64,000 nucleotides of DNA, taken from Megaustenia siamemsis (Eukaryota > Mollusca > Gastropoda > Stylommatophora > Ariophantidae). The stretch covers positions 78,798,965-78,862,964 of the forward strand of contig JAVIAB010000124.1 in NCBI GenBank assembly GCA_032433765.1, read 5' to 3'. A program made the translations under genes and the position numbers. Positions 1 to 64,000 of the stretch are shown here, one piece after another. Numbering within the stretch: the first letter of the stretch is position 1; each line of letters opens with the position of its first letter. The notes below the pieces were generated by a model. The model was given only the letters and a program-made list of their open reading frames with translations. It made no database searches and was not told the DNA's origin.

Positions 1-132
1 GCTCCTGTCTGATCTACAATTTAAACTTTATTCAATCACAGTAACAGTAAAATGTTAATACTCGAACGACTTCTGTTTATGGGACCATGGCAGAGCATTT
101 GGGCTGGGCTAGTGAGAGCACGAGATCCAGTT

Positions 133-1745
133 TGATCACTGTAGACTAATTCTATGTTCACCCAGTGATCACTACAGACTAATTCTATGTTCACCCAGTG
201 ATCACTACAGAATACTTCTATGTTCACCCAGTGATCACTATAGCTACTTCTATGTTCACTCAGTGATCACTAAAGACTACTTCTATGTTCACCCAGTGAT
301 CACTACAGACTACTCCTATGGACACCCAGTGATCACTACAGACTACTCCTATGTTCACCCAGTGATCACTACAGACTACTTCTATGTTCACCCAGTGATC
401 ACTACAGACTACTCCTATGTTCACCCAGTGATCACGACAGACCACTCCTATGTTCAACCAGTCATCACTATAGACTACTTCTATGTTCACGTAGTGATCA
501 CTATAGACTACTTCTATGTTCGACCAATCATCAACTATAGACTACTTCTATGTTCAACCAGTCATCACTATAGACTACTCCTATGTTCAACTAGTCATCA
601 CTATAGACTACTCCTATGTTCAACCAATCATCACTATAGACTACTCCTATGTTCACGAAGTGATCACTATAGACTACTTCTATGTTCAACCAGTCATCAC
701 TATAGACTACTCCTATGTTCAATCAGTCAGCACTATAGACTACTCCTATGTTCAACCAGTCATCACTATAGACTACTTCTATGTTCAACCAGTCATCACT
801 ATAGACTACTTCTATGTTCACCCAGTGATCACTATATACTACTTCTATGTTCAACCAGTCATCACTATAGACTACTTCTATGTTCAACCAGTCATCACTA
901 TAGACTACTTCTATGTTCAACCAGTCATCACAATAGACTATTTCTATGTTCACGTAGTGATCACTATAGACTACTTCTATGTTTAACCAGTCATCACTAT
1001 AGACTACTTCTATGTTCAACCAGTCATCACTATAGACTATTTCTATGTTAACGAAGTGATCACTATAGACTACTTCTATGTTCAACCAGTCATCACTATA
1101 GACTATTTCTATGTTCACCCAGTGATCACTATAGACTACTTCTATGTTCAACCAGTCATCACTATAGACTACTTCTATGTTCAACCAGTCCTCACTATAG
1201 ACTACTTCTATGTTCACGAAGTGATCACTCTAGACTACTTCTATGTTCAACCAGTCATCACTATAGACTACTTCTATGTTCAACCAGTCATCACTATAGA
1301 CTACTTCTATGTTCACCCAGTTATCACTGTAGACTACTTCTACGTTCAACCAGTCATCATTATAGACTACTTCTATGTTCAACCAGTCATCACTATAGAC
1401 TACTTCTATGTACAGCCAGCGATCACTATAGACTACTTCTATGTTCACCCAGGCATCACTATAGACTACTTCTATGTTCAGCCAGTCATCACTATAGACT
1501 ACTTCTATGTTCACGAAGTGATCACTATAGACTACTTCTATGTTCACCCAGGCATCACTATAGACTACTTCTATGTTCACGAAGTGATCACTATAGACTA
1601 CTTCTATGTTCACCCAGTCATCACTATAGACTACTTCTATGTTCACCCAGTCATCACTATAGACTACTTCTATGTTCAGCCAGCGATCACTATATACTAC
1701 TTGTATGTTCACGAAGTGATCACTATAGCTACTTCTATGTTCACT
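133..1745. repeat. 33-bp minisatellite array (about 48 units)
   Basis: Tandem 33-bp units built around TATGTTCAACCAGTCATCAC plus TATAGACTACTTC. Two main variants alternate irregularly: one with GTGATCAC, an 8-bp perfect palindrome, and one with GTCATCAC. Because 33 is a multiple of three and the unit has few stops, several frames on both strands stay open and give an 11-residue repeat. There is no start context, intron or domain, so this is best read as non-coding minisatellite. Confidence 0.95.
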
Positions 1746-2385
1746 AAAGCTTCAACGAATACCAGATCTTTCTGTACAGAAACGACGGCACCGACGGAAC
1801 GATAAATCGGTGCGTTATTGTTAGCGCACCGGCCTGTCAACCTATTGGTTCTTGGATATTCCTTGGGTATTCGATGAGCAGGAAAGGCAACGAAGAATGG
1901 AACTGGCCAGCCCGACTCACGAAGGCCTAGTACAATGATGTCACTAACTCTTCGTCACGCAACGACAATTTCTTCTGGACTACCTTTACCTTTTCACTAA
2001 CGTAAAGCTGATCACATTACCCAAAGTGTGGCGATGGTAAAATATTTCTGGCTAACACCTTATTCCTCATACAATATTGGTTCTCTCTTCTGTTTACACA
2101 AAACATGGATGTAATAGAAGTATCATCAACAGTACTTTTGTCTGTAGCTCTAGGTGTGAACAAACCACGCAACACCGTGCATTTTCAGCTGTTAAAAACA
2201 ATTCATGGATAACTGCTGTTTTCTTCTATGTTGTTTAGTGTACATATTTTCGATTTATTTCCTGAAATAAGTTTTTTAAATAAGTATATGTGTTTATATT
2301 ATTTTAAAACAAAATTCAAATATGAAGTTCAACCTGTTTTTTTTTCAAATAACGTCCATTATAAATTGTGATTTCCTTGCTATTG
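1746..2385. other. unassigned sequence
   Basis: AT-rich unique-looking DNA between a minisatellite and a SINE. No conserved coding segment, RNA or repeat was recognised on either strand. Confidence 0.5.
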
Positions 2386-2640
2386 TAAAAAGTAAAGAGC
2401 TCTCGTCACGCCAAGTGGCGTTAAGGGAATATGGTGTTAGTGACCATAAATTTTATAGACCATCAGCACATGATTTTTGGGGTAATGTGGTCGGTATTAC
2501 GCCCGTGCCGCTTTACTTTACCAGAAAAAATCCGATACCCATTTAAGGCTGGATGAACTCGGAAGCCGTCGGTTGGGATCGAACCCCACATCTTGTCCTT
2601 TGTAGCCCAATTCACTAACCACTGAGCTATCGCGGCTCCC
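2386..2640 (-). mobile_element. tRNA-derived SINE, family 1, near full length
   Basis: Read on the minus strand it begins GGGAGCCGCGATAGCTCAGT, with a pol III A box (TAGCTCAGTGGTTAG) and a B box (GGTTCGATCCC) about 45 bp further on. A unique body containing AAATGGG, a CTGG...AAAGTAAAG segment and CACTTGGCGTGACG follows, ending in a tail rich in TTTACTT. At least seven related copies occur in the window. The head is tRNA-like but is followed by a non-tRNA body, so it is a SINE and not a tRNA gene. Its partner LINE is unknown. Confidence 0.9.
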
Positions 2641-2951
2641 TAGACCCCTCGCTTATGAGAATCAAATTTGATTTTTTTGTCCTTTAAAAGTTGTGTCTTT
2701 TACTATTGTTCGCCTGGGTTAGGCATATTTCATTCAGTTGACCAAAGTGGATAACCTTGGGTATCTGGTTTTTAGTTGGAGAGATTCGGCGACTGTCGGA
2801 TCTTCAAGTCAAGAGGTATGTTTTCTCAATTCAAGAACACAACAGCGGGAACAAGGGAGATCTTGTATGTCTAGGTCATTTAACGCTTTGGGATTCATTG
2901 AGGATGTGATCTGAACACTTATGGACTTTTTTGATGTGAGATGACGATCTC

Positions 2952-3416
2952 TAAGCTAAACTAAAACTAAACTAAACTAAACTAAACTAAACTAAACTAA
3001 ACTAAACTAAACTAAACTAAACTAAACTAAACTAAACTAAACTAAACTAAACTAAACTAAACTAAACTAAACTAAACTAAACTAAACTAAACTAAACTAA
3101 ACTAAACTAAACTAAACTAAACTAAACTAAACTAAACTAAACTAAACTAAACTAAACTAAACTAAACTAAACTAAACTAAACCAAGCCAAACTAAACTAA
3201 ACTAAACTAAACTAAACTAAACTAAACTAAACTAAACTAAACTAAACTAAGCTAAACTAAACTAAACTAAACTAAACTAAACTAAACTAAACTAAACTAA
3301 ACTAAACTAAACTAAGCTAAACTAAGCTAAGCTAAGCTAAACTAAACTAAACTAAACTAAACTAAACTAAACTAAACTAAACTAAACAACTAAACTAAAC
3401 TAAACAACTAAACTAA
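2952..3416. repeat. pentanucleotide (ACTAA)n array
   Basis: About 90 copies of ACTAA/AACTA with scattered substitutions to AGCTA near the 3' half and one CCAAGCC interruption. No telomere or coding relation was seen. Confidence 0.97.
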
Positions 3417-3499
3417 CTGATTGGAAAAAGAAGACGTCCAGAAAGAGAGAGCACTGGACCTCCCACGTTTACCGCCTCTACAATCAACAACCTCTAGAG

Positions 3500-3912
3500 A
3501 AGTGTTCAACAGAAGTGGAGCTCATCTCTCTGTTCAACAGAAGTGGAGCTCATCTCTCTGTTCAACAGAAGTGGAGCTCATCTCTCTGTTCAACAGAAGT
3601 GGAGCTCATCTCTCTGTTCAACAGAAGTGGAGCTCATCTCTCTGCGCAACAGAAGTGGAGCTCATCTCTCTGCGCAACAGAAGTGGAGCTCATCTCTCTG
3701 TTCAACAGAAGTGGAGCTCATCTCTCTGCTCAACAGAAGTGGAGCTCATCTCTCTGTTCAACAGAAGTGGAGCTCATCTCTCTGTTCAACAGAAGTGGAG
3801 CTCATCTCTCTGTTCAACAGAAGTGGAGCTAATCTCTCTGCTCAACAGAAGTGGAGCTCATCTACCTCTCTGCTCAACAGAAGTGGAGCTCATCTCTCTG
3901 CTCAACAGCCAC
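3500..3912. repeat. 28-bp minisatellite (about 14 units)
   Basis: Units of CTCTCTGTTCAACAGAAGTG plus GAGCTCAT. The variable dinucleotide after CTCTCTG is TT, CG or CT. One unit near 3860 carries an extra 6 bp. Since 28 is not a multiple of three, the stop-free unit gives open frames in all three forward phases. Confidence 0.95.
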
Positions 3913-4366
3913 GGGATAGTTTTATCTTCTATCTACTAGTATCATCATTCTGTACTTATCTCAGTTTGATATAAACTTAATGACCGAGCAATATGCACAC
4001 AGTCAGAGTTACAGACACCTTCATTAGACACGCATTTCAATACCATTCATTGAACTTAATTGAGTATATAATATATTGAAAAATAAACCAGCTATGCAGC
4101 AGAACAGATCATAATGTAGCTGACAAAAGTATACAAGTTACCATCATTAAGAAAATGTGTTGAATAATGGCTTGCCGATCGAGCATGCATATTTGATTTT
4201 CCCGCCCTCTCTGTACTGATGCCTAATTGTATTTGCACTTTAGACAAACTGTCGTCTAGACGTTAGCAGCTAATTCTATTAGCCATTAGCGAGTCTTTAT
4301 TTGGCAGTTATTATTCATCAAATTTGGTGAACCAGGACAAACTCGCATCTTTATACCATTTTATGG
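3913..4366. other. unassigned AT-rich sequence
   Basis: No repeat, RNA or coding similarity was recognised. It lies immediately downstream, in the minus-strand sense, of the signal-peptide ORF and would contain its 3' UTR or first intron if that ORF is real. Confidence 0.4.
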
Positions 4367-4468
4367 TTAGTAGGGATTATCACGTAGGGGTGCTGCAAAG
4401 CTGACGATAGGGAGAGTAAAGAACACAAATAACAGAAAAGATATGGATAAAACCTTACTGTATGCCAT
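4367..4468 (-). CDS. short ORF encoding a signal peptide plus eight residues (possible first exon)
   Basis: A 33-codon minus-strand ORF starts MAYSKVLSISFLLFVFFTLP and continues IVSFA before APLRDNPY and a stop. The N-terminus is a textbook secretory signal: a lysine, an uninterrupted hydrophobic core of about 15 residues and an A-x-A-like cleavage region (SFA/A). The ATG context is favourable, with A at -3 and G at +4. The same frame is open upstream to 4591, but that part is rich in CAA/TTG simple repeat and looks non-coding. A GTGATA sequence just before the stop could be a weak splice donor, making this the first coding exon of a secreted peptide precursor. No mature peptide family can be assigned, and a chance hydrophobic ORF cannot be excluded. 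Confidence 0.35.
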   Translation of the reverse strand: MAYSKVLSISFLLFVFFTLPIVSFAAPLRDNPY

Positions 4469-4584
4469 GATGAAACAACAACAATACAACAACAATACAA
4501 CAACAATACAATAACAATACAACGTCGAGGTTAAAAGCAAGTCAAGGTACGAAACTTGAATCGGCGTCTTAGCACGCGGGTTTT

Positions 4585-4856
4585 TACCCATATGTGCTCG
4601 GCTGCCTATCAGGAAGTGTTCGGAGACTCCTGTCTAGTGTCACCTCATGCACAGTAACTCACGAGCGGGACGCTATTCCTCACTTTCCCAGAGTGCTACG
4701 CTTGTACCCATTTCTGCCAGTGGCTGGATGGACTGCGGGTGTATTTTCACATGCGTACAATTCACACTGCTTCCAGCGGATTTCGAACACGGGTTGTCAG
4801 AACGTCGGTAGCTAGTGAGGGGTGGTTTTCCCAACTACGCTACCTCGGCCCCTTCG
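4585..4856 (-). mobile_element. tRNA-derived SINE-like element, third family
   Basis: On the minus strand it begins GGGGCCGAGGTAGCGTAGTT. TAGCGTAGTTGG fits an A box and GTTCGAAATCC fits a B box with one extra base. Further in there are AAATGGGTAC and CTGGGAAAGT segments in the same order as in SINE family 1, suggesting a shared core domain behind a different tRNA head. No clear target-site duplication was found, so the boundaries are approximate. Confidence 0.5.
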
Positions 4857-5397
4857 GTTAAATACCTTCTATAGGAAAATTAAAACAATTCTTTAATTGC
4901 CTTTGATTTGTTAGAAGCTAATTTTGTTTTAAAATCTGAAACATGAACTGGACGGACTTTACGCCAAAAGTCAACAATAAGAGAAGAAATCATTGTTGAC
5001 TGCACGTCGTGCTTTGTCTGGAGATGATGGTAGAAGTACATCGGTCACTTGCTCAGAATATACACAAACAAGAAACCATTTAGCATAAATTGTAGACTGC
5101 CGCAACCGCGTAGAGGACATCAGTGTGCCAGATTAAAGCTAAGACAGTCGTGTGCGATCGCGTATCGATGGAACATTCGTTGAGAAGAAGCTGAGCTCTT
5201 ATATGGCGAATGCAGTGTGAGTCGTCAGGTTCATTACAGCAGATGGTCAATGACAGGGAGTCATGATCCTGGTGGACCCACCTTCCCTAGAGTGTTAAGA
5301 AGTTAAAGGGCCGAAACTCTTGCTCGACTTGGCCTCATTCTGATGATCAGATGTCTTCCTGCTGCGAAGCTCTATGTACATGGTTTTTTTTGACTAA
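4857..5397. other. unassigned sequence
   Basis: No recognisable gene or repeat. Its right edge grades into a fragment resembling the 3' end of an RTE element. Confidence 0.4.
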
Positions 5398-5527
5398 AAG
5401 TACATGGTCATGTCCTCAGAAAGGACGAAAGAAGACTCAAACGCCAGACCTTCATGCGGCCACCGGCTGGTAAGAGAAAACAAGGAAGATCAGAAGAAAC
5501 TCGACCTAGAACAGTTAAGACTCAACA
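5398..5527 (+). pseudogene. possible RTE 3' fragment
   Basis: A short plus-strand segment whose translation has the basic, proline-rich look of the extreme C-terminus of RTE/BovB polyproteins (GKRKQGR preceded by an H-V-x-R-like stretch). It ends in a CATCATCATC repeat shared with the opposite-strand RTE that follows. It is short and degraded. Confidence 0.3.
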
Positions 5528-6798
5528 ATGTCATCATCATCAATTACCGGGCCTGATGGTGTAGGTGATCATGTCTCTCCACAACTTTCGATCTCGACAG
5601 TTTTTTATCATTTCATTTCTTGACCTTGTGCCAAGCCATTCTTTTAAGCTGTCTGGTATCTTTGCTCTTTGCTTCCCTCTATCTCTTCGTCCCTCAATTT
5701 TTCCAGTTGTTACAATATATTCCAGCTGTTCTCTTCTCATTACATGGCCTAAAAATGATGATTGTTTCTTCCTAATATTGGAAAATATCTCTCTGTTTGC
5801 TTTGACCTCTTTCAGAACATTTTCATTACGTTTCTTAGCTGTCCATGGTATTCTCAACATTCTTCTGTAAAACCACATTTCTACAGTCTCCAGTGACTTT
5901 CTTGTCTCTTGTCCTATTGTCCATGATTCACATGCATATGTTAAGACTGGCTCTACATAACATTTAAGAACTCTTTTTCTTGTTTCTATTGTCAAAAATG
6001 GATTGCATAGTATCTTCCCCATTCTTTGGAAAGCTGCATTTGCCTGAGCCATTCTACATCTCACCTCTTTTGTACATCTTCCGTCTGAGGTTAACAAAGT
6101 TCCCAAATATTTAAATTCATTTACCTGTTTTAATATTGTTCCACTTGTCTTTATTTTTCACTGAGGTGATGTCGTTTTCCTTGTTGTTACCATTATCTCT
6201 GTCATTTTGCTTTTAAGCCTGAGTCCTTTCTTTTTGCTTTCCTTCACTATAATGTCCAACATTTCTTGTAGCTCATTTTCACTCTTAGCAATTAAGACTG
6301 TATCATTAGCATACCTTAGATTATTTATATTATGACCTCCAATTGTTATTCCAGGCATGCCCCTTATGGATCTTAAAATAATCTCACTATAAATATTAAA
6401 CAAATCTGGTGACAGCACACAACCTTGTCTAACACCCTGTTTTATTTGTTGAAACATTCCCATTTGGTTTTCCAGTTCTTATGGCCGCTGTTTGTTGCCA
6501 GTACATGGTCTTTATTATTCTTAGATCCTTGCTGTCTACGTTTATGCTTTCTAAAATTTTGATTATTTCTTGGTGCTTTACTTTATCAAATGCCTTGGGA
6601 TCATCTATGAAACATAGGTATAGATCTGTTTTTACCTCTATGGCTCTTTCTACTAAAGATCTTATGATATAAATGGCATTGCTTGTTCCTTTATCTCTAA
6701 CAAAACCACACTGTTCATAGCTAATTTCAGGACTGATTTTGTTTCGCACTCTTCGCATGATGATTCTTTGTAATATCTTAGTCATATGACTCATTAGG
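5528..6798 (-). mobile_element. RTE/BovB-type LINE, family A, 5'-truncated copy 1
   Basis: Three minus-strand reading frames (6794-6429, 6463-6158, 6106-5540) together cover a reverse transcriptase from the fingers ([14 protein letters not shown]) through the palm ([12 protein letters not shown], then [14 protein letters not shown]) to the thumb and C-terminal region (YVEPVLTYACESWTI, FLGHVMRREQLEY, a basic GRRDRGKQR). This order and wording match the BovB/RTE polyprotein also annotated as craniofacial development protein 2. The catalytic YADD is changed to YAND, and frameshifts occur near 6440 and 6110-6160, so the copy is dead. The 3' end finishes in a short (GAT)n tail near 5530, typical of RTE elements. 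Confidence 0.9.
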
Positions 6799-7071
6799 CT
6801 TTTTTAATTCACGAAATGTTAAGTAATAAAGACACATAGTAAGGCAAGATAACATAAGAGGAAATAACGCAAGAAGTTCTACATTTCCATCTTTTCTTCC
6901 TATTCTACTTTCTTTCTTTCTTTTCTCTGTTTCCTTTATTTTTTCTATTTTTTTTTTATTTTTACAAATTCGTATTTGCATAACTCCTCCTTTGTGTTCA
7001 CTCTCTTAATTCTTTGAATTTATTGAATTCCACTTTTCAGCAAAAACCAATGTATGGATTCATTTTATATA
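6799..7071. other. unassigned T-rich sequence
   Basis: Low-complexity T-rich tracts with no supported gene. Confidence 0.4.
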
Positions 7072-7430
7072 TGTAGATAGACAGATGGACAGACAGACAG
7101 ACAAACAGACAGACAAATTGGCAGATAGATAGATAGACTGACAGACAGAGGGACGGACGGATGGACGGACGGACGGACGGACGGACGGATGAATGGATGG
7201 ATGGATGGATGGATGGATGGATGGATGGATGAATGGATGGAAAGATTCTAAATCATCAAGATTCTGAATAATGTTATCACTTGGACTAGAAGACCTAACC
7301 TCAAGATTCTAAATAATGCTATCACTTGGACTAGAAGACCTAACATCAAGTTTTAAATGATGGATGGATGGATGGGTAGGTGGGTGAACGGACGGACAGA
7401 TAGACATACATACAGACAGACATACAGACA
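7072..7430. repeat. tetranucleotide microsatellites flanking two 45-bp satellite units
   Basis: (GACA)n, (GGAC)n and (GGAT)n tracts run to about 7240, and similar GGAT/GACA tracts resume at 7357. Between them two units with a 45-bp period (GATTCT repeating at 7260 and 7305) contain CACTTGGACTAGAAGACCTA, the reverse complement of the unit in the 45-bp array at 28590-29645. The same satellite therefore occurs at two loci in opposite orientation. Confidence 0.85.
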
Positions 7431-7892
7431 GATATTTTTTTGTTCTTTTTTTACTCATTTTAAAAATGATTCCATTATCTTTATAATCTCTTGTTTTGTT
7501 ATGAATCTTTCTCTACATAAGCTCAATTATTCAATCACCTGGCTTGTGCCCAACAGATGACAAACATCATCCCAGGCTTTATGGCTAAAATGATTTAACC
7601 TGAACTTCAAACTTATCGCTACCTCTCATCTCTTTTATACTCCATTCGCAATCTCTCATCTCTTTTATACTGCAATCGATACCCTCCAAATAGATTTTTT
7701 TCCCCTGCGCAATTTGTGGGTGGCATTTTCTTGTACATGAATGCGTGCTGATGTATCAGGCTGCTCACTTTGAAATAAAAGCTTTTGTTTTCGTTTGAAG
7801 CAGTAAAAGTAAACATGTCGTTCATTGATTTCTTGTGAAATAAGCCTGTAGAGTTTGGGATATGAAAATGTTCAATATGAATTAAAGAAAAG

Positions 7893-8140
7893 AAGTTGTT
7901 CTATGTGAAATGAAGATCTGAGGTTATTTTATGTGAAATGAAGATCTGAGGTTATTTTATGTGAAATCAAGATCTGAGGTTATTTTATGTGAAATGAAGA
8001 TCTGAGGTTATTTTATGTGAAATGAAGATCTGAGGTTATTTTATGTGAAATGAAGATCTTAGTTTGCTCGTTGAAAAATACAAATCTAAAGTTATTCAAT
8101 GTGAAAAAAAAAGAAAATATTTGTTGTGTGAGTTATAAGT
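7893..8140. repeat. 28-bp minisatellite, left block
   Basis: Six or so clean units of AAGATCTGAGGTTATTTTAT plus GTGAAATG, then degenerate units. Period and wording (GAGGTT...GAAGAT) resemble the much longer 28-bp array at 8880-10390, so an RTE fragment at 8150-8875 probably split one array. Confidence 0.85.
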
Positions 8141-8149
8141 TTCAAGTTT

Positions 8150-8875
8150 TTGAATGCTGACAACAGCACAGGCACAAAATACAACATGAAAATCAACATC
8201 AACAAAACAGAAGTCATGAATGTCGCAAAATATAAACAAAACATCAAAATAACTATAGAAGGCAGGCAACTACAACAAGTAGAGGAATTCAAATACCTAG
8301 GAAGTATAGTGACAAACGGTAATTCAAAAACAGCAGAAATAGACCCAAGATGCATCAAAGCTTGTCAAATCATTGGACAGCTATCACAACTATTGTCCAA
8401 CAAGGAAATAATTCTAGAGGCAAAACGGGCACTGTACAATACAATCTGCATCTCTACGTTGTGCTACTAATGCCAGTCATGGACCCTAGATGCAAGAACA
8501 AGAAAAACGATAACCTCTACTGAGATGAAATGTGTTAGACGAATAACAGAAAACAGCTTGAGAGACACGATCAGAAATGAAGAATTAAGAAAAAAAAAGC
8601 TAGGAATAACCCCCGCCATTGAATATATAAAGAAACAAGAAATAAAAGGATTTGCCCATGTGACAAGGATGAAAGATCAAAACACAACACAACAAGCTCT
8701 CAATAAACGTTGCGAGAACACCAGACCCAATGGTCGACCACAAAAAAGATGGTTTGATGGAATATTAGAAACAATAGGAAACATAACAGCAGAGGCGAAC
8801 AGAATAGCGAAAGATCGAGAGTATATCTCCCCTCGACGCTGAAAGGCAATTGAGGAAGGAGAGAAGAAGAAGAGA
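8150..8875 (+). mobile_element. RTE-type LINE, family C, 5'-truncated fragment
   Basis: Two plus-strand frames (8150-8470 and 8525-8842) encode the post-palm part of an RTE-like reverse transcriptase: NINKTEVMNV, the VEEFKYLGSIVTNG motif that follows the palm, RALYN..ISTLCY and a C-terminal GRPQKRWFDGILE segment ending ISPRR. A stop replaces the first residue of the usual YGCESW-like motif at 8468, and the frame shifts afterwards. It ends in AAGAAGAAG-type sequence. The catalytic palm is absent. It lies within a 28-bp minisatellite. Confidence 0.85.
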
Positions 8876-8879
8876 AAAA

Positions 8880-10390
8880 TGAGACATAAATTCGAGGTTA
8901 TTGAAAATGAGATATTTGAGTTTTTCGAATCTGAGGTAGAATTTGAGGTTTTTGAAGATTAGATATTAATTTGATGTTTCAAAATGTAAGACATTAATTT
9001 GAGGTTTCTAATGATGAGATATTAATATGTGGTTTTCGAATCTCAGATATAACTTTGTGGTATTTGAAGATGAGATTGGAGTTTCCGAATGTGAGGAATA
9101 AACTTGATGTTTTTGAAGACGACATATTAATTTGAAGTTTTGAATTTGGGATATAAATTTGAGGTTTTTGAAGATGAAATAATAATTTGAGATTTTAAAC
9201 GTGAGATACACATTTGAGTTTTTTTTAAGGTAAGATATATATTTCAGATTTTTTAATGTAGGATATAAATTCGAGGTTTTTGAAAGTGAGATATACATTT
9301 GAAGTTTTTGCAATTGAGATATACATTTGAAGTTTTTGAAAGTGAGATATACATTTGAAGTTTTTGCAATTGAGATGTGGTATTTGAAGATGAGATTGGA
9401 GTTTCCGAATGTGAGGAATAAACTTGATGTTTTTGAAGACGACATATTAATTTGAAGTTTTGAATTTGGGATATAAATTTGAGGTTTTTGAAGATGAAAT
9501 AATAATTTGAGATTTTAAACGTGAGATACACATTTGAGTTTTTTTTAAGGTAAGATATATATTTCAGATTTTTTAATGTAGGATATAAATTCGAGGTTTT
9601 TGAAAGTGAGATATACATTTGAAGATTTTGCAATTGAGATATACATTTGAAGTTTTTGAAAGTGAGATATACATTTGAAGTTTTTGCAATTGAGATATAC
9701 AATAGAAGTTTTTGCAATTGAGATATACATTTGAAGTTTTTGCAATTGAGATATACATTTGAAGTTTTTGAAAGTGAGATATACATTTGAAGTTTTTGCA
9801 ATTGAGATATACATTTGAAGTTTTTGCAATTGAGATATACATTTGACGTTTTTGCAATTGAGATATACATTTGAAGTTTTTGCAATTGAGATATACATTT
9901 GACGTTTTTGCAATTGAGATATTCATTTGACGTTTTTGCAAGTGAGATATACATTTGAAGTTTTAGCAATTGAGATATACATTTGAAGTTTTTGCAATTG
10001 AGATATACATTTGAAGTTTTTGCAATTGAGATATACATTTGAAGTTTTTGCAATTGAGATATACATTTGAAGTTTTTGCAAGTGAGATATACATTTGACG
10101 TTTTTGAAAGTGAGATATACATTTGAAGTTTTTGAAAGTGAGATATACATTTGACGTTTTTGAAAGTGAGATATACATTTGACGTTTTTGTAATTGAGAT
10201 ATACATTTGACGTTTTTGTAATTGAGATATACATTTGACGTTTTTGAAAGTGAGATATACATTTGACGTTTTTGAAAGTGAGATATACATTTGACGTTTT
10301 TGAAAGTGAGATATACATTTGAGATTTTAAAATGTAAAACATTAATTTGAGGTTTCTGACCGTGTGATATAAATTTGAGGTTTCTGAACG
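8880..10390. repeat. 28-bp minisatellite array, right block (about 50 units)
   Basis: Units of GAGATATACATTTGAAGTTT plus TTGCAATT. Position-specific variants (GACG/GAAG, GCAATT/GAAAGT) are clustered, so homogenisation is local. A block of about 180 bp starting at 9056 recurs at 9376, a 320-bp segmental duplication inside the array. Minus-strand open frames of up to 345 codons are by-products of a stop-free unit. Confidence 0.95.
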
Positions 10391-10689
10391 TCACTTAAAG
10401 AACAGAAATAGTTCATAATAAAATAGATATCTAAAGTTGTTCTTATTCTTATCGTTGATCTGTTAAGTGGGCGCAAGAGTGTTGTTTTGCTAATTTTCAG
10501 CAAAACGGCGATATCTGCGTCTTTCGAATCAACATCTTTGGCACAGGAAGATTTGATTAACAATAGTGCACCTGCCATTTTTGGCCTACACTTTGCGACT
10601 TTTACCTGCCACAGGTACATTAACGTGCGCGAGTGCATACGTGGTTCCCTGTTTATCTGCGTTACTCGAGAGGGTTATACATCGAGTCT
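10391..10689. other. unassigned sequence
   Basis: Contains a short hairpin around 10481-10505 (GTTTTGCT facing AGCAAAAC). No gene was recognised. Confidence 0.4.
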
Positions 10690-10930
10690 CACTGCTCAGA
10701 GACCAGGGGAGAGTAACTCCATTGAAGACACTGATCTGAGACTAGGGGAGAGTAACTCCATTGAAGACACTGATCAGAGACCAAGGGAGAGTACCTCCAT
10801 TGAAGACACTGATCAGAGACCAGGGGAGAGTAACTCCATTGAAGACACTGATTAGAGACCAGGGGAGAGTAACTCCATAGAAGAAACTGATCAGAGACCA
10901 AGGGAGAGTACCTCCATTGAAGAAACCGCG
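10690..10930. repeat. 39-bp minisatellite (about 6 units)
   Basis: Units of AGAGACCAGGGGAGAGTAAC plus TCCATTGAAGACACTGATC. The unit is a multiple of three, so a 13-residue acidic repeat could be read, but one unit has a stop (ACTGATTAG) and nothing upstream supports translation. Confidence 0.9.
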
Positions 10931-11544
10931 GATTCGAAGTGCAAAAATCCAATCGCAAAACTATGAAAGGGTGGATTTGTTGATTTAATGAAGAGGGGAT
11001 GGCCTATAATGAAAATAATAATGTTGATTTAGGGCAGCTAGGATGATCTTTAATAAAATACATTTGTTTTAAAATGTCTATTTTAACATGTTTCTTTTTA
11101 ATGTAATTTTTCGTTCTGGTGTTAATTATCAAGTCTGATTTCAGGTCTGTGTTCTGGAGTCAATAACAGCCATGGACATGGAGTGGGGAATGGTCGTGGA
11201 TATCTTCTCTATGAGTCCGTGGTTCAGTTGGACATCAATACCACAGGTCGAACCTGCTGCGCGTTAGGGCACAAATAGCAATATACTGCACTAGACTTGA
11301 AATGAAGAACAACGATGACGTCAGTAAGAACGTTTCATACGCCCGATGACTGGGCATCGCTCTGCTATACAGCACAAGTTTTATTTATTTGGCGATTCGC
11401 AGTTTCGGTGCAGTAACTTCAACATCACATCAGCCACATGAAAATTATCACTAAAACTCTACAGACGATATCATTTGTACAGCTCGCGGTCAAAATACCG
11501 CAGCTGTCGTCAGCAGAATTACTTCCCGACCTGTTCAGCTGTCC
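10931..11544. other. region upstream of the CD36-like exon
   Basis: Expected to hold the 5' UTR, promoter or an upstream intron of the exon that follows. A good 3' splice-site-like sequence (TCTGATTTCAG followed by GT) lies near 11135-11146 and might start an exon. No TATA box is obvious. Confidence 0.35.
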
Positions 11545-11799
11545 ATGGTGCGAGCCACTGCCGACCATCACTCGTCCGGCCCCTGGTCTCTGAAGGACCG
11601 AGCAGACTCTGTGATAAGTTCTGGCACCAGAGGCCGGACAGTGTCCACGCACATCCTTGGTATTGGCATCGCCCTGGTGGGCGTCCTGTTCCTGGCTGTA
11701 GGCTTGATCATGGGCCTAGAGTTCCCCAGCTACGTCCACAAGCAGAACAGGGAGAAGCAGTGCGTGGTGTATGCTGGCCACGAAAAGTACACGGCCTGG
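11545..11799 (+). CDS. first coding exon, CD36/scavenger receptor class B-like protein (partial)
   Basis: The ATG at 11545 opens an 85-codon frame ending at a Trp codon directly followed by GTAAGT, a consensus 5' splice site, giving a phase-0 intron. Residues about 37-60 form one hydrophobic segment (ILGIGIALVGVLFLAVGLIM) preceded by basic residues, followed by EFPSYVHKQ and, 20 residues on, HEKYTAW. In SCARB/CD36/LIMP-2 proteins a short cytoplasmic N-terminus and a transmembrane helix rich in G/L/V are followed by a P-S-x-x-K-x-Q-like stretch and an aromatic-x-x-W motif before the P-P-x-P-x-Y segment. The arrangement matches, though similarity is short. The family consists of two-pass membrane receptors for lipoproteins, lipids and microbial ligands. 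No later exon was found in the window, so the rest of the gene would lie beyond a long intron. The frame could instead belong to another type II membrane protein. Confidence 0.5.
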
Positions 11800-11805
11800 G
11801 TAAGT
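11800..11805 (+). promoter_or_regulatory. 5' splice site of the CD36-like exon
   Basis: TGG followed by GTAAGT matches the U1 consensus. The same GTAAGT recurs at the start of the next tandem units downstream (near 11832, 11862 and 11888), then becomes GTATGT in most of the array. Confidence 0.6.
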
Positions 11806-13245
11806 ACCGTATGATGTACACATGTCTTGAGTAAGTACCGTATTATGTACACGTGTCTTGGGTAAGTAAAACATGAACTCGTCGTGCGTAAGTAATGCAG
11901 GAAGTACACGTCTTTGGTATGTACTGCACGAAATACACGTCTTTGGTATGTACTGCACGAAATACACGTCTTTGGTATGTACTGCACGAAATACACGTCT
12001 TTGGTATGTACTGCACGAAATACACGTCTTTGGTATGTACTGCACGAAATACACGTCTTTGGTATGTACTGCACGAAATACACGTCTTTGGTATGTACTG
12101 CACGAAATACACGTTTTTGGTATGTACTGCACGAAATACACGTCTTTGGTATGTACTGCACGAAATACACGTCTTTGGTATGTACTGCACGAAATACACG
12201 TCTTTGGTATGTACTGCACGAAATACACGTTTTTGGTATGTACTGCACGAAATACACGTCTTTGGTATGTACTGCACGAAATACACGTCTTTGGTATGTA
12301 CTGCACGAAATACACGTTTTTGGTATGTACTGCACGAAATACACGTCTTGAGTATGTACTGCACGAAGTACACGTCTTGAGTATGTACTGCACGAAGTAC
12401 ACGTCTTGAGTATGTACTGCACGAAGTACACGTCTTGAGTATGTACTGCACGAAGTACACGTCTTGAGTATGTACTGCGCGAGGTACTCGTCTTGAGTAT
12501 GTACTGCGCGAAGTGCATGCCTTGAATATGTACTGCGCGAAGTACACGTCTTGAGTATGTACTGCACGAAGACAACGTCTAGGGTATGTACTGCACGATG
12601 TACACGTCTAGGGTATGTACTGCACGAAGTACACGTCTTGAGTATGTACTGCGCGAGGTACTCGTCTTGAGTATGTACTGCGCGAAGTGCATGCCTTGAA
12701 TATGTACTGCGCGAAGTACACGTCTTGAGTATGTACTGCGCGAAGTACACGTCTTGAGTATGTACTGCACGAAGTACACGTCTTGAGTTTGTACTGCACG
12801 AAGACAACGTCTAGGGTATGTACTGCACGATGTACACGTCTAGGGTATGTACTGCACGAAGTACACGTCTTGAATATGTACCGCACGAAGTACACGTCTT
12901 GAATATGTACTGCACGAAGTACACGTCTAGGGTATGTACTGCACGAAGACAACGTCTAGGGTATGTACTACACGAAGTACACGTCTTCAGTATGTACTGC
13001 ACGAAGTACATGTCATGGGTATGTACTGCACTAAGTACACGTCATGGGTATGTACTGCACGAAATACATGTCATGAGTATGTACTGCACGAAGACAACGT
13101 CTAGGGTATGTACTGCACGAAATACACGTCATGGGTATGTACTGCACGAAGTACATGTCATGAGTATGTACTGCACGAAGTACACGTCATGAGTATGTAC
13201 TACACGAAGTACACGTCATGTGTATGTACTGCACGAAGTTTTTTC
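11800..13245. repeat. 29-bp minisatellite starting exactly at a splice donor (about 49 units)
   Basis: Units of GTATGTACTGCACGAAATAC plus ACGTCTTTG. The period of 29 is confirmed by repeats at 11916 and 11945. The first units are diverged and begin GTAAGT, the second-half units use CTTGA, CTAGG or CATGG before TATGT, and a few have lost the GT (TTGAATATGT). The unit boundary coincides with the exon/intron junction at 11799/11800. The unit is stop-free in both directions, explaining long frames on both strands; none is likely coding. Confidence 0.93.
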
Positions 13246-13269
13246 ATGGATCGCCACAATCAAAGAACT

Positions 13270-13318
13270 TCTTGTTTCCTTCTTTATTTCATCATTTACC
13301 TTTCAGCGTCGAGGGGAG
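13270..13318 (-). mobile_element. RTE family C 3' tip fragment
   Basis: CCTTTCAGCGTCGAGGGGAG is the reverse complement of the 3' end of the RTE at 8150-8875, and the T/C-rich sequence to its left matches that element's A/G-rich tail. Only about 50 bp remain, sandwiched between two minisatellites. Confidence 0.45.
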
Positions 13319-13760
13319 CGACAAGTGGAGCATTTATGTATGTCACAGGTGTATGGAACCATGACAAGTGGAGCATTTATGTACGTCACAGGTGTATGGA
13401 ACCATGACAAGTGGAGCACTTATGTATGTCACATGTGTATGGAAACACGACAAGTGGAGCACTTATGTATGTCATAGGTGTATGGAACCACGACAAGTGG
13501 AGCATTTATGTATGTCACAGGTATATGGAACCACGAGAAGTGGAGCACTTATGTATGTCACATGTGTATGGAACCATGACAAGTGGAGCACTTATGTATG
13601 TCACATGTGTATGGAAACACGACAAGTGGAACACTTATGTATGTCATAGGTGTATGGAACCACGACAAGTGGAGCACTTATGTATGTCACATGTGTATGG
13701 AACCACGACAAGTGGAGCACTTATGTATGTCACAGGTGCACGGAACGTCATCCAGGCATG
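13315..13760. repeat. 43-bp minisatellite (about 10 units)
   Basis: Units of GACAAGTGGAGCACTTATGT plus ATGTCACATGTGTATGGAAC and CAC. The period is confirmed at 13449 and 13492. The first unit begins within the RTE tip sequence (GGGGAGCGACAAG). Open frames here are repeat artefacts. Confidence 0.93.
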
Positions 13761-14145
13761 AATATTAAATCCCCCATCTATGAACAAATATTACTATCAG
13801 TTACATGTCCTTTACTGTAGGCAACCTTTACCACAGCCCGCCTGGGAGAGTCTATGCTTCTAGTCAGATCCCCCATTTCTATGATGCCATGTTAAAGTTT
13901 TTTTTTCATGTCTTAGAAGAAAATAAAATATAATAAATAATAACATCCCCCTCAGTAACATTTCATATCCAGTTCATTACTATTCAGCTTGGCAACCTCA
14001 TGTCCTATCAGAGGAGAAATAAACCCACACATTTGTAATTATTGTGTGGCACAATACAACTATTTCACAAGCCAAAGCATCACACAGTGCATTCAGGATG
14101 CAGTCAACAAACAAGACCTATATTCATGCCCTAGTTTGTAAAAAT
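13761..14145. other. unassigned sequence
   Basis: No gene or known repeat recognised; AT-rich. Confidence 0.4.
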
Positions 14146-14235
14146 CCACCCTTCTCTCTCTCTCTCTCTCTCTCACACACAAACACTCTCACTTTCTCTC
14201 AATCACCTATACACACACAAAACACATACTCATAC
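14146..14235. repeat. (CT)n and CA-rich low-complexity tract
   Basis: A pure CTCT run at about 14153-14174 is followed by imperfect CACA/ACTC repeats. Confidence 0.85.
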
Positions 14236-14599
14236 ACCTCACTCTACCACACAATTCTGCCGTTTTTATTGACAATATATACTTGGTAGGGGGAAGTACT
14301 CTTCATTTCTTTATAATGTACGTGCCCTGGACGAGTAAGTTCAATGTAGTTCATTCCCTTGTTGGTGATCCCACATATGTACATAGAGTTTTCAATCCTC
14401 ATTATTGTTTTTAATTGGACAAATGAACTGTGGTGAAATAGTAGCAATGATAATGAATTACAATTACCACCCACAACTATAATTACCGCCAATCATAACG
14501 TTTATCATCATTAATAATTATTGAATGAAATATGAGTGGTTATCGATGTTAATTACGTGAAGCCGATGTTAATACTTGAAAGCAGTATAGCTGTCTTCT

Positions 14600-15112
14600 T
14601 ATCGGGTACCTCAATCATCCGGCAATCAATTAAAATAGTTTTACTTAATGTCGACTTTTTTTATACCCAGCATTCCTGCAATGTTTTGAAAAAATAGTTT
14701 TATTTAATGAAGTTATTTTATGTATCAAATCATCTCGCAATTATTTAAAATAGTTTTATTTATTGTCGACTTTTTATGTACCCAGCATTACTGCAATGTT
14801 TTGAAATAAATAGTTTAACTTATTGTCGACTTTTTTATGCATCAAATCTTCCTGCAATTATTTGAAATAGTTTTACTAAAATGGAGACTTTAAAAAAAAT
14901 ATATTCAACTTCCATGCAATCATTTGAAATAGTAATCCTTAAATTTAGATTTTTTTGTATTTATCAAAGCTTCGTGCAATCATTCGAAGTAGTTTTACTT
15001 AAATGGAGATTTTGTATATGTCCAGTCTTCTTGGATACATTTGAAATATTTTCCCTTAAATTGAGACTTTTTATTTTTTAAATTTTCCTGCAATCGTTTG
15101 AAATAGTTCTCT
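14600..15112. repeat. degenerate tandem repeat, about 60-bp unit
   Basis: Eight or so diverged units share TGCAATNATTTGAAATAGTT followed by TTACTTAA and a GAC/GAG-CTTTTT segment. Divergence is high, so this is an older array than its neighbours. Confidence 0.8.
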
Positions 15113-15114
15113 GA

Positions 15115-15485
15115 ATGCACTTGTCAACCAACACAACACAGGTGTCATTAGTCTCAGCACCTTGAGGGACATACTCCGGAGGAGATCTCATGTATAGACT
15201 TGTCAACCAACACAACACAGGTGTCGTTAGTCTCAGCACCTTGAGGGACATACTCCGGAGGAGATCTCATGTATAGACTTGTCAACCAACACAACACAGG
15301 TGTCGTTAGTCTCAGCACCTTGAGGGACATACTCCGGAGGAGATCTCATGTATGGACTTGCGCAACGTGCAATGATTTTAGGGACATACTCCGGAGGAGA
15401 TGTCATGTATGGACTTGTGCAACGTGCAATCATTTGAGGGGTATACTCCGGAGATCGCAGCATGTATGGACTTGTCCAACGTGCT
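15115..15485. repeat. 79-bp tandem repeat with shorter derived units
   Basis: Three units of 79 bp start ACTTGTCAACCAACACAACA (15119, 15198, 15277) and contain GGGACATACTCCGGAGGAGA. They are followed by about three units of roughly 59 bp that keep the CTCCGGAG segment but replace the first half by a GCAACGTGCAAT sequence. Confidence 0.9.
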
Positions 15486-15749
15486 ATGACATGTCGACTA
15501 GACTAAACTGATTGTTGACACATTATATGTCCAGCTTCGCAGCAAGCATGCATTTGAAATAAAGCCAAGACTTTAGCTATGAATATAGAGTAGTCGTCTA
15601 GACCTGAGTTAGCCAGAAACTCCGACTGGTGTCGTTGTCGGCGCGACATCTAGAAAGGTATCCGCTGATATTCCACATTCCATTCACCCAGTTTACGTGG
15701 TGACTGTGCGAAGCAATAGGTATCGCAGCCGTGCTATTTTTGGCTTTTA

Positions 15750-15928
15750 AATATCATTAGCATTTAAGATTTAGCATTTAAGATTTAGCATTTAAAATTT
15801 TGCATTTAAGATTTAGCATTTAAGATTTAGCATTTAAAATTTAGCATTTAAGATTTAGCATTGAAGATTTAGCATTTAAGATTAGCATTTAAAATTTAGC
15901 ATTTAAGATTTAGCATTTAAGAAAGTTT
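15750..15928. repeat. 14-bp minisatellite (about 12 units)
   Basis: Units of GCATTTAAGATTTA with A/G and deletion variants. Confidence 0.93.
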
Positions 15929-16159
15929 AATTCAGCTTTAGCTTTCTGTTACCAGCTTTTCGCTAGCATCATCATTATCATGTGCGATCATTGCCTGCTG
16001 GCAGGTGTAATCATAGCTACCACAGCTGCATGTCTCTACAGTTATCAACTCTTTTGTTAGCTCCAAATCGAAACTTATTCCTTCAGGATGGCAAGACAGG
16101 GCCTGATGTGAAGAAAAACCGCAACATTATCTTTACCATTATACTCCCTCTCCTATACT

Positions 16160-16330
16160 CTAGAGAGTCATGTAGCGTTGTGGCTAGTGCACCTCATTTG
16201 CCGACCTCTATTTTAGGGTTCAAATCACAGTCGAAGCATAAATATTTTCCTATTAGAATGACTCCCGGGATCCACCCAAGCACATGAAATGAGTAGCAGA
16301 GATCACTTCTGTACACTGTCTGGATAAGGG
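16160..16330 (+). mobile_element. possible tRNA-derived SINE, degenerate
   Basis: TAGCGTTGTGGCTAGTGC resembles an A box and GGTTCAAATC a B box, about 45 bp apart as in tRNA-derived promoters. The body is not similar to the other families, and no target-site duplication was found. Confidence 0.35.
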
Positions 16331-16639
16331 GCATTCGTGACATTTTGCTGCTAAATGAAAAATAATGTCCTTAAATTCAACTAAATAATAATCATAATCG
16401 TTAATAAATAACCGTAAATTTTCAAGATGGCGTAGCCACGTGGTTGGTAAAATGATGTTTAAATTGATTATTTGAGCGAGAGAAAACAGCGCCCTAATTA
16501 AGTTCAGTTTTAGTTAGGGAAATTGATGTCAATTTGTTGATGATACACACCTTAAAGATACACTATTACAATGCGTTAATGTCATTCGAGTTGTATCTTT
16601 TGCATGTCTTTCATTTTAATGTATTTTATCATTTGTGTA
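16331..16639. other. unassigned AT-rich sequence
   Basis: No gene or repeat recognised. Confidence 0.4.
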
Positions 16640-16649
16640 TGTACCATGT

Positions 16650-16913
16650 AAGTAAAAAAAGTAAAGTACCCCCGTCACGGCAAGTGGCGTATATGGAAAT
16701 ATGGTGTTAGTGACCCTATAATTTACAGACCTTCAGCACATGATTTTTGGGGTAATGTGGTCAGTATTACGCTCATGCTGCTTTACTTTCCCAGAAAAAA
16801 AACCCGGTACCCATTTAAGGCAGGGTGAACCCGGAAGCCGTCGGTTGTGATCGAACCCTACCCCTTGTCCTTTGTAGTCCAGTTTACTAACCACTGAGCT
16901 ATCGCGGCTCCCT
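16650..16913 (-). mobile_element. tRNA-derived SINE, family 1, full length with target-site duplication
   Basis: Same head, body and tail as the copy at 2386-2640. It is bracketed by a 10-bp direct repeat TGTACCATGT (16640-16649 and 16914-16923), as expected from LINE-type retrotransposition. Confidence 0.92.
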
Positions 16914-17089
16914 TGTACCATGTGACGAATTTAAATTGGAGAAATTGTGGCCATGTTTAAATTGTGAGCGTTTAATCTAATCCCATTGTTGAACATTCTC
17001 AAACAAAAACACTTTAATACAGGCGTGGGCGAAAACGACAGTTTGTCAATATCGTTATTTTTCTTCGTTTCCCTGTTTTTTTTTTTTTT

Positions 17090-17550
17090 AAATTACTTTT
17101 AAAGAAGTAAACGCCGGGTGTTACTTTACTTTTAAAGAAGTAAACGCTGGGTGTTACTTTACTTTTAAAGAAGTAAACGCTGGGTGTTACTTTACTTTTA
17201 AAGAAGTAAACGTTGGGTGTTACTTTACTTTTAAAGAAGTAAACGCTGGGTGTTACTTTACTTTTAAAGAAGTAAACGTTGGGTGTTACTTTACTTTTAA
17301 AGAAGTAAACGCTGAGTGTTACTTTACTTTTAAAGAAGTAAACGTTGGGTGTTACTTTACTTTTAAAGAAGTAAATGCTGGGTGTTACTTTACTTTTAAA
17401 GAAGTAAACGTTGGGTGTTACTTTACTTTTAAAGAAGTAAACGTTGGGTGTTACTTTACTTTTAAAGAAGTAAACGTTGGGTGTTACTTTACTTTTAAAG
17501 AAGTAAACGCCGGGTGTTACTTTACTTTTAAAGAAGTAAACGTTGGGTGC
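17090..17550. repeat. 33-bp minisatellite with an internal palindrome in each unit (about 14 units)
   Basis: Units of TACTTTACTTTTAAAGAAGT plus AAACGCTGGGTGT. Each contains TTTACTT-TTAAAG-AAGTAAA, a 7-bp inverted repeat around a 6-bp centre. Variation is concentrated at the GCT/GTT/GCC site. Confidence 0.94.
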
Positions 17551-17742
17551 TATTCATGACATCAAAGGCACTTGTAGCCACCACTATCTCTGTATTGGTT
17601 TTCTTGTGATCAAATAGGACTGTATGATCCTTATTTCAATGATGTTAGTTTTTTTTTATTTCCAATGTTATTTATAGAATGCGCCATATTTAAAATGTAG
17701 AAAGTGTAATCCTCGCCTAGCGTTTCACATTTTCAAGCAACA

Positions 17743-18182
17743 ACCTTTATTAAACAGATGTTCTACTTTATTAAACAGATGTTCTACTTTATTAAACAGA
17801 TGTTCTATTTTATTAAACAGATGTTCTACTTTATTAAACAGATGTTCTACTTTATTAAACAGATGTTCTACTTTATTAAACAGATGTTCTACTTTATTAA
17901 ACAGATGTTCTACTTTATTAAACAGATGTTCTACTTTATTAAACAGATGTTCTACTTTATTAAACAGATGTTTTACTTTATTAAACAGATGTTCTACTGT
18001 ATTAAACAGACGTTATACTTTATTAAACAGATGTTCTACTTAATTAAACATATGTTCTACTTATTAAACAGATGTTCTACTTTATTAAACAGATGTTCTA
18101 CTTTATTAAACAGATGTTCTACTTAATTAAACATATGTTCTATTTATTAAACAGATGTTCTACTTTATTAAACAGATGTTCT
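17743..18182. repeat. 21-bp minisatellite (about 21 units)
   Basis: Units of ATTAAACAGATGTTCTACTT plus T. The period is a multiple of three, giving an open frame with a 7-residue repeat (FIKQMFY). Single-base deletions shift the frame near 18060, arguing against coding. A pyrimidine-rich tract with a C run follows at about 18258-18307. Confidence 0.95.
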
Positions 18183-18665
18183 CCACGCCGACGATACCGG
18201 AATGGGCTTGTCTCCACACGAGCTGAGATTAAAAGTTTCCCTCATAATTTTGCCTCGGAGTCGCTCTCTCTCTCTTTATCTCCCCCCCCCCCTCCCCCAT
18301 CCCCCCAATCATTCCTGCCCCGATTTGATAAGTAAAACGCCTCATGTTGATACCATTATAGTAGAAACCATTTAAACCGGATCCAGTTAATAATGAAAGT
18401 ATATCATCAGACTAAATATAGTTGAGATGAGCAATAATCTATTCTTACTCTATTTCCATAGCTCTTGGGTATTTCCTCCCAGGGAAGCGTAGTCTATCAA
18501 ACCTTTCGGGGATTACCTTCTAGTCTTAAATAAACAGACTTGCAACGTTGGAGGAAAACTAATGAACTGACTGGAATGTAAGAGAGAACAAAACACGGAA
18601 ATAAGAATAAGACTGTAAGAGAAAGAGTGGGTAGGACGTTTATCTTCAGCCATATACAGTGACAA
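18183..18665. other. unassigned sequence left of the palindromic element
   Basis: Includes the pyrimidine/C-rich tract; no gene recognised. Its right end carries the left target-site duplication (CACAAT) of the next element. Confidence 0.4.
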
Positions 18666-19170
18666 CACAATAGTAGTATACCAGGGTCCAACTGATTAGC
18701 ATTTGGCCCGTAAATTAACAAAGATATATAGGGCGCCGCGCGGCGCGCATAAAGCGTGCGGCGCAGGGGGAGTTAACCATGACAGCTCGTGTCAGGATGT
18801 TGACCACTAGTCCCGGTGACTCCGGAAGTGACCTGTTTATGTCTGGTGTGCGCTGACTTTTGGAGTTCTTGCGGTACTTGCTCGACAGTGATAGGTTAGT
18901 AGATTATACAACATCAATGAAAAACAATCAATATAAAACAGAAGACAAAGATATATTTTATTCTTTTATTATCTCAATAGGTGTATAACATACATTGATA
19001 TTATATATCATTAAAAACATATTCAGTACATTGAGTAAATATATAGTACAGGGATAACAATTATTTATAGCTATGTAGTTGGGTGTCTGCTTAGCGTTGT
19101 GTCATAAATGAATCATAAGGGGTGAAACAGTTAGAGATTGCTGGGTAGTCTTAAGTGGTAGTGCAAAGAG

Positions 19171-19593
19171 TTAAATATCTAGAGGCGTTGTCGAGACGTT
19201 ATCATCAGCTACCTTTCTTTTTATATAGAAATAGGAAAGAGCATTTCTTGTTTGACTGTAGGAAAATATGGAATTATTTAAGACTTTGAAACCTACATTT
19301 TTCCCACCCTTAGCCTTTTGCGTGGCGAGAACCTCTAAAAACATATCTTTATCTAATTTGTTGTGTTGCTTGCTTAACCCTTTACAACTGATTTTATCGT
19401 AATCCCCACTACAATGGTACGTCTTACTACATAAGCTAACAAGAGCTGTCCCTTCGTACTCTAGTTTAAAAAGCCCGGGCGTTCGTTTGGTGTATGCTTT
19501 AACACCCTTACAGTTTATACAGTCTGTCTTGCTAGTATGTTCATCGCAGCGATGGTTGTATAGGGGTCGTCTAGTGAGTCGTGATGGGTGCAT
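19171..19593 (-). pseudogene. DNA polymerase B C-terminal fragment (Polinton type), left arm
   Basis: A 140-codon minus-strand frame, of which the first 14 or so codons are minisatellite sequence. The rest contains TPGLFKLEYEG, LVSLCSKTYHC, the KGLSKQHN block and ALSYFYIKRKVADD before a C-terminal TTPLDI. This succession is characteristic of the C-terminal end of Polinton/adintovirus-like protein-primed family B polymerases, which in the complete form replicate the linear element from terminal-protein primers. Exonuclease, TPR and palm motifs (including DTD) are missing, so it cannot polymerise. It differs from the right-arm copy at one residue (Ser instead of Asn in the SYSQTRN segment). Frame conservation in both arms is notable but may only reflect youth of the duplication. 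Confidence 0.8.
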
Positions 19594-20180
19594 GGAGGTC
19601 GGCTAGTATATCGTGATGGGTGTACGGATGGCGTTTAGTGTGTCATATTGGGTGTATAGAGGGCGGCTAGTGTGTCGTGATGGTTGTATAGGGGTCGTTT
19701 AGTGTGTCGTGATTGGTACAGGGAGGGCGGGTAGTGTGTTATGATGGGTGTACGGAGGTCGTCTAGTGTGTCATATTGGGTGTATAGAGGGCGTTTAGTG
19801 TGTCATGATGGTTGTATAGGGGTCGTCTAGTGTGTCATGATGGGTGCATGGAGGTCGGCTATTATATCGTGAGGGGTGTACGGAGGTCGGCTAGTGTGTC
19901 ATGATGGCGGTATACCGGTCGTCTAGTGTCATGATGGTTGTATGGAGGTCGTCTAGTGTTGTATGATGGGTGTATGGAGGTCGCCTACTGTGTCGTGAGG
20001 GGTGTATGGAGGTCATCTAGTGTGGTATGTGGGGTGTATGGAGGTCATCTAGTGTGGTATGTGGGGTGTATGGAGGTCATCTAGTGTGATATAAGGCTGT
20101 ATGCCGGGCGTCTAGTGTGACATGAGGGCTGTATACCGGTCGCCTAGTGTGGCATCAGGGCTGTATGGCGGTTGTCTGGT
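19575..20180. repeat. degenerate ~31-bp minisatellite, left arm
   Basis: Units such as CTAGTGTGTCATGATGGGTG plus TACGGAGGTCG with many variants. It overlaps the start of the polymerase fragment and is mirrored at 26745-27350. Confidence 0.9.
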
Positions 20181-20184
20181 ATAT

Positions 20185-20613
20185 CATACTTTAATCAACC
20201 AATAAGAAAACATGAAAAAATGAAGGAATTCAACATTACTTATCTTAACTACTTTACAGCAATACAGTTTAATAACGTGTTATCGTTAAGTCTTACCATA
20301 CTTTAAGAGAAAACATTCAAACTTACAGTATAAAATATAGTCTCAATCATCTACAATGAATATAACCTATTATCGATAACCCTTAACATACTTTAAGAGA
20401 AAACAAGCCAACTTACTGTGCAAAACTCCGCTAGAATGAACAGTAACTTTCCTTGAATCAACCAAACTTATAACACAAATTCTCACATGAGACTAGTTTA
20501 AATATATTCTGGTAGCAGATTTTAACCAATCAGCGAGTGACTACGTCAACATCGCCTGATATCCAGATTAACCAATCAGAGAAGAGTATTAACATCGGAG
20601 GCGGGGCAAAGAA
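20185..20613 (+). promoter_or_regulatory. CCAAT-rich putative promoter, left arm
   Basis: Between the outward polymerase fragment and the inward ORF there are CCAATAAG near 20196 and three copies of TTAACCAATCAG (about 20525, 20569, 20629). TTTAAATATATT near 20500 could serve as a TATA-like element. Clustered CCAAT boxes are typical NF-Y sites in animal promoters. Function is inferred only from motif clustering and position. Confidence 0.4.
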
Positions 20614-20931
20614 ATGACTGACAGGTGGATTAACCAATCAGAGAAGTGCGTTAGCCGAAGCGTAGGTAGTGGCTGTCGGGTCAGTGGTGGGGGAAAAATG
20701 CGGGGTGGTGGATTACTTGAACTCATTTTGACCCCTGAGCCAATTCCAGAAGAGTTCTATGACCTCATTTTGACCGCTGAAGGCTTTAATACCAGTGTTG
20801 CCCACTTCAACGAACGACATACATCATTAAAGGTGATTACTTCAGCTCTTAGACTTGGAGTTCCATATCTTTATCACTTCAACGAAGGACAGACAACAGT
20901 AAAGATGATCATTTCAGGTAAGAAAACTTAG
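20614..20931 (+). CDS. 105-codon ORF of unknown function, left arm
   Basis: ATG at 20614, reading toward the centre. Glycine-rich N-terminus (SGGGKMRGGG), then LELILTPEPIPEEFYDLILT and two similar segments, HFNERHTSLKVITS and HFNEGQTTVKMIIS. The DNA at the end of the second reads TTTCAG followed by GTAAGA, an excellent splice donor, and the frame stops eight bases later, so this may be a first exon. The predicted protein is identical in the right arm. No family was recognised. Chance ORF or UTR is possible. Confidence 0.4.
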   Translation: MTDRWINQSEKCVSRSVGSGCRVSGGGKMRGGGLLELILTPEPIPEEFYDLILTAEGFNTSVAHFNERHTSLKVITSALRLGVPYLYHFNEGQTTVKMIISGKKT

Positions 20932-21440
20932 TTCCAAACCCTAAAATTTTGGTTCATACTCACAAAGTTGAACACAAACTCTACAAATTTAGGCCCAACG
21001 TTGTAATTGTTAGACACGAAAGTCGTAAATGTTATATTCAAAGTCCAAAAGTTTGTCAAAAAGACAACCTAAACTCAAAATAGTTAGACACGAAAGGTCA
21101 AAAAAAAAAGTATATGCAAAGTCCAAAAGGTTACTCCAAAAGACAACTAATGTAACACCATTGCACAAAAATTTAGTTGCGTAACCAAAAAGTTGAACTC
21201 AAAACCCTACAAAATTTAAACCCAAAATAAAAATAGTTAGACACGAAAGACCAAATAGTTATATTCAAAGTCCAAAAGTTTGTCAAAAAGACAACCTTAA
21301 CTCAAAATAGTTAGACACAAAGCCCAACAATTTATATGCAAAGTCCAAAAAGTTACTCCAAAAGACAACTAATGTAGCACTTAATCCCAAAATTTCGTCT
21401 CATAACCAAAAAGTTGAACTCAAAACCCTAAAAAGTGTCC
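20932..21440. repeat. 222-bp tandem repeats, left arm (about 2-3 units)
   Basis: Units marked by AAAGTTGAACTCAAAACCCT (spacing near 220 bp at 21190 and 21408) and by CAAAAGACAACTAATGTA. The right arm has about seven to eight units of the same repeat. Confidence 0.85.
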
Positions 21441-21513
21441 ACTTATCAACCAAAGTCTTTAATACAGCTGAGAAAACCCTAATAAATAATTACAATTTAC
21501 TAAAAATGTTGCA

Positions 21514-21774
21514 CTTGATGATAGCTGCTACTGTGTCTAAATCATTATTGAAAATATTCATAGAACTCTAGTAAAAACCAAACACACTAAAACACCACAT
21601 TGAAAGAATGAACTTAAAGTTCACGCCTCTGTCACAACTCTGCTAAGAAAAGTACTACAAAACATGAAAGATATGGCCCCTGCTATAACTCTACTAAACG
21701 AAAGTATTACCAAACATGTAGGTTACACTCCTACCATAACCCACTAAGAAAAACAAGATTTTGCTTAAAATACC
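21514..21774. other. unpaired centre of the palindrome, left part
   Basis: Sequence present only once in the element. It includes degenerate repeats around CATGAAAG and CCACTAAGAAAA; no gene recognised. Confidence 0.4.
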
Positions 21775-22800
21775 ACATTTATGATTGTTACGCCCCTTGT
21801 CCCTTTATGAGGGGTACGTCCACGAAACTGTTAGAAATAGCAAATTTACACTCTAGGGCTACTCCAAACTTTACATTAGACATCCCCATAGCAAAAATTT
21901 ACTTAAAAGTCACTTTTATGGTTGTTACTTCCCTTGCCTATTTTTTGGCGGCTACGCCCATGAAACTGTTAAAAATAGTAAATTTAACATATAGACATAC
22001 CCCAAACTTTATATTAAGCATCTCCGTATCAAGAATTTACATAAAAACAACGTTTGAAATTACTACCCCTGTACCCATTTTTTGGCAGTTACGCCCATGA
22101 AACTGTTAAAAATAGTAAATTTAACCTCTAGACATACCCCAAACTTTATATTAAGCATCCCCATAACAAAAATTTACATAAAAACAACTTTTGAAATTAC
22201 TACCCCTGTACCCATTTTTGGCGGTTACACCCATGAAACTGTTAAAAATAGTAAATTTAACATCTAGACATACCCCAAACTTTATATTAAGCATCCCCGT
22301 ATCAAGAATTTACATAAAAACAACTTGTGAAATTACTACCCCTGTACCCATTTTTGGCGGTTACGCCCATGAAACTGTTAAAAATAGTAAATTTAACATC
22401 TAGACATACCCCAAACTTTATATTAAACATCCCCGTATCAAGAATTTACATAAAAACAACTTTTGAAATTACTACCCCTGTACCCATTTTTGGCGGTTAC
22501 GCCCATGAAATCGATAAAAAATTGAAATTTAACCTCTAGACATACCCCAAACTTTATATTAAGCATCCCCATATCAAGAATTTACATAAAAATCACTTTT
22601 GAAATTACTACCCATGTACAATTTTTGGCGGTTACGCCCATGAAACTGTTAAAAATAGTAAATTTAACATCTAGACATACCCCAAACTTTATATTAAGCA
22701 TCCCCGTATCAAGAATTTACATAAAAACAACTTTTGAAATTACTACCCCAGTACCCATTTTTGGCGGTTACGCCCATGAAATCGATAAAAAAAATTGAAG
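21775..22800. repeat. 136-bp tandem repeat in the palindrome centre (about 7.5 units)
   Basis: GGCGGTTACGCCCATGAAAC recurs with a 136-bp period (22221 and 22357). Units include TAGACATACCCCAAACTTTA and AAATTACTACCCCTGTACCC. A minor indel class has ATCGATAAAA in place of CTGTTAAAAA. Short frames here are repeat by-products. Confidence 0.92.
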
Positions 22801-22849
22801 TTTAACCTATTGGCATACATCAAACATAATTTGTGACACGCCCATGTAT

Positions 22850-23110
22850 CAAATTTGCCTAAAAAATCAACCAAAAATTAGTAGTATAGATTGGCATTTA
22901 GGATGGATAGACTATAAGGAAAAAACGGTAGACTCTCATATAAGGAAAAACGGTAGACTATTTATATAAGGAATATTCCTGGAAGCAGAAATATCTGCTG
23001 GTAGACTATTTATATAAGGAATATTCTGCTTCTGGAAGAAGATTCGGGGGTTCTAAATGACATACTATACTACTAATTTTTGGTTGATTTTTTAGGCAAA
23101 TTTGCAACAT
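22850..23110. repeat. inner inverted repeat at the centre/right-arm junction
   Basis: CAAATTTGCCTAAAAAATCA and the following AACCAAAAATTAGTAGTATA (about 22850-22887) face their reverse complements at about 23066-23107. The loop contains smaller repeats (GGTAGACTATTTATATAAGG twice) and a short GAATATTCC palindrome. It is a nested hairpin next to the position where right-arm homology begins. Confidence 0.85.
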
Positions 23111-23178
23111 TTTTAGTAAATTGTAATTATTTATTAGGGTTTTCTCAGCTGTATTAAAGACTTTGGTTGATAAGTGGA

Positions 23179-24352
23179 AAAACCTTTTGTACTTAACTTC
23201 ATCGACTTCAAAAAAGCATTTGATAGTATTCATAGAGATTCTTTGTGGAAAATTCTGAAGCAATATGGCTTACCATCAAAAATCATAAATATTATCAAAG
23301 ACATGTATGATGGTTACACATGTGCAGTTCGAACAGAGGAAGGACTGAGCGAATGTTTCCCAATAGAAACTGGGGTTAAACAAGGATGTATTTTATCGCC
23401 CTTGTTATTTGGAATTGTTATGGACTTCATAATGAAGAAATGCTGCACTGGTAATAAAGGCATCGAATGGATACAAGGAGACCATTTGGAGGACCTCGAC
23501 TTTGCTGATGACATAGTTCTCATCAGCAGTCAGATAAAAACGATGCAGGAAAACACAAATGAACTATCATCAATAGCCAGCAAAATTGGGCTTGAGGTCA
23601 ATCATGAAAAGACTAAAGTCATGAATAGTTTAATTCCAACAAGTGACAAAATATACATGGAAAACAAACCAGTAGAAGAGATCGATCACTTTATCTATCT
23701 TGGAAGTCACATTGATCGAGAAGGGGATACGAGCAAAGAAATTAGAATCAGACTGGCTAAAGCAGCAATGTCTTTCAGAAGCCTTGAAAAGTTGTGGAAA
23801 TCAAAACTCATTAGCACAAACACAAAACTTAGGCTATTCAAATCAAATGTACTATCAACCCTTACGTATGCGTGTGAAAGCTGGAAAACAACAAGAGATA
23901 TAGAAACAAAGTTGAACGCATTCGAAAATAAATGTCTAAGGAAAATACTTGGTATAGAATGGAACGAATTCAAAACAAACGAGGAAATTAGAGAAATCGC
24001 CAATCAACCACTATCTTCAGTAATAAAGAAAAGACGATGGTCATACGTTGGACATGTGATGAGAAGAGATAATAATCGAATAGCAAAGTAAGCCCTCATA
24101 TGGGAAACAACAGGTAAAAGAAAAAGAGGAAGACCCAGGGAGACACTGAGAAGAACATTGATGAGAGAGGCAAGAGCAGCAGGAATCGGCTCCATCAATG
24201 AGATAGAACTGCTTGCACAGAACAGAGACAGATGGCGAGATTTGATAAAATATCTTTAAAAGAAAACTGCTAGAACAAAAATTCATATAGGAGAAGGTGT
24301 ATCTTGGTCTACGCCCTATGGGCCGGTTACGGCTCGAAAGGTCAATAGATAG
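23179..24352 (+). mobile_element. RTE-type LINE, family B, 5'-truncated, inserted in the Polinton arm
   Basis: The frame from 23179 to 24091 encodes a reverse transcriptase from FIDFKKAFDSIHRDSLW through GVKQGCILSPLLFGIV and the intact catalytic FADD (LDFADDIVLIS) to HFIYLGSHIDREGD, LTYACESW and the C-terminal GHVMRRDNN. A stop at 24089-24091 replaces a Gln codon present in sister copies; beyond it the frame continues to 24259 (GRPRETLRRTLMREARAAG). The tail is a short (ATAG)n after CGAAAGGTCAATAG. A perfect 26-bp target-site duplication flanks the insert (23153-23178 and 24353-24378). The fingers and endonuclease are lost by 5' truncation, so the copy cannot transpose on its own. Confidence 0.93.
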
Positions 24353-24378
24353 ATTAAAGACTTTGGTTGATAAGTGGA

Positions 24379-25990
24379 CACTTTTTAGGGTTTTGAGTTC
24401 AACTTTTTGGTTATGAGACGAAATTTTGGGATTAAGTGCTACATTAGTTGTCTTTTGGAGTAACTTTTTGCACTTTGCATATAAATTGTTGGGCTTTGTG
24501 TCTAACTATTTTGAGTTAAGGTTGTCTTTTTGACAAACTTTTGGACTTTGAATATAACTATTTGGTCTTTCGTGTCTAACTATTTTGATTTTGGGTTTAA
24601 ATTTTGTAGGGTTTTGAGTTCAACTTTTTGGTTACGCAACTAAATTTTTGTGCAATGGTGTTACATTAGTTGTCTTTTGGAGTAACCTTTTGGACTTTGC
24701 ATATACTTTTTTTTTGACCTTTCGTGTCTAACTATTTTGAGTTTAGGTTGTCTTTTTGACAAACTTTTGGACTTTGCATATAACATTTACGACTTTCGTG
24801 TCGAACAATTACGACTTTGGGACTAAATTTTTAGGCTTTTGAGTTCAACTTTTTGGTTATGAGACGAAATTTTGGGGTTAAGTGCTACATTAGTTGTCTT
24901 TTGGAGTAACTTTTTTGGACTTTGCATATAAATTGTTGGGCTTTGTGTCTAACTATTTTGAGTTAAGGTTGTCTTTTTGACAAACTTTTGGACTTTGAAT
25001 ATAACATTTACGACTTTCGTGTCGAACAATTACGACTTTGGGACTAAATTTTTAGGCTTTTGAGTTCAACTGTTTGGTTATGAGATGCAATTTTGGGATT
25101 AAGTGTTATATTAGTTGTCTTTTGGAGTAACTTTTTGGCCTTTGCATATAAATTGTTGGGCTTTGTGTCTAACTATTTTGAGTTAAGGTTGTCTTTTTGA
25201 CAAACTTTTGGACTTTGAATATAACTATTTGGTCTTTCGTGTCTAACTATTTTTATTTTGGGTTTAAATTTTGTAGGGTTTTGAGTTCAACTTTTTGGTT
25301 ACGCAACTAAATTTTTGTGCAATGGTGTTACATTAGTTGTCTTTTGGAGTAACCTTTTGGACTTTGCATATACTTTTTTTTTTGACCTTTCGTGTCTAAC
25401 TATTTTGAGTTTAGGTTGTCTTTTTGACAAACTTTTGGACTTTGCATATAACATTTACGACTTTCGAGTCGAACAATTACGACTTTGGGACTAAATTTTT
25501 AGGCTTTTGAGTTCAACTTTTTGGTTATGAGACGAAATTTTGGGGTTAAGTGCTACATTAGTTGTCTTTTGGAGTAACTTTTTTGGACTTTGCATATAAA
25601 TTGTTGGGCTTTGTGTCTAACTATTTTGAGTTAAGGTTGTCTTTTTGACAAACTTTTGGACTTTGAATATAACATTTACGACTTTCGTGTCGAACAATTA
25701 CGACTTTGGGACTAAATTTTTAGGCTTTTGAGTTCAACTGTTTGGTTATGCGACGAAATTTTGGGGTTAAGTGTTACATTAGTTGTCTTTTGGAGTAACT
25801 TTTTGGCCTTTGCATATAAAATTGTTGGGCTTTGTGTCTAACTATTTTGAGTTTGGGTTGTCTTTTTGACAAACTTTTGGACTTTGCATATAACATTTAC
25901 GACTTTCGTGTCTAACAATTACAACGTTGGGCCTAAATTTGTAGAGTTTGTGTTCAACTTTGTGAGTATGAACCAAAATTTTAGGGTTTG
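24379..25990. repeat. 222-bp tandem repeats, right arm (about 7-8 units)
   Basis: GAGTTCAACTTTTTGGTTA recurs at about 24388, 24617, 24841, 25070, 25283, 25510 and 25731. Two sub-variants (one with TACGCAAC, one with TATGAGACG) recur in a pattern suggesting duplication of multi-unit blocks. Confidence 0.9.
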
Positions 25991-25993
25991 GAA

Positions 25994-26311
25994 CTAAGTT
26001 TTCTTACCTGAAATGATCATCTTTACTGTTGTCTGACCTTCGTTGAAGTGATAAAGATATGGAACTCCAAGTCTAAGAGCTGAAGTAATCACCTTTAATG
26101 ATGTATGTCGTTCGTTGAAGTGGGCAACACTGGTATTAAAGCCTTCAGCGGTCAAAATGAGGTCATAGAACTCTTCTGGAATTGGCTCAGGGGTCAAAAT
26201 GAGTTCAAGTAATCCACCACCCCGCATTTTTCCCCCACCACTGACCCGACAGCCACTACCTACGCTTCGGCTAACGCACTTCTCTGATTGGTTAATCCAC
26301 CTGTCAGTCAT
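25994..26311 (-). CDS. 105-codon ORF of unknown function, right arm
   Basis: Inverted copy of the ORF at 20614-20931 with an identical predicted protein and the same CAG/GTAAGA donor-like end. Identity of both copies implies a recent origin of the palindrome, gene conversion between arms, or constraint; synonymous differences between the arms would tell these apart. Confidence 0.4.
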   Translation of the reverse strand: MTDRWINQSEKCVSRSVGSGCRVSGGGKMRGGGLLELILTPEPIPEEFYDLILTAEGFNTSVAHFNERHTSLKVITSALRLGVPYLYHFNEGQTTVKMIISGKKT

Positions 26312-26740
26312 TTCTTTGCCCCGCCTCCGATGTTAATACTCTTCTCTGATTGGTTAATCTGGATATCAGGCGATGTTGACGTAGTCACTCGCTGATTGGT
26401 TAAAATCTGCTACCAGGATATATTTAAACTAGTCTCATGTGAGAATTTGTGTTATAAGTTTGGTTGATTCGAGGAAAGTTACTGTTCATTCTAGCGGAGT
26501 TTTGCACAGTAAGTTGGCTTGTTTTCTCTTAAAGTATGTTAAGGGTTATCGATAATAGGTTATATTCATTGTAGATGATTGAGACTATATTTTATACTGT
26601 AAGTTTGAATGTTTTCTCTTAAAGTATGGTAAGACTTAACGATAACACGTTATTAAACTGTATTGCTGTAAAGTAGTTAAGATAAGTAATGTTGAATTCC
26701 TTCGTTTTTTCATGTTTTCTTATTGGTTGATTAAAGTATG
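26312..26740 (-). promoter_or_regulatory. CCAAT-rich putative promoter, right arm
   Basis: Mirror of 20185-20613 with the same ATTGGTTAA motifs (three between about 26285 and 26400, one near 26723). It separates the right ORF from the minisatellite and polymerase fragment. Confidence 0.4.
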
Positions 26741-26744
26741 ATAT

Positions 26745-27350
26745 ACCAGACAACCGCCATACAGCCCTGATGCCACACTAGGCGACCGGTATACAGCCCT
26801 CATGTCACACTAGACGCCCGGCATACAGCCTTATATCACACTAGATGACCTCCATACACCCCACATACCACACTAGATGACCTCCATACACCCCACATAC
26901 CACACTAGATGACCTCCATACACCCCTCACGACACAGTAGGCGACCTCCATACACCCATCATACAACACTAGACGACCTCCATACAACCATCATGACACT
27001 AGACGACCGGTATACCGCCATCATGACACACTAGCCGACCTCCGTACACCCCTCACGATATAATAGCCGACCTCCATGCACCCATCATGACACACTAGAC
27101 GACCCCTATACAACCATCATGACACACTAAACGCCCTCTATACACCCAATATGACACACTAGACGACCTCCGTACACCCATCATAACACACTACCCGCCC
27201 TCCCTGTACCAATCACGACACACTAAACGACCCCTATACAACCATCACGACACACTAGCCGCCCTCTATACACCCAATATGACACACTAAACGCCATCCG
27301 TACACCCATCACGATATACTAGCCGACCTCCATGCACCCATCACGACTCA
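26745..27350. repeat. degenerate ~31-bp minisatellite, right arm
   Basis: Mirror image of 19575-20180 (units such as CGACCTCCATACACCCATCA). It supplies the first codons of the following polymerase frame. Confidence 0.9.
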
Positions 27351-27754
27351 CTAGACGACCCCTATACAACCATCGCTGCGATGAACATACTAGCAAGACA
27401 GACTGTATAAACTGTAAGGGTGTTAAAGCATACACCAAACGAACGCCCGGGCTTTTTAAACTAGAGTACGAAGGGACAGCTCTTGTTAGCTTATGTAGTA
27501 AGACGTACCATTGTAGTGGGGATTACGATAAAATCAGTTGTAAAGGGTTAAGCAAGCAACACAACAAATTAGATAAAGATATGTTTTTAGAGGTTCTCGC
27601 CACGCAAAAGGCTAAGGGTGGGAAAAATGTAGGTTTCAAAGTCTTAAATAATTCCATATTTTCCTACAATCAAACAAGAAATGCTCTTTCCTATTTCTAT
27701 ATAAAAAGAAAGGTAGCTGATGATAACGTCTCGACAACGCCTCTAGATATTTAA
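27332..27754 (+). pseudogene. DNA polymerase B C-terminal fragment (Polinton type), right arm
   Basis: Inverted copy of the left-arm fragment, 140 codons with the ATG at 27332 inside minisatellite sequence. It has the same TPGLFK, LCSKTYHC, KGLSKQHN and YIKRKVADD blocks and stops at 27754, about 500 bp from the element tip. The distance between gene end and terminus suits a Polinton, where the polymerase gene lies next to one terminal repeat. Catalytic motifs are absent. Confidence 0.8.
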
Positions 27755-27954
27755 CTCTTTACACTACCACTTAAGACTACCCAGCAATCTCTAACTGTTT
27801 CACCCCTTATGATTCATTTATGACACAACGCTAAGCAGACACCCAACTACATAGCTATAAATAATTGTTATCCCTGTACTATATATTTACTCAATGTACT
27901 GAATATGTTTTTAATGATATATAATATCAATGTATGTTATACACCTATTGAGAT

Positions 27955-27968
27955 AATAAAAGAATAAA
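27955..27968 (+). terminator. polyadenylation signals downstream of the polymerase fragment
   Basis: AATAAA at 27955-27960 and again at 27963-27968, about 200 bp after the stop codon in AT-rich sequence. The left arm has the mirrored pair. Confidence 0.5.
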
Positions 27969-28589
27969 ATATATCTTTGTCTTCTGTTTTATATTGATTG
28001 TTTTTCATTGATGTTGTATAATCTACTAACCTATCACTGTCGAGCAAGTACCGCAAGAACTCCAAAAGTCAGCGCACACCAGACATAAACAGGTCACTTC
28101 CGGAGTCACCGGGACTAGTGGTCAACATCCTGACACGAGCTGTCATGGTTAACTCCCCCTGCGCCGCACGCTTTATGCGCGCCGCGCGGCGCCCTATATA
28201 TCTTTGTTAATTTACGGGCCAAATGCTAATCAGTTGGACCCTGGTATACTACTCACAATATGGTTTGTCCAGGTGGAACATGTGTTTCTGTTCCCTGTGG
28301 GACGTACACAAGGTAAAGACAAGGGCATAAAACTCGAAGTATCCTCAGCGTAAGATGGAGGGATTATCACAGAAACTATGCAACAGCGTCAAACAACAAA
28401 AGCTTATGTTGTTAGAATAACGAGAGATTTGCAACACAACACATTTACTCAGAAAGGAAGAGGAACGAGTGACGAAGAAGAAGATACTGATTAAATTTAT
28501 AATCTAGGCTTAGTGATTACATTATTTAGAATCTTGATAATTAAATATCTAATCAACGAAACACCATTACTTAGAGAGTAACGATGACA

Positions 28590-29645
28590 CCTACTTCTAG
28601 TCCAATTGATACAATTATTTCGAATGTTCATGATAGCTCTTCAAGTCCAAGTTGTAACATTATTTATAATCTTAATGATAGGTCTTCAAGTCCAAGTTGT
28701 AACATTATTTATAATCTTAATGATAGGTCTTCAAGTCCAAGTTGTAACATTATTTATAATCTTAATGATAGGTCTTCTAGTCTAAGTTGTAACATTATTT
28801 ATAATCTTAATGATAGGTCTTCTAGTCCATGTTGTAACATTATTTATAATCTTAATGATAGGTCTTCTAGTCCAAGTTGTAACATTATTTATAGTCTTAA
28901 TGATAGGTCTTCTAGTCCAAGTTGAAACATTATTTATAATCTTAATGATAGGTCTTCTCGTCCAAGTTGTAACATTATTTATAATCTTAATGATAGGTCT
29001 TCTACTATACGTTGTAACATTATTTATAATCTTAACGATAGGTCTTCTCGTCCAAGTTGTAACATTATTTATAATCTTAATGATAGGTCTTCTAGTCCAT
29101 GTTGTAACATTATTTATAATCTTAACGATAGGTCTTCTAGTCCAAGTTGTAACATTATTTATAATCTTAATGATAGGTCTTCTACTATACGTTGTAACAT
29201 TATTTATAATCTTAACGATAGGTCTTCTAGTCCAAGTTGTAACATTATTTATAATCTTAATGATAGGTCTTCTCGTCCAAGTTGTAACATTATTTATAAT
29301 CTTAAAGATAGGTCGTCTCGTCCAAGTTGTAACATTATTTATAATCTTAATGATAGGTCTTCTAGTCCAAGTGATAACATTATTTATAATCGTAATGATA
29401 GGTCTTCTAGTCCAAGTGATAACATTATTTAGAAATCTTGATCTTAGGTCTTCTAGTCCAAGCGAAAGCATTATTTAGAAATCTTGATCTTAGGTCTTCT
29501 AGTCAAAGTGATAAAATTATTTAGCATCTTGATGATTTAGAATATCTCGATCTATCTGTATTCTAGTTCACGTGATAACATTATTTAAAATATTGATGTT
29601 AGGTCTTCTAGTCCAAGTGATAACAGTATTTAGAAGTCTTCTTCA
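28590..29645. repeat. 45-bp minisatellite array (about 22 units)
   Basis: Units of AACATTATTTATAATCTTAA plus TGATAGGTCTTCTAGTCCAA and GTTGT. The 15-codon period keeps frames open on both strands. Units at 28990-29220 show a repeated block containing TCTACTATACG, so a three- to four-unit segment was duplicated. Outer units (29350-29640) carry AGTGATAAC and are closest to the two units at 7246-7345. Confidence 0.95.
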
Positions 29646-29939
29646 AATAGACTGGCTGGAACTAATGACCCTATTAAACCATCTTTTCCTGTGAGAATTC
29701 CTTGGATTCACGGGACACTGACTGTGTCCTAGCAAGAGAATGTCGTTTATTATTCATTATGATGAAAGCTGATCGACAAAGCGCTGTCTGGTACGTTGCT
29801 GGCTAATTAGACTTGCTCACCGTTCACTTCTTCTTTTCTTCTTGTTCTCATTATTCATTTCTTATTTACCGAGAATCACGCCTGTGTACTTTCATATTTG
29901 TCAACGTGTTCCCTATTTTTCTTTTCCTTCATTAACTCT

Positions 29940-30063
29940 GGCGTAATACCGACCACATTACCCCAAAAATCATGTGCTGAAGGTCTGTAAAATATAGGGT
30001 CACTAACACCATATTTCCCTATACGCCACTTGGCGTGACGGGGGGTACTTTACTTTTACTTTA
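29940..30063 (+). mobile_element. tRNA-derived SINE, family 1, 5'-truncated
   Basis: Only the body and tail remain (from GCGTAATACCGACCACATTA to the TTTACTT tail). A 13-bp duplication, CTTCATTAACTCT, flanks it (29927-29939 and 30064-30076). A clean duplication with 5' truncation is the hallmark of target-primed reverse transcription. Confidence 0.92.
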
Positions 30064-30311
30064 CTTCATTAACTCTCATTGACTTGTCCTATCAGTTGCA
30101 AACAGTTGAGTGAACATAGTTACGTGTAGCTTTTGTTTGTTCCTCAGAAGTTAACATTTACAGCAGTTCATGCAGTATACGGATGATTAGGGAATAGGCA
30201 AATAATTGCGATGCTGCGGTAAAGCTGGTAGCAAGGAACCAGTGGTGAGGAGTGTTAAACACTCCAAGGTATGAAGACAGTTTTACAAGGGAGGAACACA
30301 ACACAATACTG

Positions 30312-30337
30312 ACGTTTCGGCCTGAGGCCTTCTTCAG
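30312..30337 (-). other. possible hammerhead-type motif of a Penelope-like element
   Basis: On the minus strand CTGAAGAAGGCCTCAGGCC is followed by GAAACGT. CUGANGA, a GGCC/GGCC stem and GAAA are the conserved parts of a hammerhead ribozyme core, and minimal hammerheads of this kind are known from Penelope-like retroelements. One unpaired base at the stem foot and uncertain helix III make activity doubtful. No Penelope reverse transcriptase was found nearby. Confidence 0.3.
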
Positions 30338-30501
30338 AGTACAAGGACAACGAAAAAAAAAAGATGAAACACAATTATCTATAACTACATGATGATAAGA
30401 AAGAAAAGGTGGACAGAAAAGAGGGAAGTAGGATGTGGAAAATGAAAAAAGAAGAAGAAAGCTACATGAGGGGAGGTAGGATGAGTAAATAGAAAGAATA
30501 G

Positions 30502-30507
<6 letters not shown>

Positions 30508-30552
<45 letters not shown>

Positions 30553-30612
30553 GTGAGAATCATCCACACGGATGATTAGAAGAGTGTAATAAAAGTTGCT
30601 CTCCATATTTCT

Positions 30613-30662
<50 letters not shown>
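30508..30662. repeat. (AT)n and (CT)n microsatellites
   Basis: A (TA)n run at about 30507-30549 and a (TC)n run at about 30616-30662, separated by unique sequence. Confidence 0.97.
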
Positions 30663-30667
<5 letters not shown>

Positions 30668-30898
30668 ATCTCTCCTTTGTCAACGAATCTTTGATTCTCA
30701 AATCTTGTAAAGACAACACACATTTATGTTACCATCTACGGTATATCAACATGCATCAAGTCTTGTTTACAGCAATAGAATAAATAAGCAAAGTTTTCGA
30801 GGACTCGGTACTCGAACAGGAGGAGACGGTGAAGAATACCACCGTGTTGCTGGCACGATTATTATTATTTACTATGTATATATAATGAGCAGTTATAC

Positions 30899-31850
30899 GA
30901 ACTAACAACCAAACAGGACAATTCCAACTTATAAAACAAGGAATCAGACACGGCTGTGTTCTATCGCCGGATTTGTTTTCACTTTACAGCAAAATATTAT
31001 GAGATCTATAGTAGACAAAAAAGGAATTGAAGTCAACGGTCACAACATAAATAATTTGCGATATGCGGATGGCACAGTCTTAATAACAGAGACAGAGAAT
31101 GAACTACAAGAAATGATATACATAATAGTGAAAGAAAGCAACAAGAAAGGTCTCAGTCTGAATAGTAAGAAAACTGAAATAACGGTCCTTTCAAATAAAC
31201 AATTATTACTGTCATGCAGCATAAAAATAAACAGGACAAATCTGAAACAAGTGCAACTTGTCAAATACTTGGGCACAATAATAACATCAGATGGAAGATG
31301 CACCACAGAAATAAAAAGCAGAATAGTTCAGGCCAAAATAGCATTTCAGAAAATGAAAAATATCTTATGCAACCAATCTTAGTCAATAGAAATGAGAAAG
31401 AGAGTTCATCAGTGCTCAATAGAATCAATTCTGACCTAGAGAAGTGAATCATGGACAATAGACAAACAAATGAAAAGACGATTAGAGGCCACATAGATGT
31501 GATTTCTCAGAAGAATGTTGACAGTTTCTGGACAGCTAAAAAGACCAATGAGGAAATTCTCAAAGAGGCCAACACTAAAAGAGAGCTACTAAAAAACATA
31601 AGAAAGAAACAATCAAAATTTTTTCGGCGGGCACATCATGAAAAGAGGAACGTTGTGATACTTAGTTACAACTGGCAGAATAAAAGTAAAGAGAGATCAC
31701 GAACGACAATGAGAGAAAATACTTGATAGCTTGGTGTCATGGCATGGAAAACGGTCAACAACAGAATTGCTCGATGTACTGTAGATATAAAATTGTGAAA
31801 GGACATGATCGCCTGCGCCAACCGGTATGGCACATGATGCTGATGATGAT
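30899..31850 (+). mobile_element. RTE/BovB-type LINE, family D, 5'-truncated
   Basis: Translation across frames gives a palm segment ([13 protein letters not shown]), [31 protein letters not shown], a VKYLGTIITSDGRC segment and a C-terminal WTAKKTNEEILKEA stretch. The catalytic YADD has become YADG, and stops and frameshifts occur after 31380, so it is inactive. It is related to family A but distinct. The 3' end reaches TGATGATGATG near 31850, directly beside a (GA)n microsatellite. Confidence 0.88.
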
Positions 31851-31854
31851 ATAC

Positions 31855-31856
<2 letters not shown>

Positions 31857-31908
<52 letters not shown>
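31857..31908. repeat. (GA)n microsatellite
   Basis: About 25 uninterrupted GA dinucleotides at the 3' end of an RTE copy. Confidence 0.97.
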
Positions 31909-31913
<5 letters not shown>

Positions 31914-32514
31914 TTATCTCTGTGACGGTCCCACATATACACATAACCACACTGCCTGGAATTGTCAATATGATCTTCTACTGCAGACTAACATACAACT
32001 TGTGATTTAGAAAAGGAGAGATAGAAGTGATTGTGATATTTACTCACTCGAGGAGAAGGCATGAGCTCTTCATTTCCGGGCTGATGGACGAGATCGATCG
32101 ATGCAACATCCAATATCTGTCCTCTAAAACTGTTTGCTTATTTGATTTGTTGTGGAAATAATCAAAAGACGAGGGTTGGCGAGGGCATGGAGGATGATTA
32201 ATGGGTGGCAGTGGTCGGTGGGGAAATTAGCTGTAAGGGTGTGGGGATGGGGGTGGGGGGAGATTACAGCGAGGCTCAAAATAGAAGAAGGGAAAGAAGA
32301 AAATAAATATTGGATGGCAGGATTTGAAGAGAGTGAACGTATGAAAACTGATAGTTGCGGTGATAGTGAATACTGAAGGTAGAGCGAGAGGGGGGGGGGG
32401 GGAGAGTCGGAACAAGGATACTATACATTCATGAATAGAGATAAAGAGAGTGTTGGAGAATGGACGAGTAGTGGTTGTGGTTGATTAGATGATTACGGAG
32501 AGAGAAAAAAAGAG
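31909..32514. other. unassigned sequence
   Basis: Purine-rich with a G run near 32392-32402; no gene recognised. Confidence 0.4.
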
Positions 32515-32521
32515 TTAAAGT

Positions 32522-32552
<31 letters not shown>

Positions 32553-33055
32553 GAAGAACAACACCAGGTTTAACATAGATGATTAAATAGAAGGAGAAAG
32601 AATTTGAGTGAGGACGAGGAATTGCATCAAAGACTGCTGTTATTGAAGAGAGAGTGAGGAAAATAGCATGAGAGGGGGAGCGAGAAGGAGAGAGTGAGGA
32701 AAATAGCATGAGAGAGGGAGAGAGGAGAGAGTGAGGAAAATAGCATGAGAGGGGGAGGAGAGAGAAGGAGAGAGTAAGGAAAATAGCATGAGAGAGGGAG
32801 AGAGGAGAGAGTGAGGAAAATAGCATGAGAGAGGGAGAGAGGAGAGAGTGAGGAAAATAGCACGAGAGTGAGAGAGAAGGAGAGAGAGAAAGAACAATAG
32901 ATGGCGATTGAAGAACAATGGAAAAAATAACAGTTATACACATTAAAGAGATATTAATTGTACTTAAAGTATTAATACTGAGACAGAGAGAGAGAGAGAG
33001 ACAGAGAGAGACAGAGAGAGACAGAGAGAGAGAGAAAGAGAGAAAGAGAGAGATA
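32515..33055. repeat. GA-rich microsatellites and a ~36-bp purine minisatellite
   Basis: (GA)n near 32520-32545; about seven units of GAGTGAGGAAAATAGCATGA plus a variable GAGAGGGAG spacer at 32645-32880; then (GA)n/(GACAGA)n at 32980-33055. The plus strand is almost pure purine over long stretches. Confidence 0.9.
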
Positions 33056-33204
33056 TAGAAATGACAGCAACGAGTGATAGAGAAAAAAAATAGATGTGAA
33101 ATAATAGAATATTCAGACAGTGACCTACATTAAATGAGTTGTTCTGTCAGGACAGAAGACAAATATAGTCAAGGTATTTGTTAGAGGCTAGTTCGTGTCT
33201 GACT

Positions 33205-33432
33205 TACAGGCGTATAGGGAATATGGTGTTAGTGACCATACATTTTACACACCTTCGGCACATGATTTTTGGAGTAATGTGGTCGATATTACGCCAGTGC
33301 CGCTTTACTTTCCCAGAAAAAAATCTGGTACCCATTTAAAGCTGGGTGAACCCAGAAGCCGTCAATCAGGATCGAACACAACCTCTTGTCCTTAGTAGTC
33401 CAGTTCACTAACCACTGAGCTATCGCATCTCC
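33205..33432 (-). mobile_element. tRNA-derived SINE, family 1, with target-site duplication
   Basis: Head with TAGCTCAGTGGTTAGTGAAC on the minus strand and the family body, but the 3' part is shortened and lacks the TTTACTT tail. An 11-bp duplication CGTGTCTGACT occurs at 33194-33204 and 33433-33443. Confidence 0.9.
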
Positions 33433-33443
33433 CGTGTCTGACT

Positions 33444-34044
33444 CATGGAAGGCAGTAAATGGACAACTAATTCTTTAGGTGGGCTACATGAACTGCCTCA
33501 CAGGGGCTGAGCGGCCACTGAGCATGTAAGGAAATTTCGAAACAAAATAATATAGGAAAATAGATAAGACACAAGATCTTTTTTTAAGATTGTTTTAGAT
33601 ATACTATAAGGACAACGCATTGGAAATCGTTCTCTATTTTCTTTTATCTTCGACCATCAACTGGTTTGCTGAAAAAAGACTGGGTCAAATTTACTTTATA
33701 TCAAATATATATATATACATGCATATATGCGAGAGATAACTATTGTTTAAATTATTTATGTGAGTTTAGATGTCGCGGAGGAAGATAAGAAATGAAGAAG
33801 GTGGATATTAAATAATATTGCTACATTATCGAATACTTCTTCATAGACACAAACAGAACAGTGTAATGATAATACAATCAGCAGAAGTTAAATAATTATA
33901 GATCGCAATGGGTAATTAGAAATCTATAGCTGGTCACCGAATGATGAGGCTATGGGAAAAGGTGGTCAGACAAGCGGCTGGAGAGGTAGAGTGCAGAGTG
34001 ACGTCTGAGTATAATGATGTTACTGCGCTGTAGTTTTAGAGATA
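33444..34044. other. unassigned AT-rich sequence
   Basis: Contains a short AT run near 33707. No gene recognised. Confidence 0.4.
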
Positions 34045-36480
34045 TCATCATCAAGTACCGGGCCTGCTGGCGTAGGTGATCATGTCTCTCCACAACTTTC
34101 GATCTCGACAGTTATTTATCATTTCTGTTGTTGACCTTCTGCCAAGTCATTCTCTTAATAAGTTGTCTGGCATCTTTGCTCTTTGCTTCCCTCTATCTCT
34201 TCATCCCTCAATTTTCCCAGTTGTTACAATATATTCCAGTTGTTCCCTTCTCATTACATGGCCAAAAAAGGGTGATTGTTTCCTCTTAATATTGTAAACT
34301 AGCTCTCTTTTTGCTTTGGCCTCTTTCAGAACGTTTTCATACCTCTTCCTGGCTGTCCATGGTATTCTCAACATTCTTCTGAAAAACCACATTTCTACAG
34401 TCTCCAGTAACTTTCTTGTCTCTTGTCCTATTGTCCATGATTCACATCCATATGTTAAGACTGGCTCTACGTAACATTTAAGAACTCTTTTTTCTAGTTT
34501 CTATTGTCAAAAATGGATTGCATAGTATCTTCCCCATTTTTTGGAAAGCTGCTTTTGCCTGAGCCATTCTGCATCTCACCTCTTTTGTACATCTTCCGTC
34601 TGAGGTTAAAAAAGGTCCCCAAATATTTAAATTCATTTACCTGTTTTAATATTGTTCCACTTGTCTTTATTGTGCATTGCGGTGAAGTCTTTTTCTTTAT
34701 TGCTACCATTACTTCTACCTTTTTGCTATTAAGGCTGGGTCCTTGATTTTTGCTTTATTTCACTATATTGTCTAACATTTCTTTTAACCCATTTTCAATA
34801 TCACCGATTAAGACTGTATCATCAGAATACCTTAGATTATTTATATTATGACCTCCAATTGTTATTCCATCCATGTCCCTTACTGGATCTTAAAATAATC
34901 TCACTATAAATATTAAACAAATCTGGTGACAGCACACAATCTTGTCTAACATCCTGTTTTATTTGTTGAAACATTCCCAATTGGTTTCCAGTTCTTATGG
35001 CCGCTGTTTGTTGCCAGTACATGTTCTTTATTATTATTAGATCTTTGCTGTCTACGTTTATGCTTTCTAAAGTTTTGATTATTTCTTGGTGCTTTACTTT
35101 GTCAAATGCCTTGGTGTAATCTATGAAACATAGGTATAGATCTGTTTTCACCTCTATGGCTCTTTCTACTAAAGATCTTATGATATACATGGCATTGCTT
35201 GTTCCTTTATCTCTAACAAAACCACACTGTTCATCGATAATTTCTGGACTGATTTTGTTTCGCACTCTTCGCATGATGATTCTTAGTAATATCTTAGTCA
35301 TATGACTCATAAGGCTTATTGTGCGATGATCATCGCATTCAATCGCACCAGATTTCTTTGGTAGATTATTTCTATTCCAAAATCACCCATGACTTCAATC
35401 TCTTCTTTAGTTATATTATGGTCCAGGAGCTTTTCCTGCTTTCGTATTGCGCAAGGCATCTTTAACTTCCTTGAGTATTTCTGGTACTTCCCCATTATCC
35501 TTAATATTTACTTCTGTTTGTTCATCATTATAAAGATCTTTAATGTATTCTGTCCATCATTCCCTTTTGCTTACTTATTCAATCAACAGTTCTTTTTCCT
35601 TTGATTTTAAACATCTAGTTTTTTTTATTGCGTTTTCTTCCTGTTAATTCTTTAATTTGTTTGTATATATCTTTGGCATCTCTGTATTAGCCATGATTCT
35701 TTTGCTTCATTGCATTTTATTATAATTTCGTTATTTAATCTCTTATACTCATTTTGTTATCCTCATTTCTTCTTCTTGTATCAATTAGCTGCAAAATGTC
35801 ATATGTCATCCATTTCTTTCTTGAATTTGTCCTCACTGGTGGTATGAACTCTTTTGATGTTTGTTACATTGATTCTTTTAACATTTCCCACTGTTCACCC
35901 GTGATTTGTATCTCCTCTATTGCATTGTACCTGTTCTGAATTGTGATTTTATATTTGTCTTGCAACTTCTTGTCTGATTTGAGTAAATCTAAATTTAACC
36001 TGATATTAACTGAGGTTCGTTTTGTTGTTTTTAATTGTACTCTAAGCTTTCCCACAACTGGTACATGATCACTATTGCAATCTGCCCCTGGTCTAGTTTT
36101 CACACACACCAAACTGTTTATAAATCTGTTGTTTATCATTATGTAATTAATTTGTTTGCGTGCGTTGTCTCCTGGGCTTTTCCACGTCCACAGACGTCTT
36201 GAATGTTGCTTATACCAGGTGTTTTGTACGAATATGTTATGTATTCTTGCCCAGTCAATATGTTTATCACCTCTTTCATTTCTCTCTCCTAATCCACAGT
36301 AACCAACTACTTCCTCAACTCTTTCCTTTCCTACTATTTTTTGTATTGAGATCCCCTAGAACTATGATGGTTTCATGCGGTTTACAATGTCGAAGTGTCC
36401 TATTTAAGGCCGTGGTAACATTTATCAACTGTTCCCTCTGGACTGTCCGGTGTTGGTGCATAAACTTGTATTAATTTTAT
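34045..36480 (-). mobile_element. RTE/BovB-type LINE, family A, copy 2 (endonuclease to 3' end)
   Basis: The longest RTE copy. Reading down the minus strand it starts at an endonuclease QVYAPT motif (near 36470), then LGDLNTK, GLGERNERGD, RLWTWKSPGDNA, KTRPGADCNSDHVPVV (36139-35864 frame), a linker, then reverse transcriptase from [14 protein letters not shown] through [15 protein letters not shown] and an NLRYSDD catalytic box to the C-terminal GHVMRREQLEYI region. KTRPGADC.SDH is nearly the same as in BovB, which places the family in the RTE clade. Numerous frameshifts and stops make it inactive. The 5' end, including the ATWN start of the endonuclease, is missing. The 3' end has TGATGATGA. 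Confidence 0.92.
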
Positions 36481-36484
36481 TTGT

Positions 36485-36690
36485 TAATTTCTGTATGAAA
36501 TTACACATTAGAAATAGAAATTGCACATACGACAGTGAATTTACACGTCAGAACATGAACTATGCATAAGAAAGAGAAATGAAATTATACATAAGAAAGT
36601 GAAAGTATACATAAGAAGGTGAAAGTATACATAAGAAAGTGAAGTTATTAATTAGAAAATAAAACTATACATTAGAAAATGAAGTTATAC
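36485..36690. repeat. degenerate ~20-bp tandem repeat
   Basis: Units around TATACATAAGAAAGTGAAAG, about ten, increasingly diverged toward the left. Confidence 0.8.
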
Positions 36691-37540
36691 TTAAGGATAT
36701 GGCAATTTACGAGATTTGGACAACATCGACAAAACTGAGACACTGATATACAGATAGAGAGAAATAAAGTAAGAGAGATGAAAACGAAAAATAGTGAGAG
36801 AGTGATACAAGTTTTAAAAACAGTAAAACATGAATAAGTGTAAGAAAATTTAATTAATCTATTTAATAATAGTGGAGATTGTGAGGACATCGGAAGGTAA
36901 AAAAAAAAGAGAAATAAACTGTTAACAAATATGTGAAGGAGAAAAGAAATTATGAGAGAGGGAGGAATATGTTACAAAAGATATTAAGATAATGAGTGGA
37001 TGATTAAAAGAAGGAAGAAACAACAGAAAAAGGAAGAAAAGAACTACAAAGAAGGAAGAGTGAGAAAGAAACGAGAGATAAAATTAAAGAAAATGGAAAA
37101 GAGCAAGATCAGAGAGAGTAAATAAGCGAGAAACGTGATAAGATTCAGTTGAGATGTGTGTGAGCTTGTAGATAGCCCCTTTATCTCCGTCTCGGTCGAT
37201 CACCGGGATCTGAATCATTACAAGAGTCGTGATCAACATAACAGAACATGTTCACATTGAGGCGACCTCGATAACCCAGTAATGGCACATATTGTTGTCC
37301 TTTCATTGTCTGGTCGCTCTGCAAAGAGATTGTCCGATGCAGGCCGTCGCACATGTGCCAGAAGGGGCTTGAAATGAGCCATCACTGGCAGACCTTCAAA
37401 TAGAATGTCGTATATAACACCTTGTGTCTAACTCATAAAAGACGATCATTGCATAGCAAAGATTTCTATTAAAATCTGGCAAGTCTACATAGATGTTGAT
37501 TTAATCGATCCTTGTCCTAAAATGATGTAAAGTAGACTTT
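36691..37540. other. unassigned, partly purine-rich sequence
   Basis: From about 36720 to 37130 the plus strand is strongly A/G-biased (GAGAGA, AAGAAGGAAG), without a clean period. The remainder is unique and has no recognised gene. Confidence 0.4.
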
Positions 37541-37544
37541 GAGT

Positions 37545-38010
37545 ACTGAGAACTTTATTGTACTTTAGAATCGCTGTAGCGTTGAGTACTTCACTGCACC
37601 ATGGAATAGCTGTTTCTTTTGAGGGTAGGATGGTATTTTGTACTCATTGTACCGTGTAATCGCTATAGCGTTTAGGTTAGTTTGGTACTGATAACTTTGC
37701 TGTACTGCTGTACCAGGGAATCCTTGTAGTGTTGAAGTTATGATAGTGTTGAACTTTTCACTGTACATTGGGATTGTTGAAGCGATGAGGTTAGAATTGC
37801 ATGGAACATTTTACTGTACCTTGGGATCGATGTAGCTCTGACGTTATGATGGCATGGAACACTTCACTGTACCTTGGGATCGTTGTAGCGCTGTGGTTAG
37901 GATAGCATAGAGCACTTCACTGTACCTTGGGATCGTTGTAGCGCTGTGGTTAGGATAGCATAGAGCACTTCACTGTACCTTGGGATCGTTGTAGCGTTGA
38001 GGTTAGGTGG
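37545..38010. repeat. 53-bp tandem repeat (about 9 units)
   Basis: GGGATCGTTGTAGCGCTGTG and GCACTTCACTGTACCTT recur with a 53-bp period (37878 and 37931). The two right-hand units are nearly identical, while left-hand ones are diverged. Confidence 0.88.
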
Positions 38011-38249
38011 ATCATGACATGAAACGTCCCCGAGCTGAATCTCAATTGAAGCAACACAACTTTTTTCCAGCAAGCCTTTACTTTAGCATTCGTGATATTG
38101 CGCTGTTGAAATCAGGGTGGAGGGAAACTGAGCTTGTAAAAGAACCATTGAAACGATTTACATTCAAGAGCTCACTCTTGTAAACAAAGAAGAGGTAGAA
38201 TAATTTTTTTTGTTAATTGTAGGAAGGAAGAGCGTGACAGTTCTGTTCA

Positions 38250-38415
38250 ATTATTCATCTAAGGCTTTTCTCCACATTGCAAGGATTATGGAGAATATGG
38301 TGTTGGGGCCCATTACTTTTCCAGGACTAATGGCACATTTTAAGTTTTGTGATCGGATACACCAGGCCGCCATTATTTCCCAGAAAATATCTGGTAAACA
38401 TTGGGGTAAAATACA
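38250..38415 (+). mobile_element. degenerate SINE-like fragment
   Basis: GGAGAATATGGTGTTGGGGC and TTTCCCAGAAAATATCTGGT correspond, in order, to the body of family 1 read from its 3' side. It is substantially diverged, so an old copy or a related family is possible. Confidence 0.35.
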
Positions 38416-38475
38416 CATAGTATGATATCATTTATTAATAGTATCTCACAAATAAAGCTTACAAATCAAATAATC

Positions 38476-38734
38476 GTTCGTTCGTTCGTTCGCTTTCGTC
38501 AGCTTTGACCTCTGACGAAGTCCCACCCACTCAATTTTGTGGGACTGAATTTTGCGTGTAAAGTCTGTTTTATCCCATTACAGGATGCCCCTCGCCATGC
38601 AGGCAGATTTACTCCGACTTCAGAGGTACTAATTTTTAGGGAATTAGTAAAACCCAGGTGTCCTCGCCAGGGTACGAACCCCGGCTGTTGCCGTGGTAAG
38701 CCAACCGCCTATCGATTGCGCTAACCGGACACCC
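38476..38734 (-). mobile_element. tRNA-derived SINE, family 2, with target-site duplication
   Basis: Minus-strand head GGGTGTCCGGTTAGCGCAAT followed by a B box GGTTCGTACCC, an unrelated body, and a 3' tail of (CGAA)n seen here as CGTTCGTTCG. The 12-bp duplication AATCAAATAATC flanks it at 38464-38475 and 38735-38746. Head and tail differ from family 1, so it is a separate SINE. Confidence 0.88.
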
Positions 38735-38746
38735 AATCAAATAATC

Positions 38747-39461
38747 AAAATTCACAAACACTATCAGCAACTATCTCAATTCTTTAACAAAGCATCGTTA
38801 AGTTAACAAAAAGCTGCTTGTTTTATACGCACACTCAAAGGACTGAAATGCGTCAAGTCTAGACCCACTGAAAAGCTATAAATCCAATGCGTATTAGTGA
38901 CGTTAAAGTGTGTGCCTGCAATCATGAAACACGGGGAATAGAAATCTTCTGTCAATAATCTAGTGCCCAGTAATGCAAATTGTGGTATGTGGCCATGAGA
39001 TATAAAAGTGACTTTCTAAACTATCAAAACAGGATATTTAATTTTTAAATGTTGATAAGTTGAGTTAGAAATTAAATGCAGGCATTTTAGTTTGAATCGT
39101 GATGATTGTATGTAAGCACAGATTACGTTGCTTTACCCGGAATGCATGCCTTTGATTTTGATATATACGAGCATATGAATCAATCGTTAATAAACTTCAA
39201 CATTGAAGAGTTCTTCCAAACTAGAACTTTCTTTGCTCACAATATGTAGGCTATCGCCTGATCTTGCCTGCTCTTGTCTCTATGAGTTCTTCTAAGTGAA
39301 TGCATTGATCTTTTTCTTATAATGACCATACTTGGCCGTTCAATATAATTCCTCTTCCGCCTCTATAATTCTGGCTGTCAACAGTTTGCCGTGCGTTTGT
39401 TTTGTCAATGATGTTTCTATTGTTGTATTATAACGTAATTCTTCTATAACTTGCAAAAAGC
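38747..39461. other. unassigned sequence
   Basis: No gene or repeat recognised. Confidence 0.4.
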
Positions 39462-39476
39462 TAAAGTATCAATGTG

Positions 39477-39734
39477 GAGCCGCGATAGCTCAGTGGTTAG
39501 TGAACTGGACTACAAAGGACAAAGAGTTCTGGTTCGATCCTGATCGAAGGCTTTCGGTAAAATCCAGCCTTAAATGGGTACCGGATTTTTCTGAGAAAGT
39601 AAAGCGGTACTAGCGTAATACCGGCCACATCACACCAAAAATCGTGTGCCGAAAGTATATTACAATTGTTGCCACTAACATCATATTCCCTATACGCCAC
39701 TTGGCGTGACGGGCGGGTTTTAATTTTTTTCCCC
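39477..39734 (+). mobile_element. tRNA-derived SINE, family 1, full length with target-site duplication
   Basis: Starts GGAGCCGCGATAGCTCAGTG with intact A and B boxes and ends in a T-rich tail. A 15-bp duplication CTAAAGTATCAATGT lies at 39462-39476 and 39735-39749. A 606-codon frame that begins inside this SINE and runs into the next minisatellite is an artefact. Confidence 0.93.
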
Positions 39735-39782
39735 CTAAAGTATCAATGTAACAAGTATCGAGGTTACTCTCTGAAGTGCTTT

Positions 39783-42655
39783 AACCAGCACCATGATGGC
39801 GTGGTTAGTGCCCTTTCTCGCTCTTACTTCTGTCCCAACTATGTTGGTAAAATTAGTGCCCTTTCTTGCTCTTATTTCTGTCCCAACTATGTTGGTAAAG
39901 TTAGTGCCCTTTCTTGCTCTTATTTCTGTCCCAACTATGTTGGTAAAGTTAGTGCCCTTTCTCGCTCCTATTTCTGTCTGAACTATGTTGGTAAAGTCAG
40001 TGCCCTTTCTTGCTCTTATTTCTGTCCCAAATATGTTGGTAAAGTTAGTGTCCTTTCTCGTTCTTATTTCTGTCTGAACTATGTTGGTAAAGTTAGTGTC
40101 CTTTCTTGCTCTTATTTCTGTCTCAACTATGTTTGTAAAGTTAGTGCCCTTTCTTGCTCTTATTTCTGTCTCAACTATGTTGGTAAAGTTAGTGCCCTTT
40201 CTTGCTCTTATTTCTGTCTCAACTATGTTGGTCAAGTTAGTGCCCTTTCTTGCTCTTATTTCAGTCTCAACTATGTTGGTAAAGTTAGTGCCATTTCTCG
40301 CTCTTACTTCTGTCCCAAATATGTTGGTAAAGTTAGTGCCCTTTCTCGCTCTTACTTCTGTCCCAAATATGTTGGTAAAGTTAGTGCCCTTTCTCGCTCT
40401 TACTTCTGTCCCAAATATGTTGGTAAAGTTAGTGCCCTTTCTTGCTCTTATTTCTGTCTCAACTATGTTGGTAAAGTTAAGTCCCTTTCTTGCTCTTATT
40501 TCTGTCTCAACTATGTTGGTAAAGTTAGTGCCCTTTCTTGCTCTTATTTCTGTCTCAACTATGTTGGTAAAGTTAATTCCCTTTCTTGCTCTTATTTCTG
40601 TCTCAACTATGTTGGTAAAGTTAATGCCCTTTCTTGCTCTTATTTCTGTCTCAACTATGTTGGTAAAGTTAATGCCCTTTCTTGCTCTTATTTCTGTCTG
40701 AACTATGTTGGTAAAGTTAATGCCCTTTCTTGCTCTTATTTCTGTCTCAACTATGTTGGTAAAGTTAGTGCCCTTTCTTGCTCTTATTTCTGTCCCAACT
40801 ATGTTGGTAAAGTTAATACCCTTTCTTGCTCTTATTTCTGTCTCAACTATGTTGGTAAATTTAGTGCCCTTTCTTGCTCTTATTTCTGTCTCAACTATGT
40901 TTGTAAAGTTAGTGTCCTAACTTGCTCTTATTTCTGTCTCAACTATGTTGGTAAAGTTAGTGCCCTTTCTTGCTCTTATTTCTGTCTCAACTATGTTTGT
41001 AAAGTTAGTGTCCTAACTTGCTCTTATTTCTGTCTCAACTATGTTGGTAAAGTTAGTGCCCTTTCTTGCTCTTATTTCTGTCTCAACTATGTTGGTAAAG
41101 TTAGTGCCCTTTCTTGCTCTTATTTCTGTCTCAATTATGTTGGTAAAGTTAGTGCCCTTTCTTGCTCTTATTTCTGTCTCAACTATGTTGGTAAAGTTAG
41201 TGCCCTTTCTTGCTCTTATTTCTGTCTCAACTATGTTGGTAAAGTTAGTGCCCTTTCTTGCTCTTATTTCTGTCTCAACTATGTTGGTAAAGTTAGTGCC
41301 CTTTCTTGCTCTTATTTCTGTCTCAACTATGTTGGTAAAGTTAGTGCCCTTTCTTGCTCTTATTTCTGTCTCAACTATGTTGGTAAAGTTAGTGCCCTTT
41401 CTTGCTCTAATTTCTGTCCCAACTATGTTTGTAAAGTTATTCCCCTTTCTTGCTCTTATTTCTGTCTCAACTATGTTGGTAATTAAGAGATAATAATCGA
41501 ATAGCAAAGCAAGCCCTCATATGGGAAACAACAGGTAAAAGAAAAAGAGGAAGACCCAGGGAGACACTGAGAAGAACATTGATGAGAGAGGCAAGAGCAG
41601 CAGGAATCGGCTCCCTCAATGAGATAGAACTGCTTGCACAGAACAGAGACAGATGGCGAGATTTGATAAAATATCTTTAAAAGAAAACTGCTAGAACAAA
41701 AATTCATATAGGAGAAGGTGTATCTTGGTCTACGCCCTATGGGCCGGTTACGGCTCGAAAGGTCAATAGATAGATAGATAAGTTGGTAAAGTTAGTGCCC
41801 TTTCTTGCTCTTATTTCTGTCTGAACTAAGTTGGTAAAGTTAGTGCCCTTTCTTGCTCTTATTTCTGCCCCAACTATGTTGGTAAAGTTAACGCCTTTTC
41901 TTGCTCTTATTTCTGTCTCAACTATGTTGGTAAAGTTAGTGCCCTTTCTCGCTCTTATTTCTGTCCCAACTATGTTGGTAAAGTTAGTGCCCTTTCTTGC
42001 TCTTATTTCTGTCTGAACTAAGTTGGTAAAGTTAGTGCCCTTTCTTGCTCTTATTTCTGCCCCAACTATGTTGGTAAAGTTAACGCCTTTTCTTGCTCTT
42101 ATTTCTGTCTCAACTATGTTGGTAAAGTTAGTGCCCTTTCTCGCTCTTATTTCTGTCCCAACTATGTTGGTAAAGTTAGTGCCCTTTCTCGCTCTTATTT
42201 CTGTCCCAACTATGTTGGTAAAGTTAGTGCCCTTTCTTGCTCTTATTTCTGTCCCAACTATGTTGGTAAAGTTAGTGCCCTTTCTTGCTCTTATTTCTGT
42301 CCCAACTATGTTGGTAAAGTTAGTGTCCTTTCTTGGTCTTATTTCTGTCCCAACTATGTTGGTAAAGTTAATGCCCTTTCTTGCTCTTATTTCTGTCCAA
42401 ACTATGTTGGTAAAGTTAGTGCCCTTTCTTGCTCTTATTTCTGTCCCATGTATGTTGGTAAAGTTAATGCCCATTCTTGCTCTTATTTCTGTCCCAAATA
42501 TGTTGGTAAAGTTAGTGCCCTTTCTTTCTCTTATTTCTGTCCCATGTATGTTGGTAAAGTTAGTGCCCTTTCTTGCTCTTATTTCTGTCTCAACTATATT
42601 GATAAAGTTAGTGCCCTTTCTCTCGCTCTTATTTCTGTCCCAACTATGCAATTTG
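39783..42655. repeat. 48-bp minisatellite array (about 53 units), split by an RTE insertion
   Basis: Units of TTGGTAAAGTTAGTGCCCTT plus TCTTGCTCTTATTTCTGTCT and CAACTATG. Blocks lie at 39783-41487 and 41784-42655. The period is 16 codons and stop-free in several frames. Variation (CCC versus CTC, AAATATG, GTTAATGCC) is clustered by neighbourhood. A block of about five units at 41784-42010 is repeated next to itself (from about 42013). Confidence 0.96.
41488..41783 (+). mobile_element. RTE family B 3' fragment inside the 48-bp array
   Basis: Begins AGATAATAATCGAATAGCAA and encodes the last 60 or so residues of the family B protein (ALIWETTGKRKRGRPRETL ... DLIKYL), then the 3' UTR and (ATAG)n tail. 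Here the Gln codon that is a stop in the 23.2 kb copy is intact. Array units continue on both sides. Confidence 0.93.
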
Positions 42656-43077
42656 AAACTGTTTAACAACACATTTTATTTTATAGGAGACCGTCAATTT
42701 GAAAATCAACAAACAGTGATTCACATGTAACTTCTGCGTGCTATCTTCTTCATGTTTATAAGCCGTATATAATAATTCTCGCTGTTGAATTTCAAAGCGC
42801 ACATGCTATATAGCCTTGCTATCTTTTACTTCCTTTTGTTATCATTTCTTATCATTCTGTCCATTCACTAAAATATCGTTTATTCATTTCCCTTCTCTTC
42901 CTCGCCCTTATTCTCATCCATGTACCGTTGGTAAAAGATGTTTTCAAACTATATTTTGTTATCGATTTATATTCTTAATACTGAAACCGCATGACACAAA
43001 TATTGCCCACAAATGATACAATATAAACATATTTATTAATATAGCAAAATTTGTGACGTTATTTGATATTTGGCTCA
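42656..43077. other. unassigned AT-rich sequence
   Basis: No gene or repeat recognised. Confidence 0.4.
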
Positions 43078-43080
43078 TAT

Positions 43081-43136
<56 letters not shown>
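43078..43136. repeat. (AT)n microsatellite
   Basis: TA dinucleotide run with a single interruption. Confidence 0.97.
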
Positions 43137-43139
<3 letters not shown>

Positions 43140-43859
43140 ATAGATGTATGTTACAGAAAATGAACGCTATAGTATCAAGCAGTAATCATTTAACCATAAG
43201 CTTGTCAGCAGTTTCAGATAATCGGTTCAATCGCGTGACGCTTCAAAATGATTGGCTTCTCGTCGTGACTATTGCAGATTGTTGATTGACACGTTTAAAG
43301 ATTGTTTCTTATCTTCTTGGGTGTGAAGTGTTTTCCCCAAGGTAATTGTTTTAGGTGACTGTGAAATCATTAGAATATACGATCTGACCTAGGGTAAATT
43401 GATTTCAAGGACACGACATCGGCGGCAAAACATCAAAAGGAACATACACAAGAAACTCATCCTGTTTATGCAAAAACCTGGGAGAAAACCCAAACAGAAA
43501 TCAATGAAGAAGAGGTAGCTACTTAAGGAAAAAGTTTCTGAAATCCGAGCACTTATTTGAACTAAAAGAAACAAATCTGCTACAGGCATTTGCTATAACT
43601 GTCTTGTTGTATAGTAAAGGAAACGCAGTGACGAGGAAACAAGTCCCGAACGGATCCATGCTAAACTTGATGAATTGAGTCATAAGAACATTGATTTAAT
43701 AAGCAAAAGAAGAAGAGTTTCAACGGTTTTGTTCGTGAGCTTATAATCAACATCACCAATCTTGAACTATGCCAGATGACGTAGACGTTCATGTTCGTAT
43801 TTCTATTTCTGGTATTCTTTAGCACTTGTATTGACCTTACTCTACCCAAGACTGCTAAA
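43137..43859. other. unassigned sequence
   Basis: No gene or repeat recognised. Confidence 0.4.
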
Positions 43860-44057
43860 CCACAGTCAACTATAGTTTTACTAAGACCCGCGGGTTGAAA
43901 GGGATCACCCAAAGCTTGTGATGTTTTCAGCATTGCAGGCAGGGATAGTTAAGGGTCAGGCATCTATACTTCTCATAGCTGAAGACGTCCAGATATTTGG
44001 GCGATTTCTGGAAACCCTTTCAGCCAGCAGGCCTTAGTGAGGCTATAGTTGACTGTG
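43860..44057. repeat. imperfect hairpin of about 200 bp
   Basis: CCACAGTCAACTATAG at 43860-43875 faces CTATAGTTGACTGTGG at 44042-44057, a perfect 16-bp inverted repeat; a GTTGAAAGGG segment is partly mirrored by CCCTTTCAGCC. It may be a short inverted-repeat element, but no duplication was found. Confidence 0.5.
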
Positions 44058-44357
44058 GGTAAGCTGTCTGGTATTTTCTTTTATCTTCCGCTGCTTCTTC
44101 TGTCTTGTCTCCTCCATGTTACGATGAATTTAACCCTTACTTTTTATCACGATCTGCTGGCATCATCCAAGATGACTGAACTACTTCCTTCCACGTCCAC
44201 GGTGTGTGCCTGTGGTCTTTGCCTTCCTCTTGCCGAGACACGAGCCGTCACCACAACCTACGCTAGTTAATTCATCAAAGACCGAAGACGACACGAGGGG
44301 TCATAACTCTCCAAGTCTCACTGTATGAGGTGTCTCTAGGTCTTGTAGTTCTGATTT

Positions 44358-44765
44358 TGTTCTTAATCCCATAGCCGAGCCCATTAATTGTTCTTAATCC
44401 CATAGTCGAGCCCATTAATTGTTCTTAATCCCATAGTCGAACCCATTAATTGTTCTTAATCCCATAGTCGAGCCCATTAATTGTTCTTAATCCCATAGTC
44501 GAGCCCATTAATTGTTCTTAATCCCATAGTCGAGCCCATTAATTGTTCTTAATCCCATAGTCGAGCCCATTAATTGTTCTTAATCCCATAATCGAGCCCA
44601 TTAATTGTTCTTAATCCCATAGTCGAGCCCATTAATTGTTCTTAATCCCATAGTCGAGCCCATTAATTGTTCTTAATCCCATAGTCGAGCCCATTAATTG
44701 TTCTTAATCCCATAGTCGAGCCCATTAATTGTTCTTAATCCCATAGTCGAGCCATTAATTGTTCT
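44358..44765. repeat. 31-bp minisatellite (about 13 units)
   Basis: Units of TTGTTCTTAATCCCATAGTC plus GAGCCCATTAA, nearly identical to each other, indicating recent expansion. Confidence 0.96.
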
Positions 44766-44789
44766 TCTGATATTTAAAAAAAAATAGTC

Positions 44790-45055
44790 TTTGTTTTCTT
44801 TGGGCCCCCTGGTGTACACATAACGGCCTAGCGAGGAGGTTTTCTGACGTCCATTCTGAGCACGTGACCGATGTACTTCCAACTTCTCATCATTATCATT
44901 GAGTGTCGTCTCCGCATCGACGGTTGGCTACCATGGAGACCTGAACGTTCCGCACTGTCTCTTGCATTGATAGTGCAGTTTATCATAGGCTGATTTGTCC
45001 ATCTTGTGGTGTTTGTTTAGATTGTTGTGTCTTTTAACATGCCCCAAAATCTATT
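44790..45055 (-). mobile_element. RTE 3'-end fragments (family E-like)
   Basis: From 44888 rightward the minus strand matches the 3' part of family E (ACAAATCAGCCTATGATAAA and the region around GTAGCCAACCGTCGATGCGG) ending in a short (ATGATA)n. The 44800-44885 part translates to YIGHVLRMD, typical of the C-terminal region of a different RTE copy. Confidence 0.65.
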
Positions 45056-45486
45056 CACCCAACCTCAACTCTATATAAATATCGTGAGGTACGCCATCTA
45101 AGTTATAGTAAATAACAATTACAAAATTGTTGCTAAAGTGCGCTAATATATACAGATTTATGCTTGTACGCATGTATGGTTATGTACACATATTTTTTAC
45201 ACATCTGTTCGTTGTGCACACACACAATTAGATATACACAGTTTATATGTACTTGTACCCCCATACTTTAGAACCCTTCTCACCTGACTGTCTGGTCAGT
45301 GAGATATATAGTTGGTCACCCCGCTTACTTTTTTTAGATCATTCAAAAGCTGATCATGCTTTGGACCACATGGAAGTGACCTTCTTTTATTTACTTTCTT
45401 GAGTATCTAGCATATTATAGCCATGTAGTTAGATATGTGTAAATATCCTCATATATATATTATTGTGTTGTTGTTTGTTGTTCCAG
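45056..45486. other. unassigned AT-rich sequence
   Basis: No gene or repeat recognised. Confidence 0.4.
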
Positions 45487-45512
45487 CTGAAGGCCTACTT
45501 GACCGAAACGTC
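45487..45512 (+). other. hammerhead-like motif, degenerate
   Basis: CTGAAGGCCTACTTGACC followed by GAAACGTC parallels the motif at 30312-30337 on the other strand. The CUGANGA core is incomplete here. It suggests a second relic of the same Penelope-like family. Confidence 0.25.
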
Positions 45513-45629
45513 GACTTTTGTTTCGTTAATTATCACGTAAAGCTGTTACTATACCACTTTTTTGTTCTCTTTTTTTAAAAAAATGTCATTATCATCAGCT
45601 TTACAGCAACTTAACATCTCTATGCATCT

Positions 45630-45712
45630 TGATGCCTTGACTCCATTCTCTTAAGCTGTCTGATATTTTTTCTCTTTGCTTCCCTCTATCTCTTCGTCCC
45701 TCGATTTTTCTT
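45630..45712 (-). mobile_element. RTE family A short fragment
   Basis: TTAAGCTGTCTGATATTTTT and TTGCTTCCCTCTATCTCTTC match the 3' coding part of family A (compare 5643-5705). Confidence 0.7.
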
Positions 45713-45903
45713 TGCAGAATCACGAATCGCCACTATAATAGAATTACCATTGCAACGAAAATATTGCATATGATTTATTGTATCATAATGAGCCATGATG
45801 TGACGTAGGTCTGGTGGAGAATAGAAAAGTTTGCTGACTGCACGATGAATCTTCTTCCATAAACACACTAACTATCTGTATTTCTGCTGTTCTACATCTA
45901 TTC

Positions 45904-46124
45904 ATCAGATAGATATTGAAGAACATTGATGAGAGAGGCAAGAGCAGCAGGAATCGGCTCCCTCAATGAGATAGAACTGCTTGCACAGAACAGAGACAGA
46001 TGGCGAGATTTGATAAAATATCTTTAAAAGAAAACTGCTAGAACAAAAATTCATATAGGAGAAGGTGTATCTTGGTCTACGCCCTATGGGCCGGTTACGG
46101 CTCGAAAGGTCAATAGATAGATAG
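45904..46124 (+). mobile_element. RTE family B, very short 3' copy with target-site duplication
   Basis: Contains the last 30 or so codons (MREARAAGIGS), 3' UTR and (ATAG)n tail of family B. A 10-bp duplication ACATCTATTC occurs at 45894-45903 and 46125-46134; about 15 bp of AGATAGAT-like filler precede the element sequence at the 5' junction. Confidence 0.9.
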
Positions 46125-46134
46125 ACATCTATTC

Positions 46135-46433
46135 TCGATTTGCGTTACCAGTTGGGTTTTTTAAATTTACTTTCCCGCTTTTCTAGATCCGCCAAACATG
46201 TACCTCATTTACACCTCATAATAAGTTTTTTTTCTCCTAAATCCTTATTTGTGCGGCTTCCATCATAGGCTTCACTGCTTCCACAGTCTTCTTAGATACT
46301 ACATTTAATAGTCAGTGGTTAAATATAATCAAATGCACAAAAAATTAGCAAGAAAAAGAAACACTGAAAAAAAAACAAACAAGAGGCGACTTGAGTGCAC
46401 AACAAAATACATTGACCATTGGCACAGTTATGT
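46135..46433. other. unassigned sequence left of the hAT element
   Basis: No gene recognised. Confidence 0.35.
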
Positions 46434-46441
46434 AGTTAAAG

Positions 46442-49043
46442 CAGCGGTCGTCAAACTGTGCTCCGCGGAGCCTAGGTGCTCCGCGAGCCCATCCTAGGGG
46501 CTCCGCGGATCGGACATCATTTTCATCATCAACGAGTGCCATGCCCGTCGTAGGTGATATTTCTCAACAAACAATTTATCAACTTCGCCGTTTTTGTACC
46601 ACAATAATGTCTAATTATTTCTCTCTATGGCCCAAGATTTATTTTCCGCTCTTTTCAATGACAGTTAGCAACAATGTTTTATTCAAATTTATTCGGTGTA
46701 AAGTCGTGTGTGTGTGTGTGTGTGTTGTGGCCAAGTGGTTGACTTTCCTTTGTTCTTGAAAGGGTGCCGCAAACATCAATCAAAGAAAATTGGCGCCGGA
46801 TAGGCTCACTCGTTCGGACTTTCTCTGCCCGCCCCCACCTCCCACCCATCCAACTCCGTCCCGCCATACGCTTTGATCGAGAGAAGAGCATTCAAGTCGC
46901 ACCAGTGAAAATAATATTCAGTTTGGACGTTTGTTTTATCGAAGTCAGTTTGATTAAAACCTTGTCTCGTGTCAGTGCTCTGTTGTCACAATGGATAATT
47001 TTGTAAGTAGGACTATAAAACGTACCATCTCTGACGATTCATGCAGTTCAAAAGACGCAGAATTGAAACGGGGGGAAAAGCGTAAGTATGACGATAGTTA
47101 CTTGGATTTCGGATTTACTAGCACTGTTGTAGAAAATGAGGAGTGCCCAAAATGTGTTATTTGTTTTAAAGTTTTGGCCTGTGCAAGCATGCATCCCAGT
47201 AAATTGAAACGACATTTGCAAACAGTCCATAGTAGTTTAGTGAACCGACCACGTGAATTCTTTTCTCAGAAGTTAAAAGAAATGAATCAACAAAAGGCAA
47301 CTTTCACAAAACATGCGACGATTCCTTCAAGGGCTCTTCTTTCATCTTACAAAGTTGCTTATCTAGTAGCAAAGAACAAGAAACCTCACACCATTGCAAA
47401 AGAACTTATCTTACCGGCCGCAGTTGAGATGGTGACTGTTATGATAGGTGAGTCTGCTGCCAAACAACTGCTGAATGTGCCCTTGTCAGATAACACTATT
47501 AGTCGTCGAATTCATGAGATGGCTGACGATGTTAATGACCAGCTTATTCAAAAACTACGAGGTGATTTTGCTCTTCAGCTGGATGAAGCCACTGACATAC
47601 ACAGTGATGCATACTTAATTTGCTATGTTCGGTTCATAGATGACAATAGCAAGTTTTGCGAGGAACTACTTTTTTGTAAAATCATAAAATCTGCATGCAA
47701 AGCAGCAGATCTGTTTCAAATACTTGATTCTTTTATTGAAGAAAATAGAATTAACTGGGAGAATTGTGTAGGAGTGTGCACAGACGGAGGTCGTTCAATG
47801 TCTGGATGCTATACTGGGCTGCAAGCTTTGATCCGCAAAAAGTCTCCTTTCTGTGTTTGGACTCATTGCATTATTCACAGGGAAGCACTGGCTTCAAAAA
47901 ACACCTGCCCGGCCCTTAATGAGGTTGTTCAGTCCATAATCGAAGTAGTAAATTTTATTAAAATGCGACCACTTAAATGCCGGTGGTTTGAGCAAATGTG
48001 CATTGATATGGGAGCCACACATACTTCCTTGCTCTATTATTGTAACTCTCGATGGCTTTCACGTGGAAATGTCGTGAAAAGGGTCTATGAACTGAGAAAT
48101 GAGCTTCATTGCTATCTTGTTGAAGAAAAGCATTCTAGTTCAGGAAAGTTTGTGGATGACGACTTTGTTTTGAAGTTGACATATCTTTGTGATATATTTG
48201 AAAAACTAAATTCGTTAAACATGTCCCTGCAAGGTACTGAAACGCACATACTACAACTGTCGGAGAAAGTTTCCGCCTTCAGAAGAAAATTATTATTGTG
48301 GAAGGAAAAACTGGTCGACAAAGATTTTAGTTACTGTTTTCCAACTCTACATGCACTTTTAGTTGATAATGATTTGAGTTTAAGTGAAGAACTAAGAGGT
48401 GTGTTTGTAGGTCATTTAACACAGCTCATTGCTTATTTTGACAAGTATTTCTCAGGAGAGGCAGACCAGTATGATTGGATTAAAAACCCGTTTAGTACAG
48501 CACTACCCACAACTCTCACTTCGAAAGAACAAGAGCAATTGATTGATATTTCATCAGACGCAACTTTGAAAGCAAGATTAGCTTCCTCATCACTACCAGA
48601 ATTTTGGAGCTTTGTAAAGCAAGAATTTCCAGAAGTAGGCAAGAAGGCCCTCCGTGTATTAATTCCATTTGCGACTACCTACTTATGTGAGACCGGTTTT
48701 TCGGCACTGGCAGCTATAAAAACCAAATACAGATCACATTTGAACGCTGAGAAAGAGATTAGAGTGGGAATTTCCAAACTTGTGCCAAGATTTGAGGACC
48801 TGGTGAGGATGAAGCAAGCTCATTCTTCCCATTGACTTTATACAGCAAATAAATATCACAATGTAAGTTGATTCACTTATACTTTTATTACATAAATATA
48901 ATAACCTGTTAAATATGCCGTTAAAATGTTCTTAAAAGTTTGGGTTTTTTAACATTGTAATTTTTGTTGATATAAGGTGCTGCCGCGGTGATTTGTGGTT
49001 AAGAATTAGGGCTCCGTGGGTCGAAAAAGTTTGACGACCGCTG
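46442..49043 (+). mobile_element. complete hAT transposon, 2.6 kb
   Basis: The termini are CAGCGGTCGTCAAACT at the left (46442) and its perfect reverse complement at the right (ending 49043), with weaker similarity beyond (GCTCCGCGG versus CACGGAGC). An 8-bp target duplication flanks it, AGTTAAAG (46434-46441) and AGTTAGAG (49044-49051), with one mismatch. hAT elements duplicate 8 bp, and CAG-starting termini are usual for the group. It carries a single uninterrupted transposase gene. The 5' region has a (GT)n run near 46708 and the 3' region an AATAAA at 48848. The one mismatch suggests some age, yet all parts needed in cis and trans appear present. Confidence 0.93.
46991..48835 (+). CDS. 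hAT transposase, ZBED5/SCAND3-like, 614 aa
   Basis: Uninterrupted from ATG at 46991 to TGA at 48835. Domains in order: a BED-type zinc finger (C55-x2-C58 and H75-x4-H80 within CPKCVICFK..KLKRHLQTVH); an alpha-helical linker; the RNase H-like core with a first Asp in LQLDEATDI (D198) and a second in VCTDGGRSM (D265); the CxxRWLSRG motif at about residues 351-359; and the C-terminal hAT dimerisation region with the catalytic Glu in TYLCETGFSAL (E567). All three catalytic residues are present. Vertebrate relatives (ZBED5, FAM200, SCAND3 type) are domesticated; here the flanking terminal repeats show a transposon. The enzyme would act in the nucleus to cut out and reinsert the element. Codons show no stop or frameshift, so it may be functional. 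Confidence 0.94.
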   Translation: MDNFVSRTIKRTISDDSCSSKDAELKRGEKRKYDDSYLDFGFTSTVVENEECPKCVICFKVLACASMHPSKLKRHLQTVHSSLVNRPREFFSQKLKEMNQQKATFTKHATIPSRALLSSYKVAYLVAKNKKPHTIAKELILPAAVEMVTVMIGESAAKQLLNVPLSDNTISRRIHEMADDVNDQLIQKLRGDFALQLDEATDIHSDAYLICYVRFIDDNSKFCEELLFCKIIKSACKAADLFQILDSFIEENRINWENCVGVCTDGGRSMSGCYTGLQALIRKKSPFCVWTHCIIHREALASKNTCPALNEVVQSIIEVVNFIKMRPLKCRWFEQMCIDMGATHTSLLYYCNSRWLSRGNVVKRVYELRNELHCYLVEEKHSSSGKFVDDDFVLKLTYLCDIFEKLNSLNMSLQGTETHILQLSEKVSAFRRKLLLWKEKLVDKDFSYCFPTLHALLVDNDLSLSEELRGVFVGHLTQLIAYFDKYFSGEADQYDWIKNPFSTALPTTLTSKEQEQLIDISSDATLKARLASSSLPEFWSFVKQEFPEVGKKALRVLIPFATTYLCETGFSALAAIKTKYRSHLNAEKEIRVGISKLVPRFEDLVRMKQAHSSH

Positions 49044-49115
49044 AGTTAGAGGACAGAACTACACTCGAACTCCGGGTCAACATTCTCTGGAATTTAGCGC
49101 AAGAAATTTGAAACG

Positions 49116-49922
49116 TTCAAAGTTGTGGTCGTTCAAAGTTGGGGTCGTTCAAAGTTGGGGTCGTTCAGAGTTGGGGTCGTTCAAAGTTGGGGTCGTTCAA
49201 AGTTGGGGTCGTTCAGAGTTGGGATCGTTCAAAGTTGGGGTCGTTCAAAGTTGTGGTCGTTCAGAGTTGGGGTCGTTCAGAGTTGGGGTCGTTCAAAGTT
49301 GGGGTCGTTCAAAGTTGGGGTCGTTCAGAGTTGGGGTCGTTCAAAGTTGGGGTCGTTCAAAGTTGGGGTCGTTCAAAGTTGGGGTCGTTCAGAGTTGGGG
49401 TCGTTCAAAGTTGGGGTCGTTCAAAGTTGGGGTCGTTCAAAGGTGGGGTCGTTCAAAGTTGGGGTCGTTCAAAGTTGGGGTCGTTCAAAGTTGGGGTCGT
49501 TCAAAGTTGTGGTCGTTCAAAGTTGGGGTCGTTCAAAGTTGGGGTCGTTCAGAGTTGGGATCGTTCAAAGTTGGGGTCGTTCAAAGTTGGGGTCGTTCAA
49601 AGTTGGGGTCGTTCAAAGTTGGGGTCGTTCAGAGTTGGGGTCGTTCAAAGTTGGGGTCGTTCAAAGTTGGGGTCGTTCAGAGTTGGGGTCGTTCAAAGTT
49701 GGGGTCGTTCAAAGTTGTGGTCGTTCAAAGTTGGGGTCGTTCAAAGTTGGGGTCGTTCAAAGTTGGGGTCGTTCAGAGTTGGGGTCGTTCAAAGTTGGGG
49801 TCGTTCAAAGTTGGGGTCGTTCAGAGTTGGGGTCGTTCAAAGTTGGGGTCGTTCAAAGTTGGGGTCGTTCAGAGTTGGGGTCGTTCAAAGTTGGGGTCGT
49901 TCAAAGTTGGGGTCGTTCAAAA
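49116..49922. repeat. 16-bp minisatellite array (about 50 units)
   Basis: Unit GTTCAAAGTTGGGGTC. Variants with CAGAG instead of CAAAG often recur every 48 bp (for example 49166, 49214, 49262), a trimer higher-order pattern. Because 16 is not a multiple of three and the unit has no stop, all three forward frames are open across the array and yield the same 16-residue repeat. No support for translation. Confidence 0.96.
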
Positions 49923-49944
49923 TACGAGGCTCCACTATAATTTT

Positions 49945-50335
49945 GTATTCATCATTATCATCAACCATACCGGTTGGCGTAGACAGTCATGATCATAGTC
50001 CTACAACAATTCTCTGTCCACTCTGCATCATATCATTTCTCGTGTTGACTGTTGACCTTGCCACGGTGCCAAGCTATCCAGTCTCTCTTTGTTGTCCACG
50101 ATCTCTGTTTCCACGTGTTTTGCCAGTTGTAATCAATTATTATAACTTTTCTCTTTTCATGATCAGAAAATGCCGATTGATAGTTTCTGATGTTTTTTTT
50201 TTTTTAGCTCTCTTTTTGTGTTGGCCTTGTTTAGAATTTCATCTTTTGTCTTGTATTTTAGCTGTCCAGAGAACAATCAACATTCTTCTGAGAAACCCCG
50301 TCACTCTGACTTCTAATAGTATTTTCATTTGTCTG
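49945..50335 (-). mobile_element. RTE 3' fragment, family A-like
   Basis: The minus strand ends in GATGATAATGATG and carries the same order of landmarks as family A 3' ends (CATGACTGTCTACGCCAACC near the tail, then the region preceding TGTCCAGAG). It is frameshifted and diverged. Confidence 0.65.
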
Positions 50336-50337
50336 CC

Positions 50338-52150
50338 TCATCATCATCATTGAGCTCCGTCTCCGAAACGAAGGTTGGCTACCATGGATCGCCATTCTAC
50401 TCTGTTTCTTGCTTTGATGGTGCAGATTGTCATAGATTGACTTGTCCATCTTTTGATGTTACTCGTCCATGTTAGTCTTGGTCTGCCTCTGCCTCTTTTA
50501 CCTTGTATTTTATCTTCCAATATTACTGTTAGTAGGCTGTTGTATCTTTTAACATGCCATAAAAATTTCATTTGTCTTGTCTTAATTGTATTTAGTAGTT
50601 CTCTTTTTTATTTTCAGTTGTTTTAAAACTTCATCGTTTGTTTCTTTTCTTTCCATCCAATTTTACCTATTCCTCTATAAATCCACATTTCAAAGACTTC
50701 AATTTTCTGTTCTGTTTTCTTGTCTACTGTCCATGTTTCTGCACCATACAGGAATATTGAGAAGATGTAACATTTTGCTATTCTTAGCTTCAGCCCTGCT
50801 GTTATTTGTTTTGTTGTTAGTATATTTTTCATGACATTAAAATTACTTTTTGCCATACCTATTCTTTTGTTTATTTCAATTTTGCATTTTCCATCATTGG
50901 TTATAGTATGTCCAAGGCAGTTGTAGCTCTGAACTATCTCCATATGTATTTCTTCAACTGTGATATTTATTTGTAGGTCTTGAGAATGTTCTTTGTTTAT
51001 GATCATAGTTTTAGTCTTTTTGATATTCATATCTAGTCCAAAGAACTAACAATAACTCAAAGAGCCATAAACAAACGCTACGAAAGTGCCAGATTAAGAG
51101 GAAGACCGAGAAAGAGATGGATAAAGGGAATACTAGAGTCACTAGGAATGATAACACCAGAAGAGGCCAAAAGAAGAGAAAATAATCCCAGATTGTATCT
51201 CCCCTCGACGCCAACGGCAATGGAAGAAGAAGATATCTAGTCCATATTTTTTGCTTGTTATGTTTTTCCTAAACCATGATTTCCTATAATGGTCTTATAT
51301 TTACCTTTTCCTACTTTAGCGTTCATGTCACCCATTACAATCAAGATGTCTGATGATTTCACTTGTTTCATAACTGTGTTTAGACCTTCATAGTATGTTT
51401 CTATTTGTTCATCTGTATAGTCTTGAGTAGGTGCGTATGTCTGTATTATTGCTATGTCAAATGGTTTTGCCTTCATTTTTAATAATATAATCCTATCATT
51501 GTATGTCCAGGGGTATTTATATATTTGTGTAGCTCTCGTTTTATTAGTATACCTACTCCTCTTTGATGTTCTGCTGTGTTACCTGAATATATAAATGTAT
51601 ATTTATCGTCTTGTATGTATCCACTTTCCTTCCATCTTGTTTCTGATATGGCTAAGATATCTATGTTTAATCGCTCTGCTTCTTGAAGATAGATTTTTTA
51701 ATTTTCTTTGTTGTTATAAGGTCCTAACATTCCATGTAGCTATTTTTAATTCCTTCTTAAAACAATAGTTAGAATTTCTCTCCATAGCTTTCTTTGGAGT
51801 GTTACGTGATGAGGCTCCAATTTCTTTCACGGTGGTCTGCCATATTCGTTTTTTGTGTTCTGAATATGCCTCATGTGTACCATACACTTTGCTGTTTTCG
51901 CTTTTTGGGCCGTTGATCATTTCTGATTCTTCCACCCCATCCACCGTCACAGACTTTTCACATTCTGGTTGAACATACACAGCTGCCGGCGACATTTTTG
52001 TCGAACCATGTGCTTGCCTATCGAACCGCGAACACACGACACAAAGAAGAATAAATCATATTCCACTTAAATATCGGTAATCACAGTTCATCCACACGTC
52101 ATAGGTAAAACATACACCAAACGGGGAATAGCAACACATAATTTCACAAC
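50338..52150 (-). mobile_element. RTE-type LINE, family E, 5' region and 3' region with internal deletion
   Basis: Minus strand from the right: a 5' leader frame (52037-51714) ending in IATWNVRTL, the start of an AP-type endonuclease; further endonuclease motifs at 51476-51258 (IIQTYAPT, VMGDMNAKVG, GNHGLGK). Then, after a nested insertion, the post-palm reverse transcriptase (51030-50623: KKTKTMIINKE, YNCLGHTITNDGKC, IFLYGAETWTVDKKT, GRIGWKEKK-like) and the C-terminal frame 50571-50347 (GKRGRGRPRLTWTSNIKRWT). The rest of the endonuclease and the reverse transcriptase palm are missing, so the copy is internally deleted and inactive. The 3' end is (GAT)n at 50338-50350. Confidence 0.9.
51041..51232 (+). 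mobile_element. RTE family C-like 3' fragment nested in family E
   Basis: Encodes the last 50 or so residues of a family C-type protein (RGRPRKRWIKGILES ... LYLPST-like end) and finishes in GAAGAAGAAG. A 12-bp duplication ATATCTAGTCCA brackets it (51029-51040 and 51233-51244), proving insertion into the family E copy. Confidence 0.9.
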
Positions 52151-52152
52151 TA

Positions 52153-54265
52153 TAGCTTGTTTCATAACTCGTGCCCAACTTTTAAAATCGATAGCTTTTT
52201 AACCGCTTGTTGTAAGTTGTTCAAAATTTGCATGTAAAGTTATAATGATTAGAACCCAACAGGGAATTAATTTCATTAAAAAAAAAACATTTGGTTATTA
52301 TTGTTGCTTTTTTGATTTATATAAATTTATAACGACCCATTGATGTAGTCAAAACTTAATGTTTACAGTATTTTAAGTTAAAAATAGCGAGTAAAAATCC
52401 ATACACGGTAAAATTGACGTGTTTGCACGCTTTCACCGTGTTTTTTTGACACAATTAGACACTTGTAAAAAACACGAGAAATTGTGTGTTCCATTTCCGT
52501 TCATTCAGAGGTGCAGACGTGGAACGATAACATTTATCATGAGTCTTAAAATGAAATTCTGCAGTTTACAAAACATCGCAATAAAAATGTATGACTATTT
52601 TTGCAAAGAGGCTAAACGAGGAAGATTATTTCATTCTTTAGAAAACCCTGAGAATAGGACAAGACACATTTTGGATTTATCTAACCGGTCATTTAATCGC
52701 TGGATTCAAGCACGTGACCGTCAATGTTCAAAATATACAAAATCACAAGGAAGAGCAAAAATGTTGGATAATTTCGACAGTGAACTTATTAGAAGTGAAA
52801 TTCGCAAAATGTTGGGTATGAATGAAACTGTTACAATAAGAAAATTAAAAGTATCGCTGAAAAAGAACAACAGTATTGAAATACCAAAGTCTACATTATG
52901 GAGGAATGTGAGAGCTGCAGGCTTTACATTCAGAAAGTATTCCAATGGACGAAACATCATCTGTGAGAAGCAACATATAGTAGTCACGAGAAGCAAGTAC
53001 TTACGTGAAGTAAAAGAGGTGCGCAAGCAAGGTTATGATATTGTGTACTTGGATGAAACATGGATGAATGCTCACCACACTAACCAAAGGGAATGGCAGT
53101 CATCAGATGAAAGATTAAGAGATTAATACCTAGCAGCAAAGGACAGCGCTTGATTATTGCTCATGCAGGTAGTCGACAACATGGACTAATACAGAATGCA
53201 GAGCTCATTTTTCTTTCAAAATCCATAGACAATCGGGATTATCACTCTGAGATGAATGGTCACATATTTAGACATTGGATTGAAAATTCTGTTCTCCCAT
53301 CACTAGATCGACCATCTTGCCTAATAATGGACAATGCAGCGTACCACAACATTGTTGCACTTGAAGATAAAGTCCCGACGTCATCCAGTACAATAGATGC
53401 TATTAAGATATGGCTAACAAAGGAGCACATACAATTTAATAACATGTACTTAAAACCTGAATTACTATCTCTAGTAAAGCAAAAACAAAGGACAAAGATT
53501 TTTCAAATAGATAAGATTATCCAAGAGCACGGGCATATAAGTTTGAGGCTGCCACCTTACCATAATCATTTAAATCCAATAGAACTAATCTTGGCAAAAT
53601 TAAAAGGACAAGTGGCAGATGAAAATACAACATTCAAAATATGCGATGTAAAGACTCTTGCTAATCTCGCTTTATTAAATATAGACAAAGATTATTGGGC
53701 TAAATGTGAAGACCACGTCTTAAAACAGGAAGAGAAATATTGGAAAAATGATGGTTTGTGGAATGTTCAACCCCAAACAGTTATTAATCTTTTAGACTCG
53801 TCTGATTCAGAATGAAAGTATATAGCCCCCACAATGTTGGCCCCTATATTACCTTAAATTAGTTCAACAAACGGTCCTTTTCAGGACCACACAACTATGA
53901 AAATTGGACATACAGGTATACCTTGATATTATCGTCCGTCCTCGAACTGAGAAGACAATAATTCTCCTGGTGTTTTGCCTTATTCAGTTATTTCCCCATT
54001 ACGGCGACGCCTTTACCTAGTGAAAATTAATCATAGACCAGCAACTACGGTAATTTCTATTATTTAGGGGTTCACAATTTACAATTTTGACAAACATCAA
54101 AGAAATTCGCCTCTTTAAGAAAACTGCACCTGCAAGATATTTGTTAAATATACATTTAAAGGGTCTTTTGCATTCTAATAACATTTGAAAAATTTCAACA
54201 GTTTTTAACAAACGGTTACTGAGTAATAGCGTTTTGAAGTTGGGCACGTGATTTGAAACGAGCTA
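52153..54265 (+). mobile_element. IS630-Tc1-mariner transposon with wide DDE spacing, 2.1 kb
   Basis: Terminal inverted repeats of about 50 bp with mismatches, starting TAGCTTGTTTCA on the left (52153) and ending TGAAACGAGCTA on the right (54265). Inside them TCGTGCCCAACTT faces AAGTTGGGCACGTGA. TA dinucleotides sit directly outside both ends (52151-52152 and 54266-54267), as expected for a TA target duplication. The transposase gene inside is broken by a small frameshift. It landed just beyond the 5' region of the family E RTE copy. Confidence 0.88.
52539..53815 (+). pseudogene. IS630-Tc1-mariner transposase with one frameshift
   Basis: The likely start is ATG 52539 (MSLKMKF). The first frame runs to 53126 and covers a helix-turn-helix DNA-binding half (NETVTIRKLKVSLKK and IPKSTLWRNVRAAGF) and the first catalytic Asp in VYLDETWMN. 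The second frame, from about 53130 to 53815, continues with KGQRLIIAHAGS, the second Asp in CLIMDNAAYHN and the third residue, Glu, in HLNPIELILAKLK. An apparent 2-bp insertion near 53117-53128 separates them. Counting residues gives 83 between the second Asp and the Glu, far from DD34E/DD34D and close to the DD82E spacing described for the Sailor group. The protein would be about 425 residues if uninterrupted. An acidic C-terminus (LDSSDSE) ends the frame. Confidence 0.85.
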
Positions 54266-54334
54266 TAGACTGTCGCATAAATCATTTAAATATATCAGCA
54301 AGAGCCGATTTATAAAAATCGACCACATGTAGCC

Positions 54335-54605
54335 GTCATGACACCAGAAGTGAGCCTACTTGTCTGTCTACTGTACACGATTCAATTCCATAGGTCAGAA
54401 ATGGTGGCTTCACATTGCACTGATGAAATATTTCTCATTTCTATTAACACAATGTTGCTGCACAAAACGTTATTTTATTTTCTAAAATGCTACTTTGGCC
54501 TGTGCTAGTTATTTCTCTGGTGCACCTTCCGTCTGATGTTACTTATTATGGCCAAGTATTTCATGCCCAGCACTTGCTTAAGATTTCTCCCATTTATTTA
54601 TTTAT
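54335..54605 (-). mobile_element. degenerate RTE fragment
   Basis: On the minus strand VTSDGRCTREI corresponds to the conserved T-S-D-G-R-C motif after the RTE palm, followed by remnants of an L-T-Y-G-I-E-S-C-T-V-D segment. Many stops. Confidence 0.7.
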
Positions 54606-54641
54606 ATGTTGAATGATGGGGAGACTTGTTTCTTCGATATA

Positions 54642-54861
54642 TATATATTTAAAAAAGTAAAGTGCACCCGTCACGCCAAGTGGCGTATAGGGAATATGAT
54701 GTTAGTGACAATAAATTTTGCAGACCTTCAGCACATGATTTTTGGGGTAATGTGGTCGGTATTACGCCCGTGCCGCTATACTTTCCCAGAAAAAAATTCG
54801 GTACCCATTTAAGGCTGGGTGAACCCGGAAGCCGTCGGTTGGGATCGAACCCTACATCTTG
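54642..54861 (-). mobile_element. tRNA-derived SINE, family 1, 5'-truncated in the tRNA head
   Basis: The body and the B box (GGTTCGATCCC) are present, but the copy stops before the A box. The 15-bp duplication TGTTTCTTCGATATA lies at 54627-54641 and 54862-54876. Confidence 0.92.
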
Positions 54862-54876
54862 TGTTTCTTCGATATA

Positions 54877-57169
54877 GTTACCAATTAAAATTGTAATCAT
54901 GGTCCTCTCCATCTCCCCCAAAGTGGCACATCTTTCTCAAGGAAACGGCCGATGTCCGAGACACTCACTGTTGCTAATTGGCTCTTATCCCACCTCTCTC
55001 CAGATGTAAGAATTACAATTCGTTTCATGCTTGTTTCTGGTTCTGAAGTAATTGGCGATCGAACACTGTCAAGTCGATAACTCCTTCCCCCTTTCCATCT
55101 CTCGTCTCCTTTTATCTTTCTCTCCAAATGGAAAAATATATAAGTAAATTTACTTAACAATGTCGTTCTTACGCTCATAGATCACGTGACTAAAGAAATA
55201 TGTCAGACAATGCACTTTTTGTTAGAAGTGAAAACATCTTCAAACAAAAAAAAGGAATTAAATCAACGAACAACAAAGTGAGAAAGATCAAAGACGTTAA
55301 ATACAAACACTCATTCCATTAAGCTCAGATCGTTAGTAAATCTCTCACAGTGTGGTGTAGGTTCAGAGAAATTGTATAGCAAGGTGAATACCTGTAGGAT
55401 CACAAAGAGGAAATAGACCGGGACAAAATAATGAGACCGTTAAAGATTATTTATGATTATTATAAACTTAAACACGTCATTGTTACGTTGATCAAGTTTG
55501 AGATCTCTGGACAAGAAGAGGACCTCTGGTAAGATTATGCTTTAGTTGATACCGTCCATGTATTTCTACATACACCAGTGCTTGTCTTCAGCATTCTTCC
55601 CTTTCGGACTTCCGTTTCCAAGATGGTGGAATTAGTTCACGTTCTATCGATTGCTGCAGAAGTTGCATTTGGGGTCTGATTAATTTTGGCTCTCCATTGC
55701 AATTTTCTGCTTTAAAGTCAAAATTATGTTTTACTTAACACATCTGCGCCGATGAAGTGGAGTAGTACGCACGGCAATATTCCTTTTTAACAATTCAAGA
55801 GTTGTGAATGCGACCTTCTACCGTCTAGAGTTGATCTGCGGTTTACGTCACATTGAGTACTGTTCAATGACCGTTGTTGGAATTGTCTGACGCAAGTCAT
55901 TTACATGGTACAAATCATTAATGTGTATTGCTCCGTCATGTCAGCTGAAGTTTTATCTCTTTAGGGAATTTGCACCGTGTTTCGTTCGTTGTAGGCTGCA
56001 TTCACTAGATTAATCAGGAATCTATGGGCAGCAGCCATTGTTGCGTGTGCTACGTCATCATAATGGCTTATCGTATATCCCTAGACCGGCCATAGTCTAA
56101 TCTTACGGTCTGTTGTTTGATATGCGACGGGGATAATCCGACGACTGTGTTCTATATGTTCTGAATTTGAGACAAAAACGATGTCCTGACATCATCGAGC
56201 ACTATAAATTTTATAAAAAATATGACGATCATCATTTTCAGGAGGACGTGAACTTCCGGTCCATATGGTGGATAGGCGGCTGGGACCATTGAAGGTTATG
56301 TATGAAAGTGCTCCGTGTTGCAGTTTCCTCATATTCCAAGTCCGGCTTGTTGCAGGAGCTACTGAGTTAGGTGCACTGTGCACACCGTGAGCTGTGTGTT
56401 TCATCCGTTTTGATCATGTTTCGATATTCTAATTGTTTACGATGAATGATGATATCGTATGGCAGGGAACAGTTGCCTGTGTTCACTTTCTGTGCGGTTT
56501 CGCCTTAAGTCTTTTGGCGTGTGCTGAGACTGTTAATATGGGGACTACAGTTACATTTCTTTGTTTGGGAGATGAGTTAGTAATTCGGATGATTCCACTG
56601 GCACGGGCAGTTGAGCAATTATGGATTTTAATTCGTTTGCGGTGATACCGGGGCCTTCCATATCAATATAAAAAAAAAAGAACAAATTTTTCCCATTCAC
56701 CTTATTTTCCCAACCAACCAAATAACGAGCCAACCATCAACCAACCAACCAACCACACATCCACTGAAAAATAAATGTAAAAAACAGCTTATTAATGTTG
56801 ATATGGGAACAAGTCACCCTGCCCGTTACTTACTGAAGTATTACTGTTGCCAATATAGGTGCTATATAGCTTTATGAAAGTTCATGCTACTTTCATCAGC
56901 GAGATCATCGTTATCTCTGTCCTTATCGTTGCTACAGGACAGCGCACCACACATTTTTCAAATCAGAATTTGTAGATTGACTGTCACAATAAACATGTTC
57001 AATAGTGATATTCTTACTACCATGGACCTGTACATAGCAATAACAAATAAATAAACATTAAGAATTTTAAACAGAGAAAAACATAGGTAATTTTATGTAT
57101 CAACAAATGAACTGAAATTATGAATTTTGTAATAGTAGACGTAACATCCTGGTAATTATGGTTCCATGT
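54877..57169. other. unassigned 2.3 kb stretch
   Basis: No repeat, RNA or protein family was recognised. A 67-codon ORF at 56442-56645 has a hydrophobic N-terminal region but no homologue that I can name. CCAACCAACC repeats occur near 56725-56755. Confidence 0.4.
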
Positions 57170-57181
57170 TGTAATTGGCCG

Positions 57182-57442
57182 GGAGCCACGATAGCTCAGT
57201 GGTTAGTGAACTGGACTACAAAGGACAAGGGGTAGGATTCGATCCCAACCGACGGCTTCCGGGTTCACCCAGCCTTAAATGGGTACCGGATTTTTTTTCT
57301 GGGAAAGTAAAGCAGCACGGGCGTAATACCGACCATATTACCCCAAAAATCATGTGCTGAAGGTCTGTAAAATATATGGTCACTAACACCATATTTCCCT
57401 ATACGCCACTTGGTGTGACGGGGTACTTTACTTATGTTTACT
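57182..57442 (+). mobile_element. tRNA-derived SINE, family 1, full length with target-site duplication
   Basis: Starts GGAGCCACGATAGCTCAGTG and ends in TTTACTTATGTTTAC. A 12-bp duplication TGTAATTGGCCG / TGTGATTGGCCG (57170-57181 and 57443-57454) has one mismatch. Confidence 0.92.
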
Positions 57443-57454
57443 TGTGATTGGCCG

Positions 57455-57889
57455 TAATATATGAATTAAAGGTAAACAATAACTAATTGGTGAATGTTTA
57501 ATCCTGTGTCAGGAAGAAAAAACGTCGTTGAAACTTCAAAATACAATTTAAATAACGTATTATCTCCCTTGTGTCATTTTAATTGGATATTCTGCATAAA
57601 CGAAAGTGTACGGGAAACGAAAGTGTAAGGAAAGTGTTGTTTTTAAAAAAATATTTTTGTTAGTTTTGGCATACAGCTTTACTAACTATTAATGTAAGTT
57701 ATTAACATAACAACAGTGTATGTATTTATATAATGTAGTTAAGTTTAAAAACATATCGATTGAAGTTATTTTAGTCACCATTTTATAGAATTATTTCCCT
57801 TGGTGCGACATTCGAACAGACGAACAAACAGATAAACATATATTTATATCCTAGGTCAACCTGAGAAGCAACCAGAGTGTCTTCAACAG
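57455..57889. other. unassigned AT-rich sequence
   Basis: No gene or repeat recognised. Confidence 0.4.
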
Positions 57890-57985
57890 CAATGCCAGAT
57901 TACTGTTGTCCTATTGGCAATTACTGTTGTCCTGTTGTCAATTACTGTTGTCCTATTGTCAATTACTGTTGTATTGTCAAGAAAC
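57890..57985. repeat. 21-bp tandem repeat (about 4 units)
   Basis: Units of AATTACTGTTGTCCTATTGT plus C. Confidence 0.88.
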
Positions 57986-58504
57986 GACGTTTTTCTGCCA
58001 ATAAATTGACAAAATGGCTCCTGAGCTCTACCCTGGCAGCTTACAAATGACGTTCAATCGTCGGAGATAAAATTCAGGAGAATAAACCTCATTATTATCT
58101 GAATAGACAAATAAAACAAGAAAAGTCTCTTTAAAAAACATAAATGTATTGAAAACTGGCTCATGAACTCAATCATACACATAAAGTTGACATACTTTGA
58201 CCTCAGAAAATGCGTTAATGACATTGACCGATTTTAAATTGAGGATATAGTCTCTAGAAGCAGATAAAACGTGATCTAGCAGACGGTGAGTCAAACATTA
58301 AGGACTCCTTACATAACTTATACTTACAGGTACAGAAAATAATCAATAGCTTGGTGCCATCATAACCAGAGAATGAGAAATATTCAAACTATCGGCTATA
58401 AATGAGCGACGCTCTCGACTAGACAAGCCACCTGATGATGCTGCCTTTATTTAACTAGAATGTAACTTTGGGAGAAGTCTGGTTTCTTTACGGGAAGCAA
58501 CTGT
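57986..58504. other. unassigned sequence
   Basis: No gene recognised. Confidence 0.4.
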
Positions 58505-58925
58505 CATAAATAGATCATTGTAGATCATTGTAGATAATCGTAGATCATTATAGATCATTGTAGATCATTGTAGATCAGTAGACAAGATGTTTAATTAACG
58601 GAAACAACTCTCATAAATAGATCATTGTAGATCATTGTAGATCATAGTAGGCCAGTAAACAAAATGTTTTATTACAAGAAACAACTCTCATAAACAGATC
58701 AATGTAGATGATTGTAGATCAATATAGATCATCGTCGATCATTCTAGGTCAGTAAACAGAATGTTTGACTACTGGAAACAACTCATAAATAGATGATTGT
58801 AGATCAATGTAGATCATTGTAGGCCAGTAAAGAAAATGTTTAGTTATAGGAAATAGCTCTCATAAATAGATCATTGTAGATGCTTGTAGATCATTCTAGG
58901 CCAGAAAAGAAAATGTTTGATCTTT
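58505..58925. repeat. nested repeat: ~90-bp units containing GTAGATCATT decamers
   Basis: Four to five larger units share AAACAACTCTCATAAATAGA and a GTAAACAAAATGTTT segment; each also contains two to six tandem copies of a 10-bp GTAGATCATT core whose number differs between units. Confidence 0.88.
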
Positions 58926-59054
58926 GCAGAGCAGTTATAGAATATTAGTAGAAATAAGGAAGACTAAAGACACACACTAAAAGATAACTGGCGTAGCAAT
59001 GATGAATCCTACCCTCTGCTTCTCAAATCTCTTCTTCTGTTGCAAATAATTAAA

Positions 59055-59700
59055 TACTGATGGAACAATCGAGGTCAGATTTGTTGAATGTAGCATGAGC
59101 AACTACTAACGTCAAAACAAATAACACCTTGGCTAAAACTAAGAATAGCAAAATGTTATGTCTTCTCAGCATTCCTATATGGTGCAGAAACGTGGACATT
59201 AGACAAGAAAACAGAACAGAGAAGTAAAGCCTATAAAATGTGGATATATAGAAGAATAGGTAGAATTGGGTGGAAGGAAAAGAAAACAAACGATGAAGTC
59301 TTAAAACAACTAAAAATGAAAAGAGAATTACTAAGCACAATTCAAACAAGACAAATGCGATTTTTGGGCCATGTTAAAAGACACAATAGCCGACTAAAAG
59401 TAATCCTGGAGGGGAAAATACAAGGTAAAAGAGGCAGAGGCAGACCAAGACTAATATGGACGAGTAACATCAAAAGATGGACAAGTCAATCTATGTCAGC
59501 CTGCACCATCAAAGCAAGAAACAGAGTAGAATGGCGATCCATGGTAGCCAACCTTCGTTGCGGAGAAGGCACACGATGATGATGATGATGATGAACATCA
59601 AAAGATGGACAAATCAGCCTATGACAACCTGCACCACCAAAGCAAGAGACAGAACAGAATGGTAGCCAATCTTCGATGCGGAGACGGCACTCGATGATGA
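59055..59700 (+). mobile_element. RTE-type LINE, family E, 5'-truncated, with a second 3' end
   Basis: The plus strand encodes the C-terminal part of the family E protein: AFLYGAETWTLDKKTEQ, the 59238-59579 frame with IGRIGWKEKKTNDEVL, FLGHVKRHNSRLK and GKRGRGRPRLIWTSNIKRWT, ending at a (GAT)n tail near 59574-59594. A partial repeat of the last 110 bp of coding and tail follows (59595-59700), again ending in GATGATG, so two 3' ends lie in tandem. It is inactive because the palm and endonuclease are absent. Confidence 0.9.
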
Positions 59701-59777
59701 GCCATATATGTCTGATTACTGGCTGAAGAAACTCACATATGCCATCAGATATCTACATCATCCGGCAGTTCGACTTG

Positions 59778-59778
<1 letters not shown>

Positions 59779-59840
<62 letters not shown>
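59779..59840. repeat. (CT)n microsatellite
   Basis: About 30 CT dinucleotides. Confidence 0.97.
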
Positions 59841-59845
<5 letters not shown>

Positions 59846-60019
59846 ACTCTCTTCCCGTTCATGGGGTGAATGAAGTCATCATGTGAGAGCTTTTTTAAAA
59901 ACTGTAAAGCCATTAGACACATTTAACATGACACATTTAGCATGACACATTAATAATGTAAGAATCCTTCGTTCTACATTTTGAAGCATTCATGGAATCT
60001 TGCTCGCTACCCCTCTCAC

Positions 60020-60175
60020 CCCCCCCCACCCCCCTTAATCCCCTCAAAGAAAAAACTAATATACCTAATGATCCCCACATCGAAAGATCTGCGAAATGAC
60101 GTAGAAAGAGAGAAAGAAAGAAAGAAAAATAAAGAAAGGAAAATATAAGAAAGAAAGTAATAAAGAAAGTGCATT
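60020..60175. repeat. C-rich tract and (AAAG)n microsatellite
   Basis: An imperfect poly-C stretch at about 60023-60042 and AAAG/AAAGAAAG repeats at about 60099-60170. Confidence 0.85.
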
Positions 60176-61170
60176 CAATTTATAAATAAAACAGAACTCT
60201 CAGTCCGTTATATAAGACACAAAGAAATTACTTATAACTTGTTTCTCAATACAGTCATGAACAAATAAATTGTATGTATTAAAGTGTCTCAGTCTTTAGA
60301 ATGTAGAGTATATCTTTGCTCACAATATATTTTAGTGTCTGTAGTATACTTTAGTCTTCTCGTGTTGTTCTCGTGGAATATTTGTTGTAGCTCAATCACA
60401 CAATCGCCAGACGTCATTTATTGTGTATCTAATTCAATGTTGATGTTTAAAATAATCGATTAGTTTCCCCCCTTTCTACTTAATTCCTCACAGTCGCTTT
60501 TGTTGAAGACAATACTTATATATGCCATCATCTCATTCAGCCGTCACAGTAGTTCTCTGCTGCATCCACTATTCATGATCAATATTGCTGCTGTACAACT
60601 CTTTCCGACGAGTCTACTGATTAGCAACGCTCTATTGAGAGCATGTGTTTTGATTCAATTTATTTAAACGGAAAAACAACACTTGAAAGGGTATTGTGAT
60701 TTGATTATTGTGGATGGTTCAGGAACTTTCTAGTTAGTTTCCTCATCAATTTTCTTGCCGGTAAAATGTCAATTCTATTTAACACTTCACAGGCGCAGCC
60801 TACTCTGCTTGACTAAGTTAATATTTGAACTACTTATTTGATCATTCTCATCCATCAGGATCTGTTTACAGTTTTAGATTATTGAGAACAAAAGAATAGT
60901 GCCGTGTGCACATTTGTAAAATTAACGATCATGAAACTGAAATAGTTTGACCCTGGTCATAATGGAACATTCTGCCAGATTGAAACATGTTCCATTATTG
61001 CTATTTATAGAAATTAGCTTCCAAATTACAGCGATATTTTCCCTATCTTGATTGTTTGTTGTAATCCGGGGTGTTTCTTTAATGACAGGATTAAAAAAAA
61101 AATAATAATACTATTCTAAATTGTGTATTCACCGTTTCTGGAGTACATGCAACATATACTGCTATGTCAT
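60176..61170. other. unassigned 1 kb stretch
   Basis: AT-rich; no gene, RNA or repeat recognised. Confidence 0.4.
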
Positions 61171-61172
61171 TG

Positions 61173-62445
61173 CCTTTCGAGCCGTAGCCGGCCCATAGGG
61201 CGTAGACCAAGACACTCCCTCTCTTATCTGAATTTGTATTCTAGCAGTTTTCAATTCTTTTAAAGATATTTTATCAAATCTCACCATTTATCTCTGTTCT
61301 GTGTAAGCAGTTCTATCTCATTGAGGGAGCCGATTCCTGCTGCTCTTACCTATCTCATCAATGTTCTCAACGTCTCTCTGGGTCTTCCTCTTTTTCTCTT
61401 ACCTGTTGTTTCCCACATGAGGGCTTGCTTTGCTACTCGGTTATTATCTCTTCTCATCACATGTTCAACATATGACCATCGTCTTTTCTTTATTACTGAA
61501 AATATTAGTGGTTGATTGGCGATTTCTCTAATTTCCTCGTTTGTTTGGAATTCGTTCCACGCTATACCAAGTATTTTCCTTAGACATTTATTTTAAAATG
61601 CGTTCAACTTTGTTTCTATATCTCTTGTTGTTTTCCAGCTTTCACACGCACCACTTAAGGGTTGATAGTACATTTGATTTGAATAGCCTAAGTTTTGTGT
61701 TTGTGCTGATGAGTTTTGATTTCCACAACTTTTCAAGGCTTCTGAAAGACATTGCTGCTTTAGCTATTCTGATTCTAATTTCTTTACTTGTATCCCCTTC
61801 TCGATCAATGTGACTTCCAAGATAGATAAAGTGATCGATCTCTTCTACTGGTTTGTTTTCCATGAATATATTGTCGTCTGTTGGAATAAGCTTTTCATGA
61901 CTTTAGTCTTTTCATGATTGATCTCAAGCCCACTTTTGCTGGTTATTGATGATAGTTCATGTGTGTTTTCCTGCATCGTTTTTATCTGACTGCTGATGAG
62001 AATTATGTCATTACAAAGTCGAGGTCCTCCAAATGGTCTCCTGGTATCCATTTGATGCCTTTATTACCAGTGCAGCATTTCTTCATTATGAAGTCCATAA
62101 CAACACCAAATAACAAGGGCGATAAAATACATCCTTGTTTAACCCCAGTTTCTATTAGGAAACATTCGCTCAGTCCTTCCTCTGTTCGAACTGCACATGT
62201 GTAGCCATCATACATGTCTTTGATAATATTTATGATTTTTGATGGTAAGCCATATTGCTTCAGAATTTTCCACAAAGAATCTCGATGAATACTGTTAAAT
62301 GCTTTTTTGAAGTCGATGAAGTTAAGTACAAAAGGTTTTTGCTTTTCAATGTGTTCCTCCATTATAAGTCGTAGAGTAAAAATGTGGTCAAGGCAGCTTC
62401 TCCCTTTTCTAAACCCAGCCTGTTCTTCACGCATTACTGTATCTA
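61173..62445 (-). mobile_element. RTE-type LINE, family B, longer 5'-truncated copy
   Basis: Minus strand: EEQAGFRKGRSCLDHIFTL (fingers), VLNFIDFKKAFNSIHRDSLW, GVKQGCILSPLLFGVV, then a frameshift at the FADD catalytic box (near 62005-62020), HFIYLGSHIDREGD and the C-terminal region. The 3' end has the family landmark GGGCCGGCTACGGCTCGAAA (near 61175-61200) but no (ATAG)n tail. It extends farther 5' than the 23.2 kb copy, beginning just before the fingers, where an (AT)n microsatellite abuts it. Confidence 0.92.
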
Positions 62446-62455
62446 TTGAATCCTT

Positions 62456-62521
<66 letters not shown>
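62456..62521. repeat. (AT)n microsatellite
   Basis: About 30 TA dinucleotides next to the RTE 5' truncation point. Confidence 0.97.
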
Positions 62522-62522
<1 letters not shown>

Positions 62523-62624
62523 TGCTATAGTGTGTATTATTTCCGGTAAATTTCCACAAATTACAGTACCACTGATACATGGGGACTTCCATCACTCCAA
62601 AGACGATCATCCTGACTGTTCACA

Positions 62625-63475
62625 TGGCCAGGAGGATGAAACCATGATTGGTCTGTGAAGATACAGGATGATGAAACCATGATTGGTCTGTGAAAATACA
62701 GGATGATGAAACCATGATTGGTCTGTGAAGATACAGGATGATGAAACCATGCTTCGTCTGTGAAGATACAGGATGATGAAACCATGATTGGTCTGTGAAG
62801 ATACAGGATGATGAAACCATGCTTCGTCTGTGAAGATACAGGATGATGAAACCATGATTGGTTTGTGAAGATACAGGATGATGAAACCATGATTGGTCTG
62901 TGAAGATACAGGATGATGAAACCATGATTGGTCTGTGAAGATACATGATGATGAAACCATGATTAGTCTGTGAAGATACAGGATGATGAAACCATGATTG
63001 GTCTGTGAAGATACAGGATGATGAAACCATGATTGGTCTGTGAAGATACAGGATGATGAAACCATGATTGGTCTGTGAAGAGACGGGAGGATGAAACCAT
63101 GATTCGTCTGTGAAGAGACAGGAGGATGAAACCATGCTTCGTCTGTGAAGATACAGGAGGATGAAACCATGATTGGTCTGTGAAGAGACAGGAGGATGAA
63201 ACCATGCTTCGTCTGTGAAGAGACAGGAGGATGAAACCATGCTTCGTCTGTGAAGAGACAGGAGGATGAAACCATGCTTCGTCTGTGAAGAGACAGGAGG
63301 ATGAAACCATGCTTCGTCTGTGAAGAGACAGGAGGATGAAACCATGATTGGTCTGTGAAGAGACAGAGGGATGAAACCATGCTTCGTCTGTGAAGATACA
63401 GGAGGATGAAACCATGATTGGTCTGTGAAGAGACAGAGGGATGAAACCATGCTTCGTCTGTGAAGAGACATCAAT
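62625..63475. repeat. 35-bp minisatellite array (about 24 units)
   Basis: Units of ATGAAACCATGATTGGTCTG plus TGAAGATACAGGATG. Two variant classes, GATTGG/GCTTCG and GATACAGGATG/GAGACAGGAGG, are regionally sorted: the first forms dominate the left two thirds. The unit is stop-free on the minus strand, giving three overlapping long frames that are not genes. Confidence 0.96.
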
Positions 63476-63636
63476 GATGTCCTCACCTTGAGCAAGAAAA
63501 CCATCATGGCACGTCCAATAGTTCAGTCTGTACTGATCATCTAATTCTTTCAGTTGAGGTACAACAGAAAACTTGTATGGATGTAACTTTAATTTCTTCT
63601 TCGTTATTTTGTGGACAGTACTGTTTTACCTGTAGA

Positions 63637-63808
63637 AGCCGCGATAGCTCAGTGGTTAGTGAACTGAACTACAAAGGACAAGGGTTAGGGTTCGATCCCA
63701 CCCGACGGCTTCCCGGTTCACCCAGCCTTAAATGGGTACCGGATTTTTTTTCTGGGAAAGTAAAGTAGCACGGGCGTAATACCGACCACATTAACCCAAA
63801 AATCATGT
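63637..63808 (+). mobile_element. tRNA-derived SINE, family 1, 3'-truncated
   Basis: Starts GAAGCCGCGATAGCTCAGTG with intact A and B boxes and a normal body up to AAAAATCATGT, after which the family sequence stops and unrelated DNA begins. Loss of the 3' end is unusual for a retroposed copy and suggests a later deletion or insertion by the neighbouring transposase remnant. Confidence 0.88.
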
Positions 63809-64000
63809 TGGGCCAACGTCTTTATTGAGTTACCTGGATTAGTATGCTTTCTTGGTTGTTGACGAATGTTTCTTCAGAAACAGTGGGTCTTCCAGGATGC
63901 CACACCACGTCATGAACACTGCCAGTGCAGCGAAATTTGTTTATCAAACTGCTACAGTTTGTGGATGAGGCACTGAAGTATCAGCTGAACAACCACATTC
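63805..64000 (-). pseudogene. possible transposase N-terminal remnant (helix-turn-helix), runs off the window
   Basis: One minus-strand frame reads LINKFRCTGSVHDV, then HPGRPTVSEETF. LINKFRETGSV followed by GRP..SEET is a common helix-turn-helix (DUF4817-like) arrangement in invertebrate DNA-transposon proteins. The match is short, a stop follows within 15 codons, and the upstream part lies outside the window. Confidence 0.45.

What the first reader, a model, noticed from the sequence alone, without database searches (positions are those of the whole stretch)
18666..28259. A palindromic Polinton derivative: both ends come from the polymerase side
Seen: inverted arms, AG...CT termini, a 6-bp CACAAT duplication, and an outward-reading polymerase B C-terminal fragment in each arm. 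Known: Polintons are linear, encode a protein-primed polymerase, have AG-starting termini and 6-bp duplications. Inference: one end replaced the other to form a snap-back genome of about 8 kb, comparable to palindromic defective genomes of protein-primed linear viruses, and this form then integrated as a unit. A non-autonomous palindromic Polinton class would be a new kind of passenger, because it keeps two identical replication origins and drops all genes.
Basis: partly seen in the sequence, partly recalled or inferred. Interest (0 to 1): 0.88.

Follow-up and report, generated by a model that had tools for sequence, protein, structure and literature searches.

The report
Mirror-image transposon with duplicated polymerase ends
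The stretch is one of many related mobile DNA elements whose two halves mirror each other; some relatives carry a DNA polymerase gene in each half and no other gene that we could recognise, which would be an unusual way for mobile DNA to copy itself.

Summary
18672-28253 is a palindrome with AG...CT ends, a 6-bp CACAAT duplication and an outward-reading polymerase C-terminus in each arm. It is no artefact and not single: the same 2.59-Gb genome has 1,810 matches to its terminus (897 forward, 913 reverse; backwards control 0 and 0). All 16 copies examined are palindromic; 12 have perfect 6-bp duplications.

Four of the 16 carry a near full-length, damaged polB in both arms, mirrored, with no other ORF of 120 aa or more in the stretches fetched. 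Among 9 further-listed mirror pairs, 4 have polB open for at least 1,400 codons on both sides. PolB shows purifying selection between lineages. Copies with and without polB share the centre, so the palindrome is inherited, not a fresh snap-back. In the window copy 2.2 kb of other sequence replaces the polB body in both arms.

Best reading: polB-only mirror elements that work like Polintons, with polB-deleted satellites. Hairpin replication and integrase in trans are inferred.

The parts
18666..18671 (.). left copy of the 6-bp target duplication CACAAT
   Evidence: sequence
18672..21513 (+). left arm
   Evidence: inverted match to 23103-28253, 9 mismatches in the outer 2,423 bp
18672..19548 (+). 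outer part of the arm (terminus plus polB C-terminus) shared with the polB-bearing copies
   Evidence: 94-95% over 877-878 bp in 4 of 4 polB-bearing copies
19171..19548 (-). polB C-terminal fragment, left arm, reads outward
19551..20177 (+). 32-bp tandem array, about 20 copies, abutting the polB fragment
   Evidence: no difference between the arms here
19549..21753 (+). foreign segment that stands in place of the polB body
   Evidence: no match in the polB-bearing copies between 19548 and 21754
20520..20920 (+). promoter-like and exon-like stretch: three CCAATCAG motifs, ATG at 20698, CAG|GTAAGA at 20915-20923
   Evidence: my reading; no homologue of the ORF
21754..22928 (+). 136-bp array and start of the centre, shared with polB-bearing copies
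22850..23104 (.). centre: short inverted repeat 22850-22901/23053-23104 around a spacer; copies of the terminal AGTAGTATA at 22880-22888 (+) and 23066-23074 (-)
23103..28253 (-). right arm, with insertion and repeat expansion
23178..24352 (+). 5'-truncated LINE inserted in the right arm; 25-bp duplication at 23153-23177 and 24353-24377
   Evidence: reverse transcriptase PF00078 E 1.2e-24
24382..25988 (-). 221-bp repeat array expanded in the right arm
26748..27374 (-). 32-bp tandem array, right arm
27377..27754 (+). polB C-terminal fragment, right arm, reads outward
28254..28259 (.). right copy of the 6-bp target duplication CACAAT
   Evidence: sequence

Best explanation
The window holds one polB-deleted member of a numerous family of palindromic mobile elements. 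Shown in the copies examined: ends AGTAGTATAC..., 6-bp duplication on insertion, two mirror-image arms around a shared short centre, and, in the polB-bearing form, one outward-reading PolB gene per arm with no other recognised gene. In the window form a 2.2-kb foreign segment stands in place of the polB body in both arms. Inferred: PolB from intact members starts protein-primed replication at the two identical ends; each displaced strand can fold on itself along its whole length, so that one long hairpin is the replication intermediate and the arms are kept alike; a Polinton-type integrase from other elements inserts the product; polB-deleted copies are satellites of polB-bearing ones. After insertion the arms can still copy each other, at times running on into host flank.
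Confidence: 0.6

Rival explanations
1. One reading: a recent snap-back of one Polinton end produced a gene-less palindrome, which then integrated; other copies are independent snap-backs or its progeny.
For: Palindrome, duplication and polB-side ends are as described.
Against: polB-bearing palindromes exist and share the outer 877 bp and the array-plus-centre with the window copy; the centre motif is in 15 of 16 copies. Independent snap-backs would have different centres.
Confidence: 0.08
2. The palindrome is inherited, but its arms are kept alike in the chromosome, by gene conversion or break repair between arms, and not by a hairpin replication intermediate.
For: Copies C91 and C154 show arm copying after insertion that ran 3.37 and 2.75 kb into host flank. 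C25, C87a, C124b, C104 and C59b have blocks of higher arm divergence, as expected from patchy conversion; part of this lies in tandem arrays where alignment is unsafe.
Against: 42 of 44 listed pairs share the terminal variant and arms differ by 0-0.4% in the outer 809 bp in 15 of 15 copies with both arms usable, which would ask for very frequent conversion, while only 2 of 16 copies show flank copying.
Confidence: 0.25
3. It belongs to a separate, undescribed class of polB element with its own integration enzyme that has no long ORF or no known domain, and is not derived from Polintons.
For: The polymerase matches no Pfam model and the terminal nucleotides and 6-bp duplications alone are weak evidence of kinship.
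Against: A multi-gene element with a related polB (76-77% DNA identity over 207 bp), a PC4-like and a Bcl-2-like ORF is in the same genome, so relatives with more genes exist; no other ORF of 120 aa or more lies in the arms.
Confidence: 0.12
4. Assembly or library hairpin artefact.
For: Long palindromes are a known hazard for sequencing and assembly (recalled).
Against: Direct 6-bp duplications, one-sided LINE, one-sided repeat expansion, nine arm differences, and hundreds of other places.
Confidence: 0.01

Closest known systems
Polinton/Maverick self-synthesising transposons and adintovirus-like relatives
   Same: PolB-type polymerase, terminal inverted repeats; AG ends and 6-bp duplications as recalled from the Polinton literature.
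   Different: Known ones carry a retroviral-like integrase and 5-10 ORFs, among them protease and packaging ATPase (PMC6431247, passages). Here polB alone was found, twice and mirrored, in elements of mostly 8-14 kb.
Invertron-type linear mitochondrial plasmids of fungi (kalilo, maranhar, pAL2-1)
   Same: Few genes, PolB, terminal inverted repeats; [quoted passage not shown] Copies C91 and C154 here have such flanks.
   Different: Mitochondrial, also encode an RNA polymerase, are not whole-length palindromes, and no 6-bp duplication is told in the passages seen.
Palindromic defective genomes of adenovirus and similar protein-primed viruses
   Same: One end at both sides, mirror arms (recalled; the print search failed).
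   Different: Those are sporadic laboratory by-products; this is a chromosomal family with of the order of 900 elements and selected polymerase genes.
Foldback/Galileo-type DNA transposons
   Same: Very long, internally repetitive inverted repeats (PMC3573991, search listing and start of abstract).
   Different: Galileo is classed by a P-element-type transposase (same listing); here no transposase was found and polB is present.

Membership tests
[quoted passage not shown]
Polinton/Maverick | 6-bp target duplication | tested here: met
   12 of 16 copies perfect, 2 with one mismatch, 2 with rearranged flanks, one of which keeps the duplication farther out.
Polinton/Maverick | terminal inverted repeats starting AG (recalled) | tested here: met
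   both ends seen in 16 of 16 copies (C124b), one with the last-but-one base changed (C59a).
Polinton/Maverick | retroviral-like integrase | tested here: not met
   In the four polB-bearing copies the listed ORFs of 120 aa or more are all on the polB strand in the polB stretch; window ORFs give no integrase. Shorter or spliced genes are not excluded.
Polinton/Maverick | packaging ATPase, protease, capsid genes | tested here: not met
   Same ORF lists.
Polinton/Maverick | size of about 15-20 kb (recalled) | tested here: not met
   44 pairs of 5.6-14.3 kb; copy C51 14.8 kb.
Foldback/Galileo | P-element-type transposase in autonomous members | not tested
   No Pfam transposase among the ORFs scanned from the element, but the family was not searched for.
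Invertron-type mitochondrial plasmid | mitochondrial location and RNA polymerase gene | tested here: not met
   Copies lie in contigs of up to 194 Mb and no second long ORF was found.

The most novel reading that the evidence does not exclude
A self-sustaining class of mobile DNA built of two mirror-image copies of one polymerase gene: a hairpin transposon. Each single strand is its own template and spare copy, so the two polB genes keep each other alike. It borrows an integrase to enter chromosomes and has spawned polB-less palindromic satellites such as the window copy.
Probability: 0.45. Interest if true: 0.92.

Novelty: new variant of a known kind. Interest (0 to 1): 0.82.

Why it matters
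Long palindromes are usually thought unstable, yet here an element with mirror arms of several kilobases is the multiplying form. If the mirrored polymerase is adaptive (two origins, self-templated upkeep), it is a new way for a protein-primed element to live with very few genes, and a natural source of inverted duplications of host DNA (copy C91). With of the order of 900 elements it makes testable how linear protein-primed genomes keep their ends identical and how satellites arise from them.

Tried and rejected
Viral contigs (IMG/VR) were scanned three times for relatives of the polB end: none confirmed. The ORF 20593-20928 in the foreign segment has no homologue at E <= 1 (5 candidates) and no Pfam match, so a captured host gene could not be named; 40 scored genome hits of that segment include 13 inward-facing pairs and no evident single-copy donor. 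Whole-piece folding of the 1003-aa PolB piece gave a poor model (pLDDT 37.9); the 280-aa C-terminal model (69.1) was searched, and Foldseek alone put dipeptidyl peptidases first. The idea that the AGTAGTATA motif at the centre marks a nested insertion with a 6-bp duplication was dropped: its flanks AAAATT and AATTTT are mirror images, not direct repeats (my reading). Print searches in the held open-access library: Polinton + non-autonomous + terminal inverted repeats (32 papers, 25 listed), Polinton + palindrom (44 papers, 20 listed), Maverick + Polinton + nonautonomous (13 listed), six exact phrases such as non-autonomous Polinton (0 papers), adintovirus (29 papers, 8 listed), adenovirus + panhandle + palindrom (9 papers, 8 listed), Polinton + octopus (5 listed; octopus was a guess at the host and stays untested). 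Two searches failed. No title or abstract start in these listings names a mirror-polB element; most subscription papers and Repbase are not held, so prior description is not excluded. The first structure job and a comparison with phi29 polymerase by hhalign led nowhere.
Full report
What is in the window. The element runs from 18672 to 28253 (9,582 bp) between two copies of CACAAT. Its arms match over 2,423 bp with 9 mismatches and no gap, and none of the nine lies in the 32-bp array of about 20 copies. Further in, the right arm has a LINE at 23178-24352 with a 25-bp duplication; the left arm keeps the empty site. The right arm also has an expanded 221-bp array and lacks the mirror of the 136-bp array, with a 2-bp overlap at 23103-23104. 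That this was a loss is my inference, made before looking at relatives and borne out by L022, L025, L026 and L027, which keep the array in both arms. Each arm carries about 125 codons of a polymerase C-terminus reading outward and ending about 500 bp from the tip.

Copy number and mobility. With the outer 809 bp as query, 40 of 4,858 loose candidates were scored. They comprise 16 inward-facing pairs and 8 hits without a listed partner; I examined the 16 pairs, the window copy among them, so the sample is the best-matching part of the family and not random. All 16 are palindromic. Target duplications: 12 perfect (two of them the same hexamer), 2 with one mismatch, 2 with rearranged flanks. A 27-base terminal pattern, written from the variants seen, gave 257 forward and 250 reverse exact matches, and none for the backwards control. 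Of the first 100 places, 88 form 44 pairs 5.6-14.3 kb long and 12 are unpaired; 42 of 44 pairs carry the same terminal variant at both ends, against a shuffled mean of 13.1 and maximum of 24 in 10,000. A looser pattern with up to two mismatches gave 897 and 913, controls 0. So of the order of 900 elements keep recognisable ends.

The polB-bearing form. In copies C124 (43.9 Mb), C25, C116 and C87 (51.7 Mb) the polB frame continues upstream instead of entering the 32-bp array; 11 copies have the array junction, and one (C124b) lacked the anchor string but matches the window element across that junction. ORF lists of the two halves of the four copies show polB pieces in each arm, outward, with N-terminal C2H2 fingers, and no other ORF of 120 aa or more. 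All four are damaged by stops, frameshifts or deletions. They match the window element only at 18672-19548 and from 21754 into the array and centre; in between the window form has 2.2 kb of other sequence, in both arms. A polB-middle query gave 40 scored hits of 2,022 loose candidates at 97-100%: 26 form 13 pairs in outward-reading order, none in the opposite order, 14 had no listed partner. A PolB protein piece gave 46 scored hits of 10,626 loose candidates: 31 open for at least 1,400 codons without a stop, 9 pairs (4 of them open on both sides), none in the opposite order, 28 without a listed partner in that call. These are best-scoring hits, so the share of open frames is an upper view.

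Selection. Between polB lineages dN/dS is 0.13-0.37 (dS 0.09-0.28). For the recent copy pair C116/C87b it is 0.57 and 0.77; within copies it is 0.45 (C25) and 1.06 (C124a) and undefined in two comparisons with dS 0. One row of that call, two pieces of the same protein aligned over 24 residues by chance, is left out. In the 102 C-terminal residues, nine representatives of both forms give dN 0-0.017 and dS 0-0.12 over 36 pairs; in three pairs dS is 0 while dN is not. So polB function was kept in the source lineages while inserted copies decay. That polB-less copies show the same constraint means that they exchange ends with polB-bearing ones or were derived more than once; I cannot tell which.

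The centre. In 15 of 16 copies the arms meet at AACCAAAAATT or AACCAAAAACT followed by AGTAGTATA or, in one copy, a one-base variant of it; AGTAGTATA is the first nine bases of the element's own end. It was found on both sides of a unique spacer in 13 copies and on one side in 2; C87 (51.7 Mb) has none within two mismatches. The spacers of polB-bearing and polB-less copies look alike by eye, and the array-plus-centre match runs from one form into the other. I take this as strong evidence that the palindrome arose once and is inherited as such. Why a terminal motif sits at the centre is unexplained; a second origin, or a protein site that helps to open or resolve the hairpin, are guesses.

Arms copy each other. 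In the outer 809 bp, 29 of 30 arms with a usable partner are nearest to that partner, ties included; one arm (C59b right) was dropped as too short. Over the rest, most 400-bp bins differ by 0-3 bases, but C25, C87a, C124b, C104 and C59b have divergent blocks, C124a has one bin with 25 differences, and innermost bins are often worse; part of this lies in tandem arrays where alignment is unsafe. In C91 (24.7 Mb) the mirror continues 3.37 kb into host DNA on the right and ends at a 21-bp piece of the element's right end followed by CACATT, the left duplication. This looks like a repair event in which the right arm copied the left arm and ran on into the left flank. In C154 (41.2 Mb) the mirror runs 2.75 kb into flank, but no element end or duplication was found beyond it in the 9.9 kb fetched.

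How it most likely works. Shown: palindrome, insertion as a unit with 6-bp duplication, high copy number, selected polB, arms alike. Inferred: protein-primed start at both identical ends; hairpin as intermediate; integrase in trans. Another polB element with a PC4-like and a Bcl-2-like ORF beside it is in this genome, so relatives with more genes exist that might supply an integrase, but I did not find an integrase gene.

Family membership. Two Polinton features are met (6-bp duplication, AG ends), one is inconclusive (polymerase type), and integrase, virion genes and size are not met. I therefore call it Polinton-like in action and do not file it as a Polinton. PMC6431247, PMC2836005, PMC1864894 and PMC11071296 were seen as passages only; other papers as search listings. 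Polinton end and duplication rules and the palindromic defective adenovirus genomes are recalled.

Noticed in passing
G000:C91:24724300-24752700 (L024, L046, L047): The mirror extends 3.37 kb into host DNA on the right and stops at a 21-bp remnant of the element's right end plus the original duplication CACATT: apparently arm-templated repair that copied the left flank.
   Followed up: yes
G000:C154:41216280-41246960 (L040, L041, L048, L049): Mirror runs 2.75 kb into host flank on the right; no element end or duplication found beyond it in 9.9 kb.
   Followed up: partly
centre of 15 of 16 copies; window 22880-22888 and 23066-23074: The element's own terminal nine bases AGTAGTATA recur at the centre, inverted on the two sides of the spacer in 13 copies; role unknown.
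   Followed up: partly
L053/L054 (G000:C1:41839300, 41848300) and L055/L056 (G000:C87:21053900, 21063100): Two pairs of another polB family (57-58% to P0006) also lie in outward mirror order with 95.6% and 97.7% inverted identity beyond the gene end and no similarity to this family's terminus: mirror polB may be wider than this family.
   Followed up: partly
L051, L052 (G000:C91:37975000-37977000 and 37980500-37988500): A polB element with zinc fingers flanked by a PC4-like ORF (PF02229, 5e-9) and a Bcl-2-like ORF (PF00452, 6e-9).
   Followed up: partly
window 20520-20920 and mirror in the right arm: Three CCAATCAG motifs, a GC-rich box, an ATG and a consensus 5' splice site reading inward inside the segment that replaced polB; could be a captured promoter and first exon.
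   Followed up: partly
window 46958-48832: ORF of 625 codons with a weak hAT dimerisation match (PF05699, E 0.0018, below its cut-off).
   Followed up: no
whole window: Many tandem arrays (67 rows with overlaps at score 80 or more) and several LINE reverse transcriptase fragments.
   Followed up: no
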